Assembly: GCA_026646875.1 (NCBI GenBank)
Contig: JAPKHL010000002.1
Span: 1 to 64,000 of the forward strand
Direction: 5' to 3'
Origin: Rhodocyclaceae bacterium
Lineage (GTDB): Bacteria > Pseudomonadota > Gammaproteobacteria > Burkholderiales > Rhodocyclaceae
DNA length: 64,000 nt
In this document: positions 1 through 64,000 of the stretch, piece after piece
How positions within the stretch are numbered: position 1 is the first letter of the stretch
Layout of the letters: every line of letters starts with the position of its first letter
Translations under genes and position numbers: made by a program
Notes under the pieces: model-generated
Told to the model about the DNA's origin: nothing
The model's input: the letters and a program-made list of their open reading frames with translations, nothing else
The model's database searches: none

Positions 1-102
1 GGCCGGCCTGACCCCGGACTTTGACTGGCCTTATTTTATGCAGGCATCGGATATTGCCAACGCGCCGGAAGTGATCATCCGGCAGCCTTCCTTTTTGGAA
101 GG

Positions 103-564
103 ATTCAACGGAATATTCTGCTCGACGCAGTCATCCTGCTGGCACTCGCCGTCCTCGGCGTCGCCGGATACAAGCTGGCGCCGCTGCTCGACGCGAAAAC
201 CGACGTTGCCCTCCCGCTGTCGACCTGCAACCTCAACCGGCAGGCCTGCATGGCGACCCTGCCGGACGGCAGCCAGCTCGAATTCTCGATCGAGCCGCGC
301 CCCATCCCGCCGCTCCGCCCGCTGCAGCTGCGGGCGACGATCCGTGGCGGCAAGGCACGTGGCGTCGAGGTCGACTTCGCCGGCACCGACATGAAGATGG
401 GCTTCAACCGCCCGGCATTGACCGGGGGTGACAGCGTGTTCACGGGCCAGGGCACGCTGCCGGTGTGCATCACCGGCACCATGGAATGGGACGCCACCGT
501 GCTGGTCGACAGCGGCAGCACGCGCATTGCCGTTCCCTTCCGTTTCGCCGTCACCAGCGAATGA
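103..564 (+). CDS. Hypothetical membrane-anchored periplasmic protein upstream of a SCO1 gene; start uncertain
   Basis: Frame 1 reads RNILLDAVILLALAVLGVAGYKLAPLL (TM segment) continuing into the 250..564 ORF. No canonical start codon before the TM segment in this frame. Confidence 0.5.
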   Translation: MQRNILLDAVILLALAVLGVAGYKLAPLLDAKTDVALPLSTCNLNRQACMATLPDGSQLEFSIEPRPIPPLRPLQLRATIRGGKARGVEVDFAGTDMKMGFNRPALTGGDSVFTGQGTLPVCITGTMEWDATVLVDSGSTRIAVPFRFAVTSE

Positions 565-583
565 TCTCGAGGATCTCTCCCGC

Positions 584-1225
584 ATGAATACCCGCAACCT
601 GCTGATCGCCCTGATCGCCGCGCTGGCGGCCCTGCTCGTCTGGCTGGCCTTCTTCTGGGAACCGGTCGGCCCGCGTCCGGTGGCCCGCGTCCAGTCGCAC
701 GCCCCCTTGCAGCTGGCGACGGCCCCCACGGGCGGCGACTTCGCGCTGCAGGGCGGCCAGGGCCCGGTCAGGCTGGCCGATTACCGGGGCAAGGCCGTGC
801 TCCTCTATTTCGGCTACACCTACTGCCCGGACGTCTGCCCCACCTCGCTGTCGCTGCTTGCGCAGGCGCTCTCCGGGTTCTCCGCGGACGAGCTTGCGCG
901 CATCCAGCCGATCTTCATTTCGGTCGATCCGGAACGCGACACGCCGGCACGACTGGCCGAATACGGCCCCTTCTTCCATCCGTCGATCATCGGCGTCACC
1001 GGTTCGCCCGAGGAAGTCGCCCGGGTCGCCGCCCAGTACGGCGCCAGCTACGCGCGGCAACCGGCCAATGCCGACGGTCAGTACGCGGTGGACCACTCCT
1101 CGGCAACCTACGTGATCGACCCCCGGGGCATTCTGGTCGACACCCTGCCGCACGGCACGCCTCCGGCCCGGATCATCGAGGCCGTGCGCCCGCTGCTGGC
1201 CGCGCCCGCCACACCGCCCCGCTGA
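584..1225 (+). CDS. SCO1/SenC family copper chaperone / thioredoxin-like protein
   Basis: N-terminal TM, YFGYTYCPDVCPTSL (CxxxC) motif, downstream conserved His (VDHSSATYVIDP). Confidence 0.92.
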   Translation: MNTRNLLIALIAALAALLVWLAFFWEPVGPRPVARVQSHAPLQLATAPTGGDFALQGGQGPVRLADYRGKAVLLYFGYTYCPDVCPTSLSLLAQALSGFSADELARIQPIFISVDPERDTPARLAEYGPFFHPSIIGVTGSPEEVARVAAQYGASYARQPANADGQYAVDHSSATYVIDPRGILVDTLPHGTPPARIIEAVRPLLAAPATPPR

Positions 1226-1269
1226 GCCCTTCCCACCATTTTCCGATGCCCACTCCAGGAGAACGCAGC

Positions 1270-1749
1270 ATGACCTTCCGTATCCGCAACCTCGTCGCCC
1301 TGCTCGCCACCGTGAGCCTGCCCGCCTTCGCCGCCGATCTCGGCGTTGTCGACGCCTACGTGCGGATGGTGCCGACCGGCACGCCGACGACCGGTGCCTT
1401 CATGACCATCAAGAACAGCGGCAGCACCGACCGCAAGCTGGTGAAGGCCGACAGCCCGGCCGCCAAGACCGTCGAGCTGCACAACCACATCAACGACAAC
1501 GGCGTCATGAAAATGCGCCAGGTCAAGGAGATCGCCGTCAAGGCCGGCGGCCAGGCGGAACTCAAGCCGGGCAGCTACCACGTGATGCTGATCGATCTCA
1601 AGGCACCGCTCAAGGAAGGCGAATCGGTACCGCTGACGCTGACCTTCGACGACGGCAGCAGCCAGACCATCGACGCCCCGGTGAAGAAGCCGCAGGCGAT
1701 GATGCAGCAGATGGACCACAAGATGGATCACGGCAAGATGAAACACTGA
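1270..1749 (+). CDS. Periplasmic copper chaperone PCu(A)C family
   Basis: Signal peptide, AYVRMVPTGTPTTGAFMTIKN and VELHNHINDNGVMKMRQV motifs, Met/His-rich C-terminus MMQQMDHKMDHGKMKH. Confidence 0.92.
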   Translation: MTFRIRNLVALLATVSLPAFAADLGVVDAYVRMVPTGTPTTGAFMTIKNSGSTDRKLVKADSPAAKTVELHNHINDNGVMKMRQVKEIAVKAGGQAELKPGSYHVMLIDLKAPLKEGESVPLTLTFDDGSSQTIDAPVKKPQAMMQQMDHKMDHGKMKH

Positions 1750-1776
1750 GACGTACCGCGTTGCGAGTCCGAAGAG

Positions 1777-1800
1777 AGGCGCCACGGCGCCTTTCTTTTT
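1777..1800 (+). terminator. Rho-independent terminator after the PCu(A)C gene
   Basis: AGGCGCC-acg-GCGCCT stem followed by TTCTTTTT. Confidence 0.75.
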
Positions 1801-1822
1801 GCGCATGACATGCGGCAATTTA

Positions 1823-1836
1823 TTGATTCACATCAA
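1823..1836. promoter_or_regulatory. FNR/DNR-like box TTGATTCACATCAA
   Basis: Exact TTGAT-N4-ATCAA, centre about 102 bp upstream of the copper receptor start codon. Confidence 0.75.
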
Positions 1837-1931
1837 AAAATTCAGGCGCTGCGACAATTTGCCACATTCCCGTCAAGTATCAGCGGACCCTAAAATTCGG
1901 GCCGCGAAATACAACTGACGGGAGAGTCGCA

Positions 1932-3920
1932 ATGAAGTTCTCAAGAAGTCCGATAGCCCTCGCGGTCGCCCTTGCGCTACCGCTTCTCGCCCAGGCACAG
2001 GAAGGTCGGCTGCTCGACGAAATGGTCGTCACCGCACCGCGCATGGACGAGCCGCTGAAGATCGTCACCGACCCGAAGCAGCCGCGCCAGCCCCTGCCCG
2101 CCCATGACGGCGCGGACTTCCTGAAGACCATTCCGGGCTTCACCGTCATCCGCAAGGGCGGTACCGACGGCGACCCGGTCCTGCGCGGCATGGCCGGTTC
2201 GCGCCTGAACATCCTGCTCGACGGCGAACACATCCTTGGCGGCTGCGGCGGCCGCATGGACCCGCCGACCGCCTACGTGTTTCCCGAATCCTACGACCGC
2301 GTCACCGTCATCAAGGGACCGCAGAGCGTCATGCACGGTCCTGGCAGCGCGGCCGGCTCGGTGCTCTTCGAGCGCGACATCAAGCGCCCCGCCGCCCCCG
2401 GCGTGAAGGCGAACGGCAGCGTGATGGTCGGCAGCTTCGGCCGGCACGACGAAGTGGTGGACATCACCGGCGGCACGCCGGACTACTATGTGCGCGGCAC
2501 GGCAACCAACACGCACGCCAACGATTACGAGGATGGCGACGGCCGCAAGGTGCATTCCGCCTACGAGCGCTGGAGCGCCAATGCCGCGATCGGCTGGACG
2601 CCGGACGCGAACACCCGCCTCGAACTGTCGCTCGCCACCAGCGACGGCAACGCCGCCTACGCCGACCGCATGATGGACGGCGTACTGTTCAAACGCGAGA
2701 ACGTCGGCTTGAAGTTCACGAAGAAGAAGCTCTCACCGCGGGTCGAGGAAATCAACGCGCAGCTGTACTACAACTACATCGACCACGTGATGGACAACTA
2801 CAGCCTGCGGGGCGGCAATCCGGCGACCGGCATGGTCAGCAACCCCGACCGGCTGACCTGGGGGGGCCGCCTGACGACGACCCTGCGCCTGGCCGACCCG
2901 ACGCAGCTCAAGCTCGGTCTCGATCACCAGACCAACCAGCACACCCTGCGCACCGGCAACGGCCTGAATTACCAGGCGAACGCGCGCGCCGAGGACGGCC
3001 TGTTCCACCAGACCGGCCTGTTCGGCGAAGTCACGCACTTCCTCACCGAGAAACAACGTCTGATCGGCGGCCTGCGCGTCGACGCATGGAAAGCCCGCGA
3101 CCAGCGCAGCGGCGTTGCCAGCGCCGGGCAGAACCGCTCCGAAACGCTGACCTCGGGCTTCGGACGCTACGAGCAGGATCTCGACGCGCACACCACGGTG
3201 TACGCCGGTCTGGGGCACAGCGAGCGCTTCCCCGATTTCTGGGAACTCTTCTCGCAGGGCAAGCAGAGCCTCGGCACGAACAGCGCCTTCGGCACCGCCC
3301 CGGAAAAGACGACGCAGCTCGACGTCGGCGCGATCTACAAGGCCGGTCAGTGGTCGGCATCGGTATCCGGCTTCTACGGCAGGATCAACGACTACATCCT
3401 CATCGACAATTCCCGCAAGCTGAAGAACGCCCTGCTGACGCGCAACGTGGATGCCACCACCTGGGGCGGAGAAGCCGGTCTCGCCTACGCCTTCAGCGCA
3501 AACTGGAAGGCCGACGCCACCCTCGCCTACGTGCGTGGCGACAACGATACCGACGGCACCGCGCTGGCCCAGCTGCCGCCGCTCGAGATGCGTCTCGGGC
3601 TGACCTACGACAACCAGGTCTGGTCGGTCGGCTCGCTGCTGCGTCTGGTTTCCTCGCAGGATCGCATCGACCCGCTGAAGGGCAACATCGTCGGCCAGGA
3701 CATCGGCGCCACCGGCGGCTTCGCCATCTTCTCGATCAACGCCGGCTACCGGCCGAAGAAGGGCGTGCTGATCAGCGGGGGCATCGACAACCTGTTCGAT
3801 CGCACCTACGCCGAGCACATCAGCAAGGCCGGCAGCATGATCGCCGGCTACACGCAGACCACACGGGTGAACGAACCGGGCCGCACGGCCTGGCTGAAGG
3901 CGCAGATCGCGCTGGACTGA
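1932..3920 (+). CDS. TonB-dependent copper receptor (OprC/NosA family)
   Basis: Signal peptide, plug domain, characteristic HILGGCGGRMDPPTAYVFPESYDRVTVIKGPQSV, C-terminal beta-barrel. Confidence 0.93.
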   Translation: MKFSRSPIALAVALALPLLAQAQEGRLLDEMVVTAPRMDEPLKIVTDPKQPRQPLPAHDGADFLKTIPGFTVIRKGGTDGDPVLRGMAGSRLNILLDGEHILGGCGGRMDPPTAYVFPESYDRVTVIKGPQSVMHGPGSAAGSVLFERDIKRPAAPGVKANGSVMVGSFGRHDEVVDITGGTPDYYVRGTATNTHANDYEDGDGRKVHSAYERWSANAAIGWTPDANTRLELSLATSDGNAAYADRMMDGVLFKRENVGLKFTKKKLSPRVEEINAQLYYNYIDHVMDNYSLRGGNPATGMVSNPDRLTWGGRLTTTLRLADPTQLKLGLDHQTNQHTLRTGNGLNYQANARAEDGLFHQTGLFGEVTHFLTEKQRLIGGLRVDAWKARDQRSGVASAGQNRSETLTSGFGRYEQDLDAHTTVYAGLGHSERFPDFWELFSQGKQSLGTNSAFGTAPEKTTQLDVGAIYKAGQWSASVSGFYGRINDYILIDNSRKLKNALLTRNVDATTWGGEAGLAYAFSANWKADATLAYVRGDNDTDGTALAQLPPLEMRLGLTYDNQVWSVGSLLRLVSSQDRIDPLKGNIVGQDIGATGGFAIFSINAGYRPKKGVLISGGIDNLFDRTYAEHISKAGSMIAGYTQTTRVNEPGRTAWLKAQIALD

Positions 3921-3947
3921 TCCGGCGCATTGCGCCAGAGCGACTTG

Positions 3948-3983
3948 GCCGCTCGACCCCACCGGTCGAGCGGCATTTTTTTT
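3948..3983 (+). terminator. Rho-independent terminator after the copper receptor gene
   Basis: GCCGCTCGACC-ccacc-GGTCGAGCGGC stem followed by ATTTTTTTT. Confidence 0.9.
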
Positions 3984-4069
3984 GTCCCTGCGCTATTGAA
4001 TGGAGCAGTGTCGCGAACAGGGCGTCGCGGCGGAAAGATCGAGCGGAGCGCGGCGGAAGGAAGCGCGGA

Positions 4070-4486
4070 TCAGCGCGGCGGCTCGGTGACGAAGGCGATC
4101 TTGACGATGCCGACGCGCTGCGCCTCGGCCAGCACTTCCGTAACACGCTCGTAGCGGGTTCCCCGGTCGGCGCGCAGGTGCAGTTCGGGCTGCCGGCCAT
4201 CGGCGACGGCGGCGGCAAAGCGGGCCGCGAGCGCGGCCTGCGCGATCTCGACGCCATCCACGAACACCCGGCCGTCGCCATCGATGGCGACGGCCAGGGT
4301 GTGCGGTTTCTCATCGATGCGCGTGGCGTCGACCTTGGGCAGGTCGACCGGCACGGCCTGGTTGAACAGCGGCGCGGTGATGATGAAAATCACCAGCAGC
4401 ACGAGCATCACGTCGACCAGCGGCGTGGTGTTGATCTCGGCCATCGGCTGCGCATTGCCGCCCTCGTTGAACGAACCGAACGCCAT
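4070..4486 (-). CDS. exbD: ExbD/TolR family biopolymer transport protein
   Basis: AEINTTPLVDVMLVLLVIFIITAPLF motif; directly downstream of exbB. Confidence 0.92.
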   Translation of the reverse strand: MAFGSFNEGGNAQPMAEINTTPLVDVMLVLLVIFIITAPLFNQAVPVDLPKVDATRIDEKPHTLAVAIDGDGRVFVDGVEIAQAALAARFAAAVADGRQPELHLRADRGTRYERVTEVLAEAQRVGIVKIAFVTEPPR

Positions 4487-4494
4487 GCCGCCCC

Positions 4495-5229
4495 CTACGC
4501 CGACTTGGCCGAACGGGCGGCCGCGAGGTCGACCAGCCGGTCGCCCGGGTTACCGCGCAGACCGGTGATCAGGAGGGCGTGCAGGTCGTGCGCGAAGCCG
4601 TCCAGGCGCGCCAGCGTCAAGCGGTTGGCGCGGGTGAATGCGTTATAGGCGAGCACCGCCGGGATGGCCACGAAGAGTCCGGCCGCGGTCATGATCAGCG
4701 CCTCGCCAACCGGCCCGGCGACCTTGTCCAGCACCACCTGGGTGGCGCCCGAAAGTCCGACCAGGGCGTGATAGATTCCCCAGACGGTGCCGAAGAGCCC
4801 GATGAACGGCGCCGTCGAGCCGACCGAGGCCAGGAAGGTCAGACCGGACTCGATGCGCGCCTGCGATTCGACGATCTGGTTGCGCAGCGCGCGCGTCACG
4901 AATTCGCTCGCCGAGACACCGCCGCCGATGCCGCGCGTGGCATGCGCCTTGTAGAGCTCGGCCGCGTTTGCACCGGCCACTGCCAGACTGGCCAGGATGC
5001 CGGTGCGATCCTCGCGCTGGATCACCTGCATCGCCTCGGGCAGGGTTGCCGCCCCCCAGAAGGCATTCAGTGCGCGCCCGTGGCTGCGCCGCGCCTGCCA
5101 GACCGCCAGCAGCTTGCCGGCGATCAGCGTCCAGCTACCGACGGAAAGCAGGAAGAGCAGCAGCGCCACGCTGCGGTTGACAGCGTCGGCCTGGGTCCAG
5201 AAATGCGCGAGTCCAAGTTCCATTTGCAT
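4495..5229 (-). CDS. exbB: MotA/TolQ/ExbB proton channel family protein
   Basis: GLFGTVWGIYHALVGLS and AAGLFVAIPAVLAYNAF motifs. Confidence 0.92.
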   Translation of the reverse strand: MQMELGLAHFWTQADAVNRSVALLLFLLSVGSWTLIAGKLLAVWQARRSHGRALNAFWGAATLPEAMQVIQREDRTGILASLAVAGANAAELYKAHATRGIGGGVSASEFVTRALRNQIVESQARIESGLTFLASVGSTAPFIGLFGTVWGIYHALVGLSGATQVVLDKVAGPVGEALIMTAAGLFVAIPAVLAYNAFTRANRLTLARLDGFAHDLHALLITGLRGNPGDRLVDLAAARSAKSA

Positions 5230-5259
5230 GCGTTCTTCCTTGTTGCGGCGATCCGCCGC

Positions 5260-5955
5260 TCAATTGTCCAGGGTAAAGGTCAGCGGGACGAGCACCCAGG
5301 CCTCGACGGCCTGCTCTCCCTGCCGGGCCGGTACGAAGCGCCAGCGCTCGACCGCGCTGCGCGCGGCATCGTCGAGCCGGGTGAAGCCGCTCGACTGTCG
5401 CACCTCGACGGAAAGCGCCTGGCCTTGCGCGCTGACGCGCACGCGTAGCACCACCTTGCCTTCCTCGCCGAGCCGTCGGGACATCGGGGGATACACCGGT
5501 TTGGGATTCTGCAGATAATCGGCATCGAAGCGGGCAGCAACCAGAGGAGCGCTCACGGCCGGGGCCGGCGGGCTTGTGGGGGCAGCCGGCGCGGGTGCCG
5601 ACTCGGCCGGTCGAACCTCGGCTGGCGGCGGCGCGGTGAAGCTTGCCGGAGCGGCATCCGCCACCGGTGCCGCCGCCAGCACGGGCGGCGGTGTCACCGG
5701 GGCCCGGCGCACCGGCACGGGGCGGGGCGCCGGCGGGTGCGCTTGCGGGCGCGGTGGTTCGACCACCGGCGGCGCGGGTGCCCTCTCGAGCATGCGCACG
5801 GTCAGCGCCTGCAGGGGTTTCGCCAGATCAGGACGAACGGCAAGACCGAAGGCGACAAGCAGCGCCACGACGTGCAGAGCGGCGACTACGCCGGCGGCAA
5901 CGCTTCGCCGCCAGGCGGACGACGACCCTGTCTCGGGCGAAGGATAGAAATGCAT
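5260..5955 (-). CDS. tonB: TonB energy transducer
   Basis: N-terminal TM, Pro-rich linker, C-terminal PVYPPMSRRLGEEGKVVLRVRVSAQGQ...SSGFTRLDDAARSAVERWRFVPA. Confidence 0.93.
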   Translation of the reverse strand: MHFYPSPETGSSSAWRRSVAAGVVAALHVVALLVAFGLAVRPDLAKPLQALTVRMLERAPAPPVVEPPRPQAHPPAPRPVPVRRAPVTPPPVLAAAPVADAAPASFTAPPPAEVRPAESAPAPAAPTSPPAPAVSAPLVAARFDADYLQNPKPVYPPMSRRLGEEGKVVLRVRVSAQGQALSVEVRQSSGFTRLDDAARSAVERWRFVPARQGEQAVEAWVLVPLTFTLDN

Positions 5956-6076
5956 GCGCTGACTTGCCCTCGGGCAACCGTTTCCTCAAGCGCGGAATTC
6001 TACGGCGCCATCGTCGCGCCGGGGTGCGTCAAATTGCCGCAGCCCGGGTGCGGCCAGGGCGCCGAGGGCACCGTCC

Positions 6077-6403
6077 CTATTCCGGAAAACCGTGGATCAG
6101 GCGCTCGACGACCCAAGCCGCCTCGTCCTCGGTCAGGAAGCGGTCCCACGGTGGCATCGGCGTCCCCGGCCGGCCGCCGTGGATGGTCGCGACCATCGCC
6201 TCGAAAGGCCGTTGCCGAATGACCTCCGGCTTGAGCGAGGGGCCCAGGCCGCCGGCCAGGGACATGCCGTGGCAGGAACCGCAATCCTGACGGACAAGGT
6301 GGACGATTTCCCGTTGCCGCTCCGGAGACGGCGCGGCCACCGGCGGCTGCGCGACGGCACTGGCGGAAAACAGGGACAGACAGACAAGAAGCGGGTATCG
6401 CAT
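6077..6403 (-). CDS. nirC: Cytochrome c, NirC-like
   Basis: Signal peptide, CGSCHG heme motif, GRPGTPMPPW motif and position downstream of nirS. Confidence 0.75.
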   Translation of the reverse strand: MRYPLLVCLSLFSASAVAQPPVAAPSPERQREIVHLVRQDCGSCHGMSLAGGLGPSLKPEVIRQRPFEAMVATIHGGRPGTPMPPWDRFLTEDEAAWVVERLIHGFPE

Positions 6404-6493
6404 GGTCGATCACACGGAAGGAAGTCGCGCCGCACTATAGCGCAATGTGGCGCAAGCGCCCGCGTACGGAACGGCGGCGATGCGGGGATTCGC

Positions 6494-6847
6494 TCACGGC
6501 AGGGTCAGTATCCAGCGCACGAGGGTGCGGATGTTGTCGAGCCCGGCGCGCTTGTTCGCCGACATGTAATCGTCGCCCCAGGCACCGCTCCCGCCTTCGT
6601 AAACCTTCTTGACCAGCATCTCTTCGACATCCGTCCGGCCACGATAGCGCTTGGCCACGTCGCGCCAGGCGGGACCGCGCAGGGTCTCGCTGACATCGTG
6701 GCAGGTCAGGCAACGGCTGCGATCGGCCAGCTCCAGCATGGCCGCGTTGTCGGCAGGCTCGGCAGTGGCAGTCGTCGCGGTGCAGGAAAGGATCAGGGCG
6801 CCGCCGCAGGCAAGCAGGCGGGCGGTGCGCGGAAGCTTGGCAGTCAT
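6494..6847 (-). CDS. nirM: Cytochrome c (c551/NirM-like)
   Basis: Signal peptide, CLTCHD heme motif, GPAWRDVAKRY motif; between nirS and the nirC-like gene. Confidence 0.7.
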   Translation of the reverse strand: MTAKLPRTARLLACGGALILSCTATTATAEPADNAAMLELADRSRCLTCHDVSETLRGPAWRDVAKRYRGRTDVEEMLVKKVYEGGSGAWGDDYMSANKRAGLDNIRTLVRWILTLP

Positions 6848-6925
6848 GAGAAGTCTCCCGGAAACAGGTGGGCGGCCGTTTGCCGCCGGGTGCCATTGGG
6901 ACAGCGGCTGGCGGAGCGCGTTCCG

Positions 6926-6953
6926 AAAAAAAACCGGGGGCCGCAGCCCCCGG
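6926..6953 (-). terminator. Rho-independent terminator after nirS copy 1
   Basis: On the minus strand: CCGGGGGCTGCGGCCCCCGG followed by a T8 run. Confidence 0.88.
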
Positions 6954-6981
6954 TCCGGACACAAACTACGCTGGAGCCCGC

Positions 6982-8616
6982 TTAGTAGATGTCGTGCATC
7001 GTGTTGTAGACGTTGAACTTGCCGGTCGGCGTGACCAGGCGCTTGTCCTTGATCACGTGCTTGACCTTGCGGTTCTTGTCGTCGACCACAACGATGGCGG
7101 ACGGCTCGGTCTTGTTGCCGGTCCACACCGAGAACCAGATCTCGTCGCCCTTCTCGTTGTACTCGCCATGCACCACGCGCTGCAGACCCTTGGTCTTGCC
7201 CAGGTTGGCGGCGGCGGCGAGATCGAGCACCTCAGGCTTGGGATCGGCCTTGCCGAGATCGTCGATGTTATACACGGTCACCGAGCCGGCCAGCTTGGGA
7301 TCCGGATTGAGCGGCGCGTCGGCCCACAGGTTCTTCGACTTCGGATGGGTCTTCACGAACAGCGAGTTGGCGCCGTGGTTCTTCAGCTCCTGCACGACCT
7401 TCCAGGCGCTCTGCGGGTTCTTCTCCGGATCGGTGCCGATCAGGGTGATCACGTCCGCGCCGAGGTGCGAGGTCGCCCAGACCGGGCCGAACTTCGGATG
7501 CGTGAAGTTGGCGCCGCGACCCGGGTGCGGGATCTTGGCGGTATCGACCAGGGCGGCCAGCTTACCGGTCTTGGTGTCGACCGCGGCGATCTTGTTCGAG
7601 GCGTTGGCGGCCACCAGGAAGTAACGCTTCGAGGCATCCCAGCCGCCGTCGTGCAGGAACTTGGCCGAGTTGATCGTGGTTTCCTTCAGGTTGGCGATGT
7701 CGGAGTAGTCAACCAGCTTGATCATGCCGGTTTCCTTGATGTTGATCACCCACTCCGGCTTGATCATCGAGGAGACGATCGAAGCGACGCGCGGTTCCGG
7801 ATGGTATTCGCCATCGACGGTGACGCCACGGGTCGAGATCAGCTTGAGCGGCTCGAGCGTCTCGCCGTCGAGGATGGCGTACTGGGGCGGCCAGTACGAG
7901 CCGACCACGGCGTACTTGTCCTCGTAGCCCTTGTACTTGGAGGTATCGACCGAGCGGGCTTCGTAGCCAGCCTTCATCGTGGCGACGATGGTGGGCTTCT
8001 CGTACCACATGTCGATCAGGTCGTAGCGACCGTCACGGCCGATCACGTGAACGTAGCGGCCCGAAGCGGACAGACGGGAGATGTGAACGGCGTAGCCGGT
8101 CTTCACGATACCCCAGATCTGCTTGGTGTCGCCGTCGATCAGGGCAACCTCGCCCGAATCGCGCAGGGTGACCGAGAAGACGTTGTTCAGGTTGATCTTG
8201 TTCATCTGCTTGGTCGGACGATCCTTCACCGGCACATGCAGCTTCCAGCTGGCCTTCATGTCCTTCATGCCCCACTCGGGCGGAGCCTCGGCCGGCATCT
8301 GGATGTAGGCGGCCATGTCGGTGATTTCCTTCTTGGTCAGGATATCGTCGAAGTTGGGCATGCCGCCTTCGGTACCGTAGGCCATGATCTTCTCGAGACG
8401 CGACGTGCCGAGCTTGGAGGTGTTGGCCGGCTCCAGGTTCTTGCCGGTGGCCCCCTTGCGCAGCATGCCGTGGCAGCCGGCGCAGCGCTCGAAGTACGTC
8501 TTGCCGGCAGCGGCCTTGGCCTCGGCCGACAGCGTCGGTGCATCGTTAGCGAACGCAGCGCTCATGGCGAGCGGCAGCGCCGCGAACGTCAGCGCGTTAC
8601 GAATTCCCTTGTGCAT
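6982..8616 (-). CDS. nirS: Cytochrome cd1 nitrite reductase, copy 1
   Basis: [14 protein letters not shown] heme c motif, d1 propeller motifs (VHISRLSASGRYVHVIGRDGR, KFLHDGGWDASKRYF, HPGRGANFTHP). Start set at MHKGIRN. Confidence 0.97.
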   Translation of the reverse strand: MHKGIRNALTFAALPLAMSAAFANDAPTLSAEAKAAAGKTYFERCAGCHGMLRKGATGKNLEPANTSKLGTSRLEKIMAYGTEGGMPNFDDILTKKEITDMAAYIQMPAEAPPEWGMKDMKASWKLHVPVKDRPTKQMNKINLNNVFSVTLRDSGEVALIDGDTKQIWGIVKTGYAVHISRLSASGRYVHVIGRDGRYDLIDMWYEKPTIVATMKAGYEARSVDTSKYKGYEDKYAVVGSYWPPQYAILDGETLEPLKLISTRGVTVDGEYHPEPRVASIVSSMIKPEWVINIKETGMIKLVDYSDIANLKETTINSAKFLHDGGWDASKRYFLVAANASNKIAAVDTKTGKLAALVDTAKIPHPGRGANFTHPKFGPVWATSHLGADVITLIGTDPEKNPQSAWKVVQELKNHGANSLFVKTHPKSKNLWADAPLNPDPKLAGSVTVYNIDDLGKADPKPEVLDLAAAANLGKTKGLQRVVHGEYNEKGDEIWFSVWTGNKTEPSAIVVVDDKNRKVKHVIKDKRLVTPTGKFNVYNTMHDIY

Positions 8617-8711
8617 GTTTTCCTCTCCTCTTTGAAAAAGACAATTCGGACGTCCTCGCAGGGCTACTCGGACGCTGACCGCAAGAGTGCGCTCGAACAT
8701 GCGCCCCATCT

Positions 8712-8725
8712 TTGACTCAAATCAA
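8712..8725. promoter_or_regulatory. FNR/DNR-like box TTGACTCAAATCAA
   Basis: One mismatch to TTGAT-N4-ATCAA, in the divergent nirS/nirE intergenic region. Confidence 0.65.
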
Positions 8726-8822
8726 CTATTTTTAATGGGGATATTTATAGAGTGTGCTGCACCGGTTGAACTCTCTCAGAGCCCCGACTATGCTTGCCCC
8801 TCGATCGAAAACACCCATCAAG

Positions 8823-9608
8823 ATGAAACAGGATCCCGCTTCCCCCAAGGCCGGTATGGTCTATCTCGTCGGCAGCGGCCCCGGCGCACTCGACCTTCTC
8901 ACCCTGCGTGCCGCCCGCCTCATCGGCGAAGCCGATGCGATCGTCTACGACCATCTGATTCCCGACGGCGTTCTTGATCTCGCGCGCCCCGATGCGCAAC
9001 GGATCTACGTCGGCAAGGAAACCTCCAATCACACGGTCCCGCAGGAGGAACTCAACCTGCTGCTGGTCCGCCTGGCCCGCGAAGGGCTGACCGTCGTCCG
9101 GCTGAAGGGAGGCGACCCCTTCGTCTTCGGCCGCGGCGGCGAGGAACTCGAAACCCTGCAGGAGCATGGCGTCCGTTTCGCGGTGGTGCCCGGCGTCACG
9201 GCAGCGGCAGGCTGCGCCTCGCATGCCGGGATTCCGCTGACGCACCGCGATCACGCCCAGACCGTCACCTTCGCCACCGGCCACCTCAAGGACGGAACGA
9301 TCAACCTGGACTGGCCGGCACTCGCCCGTCCGAACCAGACCGTGGTGTTCTACATGGGGATCGGCGGCATCGACGAAATCTGCCGCCAGATGATCGCACA
9401 CGGTCTGCCACCGACACACCCGGCGGCGATCGTCCAGAACGGCACCACCCCCCGGCAACGGGTGCTGACCGGCAACCTCGCCAGCCTGCCGGGCAAGGCG
9501 CATGCCGCCAAGGTGACCTCGCCGGCACTGATCATCGTCGGCAGCGTGGTGGGACTGCAGGGCAAGCTGGCCTGGTTCGGCGAAACCCTCGCCGACGCGG
9601 CAGCCTGA
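8823..9608 (+). CDS. Uroporphyrinogen-III C-methyltransferase (SUMT; CobA/NirE type)
   Basis: VYLVGSGPGALDLLTLRAARLI, VRLKGGDPFVFGRGGEE, VVPGVTAAAGCASHAGIPLTHR motifs; divergent from nirS. Confidence 0.92.
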   Translation: MKQDPASPKAGMVYLVGSGPGALDLLTLRAARLIGEADAIVYDHLIPDGVLDLARPDAQRIYVGKETSNHTVPQEELNLLLVRLAREGLTVVRLKGGDPFVFGRGGEELETLQEHGVRFAVVPGVTAAAGCASHAGIPLTHRDHAQTVTFATGHLKDGTINLDWPALARPNQTVVFYMGIGGIDEICRQMIAHGLPPTHPAAIVQNGTTPRQRVLTGNLASLPGKAHAAKVTSPALIIVGSVVGLQGKLAWFGETLADAAA

Positions 9609-10541
9609 TCAGGCCACCAGCGCCACGCCGAGCAGCAGACCGAACAGGAACTGCAGCCCGGCGGTGCGCGCCAGCAAGGCGTTGAGGCGCGGCCCCGGCG
9701 CCTCGCGCCGGAAGCGCCCGATCAGGACCAGCGCGAGCGGCAGCACCACCACCGGCAGCAGGCTGCCCGCCCCCCGGCCGGCGAGACCGCCGAGCACCGG
9801 CAGAAATGCGAAGGGCAGCAACATCTCGACCGCAAAGAGAACCTCCGTACCCCGCCGCCCGAGCAGGACGGCCAGCGTACGCCGGCCGGCCCGGGCATCG
9901 GTTTCGCGATCCCGATGGTTGTTCACCGTGATCACCGCCGCCGCCAGCAATCCGACCATGACAGCCGCCAGCGCCGCCGCTGCGCTGAGAGTGCGCGCCT
10001 GCAGGTAATAGCTGCCACCGACTGCGGCAAGACCGAAGAAGGCCAGCACGAAGGCTTCGCCGAAGGGCGAGTAGGCGATCGGTCGCGGTCCGCCGGTATA
10101 CGCCCATCCGGCGACGAGCGAAGCCAGACCGATGACGACGATCGGCCAGCCACCGTGCCAGGCCAGGAAGACGCCGAAGTTGAAGGCCAGGGCGAAGCAC
10201 AGCCACGCGGCACGGCGCACGGTCGCCGCCGGCAACCAGCCCATCGCGGTGGCGCGCGGCGGTCCGAGGCGCGCCGGGGTATCGGCGCCGCGCTCGAAAT
10301 CCGAGACATCGTTGTGCAGATTGGTACCGATCTGGATCAGAACCGCCGCGCAGAAGGCCAGCAGCGCAGGCAGCCAGAGCAGCGTCTGGGTCTCTGCCCA
10401 GGCCACGGCGCTGCCGACGAAGACCGGCACGAAGGAAATCGTCAGCGTCTTCGGGCGGATCGCAGACCACCAGGCGCGCAGGCAGCCTGGCGAAGGCTCG
10501 GGAGGACGCGCGGGCGCCCCCGGGGAGGAGGAGGGAGGCAT
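9609..10541 (-). CDS. UbiA/MenA-type prenyltransferase (1,4-dihydroxy-2-naphthoate polyprenyltransferase-like)
   Basis: [66 protein letters not shown] motifs. Confidence 0.85.
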
Positions 10542-10628
10542 GGTATACTCGCTGCCTTGCAGCTGTCCGGTCGGGAGCCCCGCATCCGCCGTGGCGGGCG
10601 GACCGGCAGGCCCGTCGGCCTGGTTTGC

Positions 10629-10713
10629 TGGTGCCGGGAGAGGGACTCGAACCCTCACGTATTGCTACGGCGGATTTTGAATCCGCTGCGTCTACCGATT
10701 CCGCCATCCCGGC
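10629..10713 (-). tRNA. tRNA-Leu (anticodon CAA)
   Basis: Reverse complement GCCGGGATGGCGGAATCGGTAGACGC...GCGGATTCAAAATCCGC...GGTTCGAGTCCCTCTCCCGGCACCA; 7-bp acceptor stem, encoded CCA, long variable arm. Confidence 0.95.
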
Positions 10714-10840
10714 CTCGGCCCGCCGTGTCGCGAACCGAAGGAGGGCGGATTATCCCCGATTCGCCAGCCCCCCACAAGCCGGCCCGCGCGTTGCCGCGGT
10801 CATTGTCGCCACGCACTCCCCACGCACGTCTCGAACTGGC

Positions 10841-13010
<2,170 letters not shown>

Positions 13011-13059
13011 TACAATCCCCTGTTGTTTTTTCACCCACCCACAGTTCCAGGAGACCAAT

Positions 13060-13386
13060 GTGCTGATCAGCACCGCTCACGCCCAGCAAGCCGCCGCCGC
13101 CGACCCGACCGGCGGCCTGATGCAGATGCTGCCCATCATCCTGATGTTCGTCGTTCTCTACTTCCTCATGGTCCGCCCGCAGATGAAGCGCGCCAAGGAA
13201 CACAAGGCCCTGCTCGAGGCCCTGGCCAAGGGGGACGAGGTGGTGACGCAGGGCGGTGTCGCCGGCCGCATCACCAAGGTCGGTGACAGCTACGTCGCCC
13301 TCGAAGTTGCCGACAAGGTCGAAATCCAGGTGCAGAAGCCGGCCATCGTGCTGGTCCTGCCCAAGGGCACGCTCAAGAACCTGTAA
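13060..13386 (+). CDS. yajC: Preprotein translocase subunit YajC (GTG start)
   Basis: MLPIILMFVVLYFLMVRPQMKRAKEHKALL motif; upstream of secD. Confidence 0.94.
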   Translation: MLISTAHAQQAAAADPTGGLMQMLPIILMFVVLYFLMVRPQMKRAKEHKALLEALAKGDEVVTQGGVAGRITKVGDSYVALEVADKVEIQVQKPAIVLVLPKGTLKNL

Positions 13387-13461
13387 GGCAATGGCCACGG
13401 CGGAGCCGTCGCCGACCGCTCCGCCGTCCGGTCAGTCCTCACCTCACATTCCCTTCCCCAA

Positions 13462-15351
13462 ATGAACCGCTACCCGCTCTGGAAAAACCTCACCGTCGTC
13501 ATCGCGCTGGTGCTCGGTTTCATCTACACCCTGCCGAACTTCTTCGGCGAATCGCCCGCCGTCCAGGTATCGAGCGCCAAGGTCACGCTGAAGATCGACA
13601 CGCAAACGCTGGCACGCGTGGAAACCGCGCTGAAGGATGCCGGCGTGGCCGCAGCGGGCATTCATCTCGACACGGTCGGCGTCAAGGCCCGTTTCGCCGA
13701 CACCGACACGCAGCTCAAGGCCAAGGACGTGCTGGAGAAGCACTTCAACCCCGACTCGGCCGATCCGCAATACGTCATCGCGCTGAACCTCCTGTCGAGC
13801 TCGCCGCAATGGCTGACCGACCTGCGCGCACTGCCGATGTACCTCGGCCTCGACCTGCGTGGCGGGGTGCACTTCCTGCTGCAGGTGGACATGCAGGGCG
13901 CGCTGGTCAAGCGCCTCGACGCCACCGCCGCCGACCTGCGCAGCCTGATGCGCGACAAGAGCGTCCGCCACGGCGGCATCGCCCGCGAGGGCGAGCGCAT
14001 CGTCCTGCGCTTCCGCGACGCCGAGCAGCGCAACAAGGCGCGCAACGCCCTCGAGGACAGCCAGCCCGACCTGCAGATCGCCGAACAGGGCGAAGGTGAG
14101 AATCTCTCCCTGCAGGCCACGCTGAAGCCGGAAGCGATCAAGCGCATCCAGGATTTCGCGCTCAAGCAGAACATCACGACCCTGCACAACCGCATCAACG
14201 AGCTCGGCGTCGCCGAACCGGTGATCGCCCAGCAGGGCGTCGACCGCATCGTCGTCCAGCTGCCCGGCGTGCAGGACACCGCCAAGGCCAAGGACATCCT
14301 CGGCCGCACCGCAACACTGGAAATCCGCATGGTCGACGACACCGCTGGCGCGCTGGACGCCGCGCTGGCCGGCCAGGTACCGTTCGGCGCCGAGCTCTAC
14401 GTCGAGCGCGGCGGTGCGCCCCTGCTCGTCAAGAAGCAGGTGGTGCTCACCGGCGACCGCCTCACCGACGCCCAGCCGGGCTTCGACAGCCAGACCCAGG
14501 AGCCGGCCGTGCATCTCTCGCTGGACTCCGCCGGCGCGCGCATCTTCAAGGACATCACGCGCGAGAACGTCGGCAAGCGCATGGCCATCCTGCTGATCGA
14601 GAAAGGCAAGGGCGAAGTGATCACGGCCCCCGTCATCCGCACCGAGATCGGCGGCGGCCGCGTGCAGATTTCCGGCCGCATGAGCACCGTCGAAGCCAAC
14701 GACACCGCGCTGCTGCTGCGCGCCGGCTCGCTCGCCGCACCGATGGAGATCATCGAGGAACGCACGATCGGCCCGAGCCTCGGCGCCGACAACATCAAGA
14801 AGGGCTTCAACTCGACGCTGTGGGGCTTCGTGGCGATCGGCATCTTCATGATCGCCTACTACCTGCTGTTCGGCGTCATCTCGACCCTCGCCCTGGCCGC
14901 CAACCTGCTCTTCCTGGTCGCGCTGCTCTCATTGCTGCAGGCCACGCTGACCCTGCCGGGCATCGCCGCCATCGCGCTGACGCTGGGCATGGCCATCGAC
15001 GCCAACGTGCTGATCAACGAACGCATCCGCGAGGAGCTGCGCAACGGATCGACGCCGCAGGCCGCCATCCACACCGGCTACGACCGCGCCTTCGACACGA
15101 TTCTCGACTCCAACATCACCACCCTGATCGCCGGCGTCGCCCTGCTCATCTTCGGCTCCGGCCCGGTGCGCGGTTTTGCCGTGGTGCACTGCCTGGGCAT
15201 CCTGACCTCGCTGTTCTCCGCCGTGGTGGTCTCGCGCGCGCTGGTCAACCTGATCTACGGTCGCCGCCGCAAGGTCGAATCGCTGTCCATCGGCCAGATC
15301 TGGAAACCGGGCAACGCTGCGGGCGGTTCCGCCGGGGCCGCCGCCAAATAA
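13462..15351 (+). CDS. secD: Protein translocase subunit SecD
   Basis: MYLGLDLRGGVHFLLQVD, C-terminal RND-type TM region with GMAIDANVLINERIREELR. Confidence 0.97.
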   Translation: MNRYPLWKNLTVVIALVLGFIYTLPNFFGESPAVQVSSAKVTLKIDTQTLARVETALKDAGVAAAGIHLDTVGVKARFADTDTQLKAKDVLEKHFNPDSADPQYVIALNLLSSSPQWLTDLRALPMYLGLDLRGGVHFLLQVDMQGALVKRLDATAADLRSLMRDKSVRHGGIAREGERIVLRFRDAEQRNKARNALEDSQPDLQIAEQGEGENLSLQATLKPEAIKRIQDFALKQNITTLHNRINELGVAEPVIAQQGVDRIVVQLPGVQDTAKAKDILGRTATLEIRMVDDTAGALDAALAGQVPFGAELYVERGGAPLLVKKQVVLTGDRLTDAQPGFDSQTQEPAVHLSLDSAGARIFKDITRENVGKRMAILLIEKGKGEVITAPVIRTEIGGGRVQISGRMSTVEANDTALLLRAGSLAAPMEIIEERTIGPSLGADNIKKGFNSTLWGFVAIGIFMIAYYLLFGVISTLALAANLLFLVALLSLLQATLTLPGIAAIALTLGMAIDANVLINERIREELRNGSTPQAAIHTGYDRAFDTILDSNITTLIAGVALLIFGSGPVRGFAVVHCLGILTSLFSAVVVSRALVNLIYGRRRKVESLSIGQIWKPGNAAGGSAGAAAK

Positions 15352-15363
15352 GGACGCACGATC

Positions 15364-16308
15364 ATGGAATTCTTCCGCATCAAGAAAGACATCCCCTTCA
15401 TGCGCCATGCGCTGGTGTTCAACGTCATCTCGTTGGTCACCTTCCTGCTGGCGGTGTTCTTCCTCGCCACGCGCGGGCTGCACCTGTCCGTCGAATTCAC
15501 CGGCGGCACCCTGATCGAAGTCAACTACGCGCAGGCCGCCAACCTCGAACAGGTCCGGGGCGCGCTCGGCAAGGCCGGCTACACCGACATCGCGGTGCAG
15601 AACTTCGGCTCCAGCCGCGACGTCCTGATCCGCCTGCCGCTCAAGGCCGAGCAGAACACGGCGAAGATCGGCGAGGCGGTGATGACGGCGCTGGCCGCCG
15701 AGGCCCCGGGCGCCACGCTGCGCCGCGTCGAGTTCGTCGGCCCGCAGGTCGGCAAGGAACTCGCGGAAAACGGCGCCCTCGCCCTGCTGCTGGTGATCCT
15801 CGGCATCATGATCTACCTCGCCTTCCGCTTCGAATGGCGCTTCTCGGTCTCCGCGATCATCGCCAACCTGCACGACGTGATCATCATCCTCGGCTTCTTC
15901 GCCTTCTTTCAGTGGGAATTCTCGCTCTCGGTGCTGGCCGCCGTGCTCGCCGTGCTCGGCTACTCGGTGAACGAATCGGTGGTCGTCTTCGACCGGGTGC
16001 GCGAAACCTTCAAGAAGGCGCGCGGCCTCACCACGCCGCAGGTGCTCGACCACGCCATCACCAGCACCATCTCGCGCACGGTGATCACGCACGGATCGAC
16101 GCAGATCATGGTGCTCTCGATGCTCATCTTCGGCGGCGAAACGCTCTATTATTTCTCGCTGGCGCTGACCATCGGCATCTGCTTCGGCATCTACTCGTCG
16201 GTCCTCGTCGCCAGCCCGCTGGTGATGTGGCTGGGCGTCTCGCGCGAGCAGTTCGTCAAGCCGAAGAAACAGATCGAGGGGGCCAACGAGGACGGCGCGG
16301 TGGTCTGA
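15364..16308 (+). CDS. secF: Protein translocase subunit SecF
   Basis: VEFTGGTLIEVNY, GYSVNESVVVFDRVRE, TSTISRTVITHGSTQ motifs. Confidence 0.97.
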   Translation: MEFFRIKKDIPFMRHALVFNVISLVTFLLAVFFLATRGLHLSVEFTGGTLIEVNYAQAANLEQVRGALGKAGYTDIAVQNFGSSRDVLIRLPLKAEQNTAKIGEAVMTALAAEAPGATLRRVEFVGPQVGKELAENGALALLLVILGIMIYLAFRFEWRFSVSAIIANLHDVIIILGFFAFFQWEFSLSVLAAVLAVLGYSVNESVVVFDRVRETFKKARGLTTPQVLDHAITSTISRTVITHGSTQIMVLSMLIFGGETLYYFSLALTIGICFGIYSSVLVASPLVMWLGVSREQFVKPKKQIEGANEDGAVV

Positions 16309-16331
16309 TCCGCCTCGACCGCCACACCCCG

Positions 16332-16366
16332 AACGCGGGCGCCCCTCGGCGCCCGCGTTGCTTTTT
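16332..16366 (+). terminator. Rho-independent terminator after secF
   Basis: ACGCGGGCGCC-cctc-GGCGCCCGCGT stem followed by TGCTTTTT. Confidence 0.8.
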
Positions 16367-16393
16367 CCCGCCGCAACCGAACGGAGAAACGTC

Positions 16394-17101
16394 ATGACGC
16401 TCGAACGCATCCGCCTGTGGGACCTGCCCACCCGCCTCTTCCACTGGTCGCTGGTCGTCCTGGTGGCAGCCGCCGTGATCACCGGCAAGGTCGGCGGCAA
16501 CGCGATCGAATGGCACGGCCGCATCGGACAGGCCGTCGTCGGCCTGCTGACTTTCCGCATCGTCTGGGGTTTCGCCGGCACGGCCAGCGCCCGCTTCCTC
16601 ACCTTCCTGCCGGCCCCGGCCGGCCTGCGGGCCTACCTGCGCGGCGAGTGGCGCGGCGCCGGACACAATCCGCTCGGTGCGCTCTCGGTCCTCGCCCTGC
16701 TCGGCGTGCTCGCCGTGCAGACCGTCAGCGGCCTCTTCGCCAACGACGACATCGCCTTCAACGGCCCGCTCTATGCCCTCATCGACAAGGCCACCAGCGA
16801 CTGGGCCAGCGGCGTCCACCGGCTCTCCGTCAACCTGCTGCTGACACTCGTGGCGCTGCACGTCGGCGCCGTTCTGTTCTACGTGCACGCACGCAAGGAC
16901 AACCTGCTGCGCCCGATGCTCGACGGCTGGAAGTCCGTCCCCCCCGACGCCGCGGCCGACCTGCGCCGGCGACGGCGCGGCGGCGGTCTCGTCGCCCTCC
17001 TGTGCGCGCTGTCGATCGCGGCCGGCGCGGTCTACGCCGCCTCGGGTGCCTGGATCGCCCCGCCGCCACCGGCGGCCGCTCCCGCCACGCCGGACTGGTA
17101 G
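16394..17101 (+). CDS. Cytochrome b561 domain-containing protein
   Basis: RLWDLPTRLFHWSLV, KVGGNAIEWHGRIGQAVVGLLTFRIVWGFAG motifs; 4 TM with conserved His. Confidence 0.9.
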   Translation: MTLERIRLWDLPTRLFHWSLVVLVAAAVITGKVGGNAIEWHGRIGQAVVGLLTFRIVWGFAGTASARFLTFLPAPAGLRAYLRGEWRGAGHNPLGALSVLALLGVLAVQTVSGLFANDDIAFNGPLYALIDKATSDWASGVHRLSVNLLLTLVALHVGAVLFYVHARKDNLLRPMLDGWKSVPPDAAADLRRRRRGGGLVALLCALSIAAGAVYAASGAWIAPPPPAAAPATPDW

Positions 17102-17119
17102 CCCCCGGCGGGAACGGGA

Positions 17120-17147
17120 TTGACTCGCCGGCAACCTCCGGTATGAT
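17120..17147 (+). promoter_or_regulatory. Sigma-70-like promoter driving the riboswitch leader
   Basis: TTGACT (17120-17125) - 16 bp - TATGAT (17142-17147), just upstream of the riboswitch. Confidence 0.65.
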
Positions 17148-17155
17148 CCGCACAT

Positions 17156-17235
17156 TGAAAAAAGCACCCCCGACCGAAAGGCGGGTTCGCAAAGTTTCCG
17201 GTCTAAGGGCTGACGCCTAGGACAGCGGGATTGCC
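17156..17235 (+). ncRNA. Cyclic-di-GMP-I (GEMM-I) riboswitch-like element
   Basis: AAGCACCCCCGACCGAAAGGCGGGTTCGCAAAGTTTCCGGTCTAAGGGCTGACGCCTAGGACAGCGGGATTGCC: GNRA-capped hairpin, GCAAAG joining segment, CCGGTCTAAG receptor-like segment, 3' GACAGCGGG-TTGCC. Upstream of a GGDEF/EAL gene. Confidence 0.85.
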
Positions 17236-17394
17236 AATGCGCCGGCGCGCCGTCTCCGGCCGCGTCCCTGCCTGCTGCCCCCGGAACGAAAACCAGAAGA
17301 TCCAGGGGGAACCTCTTGAGCATCCACTGCGCGCCACCGTTTCCGGCGGAACGGCGCTGTCGCCGGCGTTTCGCCGACTGACGCCACGTCCGGC

Positions 17395-19734
17395 ATGCAC
17401 GCCTCCACGCCCGCCCCCGCGCGCGACCCGCTCTTCCGCTGGCTTTTCCTCGAGGACAGCGCTCTGGCGCCGACCGAGTACCCTGCCTGGAAGATCAGCG
17501 CATTGCGCATCATCCTCGTCTCCGGCTTCGCGCTCGAGGCGCTGATCGCCCTCCACAGCTCGCTGGCTGCCGTCGCGATCGGCGCCTACCACATCGTCGG
17601 CATCGTCGCCCTCTTCTACTGCCTGCTGGCCACCGGGATCTACTGCTCGCTGCGCAAACCGCGCCTGGGCGCGGGCATCCTGATCGGCACCATCTACGCC
17701 GCCGGCGTGGCGATCATGCTGTTCGTGAACGTTCAGGAGATCGCCAAGCTTGGTGTCATCTTCGTCTACACCACGCCGATCGTCGCCCGCATTTTCTTCG
17801 GCGTGCGCCCGGCCCTGGTGTGCATGGCTGTCAACACGCTGCCCTTCCTGCTGCTGCTGCGCAACGAGCCGCTGCCGACCGTGCCGGAATTCGACATAAC
17901 GCTGACGACATCGCACACCTACATCCAGTCGCTGCTCTTCCTGTTCTTCAACGTCTGCGTCCCGCTCGCGGTGCTGCGCGTGCTGCACGCACTCGACGCC
18001 ACGGCGGGGCACTACCGGCGGACCTCCGATGCGCTGGGGCGCAGCCGGGCGCAGTACGAGGAGATCTTCGAGAATTCGGGCAGCGCGATCCTGCTGTGCA
18101 CGGCCGACGGCCACATCCTGCAGGCCAACGGTCCCGCCAACCGGATGATCGGCCGGCAGCCCGCCACGCCGAGCGGGGCGGACACGCTCGGTCGCTGGCT
18201 GCGCCCCCTGAGCAGCGAGGCGCCGCACCCGGAGAGGCTGGAGGAGGCCTGCGCCAACGCGCAGATCTTCCACACGCACGACGACAAGCGGATCGCCTTC
18301 AAGCACGTCGCACGGACCACGACGGACCACTACATTGTCGCGCTGCGCGACGTCTCCGACCTGCACCGGATGCAGAGCGCGCTGGAGAGCAGCCGGGCCC
18401 ACGCCTCCTTCCTGCGCACCCACGACCAGCTCACCGGCCTGCCGAACCGCCAATCGCTGCGGCAACACCTGGCCGAACGTCTGCCGCTGGTGGCGCCCGA
18501 GCGGCTGCTCGCGCTCGCCGCCATACGCCTGAAGAGCGTGCGCTACGCCAACGAAACCTGCGGCGTCGGCATCGGCGACGACTTCATCCGGCGCTTCGCC
18601 GAGCGACTGGCCGACGCCCTGCCGCCCGAGTGTTTCTGTGCCCGCCTGCGCAGCGTCGTCTTCGCGCTGGTGATCGATCGGGCGCAGCACCCGGCTGCGG
18701 TGGTACAAGCGCTCGAACAGGCGCAGCGGGCCCTGCCGACGGAAATCGAGATCGACGGCCAGCCGCTGCTCGTCCAGCTCTCGATCGGCGTCGCCCTGGC
18801 CCGCCCCGACGAACCCTCGGCCGACGACCTGATCCGCCGCTGCGAGATCGCCCTGGACACCGCCCGCCGCTCGAACGACCCGGCGACGCTCGTCCTCTTC
18901 GACGAGCGCGATGCCGCCGAGGTCCGCCGCAGCCTGCAGCTCGAGATCGGCATGCGCGAGGCCCTGCGGCAGCACGAGCTTCACCTCGTCTACCAGCCCC
19001 AGGTCACCCTCGACGGCAGCCTGGCCGGCATGGAAGCGCTGCTGCGCTGGCGCTCCGCCACCCTGGGCGAGGTCTCGCCAGCCGAATTCATCCCCGTCGC
19101 CGAGCGCGCCGGCCTCATCAACGATCTCACCGCGTTCGTGATCGACGCCGTCTGTGCCCAGGTCCGGCAGTGGCTGGACACGGTCGGCCGCTGTCCGCCG
19201 GTCGCCATCAACCTCTCGGCGCACGACATCGTGCGCGACAACCTCGTCGCACTGGTGCTGGCGGCCTGCGCCCGTCATGCGGTGGACGCCGGGCAGCTCG
19301 AATTCGAGATCACCGAGACCGGCCTGATCGAAAACGAGACCCTCGCGATCCGCCACCTCGAGGAGCTCAAGGCACGCGGCTTCGGCATCGCCATCGACGA
19401 TTTCGGCACCGGCTACTCCTCGCTCGCCAAGCTCAGCCGCTTTCCGGTGCGCTGCATCAAGATCGACCGTTCCTTCGTCAACCGCATCGGACACTGCGAG
19501 AAAAGCGAGACGATCATCCGCGGCATCGTCTCGCTGGCCGGCATCCTCGGCTGCACCACGGTGGCCGAAGGCGTGGAGACCGCCGAGGAGGAGGCCTTCC
19601 TGAAGAGTGCCGGCTGCCCGCTGTTCCAGGGCTACCGCTACCACCGCCCGCTGCCGCCGGCGGAGGCAGGCGCCCTGCTGGCCCGTGCGGCCGCCCTGCG
19701 CGGACCGGCGAACGTGGCGCCGGTGAGCGGATAA
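17395..19734 (+). CDS. Membrane PAS-GGDEF(degenerate)-EAL protein, probable c-di-GMP phosphodiesterase
   Basis: N-terminal TM helices; PAS (YEEIFENSGSAILLCTADGHILQANGPANRMIG); GGDEF-domain start DQLTGLPNRQSL but active site reads RLRSVVFALVI; EAL motifs MEALLRW, DDFGTGYSSLAKL, KIDRSFV present. Confidence 0.93.
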   Translation: MHASTPAPARDPLFRWLFLEDSALAPTEYPAWKISALRIILVSGFALEALIALHSSLAAVAIGAYHIVGIVALFYCLLATGIYCSLRKPRLGAGILIGTIYAAGVAIMLFVNVQEIAKLGVIFVYTTPIVARIFFGVRPALVCMAVNTLPFLLLLRNEPLPTVPEFDITLTTSHTYIQSLLFLFFNVCVPLAVLRVLHALDATAGHYRRTSDALGRSRAQYEEIFENSGSAILLCTADGHILQANGPANRMIGRQPATPSGADTLGRWLRPLSSEAPHPERLEEACANAQIFHTHDDKRIAFKHVARTTTDHYIVALRDVSDLHRMQSALESSRAHASFLRTHDQLTGLPNRQSLRQHLAERLPLVAPERLLALAAIRLKSVRYANETCGVGIGDDFIRRFAERLADALPPECFCARLRSVVFALVIDRAQHPAAVVQALEQAQRALPTEIEIDGQPLLVQLSIGVALARPDEPSADDLIRRCEIALDTARRSNDPATLVLFDERDAAEVRRSLQLEIGMREALRQHELHLVYQPQVTLDGSLAGMEALLRWRSATLGEVSPAEFIPVAERAGLINDLTAFVIDAVCAQVRQWLDTVGRCPPVAINLSAHDIVRDNLVALVLAACARHAVDAGQLEFEITETGLIENETLAIRHLEELKARGFGIAIDDFGTGYSSLAKLSRFPVRCIKIDRSFVNRIGHCEKSETIIRGIVSLAGILGCTTVAEGVETAEEEAFLKSAGCPLFQGYRYHRPLPPAEAGALLARAAALRGPANVAPVSG

Positions 19735-19775
19735 GCGGCCAAGGCACGCGGGCGAATATCGGCAGGTAAACGAGC

Positions 19776-19799
19776 GGGGGCTGCCCGCGGGCAGCCCCC
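19776..19799. terminator. 24-bp perfect palindrome in a convergent intergenic region, possible bidirectional terminator
   Basis: GGGGGCTGCCCGCGGGCAGCCCCC between the EAL gene and the convergent cytochrome c' gene; no clear U-tract. Confidence 0.45.
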
Positions 19800-19858
19800 T
19801 TCCGACAACGGTCCCGACGCGCCGCGCCTGCACGGCGCGGCACCGACGGCCGTCCCGG

Positions 19859-20308
19859 TCAATCCTTGCGGAACTTGTCGTGGCAGGCCTTGCAGCTTTC
19901 GCCGGTCTTGCCGAAGGCGGCCTTGACGGCGGCCATGTCGCCGCTGGCGGCGGCCTTGTCGAGTTCGGCGGCAGCGGCATTGAAGGCGCGCGCCAGCTTG
20001 CCGACCTCTTCCTGCTGCTGGAAGAACTCCGGCTTGACGCGGGTTTCCTTCCAGCCGGTGCCCTTGTCGGTGCCCGGCAGGTACAGCGCGCCCATTCCGG
20101 AGGTGGCGGTCACCGCCACCGCGTGCGCCGCCTTGGCCACCTCGTCCTTGTTGTAGGTGCCTTCGAGGTTGGCCTTGATCTTGCCCATGTTCCAGGCCAT
20201 GAAGCCATAGGCCGACTGACGGAACTTGATGGCATCCTCCGGCTTCATCTGGGCCGAGGCGCCGGAGGCGAGGGAGGCGAGAGCGAGGACTGCGAGGATT
20301 CTCTTCAT
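19859..20308 (-). CDS. Cytochrome c'
   Basis: Signal peptide, MKPEDAIKFRQSAYGFMAWNMGKIKANLEG, C-terminal GESCKACHDKFRKD heme site. Confidence 0.94.
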   Translation of the reverse strand: MKRILAVLALASLASGASAQMKPEDAIKFRQSAYGFMAWNMGKIKANLEGTYNKDEVAKAAHAVAVTATSGMGALYLPGTDKGTGWKETRVKPEFFQQQEEVGKLARAFNAAAAELDKAAASGDMAAVKAAFGKTGESCKACHDKFRKD

Positions 20309-20391
20309 GGCATTTTCTCCGTTGTAATCAGGGGCAACAGGCGCGGCTGCCGCCGCAACCCGTCGGGCGCCAGTATAGCCGGCACCCGCGC

Positions 20392-20423
20392 GCCGGCTCG
20401 GTGACCGCGGTCACCGAGCCGGC
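20392..20423. repeat. 32-bp perfect palindrome
   Basis: GCCGGCTCGGTGACCGCGGTCACCGAGCCGGC is identical to its reverse complement. Confidence 0.95.
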
Positions 20424-20427
20424 ATGC

Positions 20428-20745
20428 TCAGACCGCGAAAAGATGCTTGGTGCGCAGGGTCTTCCCTTCGGCTGCCAGCGTCAGCAGGCGGTCGATGTTC
20501 GGATGCTTGCCGGGATTCTGGCGGGCATCCTCGGTGTGCTCGGCGTACAGCTCGAGGCCCTTGCGCGCGGCCTCGGGAGTGATCGCCCCCCAGGTCTGGG
20601 CGAGGTGGTTGTAGAGCGCCAGCGAGCCCTGGCTGCCCGCCTTGTTCTCGATGGTGGCGACGACCGCGCCCTCGGCGTCGAGCAGCTGCAGGCCGGCGAG
20701 ATGCGAGATGCCCGGCAGCTTCTTGAGATTTTCAGCGAAAGACAT
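20428..20745 (-). CDS. DUF2322-like small protein
   Basis: MSFAENLKKLPGISHLAGLQLLDAEG...NHLAQTWGAITPEAARKGLELYAEHTEDARQNPGKHPNIDRLL. Confidence 0.7.
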   Translation of the reverse strand: MSFAENLKKLPGISHLAGLQLLDAEGAVVATIENKAGSQGSLALYNHLAQTWGAITPEAARKGLELYAEHTEDARQNPGKHPNIDRLLTLAAEGKTLRTKHLFAV

Positions 20746-20747
20746 GC

Positions 20748-21074
20748 TTACCCCTTGCGTTGTCGAATCATCCCGAGCATCAGCCCGGTGGTGGCGCAGC
20801 CGACGGTGACGCCGAGCACCATGCCCCAGCTGCCGCGCTCCGGGCCGACCAGCGAGTACCACAGGGCGGCAAGCAGCCCGCCGGCCATGGTGCCGATCAC
20901 CGCACCCACGAAAGCGCCGCGCAGCACCGCGCCCTGGCGGCCGTCTGCGCCGCAGCAGTGCGGACAATAGATCGCGCCGTTGGGCACCGCGCCGCCGCAG
21001 TTGTCGCAGGTGACGGTGGCCGGCGGCGCATCGGGGGAAGCGGACGGGGAGGTCGGGGAGGAATCGTGGCTCAC
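20748..21074 (-). CDS. Zinc-ribbon membrane protein
   Basis: CDNCGGAVPNGAIYCPHCCG ribbon, then two glycine-rich TM segments. Confidence 0.7.
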   Translation of the reverse strand: MSHDSSPTSPSASPDAPPATVTCDNCGGAVPNGAIYCPHCCGADGRQGAVLRGAFVGAVIGTMAGGLLAALWYSLVGPERGSWGMVLGVTVGCATTGLMLGMIRQRKG

Positions 21075-21075
21075 C

Positions 21076-22542
<1,467 letters not shown>

Positions 22543-22543
22543 T

Positions 22544-22549
22544 TATAAT
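22544..22549 (+). promoter_or_regulatory. Candidate -10 box TATAAT for the GST-like gene
   Basis: TATAAT 31 bp upstream of the start codon; -35 not clear. Confidence 0.4.
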
Positions 22550-22579
22550 CCGGCCGAAAAAACAACGCACAGGACCCCA

Positions 22580-23188
22580 ATGAAGCTCATCGGATCGCTG
22601 ACCAGCCCCTACGCACGGAAAGCGCGCGTCGTTCTGGCCGAGAAGAAGATCGAGTACGACTTCGTGCTCGACTCTCCCTGGTCGCCGGACAGCCTGGTTC
22701 CCGACCTCAACCCGCTGGGCAAGATCCCCGTTCTGGTGCTCGACGACGACACGCCGCTGTTCGACTCCCGCGTCATCGTCGAATACCTCGACAACGTGGC
22801 CCCGAACAACAAGCTGATGCCGGCGCCCAACCGCGAGCGCACCGAGGTCAAGCGCTGGGAAGCGCTGGCCGACGGCGTCTGTGACGCCGCCGTCCTGATC
22901 TTCCTCGAGCGCAAGCGTCCGGCCAAGGCCCAGGACGCGGCCTGGATCGCCCGCCAGGAAGCCAAGATCGAGCGCAGCCTGGCCTTCATGGCCGAGCAGC
23001 TGGGCGAGGAAAGCTGGTGCATGGGCACCCACTTCTCGCTGGCCGACATCGCCGTCGGCTGCGCGCTCGGCTACCTCGCCTTCCGTTTCCCGCAGATCGA
23101 CTGGCGCGAGCGGCACGCCAACCTCGCCCGCCTGTACGACAAGCTGCTGCAGCGCCCGGCCTTCGCCGAAACCGCCCCGCAGGAATGA
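22580..23188 (+). CDS. Glutathione S-transferase family protein
   Basis: MKLIGSLTSPYARKARVVLAEKKIEYDFV, NPLGKIPVLVLDDDTPLFDSRVIVEYLD. Confidence 0.9.
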   Translation: MKLIGSLTSPYARKARVVLAEKKIEYDFVLDSPWSPDSLVPDLNPLGKIPVLVLDDDTPLFDSRVIVEYLDNVAPNNKLMPAPNRERTEVKRWEALADGVCDAAVLIFLERKRPAKAQDAAWIARQEAKIERSLAFMAEQLGEESWCMGTHFSLADIAVGCALGYLAFRFPQIDWRERHANLARLYDKLLQRPAFAETAPQE

Positions 23189-23326
23189 CCCCCGCGCCGC
23201 CGGCTTCCCCCGGCGCGCGCCTCTCCCTGGCCCACCCTGGACCCACGCCCGGCCCACACCCGCCCGTCATGAGGCAAAGCGGGTAGGATTGACCGGAGAA
23301 GAATTCGTCATGCCAGGGAGAAAACG

Positions 23327-24487
23327 ATGAAACCGCTGCCGCGCCTCGCGCATTTCCTGCATTCGCTCCTCCTGATTTCCGCCGCCCTGCTGGCGGTCCC
23401 CACCAGCGTCGCGCGCGCCGAACCCGGCGTCACCGACAAGGCCCTGCTGATCGGCCAGTCCGCCGCGCTGACCGGACCCGCGCAGGCGCTTGGACAGGAG
23501 ATGCGCCTCGGCGCGCAACTGTATTTCGACCAGGTCAACGCCAGTGGCGGCATCCACGGGCGCAAGCTGCAGCTGATTTCGCTCGACGACGGCTACGAGC
23601 CGGAACGCGCCGCCGCCAACACCCGCAAGCTGATCGACGAGGACAAGGTGCTCGCGCTGTTCGCCTATGTCGGCACACCGACCAGCGCCGCCGCGCTCCC
23701 TCTCTTCAGCGAGGCGCGCGTGCCGTTCATCGGCGCCTTCACCGGCGCCGAACTGCTGCGCACACCCTTCAACCGCTACGTCTTCAACGTGCGCGCCAGC
23801 TACTTCGACGAAACCGAGAAGATCGTCGAACACCTCACCACCACCGGCATCCGGCGGATCGCCGTGTTCTACCAGAACGACGCCTACGGCAAGGCCGGCC
23901 TCGCCGGCATGGAGCGGGCGCTCGGCAAGCGCAAGCTGGCGATCGCCGCCAGCGCGACGGTCGAACGCAACGCCGTCGAAGTCGCCGCCGCCAGCCGGAG
24001 CATCCACGCCGCCAATCCGGACGCCGTCGTCATGATCAGCGCCTACAAATCGGTGGCGGCCTTCGTCAGGGCCATGAAAGCCGCCGGCAGCACCGCGCAG
24101 TTCCACAACGTCTCCTTCGTCGGCAGCAAGCCGCTGGCCGCCGAACTCGGCGCCGACGGCATCGGCGTGGCGGTGACGCAGGTCGTCCCCTTCCCCTGGT
24201 CGGGCATGCTGCCGGTCACCCGCGAGTACGCGGAGCTGATGAAGAAGGCTGGCCAGAGCGACCTCTCCTTCACCTCGCTCGAAGGCTACATCGCCGCCCG
24301 GGTGCTCGTCGAAGGCCTGCGGCGCGCCGGCCGGGAGGTCTCGCGCGAAAAGCTGATCGCCGCACTGGAAGGCATGAGCAACACCGACATCGGCGGCTTC
24401 AACATCAACTTCTCGCCGAGCAACCACAACGGCTCCACCCTCGTCGACCTGACCATCATCGGCAAGAACGGCAAGTTCATGCGCTGA
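23327..24487 (+). CDS. ABC transporter substrate-binding protein (branched-chain amino acid/LivK type)
   Basis: Signal peptide; LLIGQSAALTGPAQALGQEMRLGAQLYFDQVNASGGIHGRKLQLISLDDGYEPERAAANTRKLI. Confidence 0.92.
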   Translation: MKPLPRLAHFLHSLLLISAALLAVPTSVARAEPGVTDKALLIGQSAALTGPAQALGQEMRLGAQLYFDQVNASGGIHGRKLQLISLDDGYEPERAAANTRKLIDEDKVLALFAYVGTPTSAAALPLFSEARVPFIGAFTGAELLRTPFNRYVFNVRASYFDETEKIVEHLTTTGIRRIAVFYQNDAYGKAGLAGMERALGKRKLAIAASATVERNAVEVAAASRSIHAANPDAVVMISAYKSVAAFVRAMKAAGSTAQFHNVSFVGSKPLAAELGADGIGVAVTQVVPFPWSGMLPVTREYAELMKKAGQSDLSFTSLEGYIAARVLVEGLRRAGREVSREKLIAALEGMSNTDIGGFNINFSPSNHNGSTLVDLTIIGKNGKFMR

Positions 24488-24491
24488 GTGG

Positions 24492-24773
24492 CTAGCGCGC
24501 CAGCCGCTCGCCGAAGAAGGCGGTGAACACCAGCGCCGCCGGCGCGAAGGCGATGAAGCCGGCGAGCAGGTGGCGAACGAAGGGATGCGCGCGGTGCCCC
24601 TCGAGGAAGCCGCGCGCCACCAGCATCCCCTTGCACCAGACGATCAGCGCCACCAGCAGCGGCAGCCAGTCCGCCGCCGGCAGCCAGGCGCCGAGCTCGA
24701 CGCTGAGCAGCGTCAGACCGGTCAGCGCCAGCCAGGTCAGCGCCGGGGTTCGATAGATCGAGGAAGCGTGCAT
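24492..24773 (-). CDS. Cytochrome c oxidase subunit IV-like / NorF-like membrane protein
   Basis: About 93 aa, 3 TM: TWLALTGLTLLSVELGAW...LPLLVALIVWCKGMLVARGFLEG; next to a NorE-like gene. Confidence 0.65.
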   Translation of the reverse strand: MHASSIYRTPALTWLALTGLTLLSVELGAWLPAADWLPLLVALIVWCKGMLVARGFLEGHRAHPFVRHLLAGFIAFAPAALVFTAFFGERLAR

Positions 24774-24776
24774 GCG

Positions 24777-25397
24777 TTACACCAGAATGTAGAACAGCGG
24801 GAAAATGATCAGCCAGACGATGTCGGTGGCGTGCCAGTAGCAGGCCAGCGCCTCGAGTCCGGAATGATCCTCGGGGGTGTAGCCGCCGCAGAGATGGCGC
24901 GCCAGCACCCAGCCCATGCCGAGAATGCCCCAGCAGGCATGCACCAGGTGGTTGAAGGTCAGGTAGTAATACACGGTGAAGAAAATTCCGGCCTCGCCGT
25001 CGATGCCGTGCGCGAGATTCCACTGCACCTCCAGCAGCTTCACCAGCGGATAGCCGAGCGACAGCACGAAGCCCGCCAGCAGCCAGCGCAGCGAGGCCCG
25101 GCGACGCCCGGCGCGCATTGCCGCAACCGAGCAGGCGATCAGGAAGCCGCTGCCCACCATCAGCAGCGTGATCGCCGTTCCCGCCGCGCCCGAGAGGTGC
25201 CCGGCCCCGTGCCGGAAGGCCTCGGGATAGTGCGCGCGGGCCACGAAGTAGATCACGAACATCACGAGGAACTCGACGAACTCGCAGGCGATGCCCACCC
25301 AGATTCCCTTGTTGCCGGGAATCCGTGCCGCCGCCCCTTCCCCGGTCTGCCCCCCGGGCATCGCCCCGACCGTGCCCACGCCTGCCATCCCGCTCAT
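24777..25397 (-). CDS. Cytochrome c oxidase subunit III family / NorE-like protein
   Basis: GNKGIWVGIACEFVEFLVMFVIYF, NHLVHACWGILGMGWVLARH, LEALACYWHATDIVWLIIFPLFYILV. Confidence 0.85.
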   Translation of the reverse strand: MSGMAGVGTVGAMPGGQTGEGAAARIPGNKGIWVGIACEFVEFLVMFVIYFVARAHYPEAFRHGAGHLSGAAGTAITLLMVGSGFLIACSVAAMRAGRRRASLRWLLAGFVLSLGYPLVKLLEVQWNLAHGIDGEAGIFFTVYYYLTFNHLVHACWGILGMGWVLARHLCGGYTPEDHSGLEALACYWHATDIVWLIIFPLFYILV

Positions 25398-25620
25398 CCT
25401 GTCCTCGCCCGTAGCATCATGGCGGACATTGTTGCAGCCACCGCAAACCGGCACAGGGACACAAAAGCGTTTTCCAGACCGGAACAGATGGCGGGCCAGC
25501 CCCTCGTCGGCACGCCAACTGTTCCGGTACGATCGAGCGCAATCTGAAACTGTGACGACGCGCCGACCGGTGCTTTACTGGCGGCATGCCGCCGCTTCCG
25601 CCGGCCCCCGGAGCCCGTCC

Positions 25621-27069
25621 ATGCAAGCCTCCCCTCCCCTGCTGCGCTACCAGTCACTGGCCGAACGGGTGGCCACCGCCATCGCCGCCGGCACCCTGCG
25701 CGCCGGCGAACGCCTGCCCTCGGTCCGCCAGACCTGCAGCGCCCACCAGCTGAGCCCCGCCACCGTGCTGCAGGCCTACTACCTGCTGGAAGCCCGCGGC
25801 CTGATCGAGGCCCGCCCGCGCTCCGGCTACTACGTCCGCGCCCGCATCGGCAGCCGCCTGCCCGAGCCGGAGATGCGCCGCCCCGCGACGGCGCAGACGG
25901 CGCTCGACGTCAGCGACTTCATCTTCGAAATCCTCGAAGCGGTCCGCGACCCCGACGTCGCCCCGCTCGGCTCCAGCTTTCCCAGTCCCTACCTCTTCCC
26001 GCTCGACCGGCTGGCACGCAGCCTCGGCGCCAGCGCGCGCCGGCTCGACCCGCGCAGCACCGTCACCGACCTCCCGCCGGGCAACGAGGAACTGCGCCGC
26101 CAGATCGCCCTGCGCTATCTGGCCGGCGGCGCCGACGTCGCACCGGGCGAGATCATCGTCACCGCCGGCGCCATGGAGGGGCTCAACCTCTGCCTGCAGG
26201 CCGCCACCCGCCCGGGCGACCTCGTCGCCATCGAATCGCCGTGCTTCCACGGCGTCCTGCAGGCCATCGAACGGCTCGGCCTGCGGGTCGTGGAGATCCC
26301 GACCCACCCGCGCGACGGCATCGACCTCGCCGCGCTCGACGCCGCCCTGCGCCAGCACCCGATCCGTGCCTGCGTGTGCATGCTCAACTTCCAGAACCCG
26401 CTCGGCAGCCTGGTGCCCGAGCACACCCGGCGCGCGCTGATCGCCCTGCTCGCCCGGCACGCGGTACCGCTGATCGAGGACGACGTCTACAGCGAACTCC
26501 ACTTCGGCCCGAACCGCCCCCTGCCGAGCAAGGCACTCGACACGGCGGGGCTGGTCATGCACGTCTCCTCCTTCGCCAAATGCCTGGCGCCGGGCTACCG
26601 CATCGGCTGGGTCGCCGCCGGACGCTACGCCGAGCGCGTGCGCCGCCTCAAGCTCTCCTCGAGCATCACCGCCAACATTCCCGCCCAGGCCGCACTGGCC
26701 GACTACCTCAAGCACGGCGGCTACGAAAACCATCTGCGCCGCCTGCGCGCCACCCTCGCCGCGCAGGAAGCCGCCATGGTCGCCGCCGTGGAAAGCAGCT
26801 TCCCCACCGGCACGCGCCTCGCACGGCCGCAGGGCGGCTACTTCCTCTGGGTGGAACTTCCCGCCGGCAGCGACGCACTGGCCCTGCACCGGCAGGCCCT
26901 GGCGCAGGGCATCAGCATCGCCCCCGGACCGATCTTCTCGGCCAAGCGCGAGTACCGCAACTGCCTGCGCCTCAACACCGGCCACCCCTGGACCCCGCGC
27001 ATCGCCGACGCCATCGCCCGGCTGGCCGGGCTGGCGCACGCGTGCGGTAGCGCGGACGGCAGGGCATGA
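25621..27069 (+). CDS. MocR/GntR-type PLP-dependent aminotransferase-fold regulator
   Basis: N-terminal wHTH (LAERVATAIAAGTLRAGERLPSVRQTCSAHQLSPATVLQAYYLLEARGLIEARPRSGYYV) plus aminotransferase domain (SSFAKCLAPGYRIGWVAAG). Confidence 0.92.
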   Translation: MQASPPLLRYQSLAERVATAIAAGTLRAGERLPSVRQTCSAHQLSPATVLQAYYLLEARGLIEARPRSGYYVRARIGSRLPEPEMRRPATAQTALDVSDFIFEILEAVRDPDVAPLGSSFPSPYLFPLDRLARSLGASARRLDPRSTVTDLPPGNEELRRQIALRYLAGGADVAPGEIIVTAGAMEGLNLCLQAATRPGDLVAIESPCFHGVLQAIERLGLRVVEIPTHPRDGIDLAALDAALRQHPIRACVCMLNFQNPLGSLVPEHTRRALIALLARHAVPLIEDDVYSELHFGPNRPLPSKALDTAGLVMHVSSFAKCLAPGYRIGWVAAGRYAERVRRLKLSSSITANIPAQAALADYLKHGGYENHLRRLRATLAAQEAAMVAAVESSFPTGTRLARPQGGYFLWVELPAGSDALALHRQALAQGISIAPGPIFSAKREYRNCLRLNTGHPWTPRIADAIARLAGLAHACGSADGRA

Positions 27070-27108
27070 GGGCGGCGCGCCGCTCCCGGACCGGGTCCGC
27101 GCAAAAGC

Positions 27109-27963
27109 TCAGCGCCCGGCGCCGTCCGGCCCGAAACTGAACGCGGAGAGGGTCGTTTCCATGACCCGATCGACGAACACCCGCCGCCCCGCATCCTCAC
27201 CCGCGGCACCGGCCACCACCATCAGCGGCAGCAGGTGTTCTTCCGCGCCCGGCGGGTGGCACAGGCGCGCCGCCGGCGCCCGGGCCCAGTCGGTCAGGGC
27301 CTGCTCGCGAAGGCTCCCGGGCGACTCGACGGCCTGCGTCAGCCAGGCGTCGAACGCGTCCGAGAGGGGACCGAAGCGGGGATCGCCATAGCCGCGCATG
27401 TTGTGGAAGCTCATGCCGCTACCGACGATCAGGACGCCTTCGTCGCGCAGCGGCGCGAGCGCCCGACCGGCCCGCAGATGCGTCCCGGGGTCGAGGCTGT
27501 CGAGCAGGGACAACTGCACGACCGGAATGTCCGCCTCGGGAAACAGCAGCTTCATCGGGATGAACACCCCGTGATCGAAGCCGCGCGCCGGGTCCTTGCC
27601 GGCGGGCAACCGCGCCCGGCCGAGCAGGTCGGCGATGCGCGAAGCCAGATCGGGCGCCCCCGGCGCCGGATACGTCAGCTCGTAAGTGTGCGGCGGAAAG
27701 CCGTGGTAGTCGTAGATGAGCCCGGGAGCCTGCCCGCCGGTGACCGTGAAGGAAGGCTGCAGCCAGTGCGCCGAAACCACGACGATGGCCTCGGGAGGCC
27801 GTGGCAGCGTCGATGCCGCAGTGCGGAGAAAGTCCGCCATCGCGTGCCAGGCATCGGCCGGACGCCAGACCATGAAGAAACAGGGGCCGGCGCCATGCGG
27901 CACGAACCAGGTCGGCATCCGGACCGGCCGGCCCTCCCGGCCGGAGGAAATGAGCGTACTCAT
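27109..27963 (-). CDS. DODA-type extradiol ring-opening dioxygenase (4,5-DOPA dioxygenase-like)
   Basis: FVPHGAGPCFFM, VVVSAHWLQPSFTVTG, DHGVFIPMKLLFPEADIPVVQLSLL, GSGMSFHNMR. Confidence 0.9.
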   Translation of the reverse strand: MSTLISSGREGRPVRMPTWFVPHGAGPCFFMVWRPADAWHAMADFLRTAASTLPRPPEAIVVVSAHWLQPSFTVTGGQAPGLIYDYHGFPPHTYELTYPAPGAPDLASRIADLLGRARLPAGKDPARGFDHGVFIPMKLLFPEADIPVVQLSLLDSLDPGTHLRAGRALAPLRDEGVLIVGSGMSFHNMRGYGDPRFGPLSDAFDAWLTQAVESPGSLREQALTDWARAPAARLCHPPGAEEHLLPLMVVAGAAGEDAGRRVFVDRVMETTLSAFSFGPDGAGR

Positions 27964-28143
27964 CGGGAAACCTCGCTTTCAACCCCGCAAGGGAGAACGG
28001 AAATCGGCCGGCCCTGACCCTGGCCGGACGGGTGACAGCGGAGTGCGGCGTGTCGTGCTGGGCAAACGGAAACTCACCTCGCTTGGAAAGCGATCATCGG
28101 GCGACAGTTGCGCAAACCTGCCGTTATTGGGCAGCACACCGGG

Positions 28144-28785
28144 CTACCTCTGTGAAAACAGCGGAAACCAGCCAGGCACCTTCCGCTGGTATGTGCGATA
28201 CAACTCGCCGAACCGGCTTAAGGCCTCCGTTTCTTCACGTCGAGCCAGCTTGATGTAGGTGGCCGCGAGGATCGGGAATGTTGCCGCGGTAATCAAGGTG
28301 GGCCACTGCAGCAGGAAGCCGATCATGATCAGCATGAACGCGGCGTACTGCGGGTGGCGGATGCGCGCGTACGGGCCGGTGTGGGCCAGCGCCCCCGCTT
28401 TCTGCGCCGCATAGTGCACCGGCCACGCCCTCGCCAGCAGCCAGAAACCGCCGATGATGAAGACGTTGGACAGCAGGTGGAACGGACCGAAGTGCGGGTT
28501 GGCCTTCCAGCCGAACAGCACTTCGAGCAGGTGGCCGGCGTCGTGCGCGAGGAAATCGACGCCCGGCACGCGCTCGGCAAGCCAGCCGGAAAGCAGGTAG
28601 AGGGTCAGCGGGAAACCGTACATCTCGGTGAACAGCGCGACGACGAAGGCCGAGAACATGCCGAGCGTGCGCCAGTCCTGCCGCGTTTGCGGCCTGAAGA
28701 AACTGGCGGCGAAGAGGATGAAGAAGGCCGAGTTGATCAGTACCAGCGACCACAGGCCGTAATCGTTGCCGTCGGCGACATTCAT
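28144..28785 (-). CDS. Isoprenylcysteine carboxyl methyltransferase-like membrane protein
   Basis: Multiple TM; C-terminal HTGPYARIRHPQYAAFMLIMIGFLLQWPTLIT...RREETEALSRFGELYRTYQRKVPGWFP. Confidence 0.82.
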   Translation of the reverse strand: MNVADGNDYGLWSLVLINSAFFILFAASFFRPQTRQDWRTLGMFSAFVVALFTEMYGFPLTLYLLSGWLAERVPGVDFLAHDAGHLLEVLFGWKANPHFGPFHLLSNVFIIGGFWLLARAWPVHYAAQKAGALAHTGPYARIRHPQYAAFMLIMIGFLLQWPTLITAATFPILAATYIKLARREETEALSRFGELYRTYQRKVPGWFPLFSQR

Positions 28786-29015
28786 GGCTGCTTCTCCCGG
28801 TCGCGCACCGCGTGGCCGTGGTGCCGCCCGTGCCTGCCGTGCATGAAGAAATGCAGCAGCGGGCAGGCGAGGAGGAGCAGCCAGGGCAAGGCCCCGAACA
28901 GGTGGGCGCGGTGCTCGGTCAGCAGGTAGAACAGCGCAACGGCGGCGAAGAACCACCATGCCCACCGGGTTGCCCGCTCGTGCCGTGCGCCTTGCTCCCG
29001 ATCGCTCATGGTCAT
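28782..29015 (-). CDS. DUF2933-like small membrane protein
   Basis: [55 protein letters not shown]; between copA and the ICMT-like gene. Confidence 0.75.
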
Positions 29016-31312
29016 GCCCCCCCGTGCGAAGTACCGGCCCGGCGCAGGCGCAGCGCGTTGCCGACGACGCTGGCCGACGACAGGCTCATCGCCAGCGCAG
29101 CGATGATCGGCGACAGCACCAGCCCGAAGGCCGGGTAAAGGACGCCGGCGGCGACCGGCACGCCGAGCGCGTTGTAGAGGAAGGCGAAGAGCAGGTTCTG
29201 GCGCATGTTGCGCACCGTTGCCGTCGAGATCGTGCGCGCGCGCGCGATGCCGCGCAGGTCGCCCTTGACCAGCGTCAGCTGCGCGCTGTTCATCGCCACG
29301 TCGGTGCCGGTGCCCATGGCGATGCCGACATCGGCCCGGGCCAGCGCCGGCGCGTCGTTGATGCCGTCGCCGGCCATCGCCACGACGCGTCCCTCGCGCT
29401 GCAACGCTTCGACCAGCGCCAGCTTGTCGGCCGGCTTCACTTCGCCATGCACTTCGGCGATGCCCAGCTTTTCGCCAACGTGGCGCGCCGTCGCCAGCCC
29501 GTCGCCGGTCGCCATCACCACGCGCAGCCCGGCGGCACGCAGCGTCGCCAGCGCTTCCGGCGTACTCGCCTTGACCGGGTCGGAGACGGCCAGCAGGCCG
29601 AGCAGTTGCCCGTCGCCGGCGAGGTACATGACGCTGGCGCCTTGCGCCCGCAGCGGATCGGCAACGGCGGCGAGCGCATTGACGGCGATCCCCTCTTCGG
29701 CCATCAAGGCGGCGTTGCCGAGACTCAGGCGGACAGCGCCGACGTGGCCATGCACGCCGATGCCGGTGGACGATTCGAATTCCTCGACCGCGTCGAGCGC
29801 CAGGCCGCGCTCGCGCGCGGCGCCGACGATGGCCTCGGCGAGCGGATGTTCGCTGCCCTGGTCGAGGCTGGCGGCCAGCCGCAGCACCTCGTCGGCACCG
29901 ATATTGCCGACCCCTTCGGCGCGCTCGAAGCGCGGCCGGCCTTCGGTCAGCGTGCCGGTCTTGTCGACGATCAGCGTATCGACGCGGCGCAGATGCTCGA
30001 TCGCCGCCGCGTCGCGGAACAGGATGCCCTGCGTCGCCGCACGGCCGGTGGCGACCATGATCGACATCGGCGTCGCCAGCCCGAGCGCGCAGGGACAGGC
30101 GATGATCAGCACCGAGACGGCGCTGATCAGCCCGAACACCCAGCCGCGCTCGCCGCCGAAGAGGCCCCAGGCAAGGAGGCTCATCAGCGCGATGGCGACG
30201 ACGGCGAGCACGAACCAGCCGGCGACGACGTCGGCCAGCCGCTGCATCGGCGCCTTCGAGCGCTGCGCCTGCGCCACCATCTGCACGATCTGGGCGAGCA
30301 TCGTCTGCGCGCCGACTTTCTCGGAGCGGATGACCAGGCTGCCATTGGCGTTCATCGTCGCACCGATCACCTTGTCGCCGACACGTTTCGTCACCGGCAG
30401 CGGTTCGCCGGTCAGCATAGACTCGTCGACCGCGCTGCTTCCCTCGACGACCACGCCATCGACCGGCACCTTCTCGCCGGGCCGCACGCGCAGCCGGTCG
30501 CCGACGTGCACATGGTTCAGCGGCACGTCTGCCTCGCTGCCGTCGGCGTTGATGCGGCGCGCCGTCTTCGGCGCCAGCCCGAGCAGCGACTTGATCGCCG
30601 CCGAAGTCTGCGAGCGGGCGCGCAGTTCGAGCATCTGGCCGAGCAGCGTCAGCGAGATGATCACTGCCGCCGCCTCGAAATAGACGCCGATGCGGCCGTG
30701 CGCCATGAAGGATTCCGGGAACAGTCCGGGGACGACCGTGGCGGCGATGCTGTAGACGAAGGCGGCGCCGGTGCCGAGGCCGATCAGCGTCCACATGTTC
30801 GGGCTGCGGCGGATGACCGATTGCCAGCCGCGGATGAAGAACGGGGCGCCGGTCCAGAGCACGATCGGTGCCGCGAGCGCGAGTTCCAGCCAGCTGCGCG
30901 CGGTGGGGGAGAGGCCGCCGAACAGGTGGCCGGCCATGGCCAGCACGACGACGATCAGCGTCAGCGGCAGGCTGCCCCAGAAGCGGCGGCGGAAGTCGCG
31001 ATACTCGCTGTCGTCCTCTTCCGCGTCGAGGTCGGGCAGCACCGGTTCCAGCGCCATGCCGCATTTCGGGCAGCTGCCGGGGCCGAACTGCCGCACCTCG
31101 GGATGCATCGGGCAGGTGTATTCGGTGTCGGCGGCCGGCGTGGCGGCTGTCGCTTCAGCATCGGTGGCCGGCGGCAGCAGGTAATCCGCCGGTGCGGCGT
31201 CGAAGCGGGTCTTGCACCTGGCGCTGCAAAAACGGTACTCGACCCCTTCATGGAGGCTGCGATGCGGCGAATCGCGCTTGACCGACATGCCGCAGACCGG
31301 ATCGGTACTCAT
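29012..31312 (-). CDS. copA: Copper-translocating P1B-type ATPase with N-terminal YHS and heavy-metal-binding domains
   Basis: DPVCGMSV...FCSARC (YHS), [72 protein letters not shown]. Confidence 0.96.
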
Positions 31313-31382
31313 GACGGACCCCCTGCGCTCGTTGTTGTTCGGCTTTTCGGCCTGATCCGCGCCGGCCGGGATAGGGCCATGC

Positions 31383-31910
31383 CTACGGACGCGGCATGGC
31401 TTCCCTGGCGGCATCGCGCCGGAGCATCTGCTCCATCATCTGCTGCATCATGTCGATGCGCTTTTCCATCATCGCGTGCCCCGCCATCATGTCGCAGCCC
31501 ATCATGCCGCCCGCCTTGTCGCCGGACATGCCCTTGCCGCTGCCGGCCGGTCCCTGGCCCATCATCATGCCGGCGCCCATGCCGCCCATTCCGCCCATGA
31601 CCCCCATGCCGCGCATCATGCCCATGCCCTCGCGCATGGCCTGAAGATGCTCCTGCATCAGGCGCTGCCGCTCGGCCGGGTCGCGCGTCTGCTCGATGCG
31701 CTGCATCAGGGCCTGCGCTTTGGTCAGTTGCTTGCCCGCCTCGTCGGCAGGGGTAGCCTTTGCCGGTGCCTGCGCTGCGGCGGATTGATTGCCGGCCGCT
31801 GCGGCGCCACTCTTTTCCGGGTGGTGTGCGTCGTCGGCGAAGGCCGGCGAAAAAGTCAGGGAGAGCGCTACCAACAGGCCGGATGCCATCGCGAAGTTCT
31901 TCCGTTTCAT
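31383..31910 (-). CDS. Secreted Met/Gly-rich protein in a copper-resistance context
   Basis: Signal peptide; [24 protein letters not shown]...[30 protein letters not shown]. Confidence 0.75.
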
Positions 31911-32033
31911 GATCCACTCCTTTCAAGATGTCGCTACGCAACACCTGATCCGCGCCCGGAGGATCCGCTTGCGCCGTTCTTCACGGGCACCTTTCAGCCT
32001 GTCTTCAGTATGGTCGCCTCTCGCTGTCCGCCA

Positions 32034-32062
32034 GCTGACGCGACGATTACATTTCTGTCAGC
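32034..32062. promoter_or_regulatory. Putative CopR/CusR-type operator, copy 1
   Basis: GCTGACGCGACGATTACATTTCTGTCAGC; GCTGAC/GTCAGC inverted ends; core shared with copies 2 and 3. Confidence 0.6.
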
Positions 32063-32074
32063 GTTGTCTTGCCG

Positions 32075-32473
32075 TCAGCGGATGCCGACCTTGCGCTGCT
32101 CGCTGCGCACGTAGGCCGTGATGTGTGCGACGTCATCGGGCGTCACGCCGGGGACGGGCGGCATGTCCCCGAACTTCCAGTGGTGAGCGACGACCCCGTT
32201 CTTCGCCGCCAGCTGGAAGGCGGCATCGCCGTGGTGGGAGGGCTCGTAGATCTTGTGCAGCAAAGGCGGCCCCTTCTTGTCGCCTTTGTCGTTGCCCCTC
32301 AGGTCGATGCCGTGGCAGGCGGCGCAGTGCTTCTCGAACAGCGCCTTGCCCTGTGCCGGGTTCGGCATCAGGCCACGGGTCGGCTGGGGAACCTGCCAGC
32401 CCTGCGCCTGGGCGGTGAAAGCGATGGACATCAGCAGCGCTGCTGCCGACAACCTGCGTAGTTGCTCGTGCAT
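32075..32473 (-). CDS. Monoheme cytochrome c at the end of the cus operon
   Basis: Signal peptide, CAACHGIDLRGNDKGDKKGPPLLHKIYEPSHHGD, GDMPPVPGVTPDDVAHITAYVR. Confidence 0.88.
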   Translation of the reverse strand: MHEQLRRLSAAALLMSIAFTAQAQGWQVPQPTRGLMPNPAQGKALFEKHCAACHGIDLRGNDKGDKKGPPLLHKIYEPSHHGDAAFQLAAKNGVVAHHWKFGDMPPVPGVTPDDVAHITAYVRSEQRKVGIR

Positions 32474-32491
32474 CCTGTCGTGCTCCTTCGT

Positions 32492-35400
32492 TCAGTTTTC
32501 CAGGCCGCGCTGCAAGCGCCTCTGCTTGACCAGCGCATAGATCGCGGGGATCACGGCCAGCGTCAGCACGGTCGACGAGACCATGCCGCCGACCATCGGC
32601 GCCGCGATGCGCCGCATCACTTCCGAGCCGGTGCCGGTGCCCCACATGATCGGCAGCAGGCCGGCCATGATGGCGACGACGGTCATCATCTTCGGCCGCA
32701 CACGTTCGACCGCGCCTTCCATCACTGCGGCGTAGAGGTCGCCGAGGTCGGGTGACCTGCCGTCGCTGCGACGCTGCGCCTTCAGCGCCTCCCAGGCGTG
32801 GTCGAGGTAGATCAGCATGACGACGCCGGTTTCGGCGGCGACGCCGGCGAGCGCGATGAAGCCGACGGCGACCGCCACCGACAGGTTGTAGCCGAGCAGC
32901 CACATCAGCCAGATGCCGCCGACCAGCGCGAAGGGCACCGAGAGCATGACGATCAGCGTTTCGGTGATGCGCTTGAAGTTGAGGTAGAGCAGCAGGAAGA
33001 TGGTCAAGAGCGTCACCGGAATGACCACCTTCATCTTGGCGATGGCACGCTCCATGTACTCGAACTGGCCGCTCCAGGTGATGTAGTAGCCGGGCGGGAA
33101 GCTGACCTTGTCGGCGACGGCCTGCTTGGCGTCGGCGACGTAGCCGCCGATGTCGCGGTCGCGGATGTCGACGTAGATATAGGCCGAGAGCAGCGCATTC
33201 TCGGTGCGGATGCCGGGCGCGCCCTTGGCCACCTCGACCTTCGCCACCTGGCCGAGCGGGATCATCGCGCCGTCCATGGTCGGCACCAGCACCTCGCGGG
33301 CGATCTGCTGCGGATCGCTGCGCAGCTCGCGCGGATAGCGCACGCCGACGGCGTAGCGCTCACGCCCTTCGACCGTGGTCGTCACCATCTCGCCACCGAG
33401 CGCGGTGGCAATCACTTCCTGCAGTTCGCCGACGCCGAGGCCGTACCGCGCCAGTTGCGCGCGGTCCGGCTCAATATTCAGGTAGAAGCCGCCGGTGATG
33501 CGCTCGGCGAAGGCGCTGCTCGTGCCCGGCACGGCTTTCACGACGGCCTCGATTTCCTTGGCCAGCCGCTCCATCTCGGTGAGGTCCTTGCCGAAGACCT
33601 TGATCCCGATCGGCGTGCGGATGCCGGTCGACAGCATGTCGATACGCGCCTTGATCGGCATCGTCCACGAGTTGGCGATGCCGGGGAACTGCAGCGCCTT
33701 GTCCATCTCGGCGATCAACTGGTCGATGTTCATGCCGGGCCGCCACTCCGATTCCGGCTTGAGATTGATCACCGTCTCGAACATCTCGGTCGGCGCCGGG
33801 TCGGTCGCCGTGTTGGCGCGGCCGGCCTTGCCGTAGACCGAGGCCACCTCGGGAAAGCTCTTGATGATCTTGTTCTGCGTCTGCAGCACCTCGGCAGCCT
33901 TGGTGATCGACATGCCGGGCAGCGAGGCCGGCATGTAGAACAGCGTGCCCTCGTTCAAGGTCGGCATGAACTCCGAGCCGAGGCGCGTCGCCGGGTAGAT
34001 GGAGGCGGCAAGCGCCAGCACGGCGAGGACGATGGTCGTCTTCTTCCAGCGCATGACGGCCTCGATGATCGGCCGGTAGGCCCAGATCAGCGCGCGGTTC
34101 ACCGGGTTCTTCGCCTCCGGGATGATGTGTCCGCGAATGAAGATCAGCATCAGCACCGGCACCAGCGTCACCGACAGCAGCGCGGCGCCGGCCATGGCGA
34201 AGGTCTTGGTCCAGGCGAGCGGGGCGAACAGCCGGCCCTCCTGCGCCTCCAGCGTGAACACCGGCAGGAAGGAAACGGTGATGATCAACAGCGAAAAAAA
34301 CAGCGCCGGACCGACCTCGCGGCAGGCGGCGAGCATCGCTGCGGCGCGGTCCTGCGTCGAATGCGCCGGCGGCAGCCGTTCGAGATGCTTGTGCGCGTTC
34401 TCGATCATGACGATGGCCGCGTCGATCATGGCACCAATGGCGATGGCGATGCCGCCGAGGCTCATCAGGTTCGAGTTCATGCCGAGCGCGCGCATGGCGA
34501 TGATGGCGATGAGCACGCCGACCGGCAGCATCAGGATCGCCACCAGAGCACTCCTCACGTGTAGCAGGAAGACGATGCAGACCAGCGCGACGATCAGGCT
34601 TTCCTCCAGCAGCGTCATCTTCAGCGTGTCGATGGCGCGATGGATGAGGTCGGAACGGTCGTAGACGGTCTCCACCGCAACGCCATCCGGGAGGCCGGCC
34701 GACACCTCGGCGATCTTTTCCCGGACGTTGTGGATGACTTCCAGTGCGTTCTGTCCGTAGCGCGCCATGACGATGCCGGAAACCACCTCGCCGTCGCCGT
34801 TCAGCTCGGTCAGCCCGCGCCGCTCATCCGGCACCAGCTCGACGCGGGCGATATCGCGGATCAACACCGGCGTGCCCTTCTCGGCCTTGAGCACCAGTTG
34901 TTCGAGGTCGTCCTTGCCGCGCAGGTAACCCTTGCCGCGCACCATGTACTCGGTCTCGGCCATCTCGACGGCACGACCGCCAACGTCACGGTTCGAGTCG
35001 CGGATGACCTGCGCCACCCTGGCCAGCGGGATGCCGTAGGCGCGCAGCTTCACCGGATCGACGGTCACCTGGTAGGTTTGCACGAAGCCGCCGATCGAGG
35101 CCACCTCGGCGACGCCATGGGCCTTGGTCAGCTGGTAGCGCAGGTACCAGTCCTGGATGCTGCGCAGCTCGGCCAGCGTCTTCTCCCTTGCCACCAGCGC
35201 GTACTGGTAGACCCAGCCGACGCCGGTGGCGTCCGGCCCGATCTGCGGCGTCACGCCCTTGGGCATGCGGCCGGCGGCGAAGTTGAGGTATTCGAGCACG
35301 CGCGAACGCGCCCAATAGATGTCGGTGCCGTCCTCGAAGATGATGTAGACAAAGGAGGCGCCGAAGAACGAGAAGCCGCGCACCACCTTCGACTTCGGCA

Positions 35401-35626
35401 CCGACAGCATGGCCGAGGTCAGCGGATAGGTGACCTGATCCTCAACCACCTGCGGTGCCTGCCCCGGCACCTCCGTATAGACGATGACCTGCACGTCGGA
35501 GAGGTCGGGCAGCGCGTCGATCGGCGTTCTGAGTACGGCGAAAACGCCGGCCAGCACGATGAACAGTGTTGCCAGCAGCACAAGGAAACGATTGCGGCCG
35601 GACCAGTCGATGATGGCATTGAGCAT
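32492..35626 (-). CDS. cusA: CusA/CzcA family heavy-metal efflux RND transporter
   Basis: 1044 aa; RTPIDALPDLSDVQVIVYTEVPGQAPQVVEDQVTYPL, Met-rich metal-site motifs, RND TM repeats. Confidence 0.96.
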   Translation of the reverse strand: MLNAIIDWSGRNRFLVLLATLFIVLAGVFAVLRTPIDALPDLSDVQVIVYTEVPGQAPQVVEDQVTYPLTSAMLSVPKSKVVRGFSFFGASFVYIIFEDGTDIYWARSRVLEYLNFAAGRMPKGVTPQIGPDATGVGWVYQYALVAREKTLAELRSIQDWYLRYQLTKAHGVAEVASIGGFVQTYQVTVDPVKLRAYGIPLARVAQVIRDSNRDVGGRAVEMAETEYMVRGKGYLRGKDDLEQLVLKAEKGTPVLIRDIARVELVPDERRGLTELNGDGEVVSGIVMARYGQNALEVIHNVREKIAEVSAGLPDGVAVETVYDRSDLIHRAIDTLKMTLLEESLIVALVCIVFLLHVRSALVAILMLPVGVLIAIIAMRALGMNSNLMSLGGIAIAIGAMIDAAIVMIENAHKHLERLPPAHSTQDRAAAMLAACREVGPALFFSLLIITVSFLPVFTLEAQEGRLFAPLAWTKTFAMAGAALLSVTLVPVLMLIFIRGHIIPEAKNPVNRALIWAYRPIIEAVMRWKKTTIVLAVLALAASIYPATRLGSEFMPTLNEGTLFYMPASLPGMSITKAAEVLQTQNKIIKSFPEVASVYGKAGRANTATDPAPTEMFETVINLKPESEWRPGMNIDQLIAEMDKALQFPGIANSWTMPIKARIDMLSTGIRTPIGIKVFGKDLTEMERLAKEIEAVVKAVPGTSSAFAERITGGFYLNIEPDRAQLARYGLGVGELQEVIATALGGEMVTTTVEGRERYAVGVRYPRELRSDPQQIAREVLVPTMDGAMIPLGQVAKVEVAKGAPGIRTENALLSAYIYVDIRDRDIGGYVADAKQAVADKVSFPPGYYITWSGQFEYMERAIAKMKVVIPVTLLTIFLLLYLNFKRITETLIVMLSVPFALVGGIWLMWLLGYNLSVAVAVGFIALAGVAAETGVVMLIYLDHAWEALKAQRRSDGRSPDLGDLYAAVMEGAVERVRPKMMTVVAIMAGLLPIMWGTGTGSEVMRRIAAPMVGGMVSSTVLTLAVIPAIYALVKQRRLQRGLEN

Positions 35627-35660
35627 GTTCTTTCTCTTCTTCTATCCCTGATGACCGGGC

Positions 35661-37262
35661 TCAGTGCCGGTGCCCGGCTGGCGCAGCCGGCGTGATGCGG
35701 GTCACCACCCATTCGCCGGGCTGCCGCTCGACGAACTCGAAGTCGATCGCGCTGCCCGGTTTCAAACCCTGCACCAACGCAGGATTGGCCACCTTGAACT
35801 CCATCGTCATCGCCGGCCACTTGAGGCTGGGGACCGGGCCGTGCTGCAGCATCAGCGAGCCGGCAGCGGCGTCGATGCTGTCGACCGTGCCCTCGGCGCG
35901 ATGGCCGACGGCCTTGGGCAGCACCGCAGTCGACGTGGCAACGGGGGGGCTTTCAAGCCCGCCCAGCGCCGCCTTCAGGTTGCTCTCGGCGTCGATCAGG
36001 AAATTGGCGGAGACGACGACCTCGTCGCCCTCGGCGATCCCTTCGAGAACTTCCACATGCGCATCGCTGCGCCCGCCCAGCTTCACCTCGTGCGGGGAGA
36101 AGCTGCCCTCGCCGCGGCGGACGAGAACGACGCGGCGCGTGCCGCTGTCGATGACGGCGGAAGCCGGAACGGTCAGCACCGGCTTCGGCTCGCCGGTCGC
36201 TACCTCGACCTGGGCGAACATCGCCGGCTTCAGCAGCCCGTCGGGGTTGGCGAGCTCGATGCGCACCGGCACCGTCCGCGTCGCTGCGTTCAGCGTCGGG
36301 TAAACGTAGGTCACCCGGCCCGCGAAGCTGCGCTCGGGATAGGCGTTGATGCGCACGCTGGCCTTCGTCCCGTTCCGGACTTGCCCGATGTCCTGTTCGA
36401 AGACGTCGGCGATGACCCACACCGACGACAGATCGGCGATCTGGTAGAGCGTCTCGCCGGGCATGAAGCGCATTCCCTGCACGGCTTTCTTCTCGGTGAC
36501 GATGCCGGCAGCCGGCGAATGGAAGGTCAGGGTCCGCTTCGGTTCGCCGCTGCTGGCGAGCGCTTTCAGCTGACCGTCGGAGATGTCCCAGTTGCGCAGG
36601 CGCCGCTGCGCCGAATCGGCCAGTTGCCGCATGCCCGACTCGGCGGTGCTGCCGGCGGCCTGAAGTGATGCCAGGCCTTCCATGGCGATCGTGTATTCGC
36701 GTTGGGCCGAGACCAGTTCCGGGCTATAGACCTCGAATAGCGGCTGCCCCTTGCCGATCGGCTGACCGGTGACAGCGACGTGCAGGCGTTCGACATAACC
36801 TTCGAACTTCGGCGAAATGACGTGGAGCCGGCGTTCGTCCAGCTCGATCCGGCCGGCCGCCCGCACCGTGCGCGAAAGCACGCGCAACTGGGCCGGCTCG
36901 CTTTTCACACCGAGCTTCTGCACCTTCTCGGTGCTGATCTTCACCGATCCGGCGGGGCTCCCTTCGTCGGCGTCCTCCCCGCCTTCATAAACCGGAATGT
37001 AGTCCATGCCCATCGGGTCCTTCTTCGGCACCGGCGACGTGTCGGGCAGGCCCATCGGATTGCGGTAGTAGAGGAGCTTCTTCTCCTTCTTGCCGGCAGT
37101 CTCGCCGGCCGGTGCCGGCGCTGCGGCTGGCGCAGCATCGCCACCGTGCCCGCGCTGACTGCCCAGCCAGTAGCCGGCGCCACCGGCGGCGAGTGCGGCG
37201 ATCAGTCCGATCGCGATGCCGGCCACCAGGCGGCCCTGACCGCTGCCGTTTTCCTGCGTCAT
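35661..37262 (-). CDS. cusB: CusB-type periplasmic adaptor with N-terminal metal-binding motif and C-terminal CusF-like domain
   Basis: YYRNPMGLPDTSPVPKKDPMGMDYIPVYE; adaptor core; C-terminal GTVDSIDAAAGSLMLQHGPVPSLKWPAMTMEFKV. Confidence 0.94.
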   Translation of the reverse strand: MTQENGSGQGRLVAGIAIGLIAALAAGGAGYWLGSQRGHGGDAAPAAAPAPAGETAGKKEKKLLYYRNPMGLPDTSPVPKKDPMGMDYIPVYEGGEDADEGSPAGSVKISTEKVQKLGVKSEPAQLRVLSRTVRAAGRIELDERRLHVISPKFEGYVERLHVAVTGQPIGKGQPLFEVYSPELVSAQREYTIAMEGLASLQAAGSTAESGMRQLADSAQRRLRNWDISDGQLKALASSGEPKRTLTFHSPAAGIVTEKKAVQGMRFMPGETLYQIADLSSVWVIADVFEQDIGQVRNGTKASVRINAYPERSFAGRVTYVYPTLNAATRTVPVRIELANPDGLLKPAMFAQVEVATGEPKPVLTVPASAVIDSGTRRVVLVRRGEGSFSPHEVKLGGRSDAHVEVLEGIAEGDEVVVSANFLIDAESNLKAALGGLESPPVATSTAVLPKAVGHRAEGTVDSIDAAAGSLMLQHGPVPSLKWPAMTMEFKVANPALVQGLKPGSAIDFEFVERQPGEWVVTRITPAAPAGHRH

Positions 37263-38527
37263 AGTTCTTCTCCCAACAGTCGTTCGATGTCGGCCAGGCG
37301 CATTTGCGCCTCCGCCTGTGCCTTCAACAGGCTGCGCTTCGCCTGACGAATCTGGCGCTGCGTGTCGAGCAGCGTGGCGAAGTCGACCTTGCCGTTCTCG
37401 TAGCCGACGAGCGCGGCGCGGAACGCGGTCTCCGCCTGCGGCAGCAGCTGGTTGCTGGCCAGAAGTTCGCTGTGTCGCGCGGTTTCCAGGCTGCCGAGGT
37501 TCTCGTACAGCTCGGCGAGCAGTTGCCAGGTCGTCGCATCCTTGCGCGCGCGGGCGGCGGCAAGCATGGCTTCCGATTCGCGCTCCTGCGCCCGCCGCGA
37601 CGACCATTGCAGGGGAATGTTCATCTCCACCATCAGTTCCCATTCCTTGACCGAGTTCCGGTACTGGATCGGCGAGATGCCGACGGTGAAGTCGGGGTAG
37701 CGGTTCCTGTAGGTGAGATCGCGCCCTTTTTCAGCCGCCCGGATGCGCGCATCTTCGGCAAAGAGCTGCGGGTTCCTTGCCTGCAGACGATCCTCCAGCG
37801 TTGCCTGGTCGAGTCGCGCCGGCGCTGGCAGCGGACGGGCCGTAACCGGCTCGGCGAGCGGTGCTCCCGCCGGCCGAGCCAGCAGGGCATTCATTTTTGC
37901 CCGCAGGTGGTGACGTTCGTTTTCGAGCATCAGCAGTTCATTGCGCATGGCGGTCTGCTCGACCTGAGCGCGGATGACATCCTGCTGCGCGGCGAGGCCG
38001 CCGGCGTAGCGCGCTTGGGCAACCTTTTCCAGGCGCACCATCAGGTCCAGGATTTCCTGCGTAAGCACTGCATCGCGCTGCACATAGAAAAGCTGCGCGT
38101 AGGTCGTCTTGATGCGCGTGGCGACCTCCGTCCACGCGCCCCGCGCACGGCCGCGCGCACCTTCCGCCTCCTGCTCGGCGATTTCGCGCTTCAGGTCGCG
38201 CTTTCCGTACCAGGGAATATCCTGCAGCAGCAGGTACCTGGTGCTGCCGACCTGGCTCGGCACCAGCGTCGCCTTCTGTTCGCCCATGCGTGTGATGTCG
38301 CGGAATTCGGTCCGGAACTTCGGGTCCGGCAGGGCACCGGCGGGAACAACCCGTTCGCCAGCGGCATCGGCCTCGAAGCGCATCGCTGCGATTTCCGGAT
38401 TGCGGTCGCGGGCATAGGTGAGCAGGGATTCGAGCGTTGCTCCTGGAGCTGCCTCTCCGGCGGAAGCCGTTAAGCTCCAGGCACTGGCGGCAAAGATGAC
38501 GATCAGGCTGCTGCGGAAGCGGCTCAT
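37259..38527 (-). CDS. cusC: TolC/CusC-type outer membrane efflux protein
   Basis: Signal peptide, LLTYARDRNPEIAAMRFEADAA, long coiled-coil repeats, QRQIRQAKRSLLKAQAEAQMRLADIERLLGEEL. Confidence 0.9.
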   Translation of the reverse strand: MSRFRSSLIVIFAASAWSLTASAGEAAPGATLESLLTYARDRNPEIAAMRFEADAAGERVVPAGALPDPKFRTEFRDITRMGEQKATLVPSQVGSTRYLLLQDIPWYGKRDLKREIAEQEAEGARGRARGAWTEVATRIKTTYAQLFYVQRDAVLTQEILDLMVRLEKVAQARYAGGLAAQQDVIRAQVEQTAMRNELLMLENERHHLRAKMNALLARPAGAPLAEPVTARPLPAPARLDQATLEDRLQARNPQLFAEDARIRAAEKGRDLTYRNRYPDFTVGISPIQYRNSVKEWELMVEMNIPLQWSSRRAQERESEAMLAAARARKDATTWQLLAELYENLGSLETARHSELLASNQLLPQAETAFRAALVGYENGKVDFATLLDTQRQIRQAKRSLLKAQAEAQMRLADIERLLGEEL

Positions 38528-38579
38528 GGTTTTACCTTCCCTCGACGTGGCCGGAGGAAATACCTTCCGGCCATCCTTG

Positions 38580-38942
38580 TCACTTGATCGTTTCGAACTG
38601 CGTCAGCGTCATCACGCCCTGGCGGTCTTCGGCGGTGAAGCGGATTTTTTCGCCTTCCCGCAGTCTGCCCAGCCATTCGGCGTCCAGCGGCTTGAACACC
38701 ATCGTCATCGCCGGCATGCCGTTGGGCAGCGGGCCATGCGAAATCGTGACGCGCCCGGCCTGCCGATCCACCTTTTTGACCACGCCGTCGGCCATTGTTT
38801 TCGCCGACGGCGCATGCGCCTGGCCGTGCCCGTGGCCGTGGTCATGCCCGGTGCTGGCCAAGGCGGCCATCGGCATGCCGATGCCGGCGGCGAAGAGGCC
38901 TGCGACGAGGAGGTGGGGGCGGAAGGAAAGGCGCTTATTCAT
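38580..38942 (-). CDS. cusF: CusF-like periplasmic copper-binding protein
   Basis: Signal peptide; GVVKKVDRQAGRVTISHGPLPNGMPAMTMVFKPLDAEWLGRLREGEKIRFTAED. Confidence 0.9.
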   Translation of the reverse strand: MNKRLSFRPHLLVAGLFAAGIGMPMAALASTGHDHGHGHGQAHAPSAKTMADGVVKKVDRQAGRVTISHGPLPNGMPAMTMVFKPLDAEWLGRLREGEKIRFTAEDRQGVMTLTQFETIK

Positions 38943-39042
38943 GTTCAGTCTCCGTAAGCAAGTTTCGTATGGCGGATGGCCGGCAACGATCCGAAATGGC
39001 CGGAATGCGAGTGGAAGTCTGACCGATGGCGCCCTACCGGAA

Positions 39043-39071
39043 GCTGACCCGGAGATTACATTTCCGTAATC
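39043..39071. promoter_or_regulatory. Putative CopR/CusR-type operator, copy 2, in the divergent cusF/cusR promoter
   Basis: GCTGACCCGGAGATTACATTTCCGTAATC; contains inverted repeat GATTAC-N6-GTAATC. Confidence 0.7.
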
Positions 39072-39144
39072 TTCGAATCAGCGCCGCCGGCCGGAGGCAG
39101 AATGGCAGGGCAGGATTGGAGCAAGTCATGGAGATAGGTCACGA

Positions 39145-39822
39145 ATGAAGATTCTCGTAGTCGAGGATGAACACAAGACGGGCGATTACCTGAAACAGGG
39201 CCTGGTCGAGGCCGGCTTCGTTGTCGACCTGATGCGTGACGGTCGGGACGGCCTGCACTGCGCGCTGACCGACAGCCACGATGTGATCGTTCTCGACGTG
39301 ATGCTGCCCGGCATGGATGGCTGGGAAGTGCTGCGCGCCATCCGCGCTGCCGGCAGGGAGGTGCCCGTGCTGTTCCTGACCGCTCGCGACGAGGTGGATG
39401 ACCGGGTGCGCGGACTCGAGCTTGGCGCCGACGATTATCTGGTCAAGCCGTTCGCCTTCTCAGAGCTTCTGGCCCGGGTCCGGACGCTGCTTCGGCGCGG
39501 CGGGAAGACGAAGGAATCAGAGTGCCTGCGTGCCGCCGACCTGGAACTCGATCTCCTGCGCCGACGTGTCAATCGAGCCGGCAAACGCATCGACCTGACG
39601 GCCAAGGAATTCGCGCTGCTGGAACTGCTGCTGCGCCGGCAGGGAGAGGTCCTGCCGCGCTCGCTGATCGCTTCCCAGGTCTGGGACATGAATTTCGACA
39701 GCGACACGAATGTCATCGAGGTGGCGATCAAGCGCCTGCGCGTCAAGATCGACGACGGCTTCGAGCTCAAGCTGATCCGTACGGTGCGCGGCATGGGCTA
39801 TGTCCTGGAGGCCAGCGATTGA
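39145..39822 (+). CDS. cusR: Heavy-metal response regulator, OmpR family (CusR/CopR type)
   Basis: [76 protein letters not shown]-terminal wHTH. Confidence 0.96.
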
Positions 39823-41255
39823 AGCTGTCGCGCAGCCCGTCCCTGACGCTTCGCCTGACCCTGCTGTTCGCGCTGGCCTCTGCCTGCGTGCTTTTCCTGC
39901 TCGGCCTGGTGATCGGCCACGCCGTCGAACGCCACTTCGAGGAGCAGGACATGGAGGTGTTGAAGGAAAAATCGGCGGTGGCCCGGCAGATTCTGGAAGA
40001 CCTGCCGCGCGATCGCCCCGGGTTGCCGCTTGCCGACCGCCTGGGCGCAGCCTTCAGCGGACATCCCGGACTGGCAGTGGCGGTGCATGACGACAGCGGG
40101 ATGGCGATCTATGCCAACGTGCCTCTGGCCTTTCCAGATCCTCTTCAGTCGGGAACCGGCGTCACGGCGCCGCAAGTGCCGACGAAATGGACGGCCCCGG
40201 ACGGCCGATCATGGCGCGGTGTCGCCATGCGGATACCCGACCGAAGGGCGGGCGCGGACCGTGTCGCATCGCCTGCACACACGCTGGCGATTGCCGTCGA
40301 CATCGTCCATCACGAGCACTTCATGCATTCGTTCCGGCAGTCGCTATGGACGTTCATCGGGGCTGCAACCGTGGCAATGGGGCTGCTCGGCTGGTTTGCC
40401 GTCCGGCGCGGGCTCTCCCCGCTGGCGGCAATCAAACGCCGGGCGGACGAGATCACGGCCAACCGCCTGCATACCCGTCTCCCGGTGGAGTCGATTCCGC
40501 ACGAGCTGGCCGATCTCGCCGCCACCTTGAACGGAATGCTCTCGCGCCTGGAGGAATCCTTTCAGCGGCTATCCAATTTTTCGTCGGATCTGGCCCACGA
40601 GTTGAGGACGCCGGTCAGCAATCTGCTGACGCAAACCCAGGTGACGCTCTCCAGGGCGAGGACGGCGGAGGACTATCGAGTCGTCCTCGAATCCAATGCC
40701 GAAGAATTCGAGCGCCTGTCGCGAACGATCTCGGACATGCTTTTCCTGGCGAAATCCGACAACGGACAGATCATTCCGAATCGCGAGAGCATCGATCTCG
40801 CCGATGAAATCGGCAATCTGCTGGACTTCTACAACGTCCTTGCCGAGGAGAAATCGATCGCCCTGTCGCTTGAGGGGAAGGGGCGACTCCTCGGTGACCG
40901 GCTGATGCTGCGCCGTGCCGTCGGAAATCTGCTGTCCAACGCCCTCCGATATACGCTGGAGGGCGGCAGGGTACGCGTCCGGATCGAGAACGGCGGCAAC
41001 GGCAGGACGCAGATAACGGTCGAAAACACCGGCAACGACATCCCTTGCGAACATTTGCCACGCCTGTTCGACCGCTTCTACCGCGTTGACGGTTCGCGGC
41101 AACGGACGACGGAAAATTCCGGCCTGGGACTCGCGATCACCAAGTCCATCGTTGTCGCACATACAGGCACCGTCGAGGTCGATTCGAACAACGGCACCAC
41201 CCGCTTCACGATGTCGTTTCCGGACACGGCCGACACAGCATCCCGCCCCCAGTGA
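39819..41255 (+). CDS. cusS: Heavy-metal sensor histidine kinase (CusS/CopS type); TTG start overlapping cusR by 4 bp
   Basis: Two [31 protein letters not shown] (H-box), [28 protein letters not shown] (G-box). Confidence 0.94.
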
Positions 41256-41338
41256 ACTGGATATGCCCGGTCAATGGACCTGTCGCCATAGCCAGTCTCA
41301 CGGCTCATTTACGAGGTCGGCTGCATGGGAGTGAAAAC

Positions 41339-41367
41339 GGGAATGCCCTCCGGAAGAGGGCATTCCC
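41339..41367 (+). terminator. Hairpin after cusS, possible terminator
   Basis: GGGAATGCCCTC-cggaa-GAGGGCATTCCC stem; no clear U-tract. Confidence 0.45.
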
Positions 41368-41403
41368 CGATGTACGGGCCGCTACAACAATGCGGATGAG
41401 CGA

Positions 41404-41796
41404 TCACCCTCCGGAATACATAGGGTTTTCAGCTACGTAAACGGTGATTCCATCGGCCCCCGGGAGAATCCTGGAAAGCGGAAATGACGTCGTGCCAAGG
41501 GTATCGAAGGTCCAGACAATGGACTTCCCGCCGACGGTAATCCTCGCCGTTTCAAGACGGGTGACGTTCAGGTGCTCCCCTCCAGACACGTTGATCTCCC
41601 GATCGGCGCTCCTGGTGGCGGGATAGCCATACGGCGCCAGCTGGTTAGCTGTCGGCGTCCCTTTACCCTCCGCAACGTGGCTCAACCAGTGACCGGTCAT
41701 GGCCTCGGAATTCTCCTCGTGAGCATAGGCAGCACTACCGGAAGCCAATGCGAGGGCCAGCGTAACGGCGAGTCGGGAAAGTTTCGATTTCATCAT
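41404..41796 (-). CDS. CzcE-like periplasmic metal-binding protein
   Basis: Signal peptide; INVSGGEHLNVTRLETARITVGGKSIVWTFDTLGTTSFPLSRI resembles CzcE-family proteins. Confidence 0.65.
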   Translation of the reverse strand: MMKSKLSRLAVTLALALASGSAAYAHEENSEAMTGHWLSHVAEGKGTPTANQLAPYGYPATRSADREINVSGGEHLNVTRLETARITVGGKSIVWTFDTLGTTSFPLSRILPGADGITVYVAENPMYSGG

Positions 41797-41881
41797 GCAC
41801 TCCTTCATGGTGTCGGTTAATCGCGGCGAACCTTCTTCGTTCAAACGCGAAACCATGTTAGGGGTGCGGCACCAACAGGAT

Positions 41882-41910
41882 GCTGACCTGGAAATTACGT
41901 TTATGAAAGG
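41882..41910. promoter_or_regulatory. Putative CopR/CusR-type operator, copy 3 (diverged)
   Basis: GCTGACCTGGAAATTACGTTTATGAAAGG, matching the 5' half of copies 1 and 2, about 85 bp upstream of the CzcE-like start. Confidence 0.5.
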
Positions 41911-42048
41911 CTGCCCTACTCGGCAGATGAACGCAGGATTTCGTCACCGAATAGGCTCCAAGGGCCGCTGATCGCCCGATAACAGCCGCCCACTCGGAGC
42001 AGGCTGGATGTCTGCAAGGGTCGCCCCCCATCTCCCGCAACGGCCACG

Positions 42049-42082
42049 AAAAAAACGCCGCCACGGAACCCCGTGACGGCGC
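42049..42082 (-). terminator. Rho-independent terminator after nirS copy 2
   Basis: Minus strand: GCGCCGTCACGGGGTTCCGTGGCGGCG followed by a T-run. Confidence 0.85.
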
Positions 42083-42107
42083 AAGCAGAGGGAGGAGTGA
42101 AGCCGTC

Positions 42108-43835
<1,728 letters not shown>

Positions 43836-43885
43836 TCACTGGTGAATGCCGAGAATCACTGTATTACCGTCGTTTGATCATATTT

Positions 43886-43899
43886 TTGATCGGAATCAA
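43886..43899. promoter_or_regulatory. FNR/DNR-like box TTGATCGGAATCAA
   Basis: Exact TTGAT-N4-ATCAA, about 126 bp upstream of the nirS copy 2 start. Confidence 0.75.
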
Positions 43900-44137
43900 G
43901 CAAAAAAACCTTGCACCGCAAGGCACCGTAACAGATTCGATCATATTCTTGTGTAACAGAAAAACCGCCTTCAAAAGCCTTGCTGGCGGCACATCTAATG
44001 AAAATACAGGCAGAAAAACAGATTTGTTCTGTTATTGTCATGATTCATGCAATCTGTTCCGCACGGACGGCCTGCCGGTGGATGAGCATCGGCGACCATC
44101 GGCCGCCACGGCCGCCAACCTTGCCAGGATGCTTTCC

Positions 44138-44587
44138 ATGCCCATCGCCCGCCAGGACCCGCCGGGTCCGCCCCCCGCCGACGCGGCGGGCACGCTGACC
44201 GTGCTCGACCTGCGCCTGCCCGGCGATGCCGGCCTTGTCCTGCTCGACAAGCTGATCCTCATCGACAAGCTGCTCGAGCTCGACCCCGGCGCGCGCATCG
44301 TCATGCTCACCGCACAGGCGCGGCTCGCCCGCGCCGCCGAGGCCGTGCGGCAGCGCGCAGCCCCCTACCGCGCCACCGCGGGCGACGCGGACGCACTGCT
44401 CGCCGCCATCGCGCGCGACACTCCCGCCCCACCGGGGGCGCAGCCTTCGCTCGAGCGTCTCGCGTGGGAACACATGCAGCGGGTTCTCGCCCAGCACCAG
44501 GGCAACAAGGCCGCCACCGCGCGCGCCCTGAAAATCGACCGCAACACCCTGCGCCGCCGGCTGCAGCGCCCGCCCCCGGCGGAGTGA
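44138..44587 (+). CDS. RegA/PrrA/ActR-like protein: partial receiver plus Fis-type HTH; start uncertain
   Basis: VLDLRLPGDAGLVLLDKL...LDPGARIVMLTAQARLARAAEAVRQ...ADALLAAIARD, HTH LAQHQGNKAATARALKIDRNTLRRRLQR; N-terminal acidic-pocket segment absent. Confidence 0.65.
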   Translation: MPIARQDPPGPPPADAAGTLTVLDLRLPGDAGLVLLDKLILIDKLLELDPGARIVMLTAQARLARAAEAVRQRAAPYRATAGDADALLAAIARDTPAPPGAQPSLERLAWEHMQRVLAQHQGNKAATARALKIDRNTLRRRLQRPPPAE

Positions 44588-44741
44588 ACGGCGTGGCAGG
44601 GGCGCGGGGAGAGAGGGGGGGGGACACCGCGCCTCATCTGTACCCATGCATTTCCCGAACGACTGAAACTGTTCTTACGGCACCGGCACGGGTCTACTTG
44701 TCCCGGGTCCGCGCGGGCATCGCCGCGTGGCATGAAGGGAG

Positions 44742-46154
44742 ATGGCAGGAGTGGACAGGGGAACGAACCGGATACGCAGCGCCAAGATCGCGCTCTACCG
44801 CCAGCAGGGCAAGATCCATCCGCGCGCCACCGCCGGCCGCTTCGACCGCCTGCGCTGGACGGCGGCATGGCTGACGCAGATCGTCTTCTATGGCGCGCCC
44901 TGGCTGGTCTTGGACGGCCGCCAGGCGATCCTTCTCGACATCGCCCACGAGAAATTCCACGTCTTCGGCCTGACCCTCTGGCCGCAGGACGCACTGCTCC
45001 TGGCGCTGCTCCTGATCGGCGCGGCCAGCGGACTGTTTCTCGCCACCGCGCTGGCGGGACGGGTATTCTGCGGCTTCGCCTGTCCGCAGACGGTCTACAC
45101 GGCGATCTTCACCTGGCTGGAAGCGCGGATCGAGGGCGATCATCTCGCCCGCCTGCGTCTGGACCAGGCGCCGTACGGCCCGCGCAAGCTGCTGCTGCGT
45201 GGCGCCAAGCACGGCATCTGGCTGCTCGTCGCGGCCTGGACCGGCCTCACCTTCGTCGGCTACTTCACGCCGATCCGCGAATTGCTGCCCGCCGTCGCGC
45301 ACGGCGGGAGCGGCCCCTGGGAAACCTTCTGGCTGCTCTTCTACGGGCTGTTCACCTACGTCCAGGCCGGCCTCGCGCGCGAGGCGGTCTGTCAGCACAT
45401 GTGCCCCTATTCCCGCTTCCAGGGGGTGATGAGCGATGCCGACACGCGCGCCACGACCTACGATGCGCAACGCGGCGAACCGCGCGGCCGGGAGCGGGCC
45501 GGCGGTGGCGGGCGTGGCGACTGCGTGGACTGCGGCATCTGCGTCGAGGTCTGCCCGGCCGGGATCGACATCCGCGACGGTGCGCAGTACGCCTGCATCA
45601 ACTGCGGCCTGTGCGCCGACGCCTGCGACACGGTGATGGACAAACTCGAGCGGCCGCCCGGGCTGATCCGCTTCGCCGCCGAGCGCGAACTGGCCGGCGG
45701 CCGCGTCCGGCCGCTGGCGCGCCGGCCGCGCGTGCTCGCCTATGCCGGCCTGTGCGCGCTGTGCATGCTGCTCGGCGCGGTGACGCTGGCCACCCGGCCG
45801 CTGCTGCGCGTCGACGTGCTGCGCGATCGCGGGGCGCTGCTGCGCGAAACAGCGGACGGCGATATCGAGAACGCCTACACGCTGCGGCTCGCCAATCTCG
45901 CCGCGCAGGCGCAGACGCTGGAGATCGCGGTGCACGGGATGGCCGGCCTGCGCCTCGTCGGCGACCCCCGCCGCACGGTAGCGGCGGGCAGCGTCACGAC
46001 CGCGCAGGTCACGCTGCGCGCACCCGGCGGCGACACTCCGGGCGGCGCGCGGCCGATCCGCTTCGAGATCGTTCCAGCGCAGCACCCGGCGCAGCGCACG
46101 GTCGAAACGAGCACCTTCATCCTTCCCGGCGACGCCGCCGGCCGCGCGCGATGA
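44742..46154 (+). CDS. ccoG: Cytochrome c oxidase accessory protein CcoG (RdxA/FixG), 4Fe-4S
   Basis: FCGFACPQTVYTAIFTWLEARIEGD, QHMCPYSRFQGVMSDADTRATTYDAQRGEPRG, CVDCGICVEVCPAGIDIRDGAQYACINCGLCADACD. Confidence 0.95.
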   Translation: MAGVDRGTNRIRSAKIALYRQQGKIHPRATAGRFDRLRWTAAWLTQIVFYGAPWLVLDGRQAILLDIAHEKFHVFGLTLWPQDALLLALLLIGAASGLFLATALAGRVFCGFACPQTVYTAIFTWLEARIEGDHLARLRLDQAPYGPRKLLLRGAKHGIWLLVAAWTGLTFVGYFTPIRELLPAVAHGGSGPWETFWLLFYGLFTYVQAGLAREAVCQHMCPYSRFQGVMSDADTRATTYDAQRGEPRGRERAGGGGRGDCVDCGICVEVCPAGIDIRDGAQYACINCGLCADACDTVMDKLERPPGLIRFAAERELAGGRVRPLARRPRVLAYAGLCALCMLLGAVTLATRPLLRVDVLRDRGALLRETADGDIENAYTLRLANLAAQAQTLEIAVHGMAGLRLVGDPRRTVAAGSVTTAQVTLRAPGGDTPGGARPIRFEIVPAQHPAQRTVETSTFILPGDAAGRAR

Positions 46155-46369
46155 AACGCCCGCTGCGCAATCCCGAGGACCCCGGCCTGCCGGTCTGGCT
46201 CGACGCGCAGGCCCGCCCGCTGGCCTGCACCGGGAAGATCCGGGTGCTCAACGAGAATTACCGTGAGCTGCGCCAGCTGGCGCAGGACGCGCTGGAGGAC
46301 GGGGTGCTCATGGGCTGCGACGAAGCGCAGCTGCGCGCCGCCTTCCGGGCCCTGGTCGATGCGCTCTAG
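46151..46369 (+). CDS. Hypothetical 72-aa protein overlapping the ccoG stop
   Basis: ATGA overlap with ccoG; MKRPLRNPEDPGLPVWLDAQARPLACTGKIRVLNENYRELRQLAQDALEDGVLMGCDEAQLRAAFRALVDAL. Confidence 0.75.
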   Translation: MKRPLRNPEDPGLPVWLDAQARPLACTGKIRVLNENYRELRQLAQDALEDGVLMGCDEAQLRAAFRALVDAL

Positions 46370-47103
46370 AGCGACAGCCGCTTGAAGAGGCGTTCGGGAA
46401 TCAGGCGGATCGCCAGCATGATCAGCCGCCAGAAGCCCGGCAGGTAGACCACGTCCCGGCGTCCGTCGAGCGCCGCCAGGATGCCGCGCGCGATGTCGTC
46501 CGGCTGCGCCCACAGCGCGCCCTTGGGAAAGGCGGCGGTCATCGGCGTATCGACGAAGCCGGGCTTGATCGTCAGCACCTGCACGCCCTTCTTCGCCAGC
46601 CGGTTGCGCAAGCCCTGCAGGAACAGCGCGACCATGCCCTTGGCGGCGCCATAGACGTAGTTGCTCTGGCGGCCGCGCTCGCCGGCCACCGAGCCGATCA
46701 CCGCCAGCGCGCCATGCCCCTGCGCTTCCAGCCGGTTGGCCAGCTGCGTCGCCAGGGCGATCACCGAGAGCCCGTTGTTGTCGATCTCGCGCAGGGTCAG
46801 CTCGACCGAGGCCTCGCAGGCCCGCTGGTCGGGCAGCGTGCCGTGCGCGATCAGGGCAACGTCGAACCCGCCGAGCAGCGCCTCGGCGGCGGCCAGCATC
46901 GCCGCGTGCGCGGCGGTGTCGGTGGCGTCCATGACCTGGCAGCCGACCCGCGCCGCGCCGCGCACCCGGAGATCGGCGGCGATCTCGTCGAGGCGCGCGG
47001 CATTGCGGCCGACCAGGAAGAGGGCGTCGCCGCGCGCGGCGAAACGGCGCGCCGTCGCCTCGGCGATGGCCGAGGTGGCGCCGACGATGAGGATACGCTG
47101 CAT
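46366..47103 (-). CDS. SDR family oxidoreductase, DprE2-like
   Basis: MQRILIVGATSAIAEATARRFAARGDALFLVGRN, NNGLSVIALATQLANRLE, YGAAKGMVALFLQGLRNRLAKKGVQVLTIKPGFVDTPMT. Confidence 0.85.
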   Translation of the reverse strand: MQRILIVGATSAIAEATARRFAARGDALFLVGRNAARLDEIAADLRVRGAARVGCQVMDATDTAAHAAMLAAAEALLGGFDVALIAHGTLPDQRACEASVELTLREIDNNGLSVIALATQLANRLEAQGHGALAVIGSVAGERGRQSNYVYGAAKGMVALFLQGLRNRLAKKGVQVLTIKPGFVDTPMTAAFPKGALWAQPDDIARGILAALDGRRDVVYLPGFWRLIMLAIRLIPERLFKRLSL

Positions 47104-48438
47104 TTATTCCTGCTCCATGATGCGACGCCAGAAGTCCGAGGCAAACTTCGGGTCGAGATAGGGGATGAATTCATCGAGCGCCGGATAGCCGCGCCGGAAC
47201 AGCGCGCCCGGCATGCGCGCATCCTTGGCCGCGTAGAGCCGCCCGCCGGCCGCCGCGACGATGGCGTCGAGACGGGTGAAAAGCGCGCGCGTGGCCTCGC
47301 CCCGGTTGGGAAAATCGAGCGCCAGCGTGCTGCCCGGCATCGGGAAGGAGAGCAGGCCGGGACTGGCGCGCGGGCCGAAAGTCTTGAGCACGGCGAGGAA
47401 GGAGCCCTGCCCGCTGGCCGCGATGGCCTGCAGGATCTCGTCCAGCGCCGCGCGCGCCGTCGCGGGCAGCACGCACTGGTACTGGTAGAAGCCGCGCGGG
47501 CCGTACATCCGGTTCCAGTGCAGGAGACCGTCGAGCGGGTAGAAGTACGGCACGTAATGCACCGTCGCGCGGGCCGGCAGCGGGCGGTGGAAATAGGCCG
47601 GGTTGAAGGCGCGCAGCGAAAGGCCATTGACCAGCGAGACGGGCGGCGTCAGCGGCAGGCCGCGCGCCTTTCCCGGTGCCGCCACCTCGCGCGCGGCCTC
47701 GGCGCCGGCATGGTCGCCGGCCATGAACCAGCCGCGCGGCCGTGCCGCCAGGCAGTCGATCCAGGCCACCGTGTATTCGTGCCGTTCCTCGGCCGCTGCG
47801 TTGAGCGCGAAGAACTCGTCGAGATCGGCGAAGCGGGTGTTCTCGACGGTCATCGCCGGCCCGGCGATGCGCCGCAGCTGCAGTTCGGCTTCGACGACCA
47901 GGCCGGTCAGCCCGAGACCGCCGATGGTTGCCGCGAACCAGCCGGGGTTCTCCCGCGGCGAGCAGCGCCGCCGCTCGCCGTCCGAGCGCAACAGCTCGAA
48001 GCCGCGCACGTGGCAGCCGAAACTTCCGGCGCCGTGGTGGTTCTTGCCGTGCACATCGTTGGCGATGGCGCCGCCGACGGTGACGAAGCGGGTGCCCGGC
48101 GTGACCGGCAGGAACCAGCCACGCGGCACGCAGAGATCGAGGATGTCGGCGAGCAGCACGCCGGCCTCGCAGCGCAGCACGCCACGGTCCGGGTCGAAGG
48201 CGATGAAGCGGTCGAGCCCGCGCGTGCACAGCAGCGTGCCGCCGGCGTTCAGGCAGACGTCGCCGTAGCTGCGGCCGTTGCCGTAGGGCAGCAGGGTGCC
48301 GTTGCCGGCGGCCGCCGGCAGCGCTGCCGTGCGGCTGGACAGACGGATCTCCGCAGCGGCCGGCACGGCCGGCAGCGCGCCCCAGGCGTTCAGTCCCACG
48401 GCGCGCTCACGGCCGCTGCCGCCCGAGGCACAGGGCAC
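47104..48438 (-). CDS. FAD-linked oxidase, DprE1-like (decaprenylphosphoryl-ribose oxidase family)
   Basis: PYGNGRSYGDVCLNAGGTLLCTRGLDRFIAFDPDRGVLRCEAGVLLADI, GGAIANDVHGKNHHGAGSFGCHVRGFELLRSDGE. Confidence 0.87.
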   Translation of the reverse strand: MPCASGGSGRERAVGLNAWGALPAVPAAAEIRLSSRTAALPAAAGNGTLLPYGNGRSYGDVCLNAGGTLLCTRGLDRFIAFDPDRGVLRCEAGVLLADILDLCVPRGWFLPVTPGTRFVTVGGAIANDVHGKNHHGAGSFGCHVRGFELLRSDGERRRCSPRENPGWFAATIGGLGLTGLVVEAELQLRRIAGPAMTVENTRFADLDEFFALNAAAEERHEYTVAWIDCLAARPRGWFMAGDHAGAEAAREVAAPGKARGLPLTPPVSLVNGLSLRAFNPAYFHRPLPARATVHYVPYFYPLDGLLHWNRMYGPRGFYQYQCVLPATARAALDEILQAIAASGQGSFLAVLKTFGPRASPGLLSFPMPGSTLALDFPNRGEATRALFTRLDAIVAAAGGRLYAAKDARMPGALFRRGYPALDEFIPYLDPKFASDFWRRIMEQE

Positions 48439-49366
48439 CGAGCGCGACGGCGAACCACAGCGTCGCCAGCCGGCAGATCAGCGTCGCCGTCACCGCCGCC
48501 GGCTCCGGCAGCCCCTGCAGGACAAGCAGGCCGATCATCACCGCCTCGCTGCTGCCAAGGCCGCCGGGCAGGAAGGACAGGCCGCCGACCAGCATGGCGA
48601 AGGCGTAGATGAAGACCGCCGTGGTCAGCGGCAGCGGATGGTCGAGCGCCACCAGCAGCCACCAGAAGCCGATTCCCTCGGCGAGCCAGGCGACGACGCC
48701 GAGCGCCAGCCCCATGCTCATCGCCGGCAGCGAGAAGCAGCGGCGGAAATGCAGGACGATTTCGCACAGTTTGACGACCAGCCGCGCCAGGCGGCCGCCA
48801 CGGGCCTGCGCCCGGCGGTCGATGGCGGCGATCAGCGCCGTCCATTGCACGGCGAGCAGCGCGAGCGCCACGAAGGCGAGCGCCACGCCGACCACCGGCC
48901 GCGCCGGGGCATGGGCCCAGAGGCCGAGCGCGGCGAGCACGAGGATCGACAGCAGGTCGCTGGCGCGCTCGGCGAAGAAGGCGGCGAGGCTGGCCGCCGG
49001 CGGCACGCCGTGCGGTTTGAGCAGGACCGAGCGCAGCGTCTCGCCGAGCTTGCCCGGGCTGGTGGTCAGGGCGAAGCCGGCGAAGTAGGCGGCGAGGTTG
49101 ATGCGCCAGGCGACCGGTGCGTCGAGCAGGGCCAGGTAGCGCCCCCAGCGCGCGAAGCGCAGCAGGTAGTTGAGCAGCGACAGGGCGAGCAATCCGAGCA
49201 GCACCCACGGCCCGACCTGCGCCACGGCGGCCGCCACCTCGCGCCAGCCGGCCCACAGCGAGAGGCCGAGGTAGCCGAGCGCGGCGAGCGCCACGCTCCA
49301 CAGCACGGCGCGCAGCGGCAGGCCGGTCAACGCGCCGCCGGCCGCCCCTCCGGCGAGCGGTTTCAA
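48407..49366 (-). CDS. Lysylphosphatidylglycerol synthase/AglD-type flippase-like membrane protein; start uncertain (TTG?)
   Basis: Multiple [68 protein letters not shown]. Confidence 0.82.
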
Positions 49367-50469
49367 GCGATCACGCCCCCGCCCAGGCAGACCCGGCTTT
49401 CGTAGACGACCACCGACTGTCCCGGCGTCACCGCCCACTGCGCCTCGGCGAAGTTGATCCGGCACGATTGCGCGTCGACCCGTTCGATCTCGCACGGGGC
49501 ATCGGCCTGGCGATAGCGCGTCTTGGCGGTGTAGACCCAGTGCGTGTGCGGCGCCCGGCCGGACACCCACGAGAGTTGCCCGGCCTCCAGCGATTCCGCG
49601 AGCAGCGCGGGATGATCGTGCCCCTGCACCACGTAGAGCACGTTGGCGGCCATGTCCTTGCGCGCCACGAACCAGGCGTCGTGCTCGCCGCTGGCGGCGC
49701 CCCGTCCGCCGCGAACGCCGCCGATGTGCAGCCCCTTGCGCTGGCCGATGGTGTGGTAGGTGAGCCCGTCGTGCTCGCCGAGGACGCGGCCGCTGTCCAG
49801 CTCGCGGATCTCGCCCTTCTTCGGCGGCAGGTAGCGCATCAGGAATTCCTTGAACGGGCGTTCGCCGATGAAGCAGATGCCGGTCGAGTCCTTCTTGGCG
49901 GCCACGTGCAGGCCGGCCGCCTCGGCGATCCGCCGCACCTCGCGCTTGTACAGGCCGGCGAGCGGGAAGATCGTCTTCGCCAGCTGCTGCTGGTTCAGGC
50001 GATGCAGGAAGTAGCTCTGGTCCTTGGTGCCGTCCTCGGCCTTGAGCAGCTGGAATTCGCCATCGAACTCGCGCACGCCGGCGTAGTGGCCGGTGGCAAT
50101 GCGCTCGGCGCCGAGGGCCATGGCATGGTCGAGGAAGGCGCGGAACTTGATCTCGGAGTTGCACAGCACGTCCGGATTCGGCGTGCGCCCGGCCTGGTAC
50201 TCGCGGAGGAATTCGGCGAACACGCGCTCCTTGTACTCCCGGGCGAAGTTCACCACCTCGACGTCGATGCCGATCCGGTCGGCGACGCTCATCACGTCGA
50301 TCAGGTCCTGGCGCGACGAGCAGTATTCCTCGCTGTCGTCGTCCTCCCAGTTCTTCATGAACAGGCCGACCACGTTCCAGCCCTGCTGCTTGAGCAGCAG
50401 CGCGGAAACCGCCGAGTCGACCCCGCCCGACAGGCCGACCACCACCGTTTTCCCCTTGCCTCCGGCCAT
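49363..50469 (-). CDS. mnmA: tRNA-specific 2-thiouridylase MnmA
   Basis: [74 protein letters not shown]. Start at MAGGKGK preferred over the upstream Thr/Ala-rich extension. Confidence 0.95.
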
Positions 50470-50512
50470 CGCCGCTTTCGTCGCGGCTTCTGTCACCGCT
50501 GCTGTCGTCGTA

Positions 50513-51088
50513 TCAGTCGTATTCATCATCCATCCCGTCATCCGGACTCTCTCCGGCCTGCCAGCGCGCCAGCGACATCACCGCCGCCGGCTGGCCATTG
50601 TCGAAAAACCAGCTATCCACCACGTAGCGCCCGCCCGACTCCGGGTCCAGCGTCTCGATCTGCGCGGCATAATGCTCGAACAGCAGCAGGCGCGCGCGCC
50701 GTGCCGGCGCCAGCACGCGGTGGAAGCGCAGGGCGCCGCGCGCCTCCAGGCGCTGCAGCAGGCGCGTCACCGTCGTCGCATGGTCGATGCAGTCCATGCG
50801 CCCGTCCACCTCGTCGTCGGCCAGATTGCCGCCGTGATCGGCGCCGATCGGCGTCTGCTCGCCGGCCCAGCCGAGCAGCCAGCCGACCGCGACGCCAAGC
50901 AGGGCCCGCTCGCGCACCGGCGTGGTCGCCTCGACGAGCAGCACATCGACCCGCAGCCATTGCGCCTCGCTGTAGGACACCGCCGCCTGCGCCGAACAGC
51001 CGTAGTTGTAGCACACCCGCACCGGTTCGCCGGCCCGGGCGGCGACGGCCGCGAAGCACAGCAGCAGCGCCAGTCCGCGCCGGCGCAT
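50513..51088 (-). CDS. Hypothetical exported protein
   Basis: Signal peptide; conserved-looking [24 protein letters not shown] segment. Confidence 0.75.
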
Positions 51089-51092
51089 CCGC

Positions 51093-51539
51093 TCAGCCGT
51101 AATGCGTCAGCAGCTCGAGCGGGTAGCGCCGCCCGGCCTGCCAGTCCTCGATGCAGCGCAGGATCAGCGGGCTGCGGTGGCGCGGGGCGAGCGCACGGAT
51201 CTCGTCGAGCGTCAGCCAGCGCGCGGCGACGATGCCGTCGTCGAGCGGACGCGCCGGATCGTGACCGGTGATCTCGCCGCCGAAGGCGAAGCGCAGGTAG
51301 GTGACGTCCTTCGCCTCGTTGCGCCAGCTGTAGACGCCGACCAGGTAGCGCGGCGCGAATTCGTAGCCGGTTTCCTCGCGCGCCTCGCGCACCGCGGCAT
51401 CGATCAGCGCCTCGCGGCATTCGAGGTGGCCGGCCGGCTGGTTGTAACGGATGCCGTCCTCGGTTTCCTCCTCGACGAGGAGGAATTTCCCGTCGCGCTC
51501 GAGCACGGCGGCCACCGTGACATTGGGTTTCCAGATCAT
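51093..51539 (-). CDS. NUDIX hydrolase (NudJ-like)
   Basis: GHLECREALIDAAVREAREETGYEF Nudix box. Confidence 0.93.
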   Translation of the reverse strand: MIWKPNVTVAAVLERDGKFLLVEEETEDGIRYNQPAGHLECREALIDAAVREAREETGYEFAPRYLVGVYSWRNEAKDVTYLRFAFGGEITGHDPARPLDDGIVAARWLTLDEIRALAPRHRSPLILRCIEDWQAGRRYPLELLTHYG

Positions 51540-51646
51540 GGGGAAAAGGCCTTGCCAGCAGGGCAAAGCCGCCATTTTACCGCCAAGCGGCAGGGGAAAT
51601 CGGCTAGAATTTGCGTTTGTTTTTTGCAGCGGACGGAGAGCAAATC

Positions 51647-52567
51647 ATGTCAATGGCAGATCGCGACGGCTTCATCTGGCAGGACGGCAAACTGGTGCCG
51701 TGGCGCGAGGCGACCACCCACGTGCTGACCCACACCCTGCACTACGGCATGGGCGTCTTCGAGGGCGTGCGCGCCTACAAGGCCGAGCGCGGCACCGCGA
51801 TCTTCCGCCTGCGCGAGCACACCGACCGCCTCTTCAATTCGGCCTACATCTTCCAGATGAAGATGCCCTTCGACAAGGAAACGATCATGGCCGCGCAGAA
51901 GGAAGTGGTGCGCGCCAACCAGCTCGAGTCCTGCTACATCCGCCCGATCGTCTTCTACGGATCGGAGGCCATGGGCATCGCCGCCACCACGCTGTCGGTC
52001 CATGTCGCCATCGCCGCCTGGCCCTGGGGCGCCTACCTCGGCGCCGAGGGCATGGAGAAGGGCATCCGCGTGAAGACCTCCTCCTTCACCCGGCACCACG
52101 TGAACATCAACATGTGCCGCTCGAAATCGGTCGGCACCTACACCAACTCGATCCTTGCGCACCAGGAAGTCGCCCACGACGGTTACGACGAGGCGCTGCT
52201 GCTCGACGTCGACGGCTACGTCGCCGAGGGTGCCGGCGAGAACATCTTCATCGTCAAGAACGGCAAGCTGTACACGCCCGACCTCACGTCCTGCCTGGAA
52301 GGCATCACCCGCGCCTCGGTGCTCGAGCTCGCCGCCGAGCTCGGCATCCCGGTGATCGAGAAGCGCATCACCCGCGACGAGGTGTACTGCGCCGACGAAG
52401 CCTTCTTCACCGGCACCGCCGCCGAGGTGACGCCGATCCGCGAACTCGACAACCGGACCATCGGCGAGGGCCGCCGCGGCCCGGTGACCACGAAAATCCA
52501 GAGCCTCTTCTTCGACTGCGTGAACGGCCGCGTGCCCGCGCGCGAAGGCTGGCTCGCCTACGTCTGA
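51647..52567 (+). CDS. ilvE: Branched-chain amino acid aminotransferase
   Basis: MADRDGFIWQDGKLVPWREATTHVLTHTLHYGMGVFEGVRAYK, GYDEALLLDVDGYVAEGAGENIFIVKNG. Confidence 0.96.
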   Translation: MSMADRDGFIWQDGKLVPWREATTHVLTHTLHYGMGVFEGVRAYKAERGTAIFRLREHTDRLFNSAYIFQMKMPFDKETIMAAQKEVVRANQLESCYIRPIVFYGSEAMGIAATTLSVHVAIAAWPWGAYLGAEGMEKGIRVKTSSFTRHHVNINMCRSKSVGTYTNSILAHQEVAHDGYDEALLLDVDGYVAEGAGENIFIVKNGKLYTPDLTSCLEGITRASVLELAAELGIPVIEKRITRDEVYCADEAFFTGTAAEVTPIRELDNRTIGEGRRGPVTTKIQSLFFDCVNGRVPAREGWLAYV

Positions 52568-52597
52568 ACCGTAACGACCTGCCGGAAACCACCCATC

Positions 52598-52789
52598 ATG
52601 GCCGAACAGAAGACCCCCGAAATCACCGTCACCGCCGCCGATCTTCCCCTGCACTGCCCGCAGCCGAACGCGCCGCTGTGGAGTCAGCATCCGCGCGTCT
52701 ATCTCGACGTGCTGCACACCGGCGAGGTGTCCTGTCCCTACTGCAGCACCCGCTACGTGTTCGCGGGCGAGAAGCCCAAGGGACACTGA
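52598..52789 (+). CDS. Zinc-finger (CHCC-type) domain small protein
   Basis: LPLHCPQPNAPLWSQHPRVYLDVLHTGEVSCPYCSTRYVF. Confidence 0.9.
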   Translation: MAEQKTPEITVTAADLPLHCPQPNAPLWSQHPRVYLDVLHTGEVSCPYCSTRYVFAGEKPKGH

Positions 52790-53823
52790 TGCGGCAGGAA
52801 GGGCGCCGCGCCCTGGTCGTCGCCCCGGCCTGGATCGGCGACACCATCCTCGCGCAACCGCTCTTCCGGCGCCTGCACGAGCGCACGCCGGGACTGCAGC
52901 TCGACGCGCTGGCGCCCCGCTGGGTCGCGCCGGTGCTCGAACGCATGCCGGAGATCGGACTGGTCATCGACAGCCCCTTCGGACACGGCCAGCTCGCGCT
53001 GCGCGCCCGTCACCGGCTGGCCCGGGAAATCGCCGCGCGCGGCTACCGGCAGGCCTACGTGCTGCCCAATTCGCTGAAATCGGCGCTGGTGCCGTTCTTC
53101 GCCGGCATTCCCGAACGCATCGGCTTCACCGGCGAATCGCGCTACGGGCTGATCAACCGCCGCCACACGCTCGACAAGGCAGCCCTGCCGCAGATGGCCG
53201 AGCGCTTCGCGCAGCTGGCCGAGGCGCCGGGTGCGCCGCTGCCGCGTCCGCTCGCCGCGCCGCGCCTCGCTTCCACGCCGGAACAGCAGGCGGCGACACG
53301 GGCGGCGCTCGGGCTGGCGCAGCCGGCCCGCCTGGCGGTGTTCTGCCCGGGCGCCGAGTACGGCCCGGCCAAGCGCTGGCCGACACGGCATTTCGCCACG
53401 CTGGCCGAGGAACTGGCCGTGCTCGGCTACACCGTGTGGCTGCTCGGCTCGCCGAAGGACCGCCCGGTCGGCGAGGAGATCGTCGAGCGCTGTGCGCCGG
53501 GCATGCCGCTGCGCAATCTGTGCGGCGACACGACGCTGGCGCAGGCGATCGACCTGATCGCCGCCGCCGACGTCGTGGTCTGCAACGATTCCGGCCTGAT
53601 GCACGTCGGCGCCGCCCTCGAGCGGCCGCTGGTCGCCGTGTATGGCTCGTCCTCGCCGGGCTTCACGCCGCCGCTCTCCGCGCGCGCGCAGGTGCTCAGC
53701 CTGGCGCTGGCGTGCAGCCCCTGCTTCAAGCGCGAGTGCCCGCTCGGCCATCTCGACTGCCTCAACCGGCTGGAGCCGCAGCGCGTGCTCGCGGCCTGCC
53801 TCGCCGCCGCCGGAACGCCATGA
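52789..53823 (+). CDS. waaF: Lipopolysaccharide heptosyltransferase II-like glycosyltransferase (GT9)
   Basis: RALVVAPAWIGDTILAQPLFRRL, VVCNDSGLMHVGAALERPLVAVYGSSSPGFTPP. Confidence 0.92.
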   Translation: MRQEGRRALVVAPAWIGDTILAQPLFRRLHERTPGLQLDALAPRWVAPVLERMPEIGLVIDSPFGHGQLALRARHRLAREIAARGYRQAYVLPNSLKSALVPFFAGIPERIGFTGESRYGLINRRHTLDKAALPQMAERFAQLAEAPGAPLPRPLAAPRLASTPEQQAATRAALGLAQPARLAVFCPGAEYGPAKRWPTRHFATLAEELAVLGYTVWLLGSPKDRPVGEEIVERCAPGMPLRNLCGDTTLAQAIDLIAAADVVVCNDSGLMHVGAALERPLVAVYGSSSPGFTPPLSARAQVLSLALACSPCFKRECPLGHLDCLNRLEPQRVLAACLAAAGTP

Positions 53824-54251
53824 ACGCGCCGCGCTTCGCCACCGCCGAGGACGCCGAGAACGCCTTCTACGAAGCCGTCGCGCGCGGTGACCTGGAGGCG
53901 CTGATGGCCGTCTGGGCCGACGACGAGGAGATCGTCTGCATCCACCCGACCGGCCTGCGCCTGCGCGGCGTCGCGGCAATCCGCGAAAGCTGGCGCGGCA
54001 TTTTCGCCGGCAATCCGCAGCTCACCGTGCATGTGACCCAGAGCGTGCGCTGGACAAGCATGCTGCTCGCCGTGCACAGCCACGTCGAAACGCTCTACAT
54101 CGGCAGCGACACCACACCGCACGGACCGATGCTGACCACCAACGTCTTCCAGCGCGGCGCCAACGGCTGGCGGCTGCTCTCGCACCACGTCTCGCCGGCC
54201 GGCGAGGCGGTCACCGAGGCCGACGACGAGGCGCGCCACACCCTGCACTGA
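53820..54251 (+). CDS. SnoaL/NTF2-like domain protein
   Basis: ENAFYEAVARGDLEALMAVWADDEEIVCIHPTGLRLRGVAAIRESWRGIF. Confidence 0.85.
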   Translation: MNAPRFATAEDAENAFYEAVARGDLEALMAVWADDEEIVCIHPTGLRLRGVAAIRESWRGIFAGNPQLTVHVTQSVRWTSMLLAVHSHVETLYIGSDTTPHGPMLTTNVFQRGANGWRLLSHHVSPAGEAVTEADDEARHTLH

Positions 54252-54308
54252 GCCGTTGACCGTTTTCTTCAGCCCGCAGCCCACACTCAACTCCGCACGA
54301 GGCCCGAC

Positions 54309-55697
54309 ATGACGACTTCCCCGCCGGCGCTCCCCGCCGAAATCTTCAAGGCGTACGACATCCGCGGCATCGTCGGCAAATCGCTGACCGCCGACATCGT
54401 GCGCCGCATCGGCCATGGCCTCGGTTCGCTGGCGAAGGAGCGCGGGCAGACGGCGATCGCCGTCGGGCGCGACGGCCGCCTGTCCGGACCGGAACTCGCC
54501 GGCGCGCTGGCGGAAGGCATCTGCGCGGCGGGCGTCGACGTGATCGACGTCGGCTGCGTGCCGACCCCGCTCACCTACTTCGCCGCACACCACCTCGGCT
54601 GCCACAGCTGCGTCTCGGTCACCGGCAGCCACAATCCGCCCGACTACAACGGCCTGAAGATGGTGGTCGGCGGCGAAACGCTGGCCGGCCCGGCGATCCA
54701 GGCGCTGCGCCAGCGCATCGAGGACGGCCGCCTGCTGCATGGCGCCGGCCGGGTCACGCAGGCCGACGTGCGCGCCGCCTATATCGAGCGCATCCTGTCC
54801 GACGTCAAGCTCGCGCGGCCGATGAGGATCGTCATCGACGCCGGCAATGGCGTCGCCGGCGGCATCGCGCCCGAACTGTTCCGCCGTCTCGGCTGCGAGC
54901 TGACCGAGCTGTTCTGCGAGGTCGACGGCAGCTTCCCCAACCACCACCCGGACCCCTCCAAGCCGGAGAACCTGCGGGACGTGATCGCCGCCCTGCGCGC
55001 GGGCGACGCCGAACTCGGCCTGGCCTTCGACGGCGACGGCGACCGCCTCGGTGTGGTCACCAAGGACGGCGAGATCATCTATCCCGACCGCCAGCTGATG
55101 CTCTTTGCCGCCGACGTGCTGGCGCGCTGCCCCGGCCAGCGGATCATCTACGACGTCAAATGCACGCGCCTGCTGGCGCCGTGGATCCGCGAACACGGCG
55201 GCGAGCCGCTGATGTGGCAGACCGGACACGCGCTGATCAAGGCCAAGCTCAAGGAAACCGGCGCCCCGCTGGCCGGCGAGATGAGCGGCCACGTGTTCTT
55301 CAAGGAACGCTGGTACGGCTTCGACGACGGCCTGTACACCGGCGTCCGCCTGCTCGAGATCCTTTCCCGGGCGGCCGACCCGAGCGCCGTGCTGAAAGCG
55401 CTGCCGAACAGCGAGTCGACGCCCGAGCTGAACATCAAGATGGCCGAGGGCGAGCCCTTCGCCCTGCTTGACGATCTCAAGCGCGACGCGCGCTTCGAGG
55501 GCGCACGCGAGATCATCGCCATCGACGGACTGCGCGTCGAATACGCCGACGGCTTCGGACTGGCCCGCCCGTCGAACACGACGCCGGTCGTCGTGCTGCG
55601 CTTCGAGGCCGACACGCCAGCCGCCCTCGCTCGCATCCGCGAGGACTTCCGGCGTGTGCTGCTGGCCGCCCGGCCCGGCCTTTCCCTGCCTTTCTGA
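54309..55697 (+). CDS. Phosphomannomutase/phosphoglucomutase
   Basis: FKAYDIRGIVG, SVTGSHNPPDYNGLKMV, LAFDGDGDRLGVV, GEMSGHVFFKERWYGFDDGLY. Confidence 0.95.
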   Translation: MTTSPPALPAEIFKAYDIRGIVGKSLTADIVRRIGHGLGSLAKERGQTAIAVGRDGRLSGPELAGALAEGICAAGVDVIDVGCVPTPLTYFAAHHLGCHSCVSVTGSHNPPDYNGLKMVVGGETLAGPAIQALRQRIEDGRLLHGAGRVTQADVRAAYIERILSDVKLARPMRIVIDAGNGVAGGIAPELFRRLGCELTELFCEVDGSFPNHHPDPSKPENLRDVIAALRAGDAELGLAFDGDGDRLGVVTKDGEIIYPDRQLMLFAADVLARCPGQRIIYDVKCTRLLAPWIREHGGEPLMWQTGHALIKAKLKETGAPLAGEMSGHVFFKERWYGFDDGLYTGVRLLEILSRAADPSAVLKALPNSESTPELNIKMAEGEPFALLDDLKRDARFEGAREIIAIDGLRVEYADGFGLARPSNTTPVVVLRFEADTPAALARIREDFRRVLLAARPGLSLPF

Positions 55698-55723
55698 GCG
55701 ATACTGGCCGCAAGGAGACCCGC

Positions 55724-56992
55724 ATGAACGATACCCACGATACCGCCGACGGCGCGCTGCCGGAAGTTTTCCTCGGCCGCCAGCCGATCCTCGACCGCGC
55801 GCAGCAGCTGGTCGCCTACGAATTGCTCTTCCGGCCCAGCCTGCGCAACGACGCCAACCCGCTGGGCGACCAGGCGCTGGCCACCGCCACCGTGGTCACC
55901 AACGCCTTCACCCAGCTCTCCCTCGGCGACGCCCTCGGCGCCTGCCGTGGCTACGTCAACGTCGACGAGAACTTTCTCTTCAGCGAGCTGGTCGAGGCCC
56001 TGCCGCGCGAGAGCGTGGTCCTCGAAATCCTCGAAAGCGTGCAGCCGACCCCCGAGGTCCTCGAGCGTTGCGCGCAGCTCAAGCAGGCCGGCTTCCTGCT
56101 CGCCGTCGACGATCTGGTGGACGACCGCCCGGAAACCCGCGCCCTGCTCGAACAGGTCGACATCATCAAGATCGACGTGCAGGAAACCCGCGACGAGGCC
56201 CTGGCCCGCCTGGTCGACGCCCTGCGCCCGCTGGGCAAGACGCTGGTCGCCGAAAAGGTGGAAACCCGCGCGCAGATGGAGCACTGCCACACGCTCGGCT
56301 TCGACCTCTTCCAGGGCTACTTCTTCGCGCAGCCGACGGTGATCGCCGGCAAGCGCCTCACCGCCTCCGAGATCGTCCTGCTGCGCCTGCTCGGCCTGGT
56401 CATCGAGGACGCCGACACCACGCGCATCGAGCAGGAGTTCAAGCAGGAACCGGGGCTCACCCTCAATCTGCTGCGCCTGACCAATTCGGCGGCCAGCGGC
56501 CTGTCCACGCACATCACCTCGCTGCGCCACGCCATCACCCTGCTCGGCCGGCGCCAGTTGCAGCGCTGGCTGCAGCTGCTGCTCTATACCGCTCCGCAGG
56601 GCGGCGAGACGGTCAGCCCGTTGCTGCAGCTGGCCGCCACGCGCGGGCGGCTGATGGAGCTGCTGGCCGAGAAACTGCAGCCGCAGGGACGCGAACTGGC
56701 CGATCACGCCTTCATGATCGGCATCATGTCGCTGATGCCGGCCCTGCTCGGCATGGCCATGGCCGATCTGCTCGCCCAGCTGCCGGTCGCGCCGCGCGTG
56801 CGACAGGCGCTCTGCGAGTACGGCGGCACGCTGGGCAGCCTGCTGCGTCTCGTCGAGAGCACCGAGCAGGCCGATCCGGCACCGGCCGACGAGGCCCTGC
56901 GCGCCCTGCCGGCGCTCAACGCGCAGACGCTCGCGTCCTGCCTGGCCACGGCGCTCGCCTGGTCCAACCGGCTGGGACGGAGCAACGGCTGA
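55724..56992 (+). CDS. EAL-like/HDOD domain protein (YuxH type), paralogue 1
   Basis: FLGRQPILDRAQQLVAYELLFR; HDOD segment LNLLRLTNSAASGLSTHITSLRHAITLLGRRQLQRWLQLLLY. Confidence 0.9.
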   Translation: MNDTHDTADGALPEVFLGRQPILDRAQQLVAYELLFRPSLRNDANPLGDQALATATVVTNAFTQLSLGDALGACRGYVNVDENFLFSELVEALPRESVVLEILESVQPTPEVLERCAQLKQAGFLLAVDDLVDDRPETRALLEQVDIIKIDVQETRDEALARLVDALRPLGKTLVAEKVETRAQMEHCHTLGFDLFQGYFFAQPTVIAGKRLTASEIVLLRLLGLVIEDADTTRIEQEFKQEPGLTLNLLRLTNSAASGLSTHITSLRHAITLLGRRQLQRWLQLLLYTAPQGGETVSPLLQLAATRGRLMELLAEKLQPQGRELADHAFMIGIMSLMPALLGMAMADLLAQLPVAPRVRQALCEYGGTLGSLLRLVESTEQADPAPADEALRALPALNAQTLASCLATALAWSNRLGRSNG

Positions 56993-56999
56993 CGACGGC

Positions 57000-58235
57000 A
57001 TGCTCGACACGTCGCTCAACGATGCGCTGCTCACCCGGCAGCCGATCCTCGATCCGCAGCAGACGCTGGTCGGCTACGCCCTGGCGCTGAGCGGGCGCGA
57101 GCAGGCCGGCTCGGCGGCGGCGCTGTGCGCGGCCTGGGGCGAGCTCGGCATGCGCGCCGCCTTCGGTCACAGCCGCGCCTTCGTGCGCATCGACCCGACC
57201 TTCTTCCACGACGAGGCGATCGACCTCCTGCCGGCCGACAGCGTGGTGCTCGAACTGGCCTGCGACACCGTGCCGGACGAAGCCACCCTCGACCGCTGCC
57301 GCGACCTGCGCGAACGCCGCTACGCGCTGGCGCTCGCCGATTATGCGGGACTCGACGCACGCAGCCGCCCCCTGCTCGGGCTGGTGGATTTCGTGAAGAT
57401 CGACGTGCGCGGCAACGGCGTGCCACATGCCGGCGAGCTGGCCGGCGCGTTGCAGCGCCTGCCGCTGCGCCTGGTCGCCGAGGGCGTCGACACGCGGCAG
57501 ACCATGGAAGCCTGTCGTGCAGCCGGCTTCTCGCTGTTCCAGGGGCACTATTTCGCACAGCCGGAGATCGTCCGCGGACGCCGCCTCACCGCCAGCCAGA
57601 GCGGCCTGCTCCGGCTGATCCAGCTGGTCGCCCGCGACGCCGAGACGCGCGAGATCGAGGATGCCTTCAAGCGCGAACCGGCGCTGGCCCTCAACCTGCT
57701 GCGTCTGGTCAATGCCGTCGGCAGCGGCTACGCGCAGCAGATCAGCTCGGTGCGCCACGCCATCGCCCTGCTCGGCCGCCGGCAGCTGCAGCGCTGGCTG
57801 CAGCTCCTGCTGATGGTGCCGGCCGGCAGTGCGGCGGACGCCACGCGCGCGCCGCTGCTGCAGGTCGCCGCACTGCGCGGGCGGATGCTGGAAACCCTTG
57901 CCGGCCGCCTGCCGGCAGGCGTGCGGCCAAATGCCGACGACGCCTTCGTCACCGGCATCCTGTCGATGATGCCGGCTGCGCTCGGCCTGCCACTGGACGA
58001 GATTCTCGACGAGATTGCGCCGGCCCCCGCCCTCTGTGAGGCGCTGCTGGCGCACGCCGGCGTGCTGGGCCGTCTGCTCGCCCTGCTCGAATCGTTCGAC
58101 GCCGGCGATGTCGCGGCCTGCGACGCGCTGCTCGCCACGGACGGCGACCCGCCCGGGGGGCTTCTCGCCGGACTCGACCGGGCCGCCCTCAACGGCGCGC
58201 TGGCCGAAGCCCTGCGCTGGATCAACGGCGCCTGA
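57000..58235 (+). CDS. EAL-like/HDOD domain protein, paralogue 2, more degenerate
   Basis: LLTRQPILDPQQTLVGYALALSGRE; LNLLRLVNAVGSGYAQQISSVRHAIALLGRRQLQRWLQLLLM. Confidence 0.88.
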   Translation: MLDTSLNDALLTRQPILDPQQTLVGYALALSGREQAGSAAALCAAWGELGMRAAFGHSRAFVRIDPTFFHDEAIDLLPADSVVLELACDTVPDEATLDRCRDLRERRYALALADYAGLDARSRPLLGLVDFVKIDVRGNGVPHAGELAGALQRLPLRLVAEGVDTRQTMEACRAAGFSLFQGHYFAQPEIVRGRRLTASQSGLLRLIQLVARDAETREIEDAFKREPALALNLLRLVNAVGSGYAQQISSVRHAIALLGRRQLQRWLQLLLMVPAGSAADATRAPLLQVAALRGRMLETLAGRLPAGVRPNADDAFVTGILSMMPAALGLPLDEILDEIAPAPALCEALLAHAGVLGRLLALLESFDAGDVAACDALLATDGDPPGGLLAGLDRAALNGALAEALRWINGA

Positions 58236-58243
58236 GACAACCC

Positions 58244-58837
58244 TCAGGCAGCCTTGCGACGCCGGCCGTTGCCCGTGCGTTCGCCAACCGAGGCCGCCAG
58301 AGCCGGCCCCACGGCCTCGGACTGCGAGGACGCCATCCGGCGGTCGGGGAAGAAGATCAGCCGGGCGGCCACGCGCCGTTCGACAAAGCCCGTTCCGTCG
58401 CTTCCATTACCGCCGCCGGCACTCTCAACCGTCGGGGTGCCCGGTTGCATGGTGCGCTGCCCGGGAGTTTGGTAGGCACCGTCCCACTGCCCGAGGTCGG
58501 ACAGGAGTTGCGCGAACTGTTCGAAACCGAGACGGGCCAGGTCGGCATGACGCTGCGCCCGGACGATGCGCAACGCGGCCCAGCGGGTGCCAAAATCGGC
58601 GTTGCCGGCCGCTGTCAGCAGCCAGGCCCGCCAGTACGCGGCGTTCTCGGCGAGGGCGGCCTGCGCGGCGTCGATCTGCAGCATGCCCCAGCGCTGACCG
58701 GCATCGGTCAGCGCCTCGGCGACGTGCCGGGCGCTCTCCCCCAGCCGTTCGGCGTGCAGGCCGAAGCGCTCGGGCAGGGAGAAGGGTGAGGGCGGCCAGG
58801 ATGTCGGCGCGGAATGGTGATCTGGATGTTTGTACAT
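58244..58837 (-). CDS. Hypothetical helical (possibly phasin-like) protein
   Basis: MYKHPDHHSAPTSWPPSPFSLPERFGLHAERLGESARHVAEALTDAGQRWGML...; amphipathic helices. Confidence 0.6.
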   Translation of the reverse strand: MYKHPDHHSAPTSWPPSPFSLPERFGLHAERLGESARHVAEALTDAGQRWGMLQIDAAQAALAENAAYWRAWLLTAAGNADFGTRWAALRIVRAQRHADLARLGFEQFAQLLSDLGQWDGAYQTPGQRTMQPGTPTVESAGGGNGSDGTGFVERRVAARLIFFPDRRMASSQSEAVGPALAASVGERTGNGRRRKAA

Positions 58838-58953
58838 CGGGCGGTCCTCCTTGCAGAAAGAAATCCGCCGCGACCGGGGGGGACGGCAGCGGAAAATGGA
58901 AGCCTCCCCAGGACGGGAGTTCTCAGGATAGACCATGCGCCGGCGATTGAAAG

Positions 58954-59886
58954 TCAGACCGCCCCTCCCGGCTTGCCGCTCGCGATACGCGGGGCGTCGA
59001 CGATCGCCTCGCGCAGGCATTCCGCCAGGCGCCGCACGCCCGGACCGGCGAAGGCGGGATCGGCAAGCACCAGATAGAGTTCGACGTAGCGGCTTTCCGC
59101 GCCGGCGAGCGGCAGCACGCGCAGTTCGTCGCACGCCAGCGCCGCGCCGATGCGCGTCTCCGGCAGCCAGGCGAAGCCGTGGCCGGAACGCACCGCTTCG
59201 ATCGAGGTCGCCATGTCGCTGACCGTCCAGCGCTGGTCGACCTCGACCGTTGCCGAGCGGCGGTCGCGCATCGCCCCGGTGGCGCGGACCGTCAGGTGCC
59301 GGTGCGCGCGCAGGTCGGCATGCTCGAGCGGCCGCCCGAGGCGGTGCAGCGGATGCGCCGGACTGGCCACGGCCAGCAGACGGACGCGCATCAGCGCATG
59401 CCCGAGAAAGCCCGGCGGAATCTGCGGCGTGATGGCGATGTCCGCCTGACCGGTGAGCAGGGCCTCGGGCGTGCCGCCGAGGACCGATTCGATCAGCTCG
59501 ATGCGCGTACCCGGGCTTTCCTCGCCGAAACGCGCCAGGGCGGCGAGCAGGCGGTCGGTCGGAAACAGGACCTCGACCGCCAGCCCGATCTCGGCCTCCC
59601 ACCCCGCCGAGAGGCGACGGGCCGCCAGCTCGAGCTCGCCGGCCTCGGCCACGAGCGCCTGCGCCCGCCGGTAGAGCATGCGGCCGGTCGGCGTGAGCAC
59701 CGCCCGTCTCCCCTCCGGCACGAAGGCCCGGACGCCGAGCAGCGCCTCGATCTTCTGCACGGCGTAAGTGACCGCCGACTGGCTCTTGTGCAAGGTTTCC
59801 GCCGCCTGCGCGTAACCGCCGGCATCGACCACGGCGATCAGGGCGCGCCATTGGTCGAGCGTGATCGTTGGGTTCATCGAATTCAT
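58954..59886 (-). CDS. LysR family transcriptional regulator
   Basis: ITLDQWRALIAVVDAGGYAQAAETLHKSQSAVTYAVQKIEALLGVRAFVPEGRRAVLTPTGRMLYRRAQALV. Confidence 0.94.
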   Translation of the reverse strand: MNSMNPTITLDQWRALIAVVDAGGYAQAAETLHKSQSAVTYAVQKIEALLGVRAFVPEGRRAVLTPTGRMLYRRAQALVAEAGELELAARRLSAGWEAEIGLAVEVLFPTDRLLAALARFGEESPGTRIELIESVLGGTPEALLTGQADIAITPQIPPGFLGHALMRVRLLAVASPAHPLHRLGRPLEHADLRAHRHLTVRATGAMRDRRSATVEVDQRWTVSDMATSIEAVRSGHGFAWLPETRIGAALACDELRVLPLAGAESRYVELYLVLADPAFAGPGVRRLAECLREAIVDAPRIASGKPGGAV

Positions 59887-59948
59887 TCAACAAACTGATT
59901 GATAACCGCTGAATTTTGATCTTTTTTATCTGACACGCAAATAGTTAA

Positions 59949-60593
59949 ATGAGCTCACCCCAACCCTTCACCGAGGAGACCGAGATGAGCACCACCCCCA
60001 CCCTGCTTTCCCTGCAATCGAGCCTGTTCTCGCACGACGGCCAGTCGAGCCGCCTCGCCGCGCGCTTCGTGGCGGCCTGGCGGGAACGCCACCCGGACGG
60101 CACGGTGATCGAGCGCGACCTGGCGCGCGAGCCGGTACCGCATCTCGACGCCGAGCGCTTCCAGGCCTTCCTCGCGGCGCCCGAAGCGCGCACCCCGGCC
60201 CAGGCGGCAGTCGTCGCCGACTCCGACGCCCTGATCGACGAATGGCGCCGGGCCGATGCGGTGGCCATCGCGCTGCCGACGTACAACTTCGGCATCCCCT
60301 CGACGCTGAAGGCCTATTTCGATCACCTCGCCCGCGCCGGCGTGACCTTCCGCTACACCGAGAACGGTCCGGTCGGCCTGCTCGGCGCGCGACCGGTGCA
60401 TCTCTTCGTCGCGCGGGGCGGCGTTCTCGCCGCCGGCAGCGATCACCAGACGCCCTACGTGCGCCAATTCCTCGCCTTCCTCGGCATGACCGAGGTCAAC
60501 GTGGTCCATGCCGAGGGACTGGCGCTCGGCGAGGCGCAGCGCGACGCCGCGCTCGCCGAGGCCGGACGGCGGATCGACCGGCTGGCGGCCTGA
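59949..60593 (+). CDS. FMN-dependent NADH-azoreductase family flavodoxin-like protein; start at 59949 or 59985
   Basis: LLSLQSSLFSHDGQSSRLAARFVAAWRERHPDGTVIERDLA, LPTYNFGIPSTLKAYFDHLARAGVTFRYTENGPVGLL. Confidence 0.92.
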   Translation: MSSPQPFTEETEMSTTPTLLSLQSSLFSHDGQSSRLAARFVAAWRERHPDGTVIERDLAREPVPHLDAERFQAFLAAPEARTPAQAAVVADSDALIDEWRRADAVAIALPTYNFGIPSTLKAYFDHLARAGVTFRYTENGPVGLLGARPVHLFVARGGVLAAGSDHQTPYVRQFLAFLGMTEVNVVHAEGLALGEAQRDAALAEAGRRIDRLAA

Positions 60594-60607
60594 GGAAGGA
60601 GCGGACC

Positions 60608-61453
60608 ATGGACCTCCGGACCCTGCGGTCGACGATCGCCTCGCGTGCCACTGCCGACGGTGCCGGCGTGCGCCTGCGGCGCAGCCTGGGCCGGGCACCC
60701 GGCCTGCGCGCCGACCCCTTCCTGATGCTCGACGAGTTCTCCTCCGACGATCCGCGCGACTACATCGGCGGCTTTCCCGCACACCCCCACCGCGGTTTCG
60801 AGACGGTCACCTACATGCTCGCCGGCCACTTCCTGCACGAGGACCATCTCGGCCATCGCGGCCACCTGCGCAGTGGCGGCGCACAATGGATGACCGCCGG
60901 ACGCGGCATCATCCACTCCGAAATGCCGCAGCAGGCGGCAGGCCGCGTACACGGCTTCCAGCTCTGGATCAACCTGCCCGCGCGCGAAAAGATGAAGCCC
61001 GCGGCCTACCGCGACCTGCAGCCGGAGGACATTCCGCAGGCGACGCGGGCGGACGGCGCCAGCGTGCGCCTGATCGCCGGCGGCCTCGACTTCGACGGGC
61101 AGCGGATCGAAGGCCCGGTACAGGGCCTGAGCACGGCGCCGCTGTTCGCCGACGTGCGCCTGCCCGCCGGCGCGGAATTCCGCCATGCCCTCCCGGCAAC
61201 GCACACGGCCTTCGTCTACCCCTATGCGGGCAGCCTCCGCATCGGCGACCAGACCCTGCCGCCGCACACCGTCGGCCTGCTTTCCCCGGGCGAATGGATC
61301 GACCTCGCCGCCACCGGCGAGCCCGCCGCCTTCCTGCTGCTCGCGGCATCCCCGCTGGGTGAACCGGTCGTCCAGTACGGACCGTTCGTCATGAACACGC
61401 AGGCGGAAATCGAACAGGCGATCCACGACTATCAGGCCGGCACGCTGGCCTGA
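60608..61453 (+). CDS. Pirin family protein
   Basis: FLMLDEFSSDDPRDYIGGFPAHPHRGFETVTYMLAGHFLHEDHLGHRGHLRSGGAQWMTAGRGIIHSEMP. Confidence 0.94.
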   Translation: MDLRTLRSTIASRATADGAGVRLRRSLGRAPGLRADPFLMLDEFSSDDPRDYIGGFPAHPHRGFETVTYMLAGHFLHEDHLGHRGHLRSGGAQWMTAGRGIIHSEMPQQAAGRVHGFQLWINLPAREKMKPAAYRDLQPEDIPQATRADGASVRLIAGGLDFDGQRIEGPVQGLSTAPLFADVRLPAGAEFRHALPATHTAFVYPYAGSLRIGDQTLPPHTVGLLSPGEWIDLAATGEPAAFLLLAASPLGEPVVQYGPFVMNTQAEIEQAIHDYQAGTLA

Positions 61454-61626
61454 GGACGGCGTCCCGCAGCGGTCGGCGGCCCACCGGAGAGCCGCCGGCG
61501 CCGCCCGCCGCGCGGCGCAATCCATCGGCATTTTCTGATTGATCGCCCCCGGGCTATCGTCAGGCTGGCATCGATATACCAAAAGGCATAGACTGAACCT
61601 TCGCACGCTGCGTCTGTCCACCCTGC

Positions 61627-64000
61627 ATGAACGACCGTCCGATGCTATCGCCATCCACTGCCACCGCAGCGACCTGCCAGCTCGCCCTGCTCGAGGCGAT
61701 TCTTGGCGCGCCCACGGAGATCGGCATCCTGGCGACCGACACCGATTTCGTGATCCAGCGCTGCAATCCGATTGCCGCATCGCTGTTCGGGATGCCGGCG
61801 GAGGCGCTGATCGGGCGCACGGTGCCGCAGGTGCACGACGAGATCGGCGTCGATAACGGGCGCTTCCGTCACGCCGTGGCGCTCGCCGTCGAGCGGGGCG
61901 AGTACCGTTTCCCGCAGCGGGTGCAGGTGAATGGGGTCACCCATCACCTCGATTCGCGCCTGCTGCCGCTGCGCGATGCCGGCGGCGCGCTGTGCGGCTT
62001 CACCCTGCTCGCGCGCGACCAGACCCGGCTGCGCGAGGCCGAGGATATGCAGCGCAAGCTGAGCCGTGCCGTCGAGCAGAGTCCGGTGTCGATCATCATC
62101 ACCGATCCGCGCGGGAACATCGAATACGTCAATGCCCGCTTCACGCAGATCACCGGTTACGGCTCCGATGAGGTGGTCGGCCGGCGCATGGGGCTGCTCA
62201 AGTCCGGACAGACCCCCGACAGCACCTACGGCATGCTCTGGCAAACGGTGCTCGCCGGTCGCGAGTGGTCGGGGGAGCTGCTCAACCGCCGCAAGAACGG
62301 CGAGCTGTACTGGGATTCGGTGCACATCATGCCGGTGCTCGATGCCGACGGCACGGTCACCCATTTCGTCAGCATGCAGGAGGACATCACCGCCCGCAAG
62401 CAGGCGGCGCTGCAGCTCGGCGAGAGCGAGTCGCGCTTTCGCGCGATCTTCGAGAATTCGCGCGACGCCATCCTGCTGCTGCGCGGCGAGCAGTGCGCCT
62501 TCGTCAATCCGGCGTGCGCGCGGATGTTCGGTTTTGCCGCGCCGGAGGATGTCGTCGACCGCTCGGCGCTCGATCTCTTCGCCCCGCGCTCGCGCGCCAT
62601 GGTGCGCGAGAACATCCGCCGCCGCGGCGCCGGCGAGGCGGCGCCGATCGCCTACGAGGCGCACGGCCTGCGCCATGCGGGCAACGACGGACAGGACAAG
62701 GGACACGGCGAGGGGCAGGACGAGGAGTTCGACATCGAGTTGCGCGTTTCCACTTACGCGCACGCGGGCGAGCAGTACATCCTGACGCTGATCCGCGACA
62801 TCAGCGAGCGCAAGCGCGACGAGGAGAAGCTGCGCCTGTGGGCCACCGTTTTCGAGAACAGCGGCGAGGCGGTGATGATCACCGACGCGGACAACCGCAT
62901 CGTCCTGGTCAACGAGGCCTTCACGCGGATCACCGGCTACGCGGCCGACGAGGTGGTCGGCCACAATCCGAGCCTGCTCGGTTCGGGGCGCCACGATCAT
63001 GCCTTCTTCCAGCAGATGTGGCAGTCGCTGCGCAGCCGCCACCACTGGCAGGGCGAGATCTGGGACCGGCGCAAGAATGGCGAGGTGTATCCGAAGTGGC
63101 TCGGCATCTCGGCGGTGAGCGATGCGGGCGGCGCGCTCAGCCACTACGTGGCGATCTTTTCCGACATCAGCGAGCGCAAGGCGGCGCAGGACCGCATCGA
63201 ATACCTGGCGCACCACGATCCGCTGACCGGCCTGCCCAACCGCCTGCTGCTGCGCGACCGCTTCGTGCAGGCGGCGGCGCAGGCGGAGCGCACGCAGCAG
63301 CGGGTGGCCCTGCTCTTTCTCGATCTCGACCGCTTCAAGACGGTCAACGATTCGCTCGGTCACCCGGTCGGCGACCGCCTGCTGCAGGCTCTCGCGGGTC
63401 GCCTGGGTGGCTGCGTGCGCGAGGCCGACACGATCAGCCGCCAGGGCGGTGACGAATTCATCGTGATTGCCGGCGATCTGCCGACGCCGGAAGCCGCCGC
63501 CGGGATCGCCCAGAAGATCCTCGAGCACCTGCATCCGCAGTTCGAGATCGACGGCCATGTGCTGAGCGCCAGCTTCTCGATCGGCATCAGCCTGTTTCCC
63601 GACGACGGACACGATTTCGACACGCTGCTGCAGAAGGCCGATACCGCGATGTACCACGCCAAGGACGCGGGGCGTAACGCCTACCGCTTCTATACCGAGC
63701 AGATGAACGTCGATGCGCTGGAGCGCCTGCTGATCCAGAACCGGATACGCAAGGCCGTCGAGCAGCGGGAATTCGTGCTGCACTACCAGCCGCAGGTCGA
63801 GCTTGCCAGCGGACGCATCACCGGGGTGGAGGCCCTGTTGCGCTGGAACAACCCTGAACTGGGTCTGGTCGCGCCGGCCCGCTTCATCCCGATCGCCGAG
63901 GAAAGCGGGCAGATCGTCGCACTCGGCGAATGGGTGCTGCACGAGGCCTGCCGGCAGGGGCAGGCCTGGCGCGAGGCCGGCCTGCCGCCACTGACCATGG
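61627..64000 (+). CDS. Multi-PAS GGDEF-EAL protein, truncated by window end (no stop, so absent from the ORF track)
   Basis: Open from ATG 61627 to the window edge: PAS domains (SIIITDPRGNIEYVNARFTQITGY; VMITDADNRIVLVNEAFTRITGY), DPLTGLPNRLLLRDR, RQGGDEFIVIAG, EAL start VEALLRWNN. Confidence 0.92.
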   Translation, partial: MNDRPMLSPSTATAATCQLALLEAILGAPTEIGILATDTDFVIQRCNPIAASLFGMPAEALIGRTVPQVHDEIGVDNGRFRHAVALAVERGEYRFPQRVQVNGVTHHLDSRLLPLRDAGGALCGFTLLARDQTRLREAEDMQRKLSRAVEQSPVSIIITDPRGNIEYVNARFTQITGYGSDEVVGRRMGLLKSGQTPDSTYGMLWQTVLAGREWSGELLNRRKNGELYWDSVHIMPVLDADGTVTHFVSMQEDITARKQAALQLGESESRFRAIFENSRDAILLLRGEQCAFVNPACARMFGFAAPEDVVDRSALDLFAPRSRAMVRENIRRRGAGEAAPIAYEAHGLRHAGNDGQDKGHGEGQDEEFDIELRVSTYAHAGEQYILTLIRDISERKRDEEKLRLWATVFENSGEAVMITDADNRIVLVNEAFTRITGYAADEVVGHNPSLLGSGRHDHAFFQQMWQSLRSRHHWQGEIWDRRKNGEVYPKWLGISAVSDAGGALSHYVAIFSDISERKAAQDRIEYLAHHDPLTGLPNRLLLRDRFVQAAAQAERTQQRVALLFLDLDRFKTVNDSLGHPVGDRLLQALAGRLGGCVREADTISRQGGDEFIVIAGDLPTPEAAAGIAQKILEHLHPQFEIDGHVLSASFSIGISLFPDDGHDFDTLLQKADTAMYHAKDAGRNAYRFYTEQMNVDALERLLIQNRIRKAVEQREFVLHYQPQVELASGRITGVEALLRWNNPELGLVAPARFIPIAEESGQIVALGEWVLHEACRQGQAWREAGLPPLTM

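Follow-up and report, generated by a model that had tools for sequence, protein, structure and literature searches.

An adenine-20 variant of the c-di-GMP-I riboswitch precedes a predicted c-di-GMP phosphodiesterase gene in Rhodocyclaceae

The window analysed here, a stretch of 64,000 nucleotides from the genome of a Rhodocyclaceae bacterium, contains an ORF at 17395..19734 (+ strand) that codes for a protein of 779 residues with a membrane (MASE11-like)-PAS-degenerate GGDEF-EAL architecture. In Pfam searches the EAL and GGDEF domains scored 226 and 80 bits, respectively, while the PAS match was weak and that to MASE11 lay below the cut-off. The EAL motifs are intact (EALLRW, NLS, EITE, DDFGTGYSS, KID, EGVE and QGY) and align with those of solved EAL domains, including 8arv, such that the complete set of residues that marks EAL phosphodiesterases (the catalytic EAL, NLS, EITE, DDFG, K, EGVE and Q) is present. 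The GG(D/E)EF motif of diguanylate cyclases is lost, with RSVVF standing in its place. Given the intact EAL motifs and the loss of the GGDEF motif, we predict that the protein is a c-di-GMP phosphodiesterase, the probable function given by a sequence-only reading of this DNA, rather than a cyclase.

Upstream of this gene, a cmscan search against Rfam detected a match to the c-di-GMP-I riboswitch (RF01051) at 17153-17238 (+), which covers the full length of the model (1-87) with a score of 61.3 bits (E=1.5e-9; the gathering score is 35 bits); a tRNA was the sole further Rfam match in the 64-kb window. A covariance-model alignment of 99 relatives, which was deliberately enriched for cases with adenine at position 20 (A20) and comprised 93 distinct sequences, showed 97.4% of the cells in the distinct sequences to be paired, as against 25–47% in slid controls, with changes on both sides in 16 of the 19 pairs. 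The covariation in these 93 relatives supports the three-helix architecture of RF01051 for the window aptamer. Using the cmscan alignment and the ligand contacts seen in 3IRW, the equivalent of A47, which stacks between the two ligand bases, was placed at 17191 (+), and the equivalent of C92, which forms a Watson-Crick pair with one ligand guanine, was placed at 17234 (+) with the additional aid of the relatives' alignment. Both residues are conserved, and the same cmscan alignment shows the G21-C46 and C22-G45 pairs to be retained and the GAAA tetraloop of P2 to lie at 17176..17179 (+). The internal loop of P2 departs from the usual form, having ACC rather than AAA on its 5' side (17166..17168, +) and UUC rather than GAC on its 3' side (17186-17188). 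The score and the kept pocket residues A47 and C92 bear out the c-di-GMP-I/GEMM-I class that the sequence-only reading had proposed, and the hairpin, GCAAAG, CCGGTCTAAG and GACAGCGGG-TTGCC elements that it had listed are all present.

That reading had also suspected, through an alignment it regarded as uncertain, that the equivalent of Vc2 G20, the ligand-selectivity residue, may be an A. Position 11 of the Rfam model is the unpaired base preceding the 2-bp G12-C13 helix, and it corresponds to Vc2 residue 20, since the list of ligand contacts in 3IRW (G19, G21, C46, A47, A48, A49 and G50; PMC7288161) fixes the numbering. By this alignment, run with the covariance model and read at residue 20, the window aptamer has an A at 17163 (+); the suspected substitution is thus real, and it is conserved in all four orthologous aptamers described below. 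The window aptamer hence lacks the G20 that is typical of c-di-GMP-selective GEMM-Ia RNAs, and it shares with the three other orthologous loci the A20 of the GEMM-Ib class.

A20 is rare in the family. In an unbiased set from 61 related genomes, position 20 is an A in 5 of 62 riboswitches, the window aptamer counted, and a search with an A20-specific pattern returned about 9 cases in 339 RF01051 hits, which is an undercount because the pattern requires the GAAA loop and CGCAAAG. Isolated cases also occur in single genomes, at loci unrelated to this one (L019, L029, L218, L227, L370 and L371). The one in L227 (1189-1273, +; genome G080) lies before a c-type cytochrome gene, which is a target type of the Geobacter cGAMP riboswitches. 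In genome G051, some 1.2 kb separates two RF01051 riboswitches (L056:2919-3001 and 4147-4229, both on the - strand) that have C21-G46 as in the Geobacter cGAMP RNA; one of these has A20 and the other G20, and they may represent GEMM-Ib within the same order. Riboswitches with G20 are repeatedly paired with one type of large protein (L001, L003, L015, L020, L024, L027, L035, L051 and L375), whose N-terminus reads MGTTASNKVISLNGLGR... and appears DUF1631-like by eye. A protein resembling those that follow the G20 riboswitches in L001, L027 and L375 is preceded in genome G215 by an A20 riboswitch (L371:1174-1272, -), and given that its relatives have G20, A20 can evidently drift or arise sporadically. 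In genome G004, a divergent intergenic region holds two near-identical c-di-GMP-I riboswitches in back-to-back orientation, with about 350 bp between them (L033:2001-2088, -, and 2441-2528, +).

When 399 genomes of the family were searched at the protein level, orthologs of the predicted phosphodiesterase turned up in seven, and in four of the seven an RF01051 riboswitch lies directly upstream. These four riboswitch-gene pairs come from four species in three genera: the window genome; G417 and G386, these two from one genus; and G411, which belongs to another genus and shares its assembly with L145 ('Rhodocyclales bacterium GT-UBC'). In the stretches scanned, no Rfam riboswitch was detected upstream of the orthologs in Undibacterium, Azospira (including Azospira oryzae, among the other three of the seven genomes), G096 and Pseudoalteromonas; the ortholog in G233 was covered only by the family-wide search. 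The N-terminal parts of the four riboswitch-associated proteins are 57–66% identical, and whole-length identity between the window protein and the others does not exceed 56%. The protein tree is compatible with one or two origins of the riboswitch-gene pair.

All four orthologous aptamers have A20 (AGCA...), as against none of the seven other RF01051 riboswitches of the same genomes, all of which have G20. Were the riboswitches independent, such a split would have 1 chance in 330; their independence is incomplete, however. The leaders of the four genes do not align outside the aptamer, which indicates that the aptamer itself is what was kept. The internal loop of P2 reads ACC/UUC in the window and ACG/CAC, AAC/CUC and AAC/UAC in the other three, as opposed to the common AAA/GAC form, which is mostly retained by A20 RNAs elsewhere. 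Judged from these sequence comparisons, A20 is non-random at the locus of this gene. The individual pieces are ordinary, in that the riboswitch class is known and so are natural members with A20; what is new is that A20 is locus-specific beside G20 sisters, that the target is a phosphodiesterase and that no recognized cGAMP synthase was found, with the proviso that the founding papers on cGAMP riboswitches may list betaproteobacterial members with A20/G21.

The promoter of its own that had been proposed for the riboswitch is a sigma-70-like TTGACT-N16-TATGAT at 17120..17147 (+) with 10 of 12 consensus matches. No other promoter-like match occurs within 800 bases (shuffled sequences gave a mean of 0.0, sd 0.2), and TTGACA-N17-TAxGAT occurs at the equivalent place in the orthologous loci of G417 and G386. 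As the promoter ends at 17147, the transcript is expected to begin roughly where the aptamer does, and we place the first base of the latter at 17153 in correction of the sequence-only reading. The leader between the aptamer and the start codon spans 156 nt (17239..17394, +), close to the 160 nt or so that had been estimated ahead of a PAS-GGDEF-EAL gene. No intrinsic terminator was found on the + strand of this leader, and transcription attenuation was dropped as a mechanism for that reason. Control of translation initiation is hence our default guess. Single-sequence MFE folding of the leader was no better than that of shuffled sequences (z +1.2) and is uninformative. No shared expression platform was found among the orthologous leaders, which align only within the aptamer. 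In G417 and G411 a Shine-Dalgarno GGCAAGGG is complementary to the TTGCC of the 3' strand of the aptamer, which contains C92, and through such a pairing, binding of the ligand would leave the ribosome site free in those two genomes. It was not adopted as the expression platform, as it is absent from the window leader, and given that this leader has no Shine-Dalgarno of the GGCAAGGG type we claim neither an ON nor an OFF switch for the window RNA. The leader also holds a 21-codon ORF with a TTG start (17316-17381, +), which has a purine run, GGGGG, upstream and ends 13 nt before the ATG of the gene in another frame; it is possibly a leader ORF or, equally, a product of chance.

Studies on GEMM-I RNAs have shown that the cGAMP riboswitches of the GEMM-Ib class are those with A20, and that an A20G change shifts the Gmet_0970 RNA from cGAMP to c-di-GMP (PMC6456294). 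Position 20 influences selectivity without acting as a hard filter; a protonated adenine allows cGAMP riboswitches to bind c-di-GMP, and mutations in the lower part of P2 shift selectivity (PMC9262584). The window RNA resembles Vc2 of Vibrio cholerae (GEMM-Ia, RF01051) in its fold, GAAA tetraloop, G21-C46 and C22-G45 pairs, A47 and C92, and in sitting in the 5' leader of a c-di-GMP-related gene, but differs from it in having A20 in place of G20 and an ACC/UUC rather than an AAA/GAC internal loop in P2. With the Geobacter GEMM-Ib RNAs (Gm0970 and Gs1761/4YAZ) it shares A20 in a pocket with C92. However, its 21-46 pair is G-C and not C-G, a feature that may not define the subclass, and its target is an EAL enzyme, whereas those of the Geobacter RNAs are cytochrome, pili and polysaccharide genes. 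The closest likeness is to the engineered Vc2 G20A (4YB1; used as a biosensor aptamer), which combines A20 with G21-C46 in the Vc2 pocket and is reported to bind cGAMP too (PMC7288161), although the window RNA is natural and has a changed P2 internal loop. Judged by its predicted pocket, the window RNA is a naturally occurring equivalent of Vc2 G20A and not of the Geobacter RNA.

In Hypr cyclases a Ser (or Thr) replaces the Asp of diguanylate cyclases, nine residues after a conserved Asn (Asn339 and Ser348 in GacA). We read this position in 212 GGDEF domains: 54 from the window genome, 64 from G411/G121 (GT-UBC) and 94 from G417 and G386, leaving out about 10 further hits that were mostly truncated or degenerate. 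A canonical GGDEF domain aligned with GacA (6d9m) over 77 residues to 77, which indicates that the column was read correctly. The position is occupied by Asp in 208 of the 212 domains and by Asn in one, is degenerate in three and is never Ser or Thr; no Hypr GGDEF is therefore present among the domains read in these four genomes, and this source of cGAMP was dropped. A gene for a SMODS (DncV-type CD-NTase) protein was likewise not found in these genomes, whose assemblies are incomplete. The one domain with Asn (L072; genome G000, contig C75) has an intact GGDEF motif, with the Asn in place of Asp at the base-recognition position (GHAIGN). That no recognized cGAMP synthase was found, a further difference from the Geobacter systems, favors c-di-GMP over cGAMP as the ligand in the cell but falls short of proof, because completeness of the window genome stands at 86.6% and another synthase is possible.

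Taken together, the riboswitch class, its own promoter, the probable phosphodiesterase and A20 stand from the sequence-only reading, while c-di-GMP as the ligand and the feedback can only be inferred. As A20 marks the GEMM-Ib RNAs that select cGAMP, the ligand may be other than c-di-GMP, and the conserved A20 may leave the choice among c-di-GMP, cGAMP or both. We lean towards a detuned or dual-specificity c-di-GMP switch, which we consider somewhat probable. A GEMM-I-fold riboswitch at the extreme 5' end of its own transcript would control the membrane EAL phosphodiesterase, and a second messenger would thus feed back on messenger breakdown, in a direction that we leave conditional. A20 would most likely change the response rather than abolish it: c-di-GMP would still bind through C92 and A47, with a changed and probably reduced affinity that may depend on protonation of A20, as has been described for cGAMP riboswitches, and the same aptamer may also accept 3',3'-cGAMP. 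Binding would then modulate expression of the phosphodiesterase, presumably at translation and not through termination.

A genuine 3',3'-cGAMP (GEMM-Ib-like) riboswitch, served by an unrecognized synthase and linking both signals by placing a c-di-GMP phosphodiesterase under cGAMP control, would account for the conservation of A20 at this locus only, with G20 in the sister riboswitches, and for the joint presence of A20 and C92, a cGAMP-type pocket as judged from the A20G ligand swap in Geobacter (PMC6456294) and from Vc2 G20A. It is nonetheless unlikely, though still a serious candidate, as searches of the host genomes found neither Hypr GGDEF nor SMODS, the window RNA has a G-C pair where the Geobacter RNA of known structure has C-G (C15-G40; PMC6274999), and the target is an EAL enzyme whereas the known cGAMP hydrolase described in PMC11352751 is an HD-GYP protein. 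It is also improbable, to a greater degree, that this is an ordinary c-di-GMP-I riboswitch in which a near-neutral A20 inherited from a common ancestor is tolerated, with sensing unchanged in practice. Pocket mutants of Vc2 bind more weakly, but the wild-type KD of 0.011 nM (11 pM; PMC9049102) is low enough to tolerate some loss; A20 also turns up at the unrelated single-genome loci listed above, and the tree is compatible with a single origin of the A20 pair. Against neutrality, all four orthologs keep A20 despite the whole-length protein identity of at most 56% and wholly diverged leaders, and none of the seven sisters has it. A decayed aptamer or a functionless chance match might be entertained from the folding of the leader, which does not exceed shuffled sequences, and from the several lineages that bear the gene without a riboswitch, but the full-length 61-bit match and the retention of pocket residues and promoter where the flanks have diverged make it very improbable.

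Returning to the preferred switch, a lower affinity for c-di-GMP on a phosphodiesterase gene would suit a high-threshold feedback, whereas a cGAMP switch would amount to cross-talk. If A20 is under selection here, a single cell operates the same riboswitch fold in two forms, distinguished by their selectivity residue, and one of the two governs a phosphodiesterase. Such a pair would serve as a small natural experiment on the division of labor among GEMM-I RNAs, whether by ligand (c-di-GMP or cGAMP) or by c-di-GMP level (low or high). Less probably, the A20 lineage of Rhodocyclaceae senses 3',3'-cGAMP, or cGAMP together with c-di-GMP, and controls a c-di-GMP phosphodiesterase in bacteria with no known cGAMP synthase. 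Were this so, there would be an unrecognized synthase or a two-signal sensor beside ordinary G20 c-di-GMP switches in one cell, and a cGAMP-selective RNA would point to cGAMP signaling outside the Hypr and DncV-type systems.
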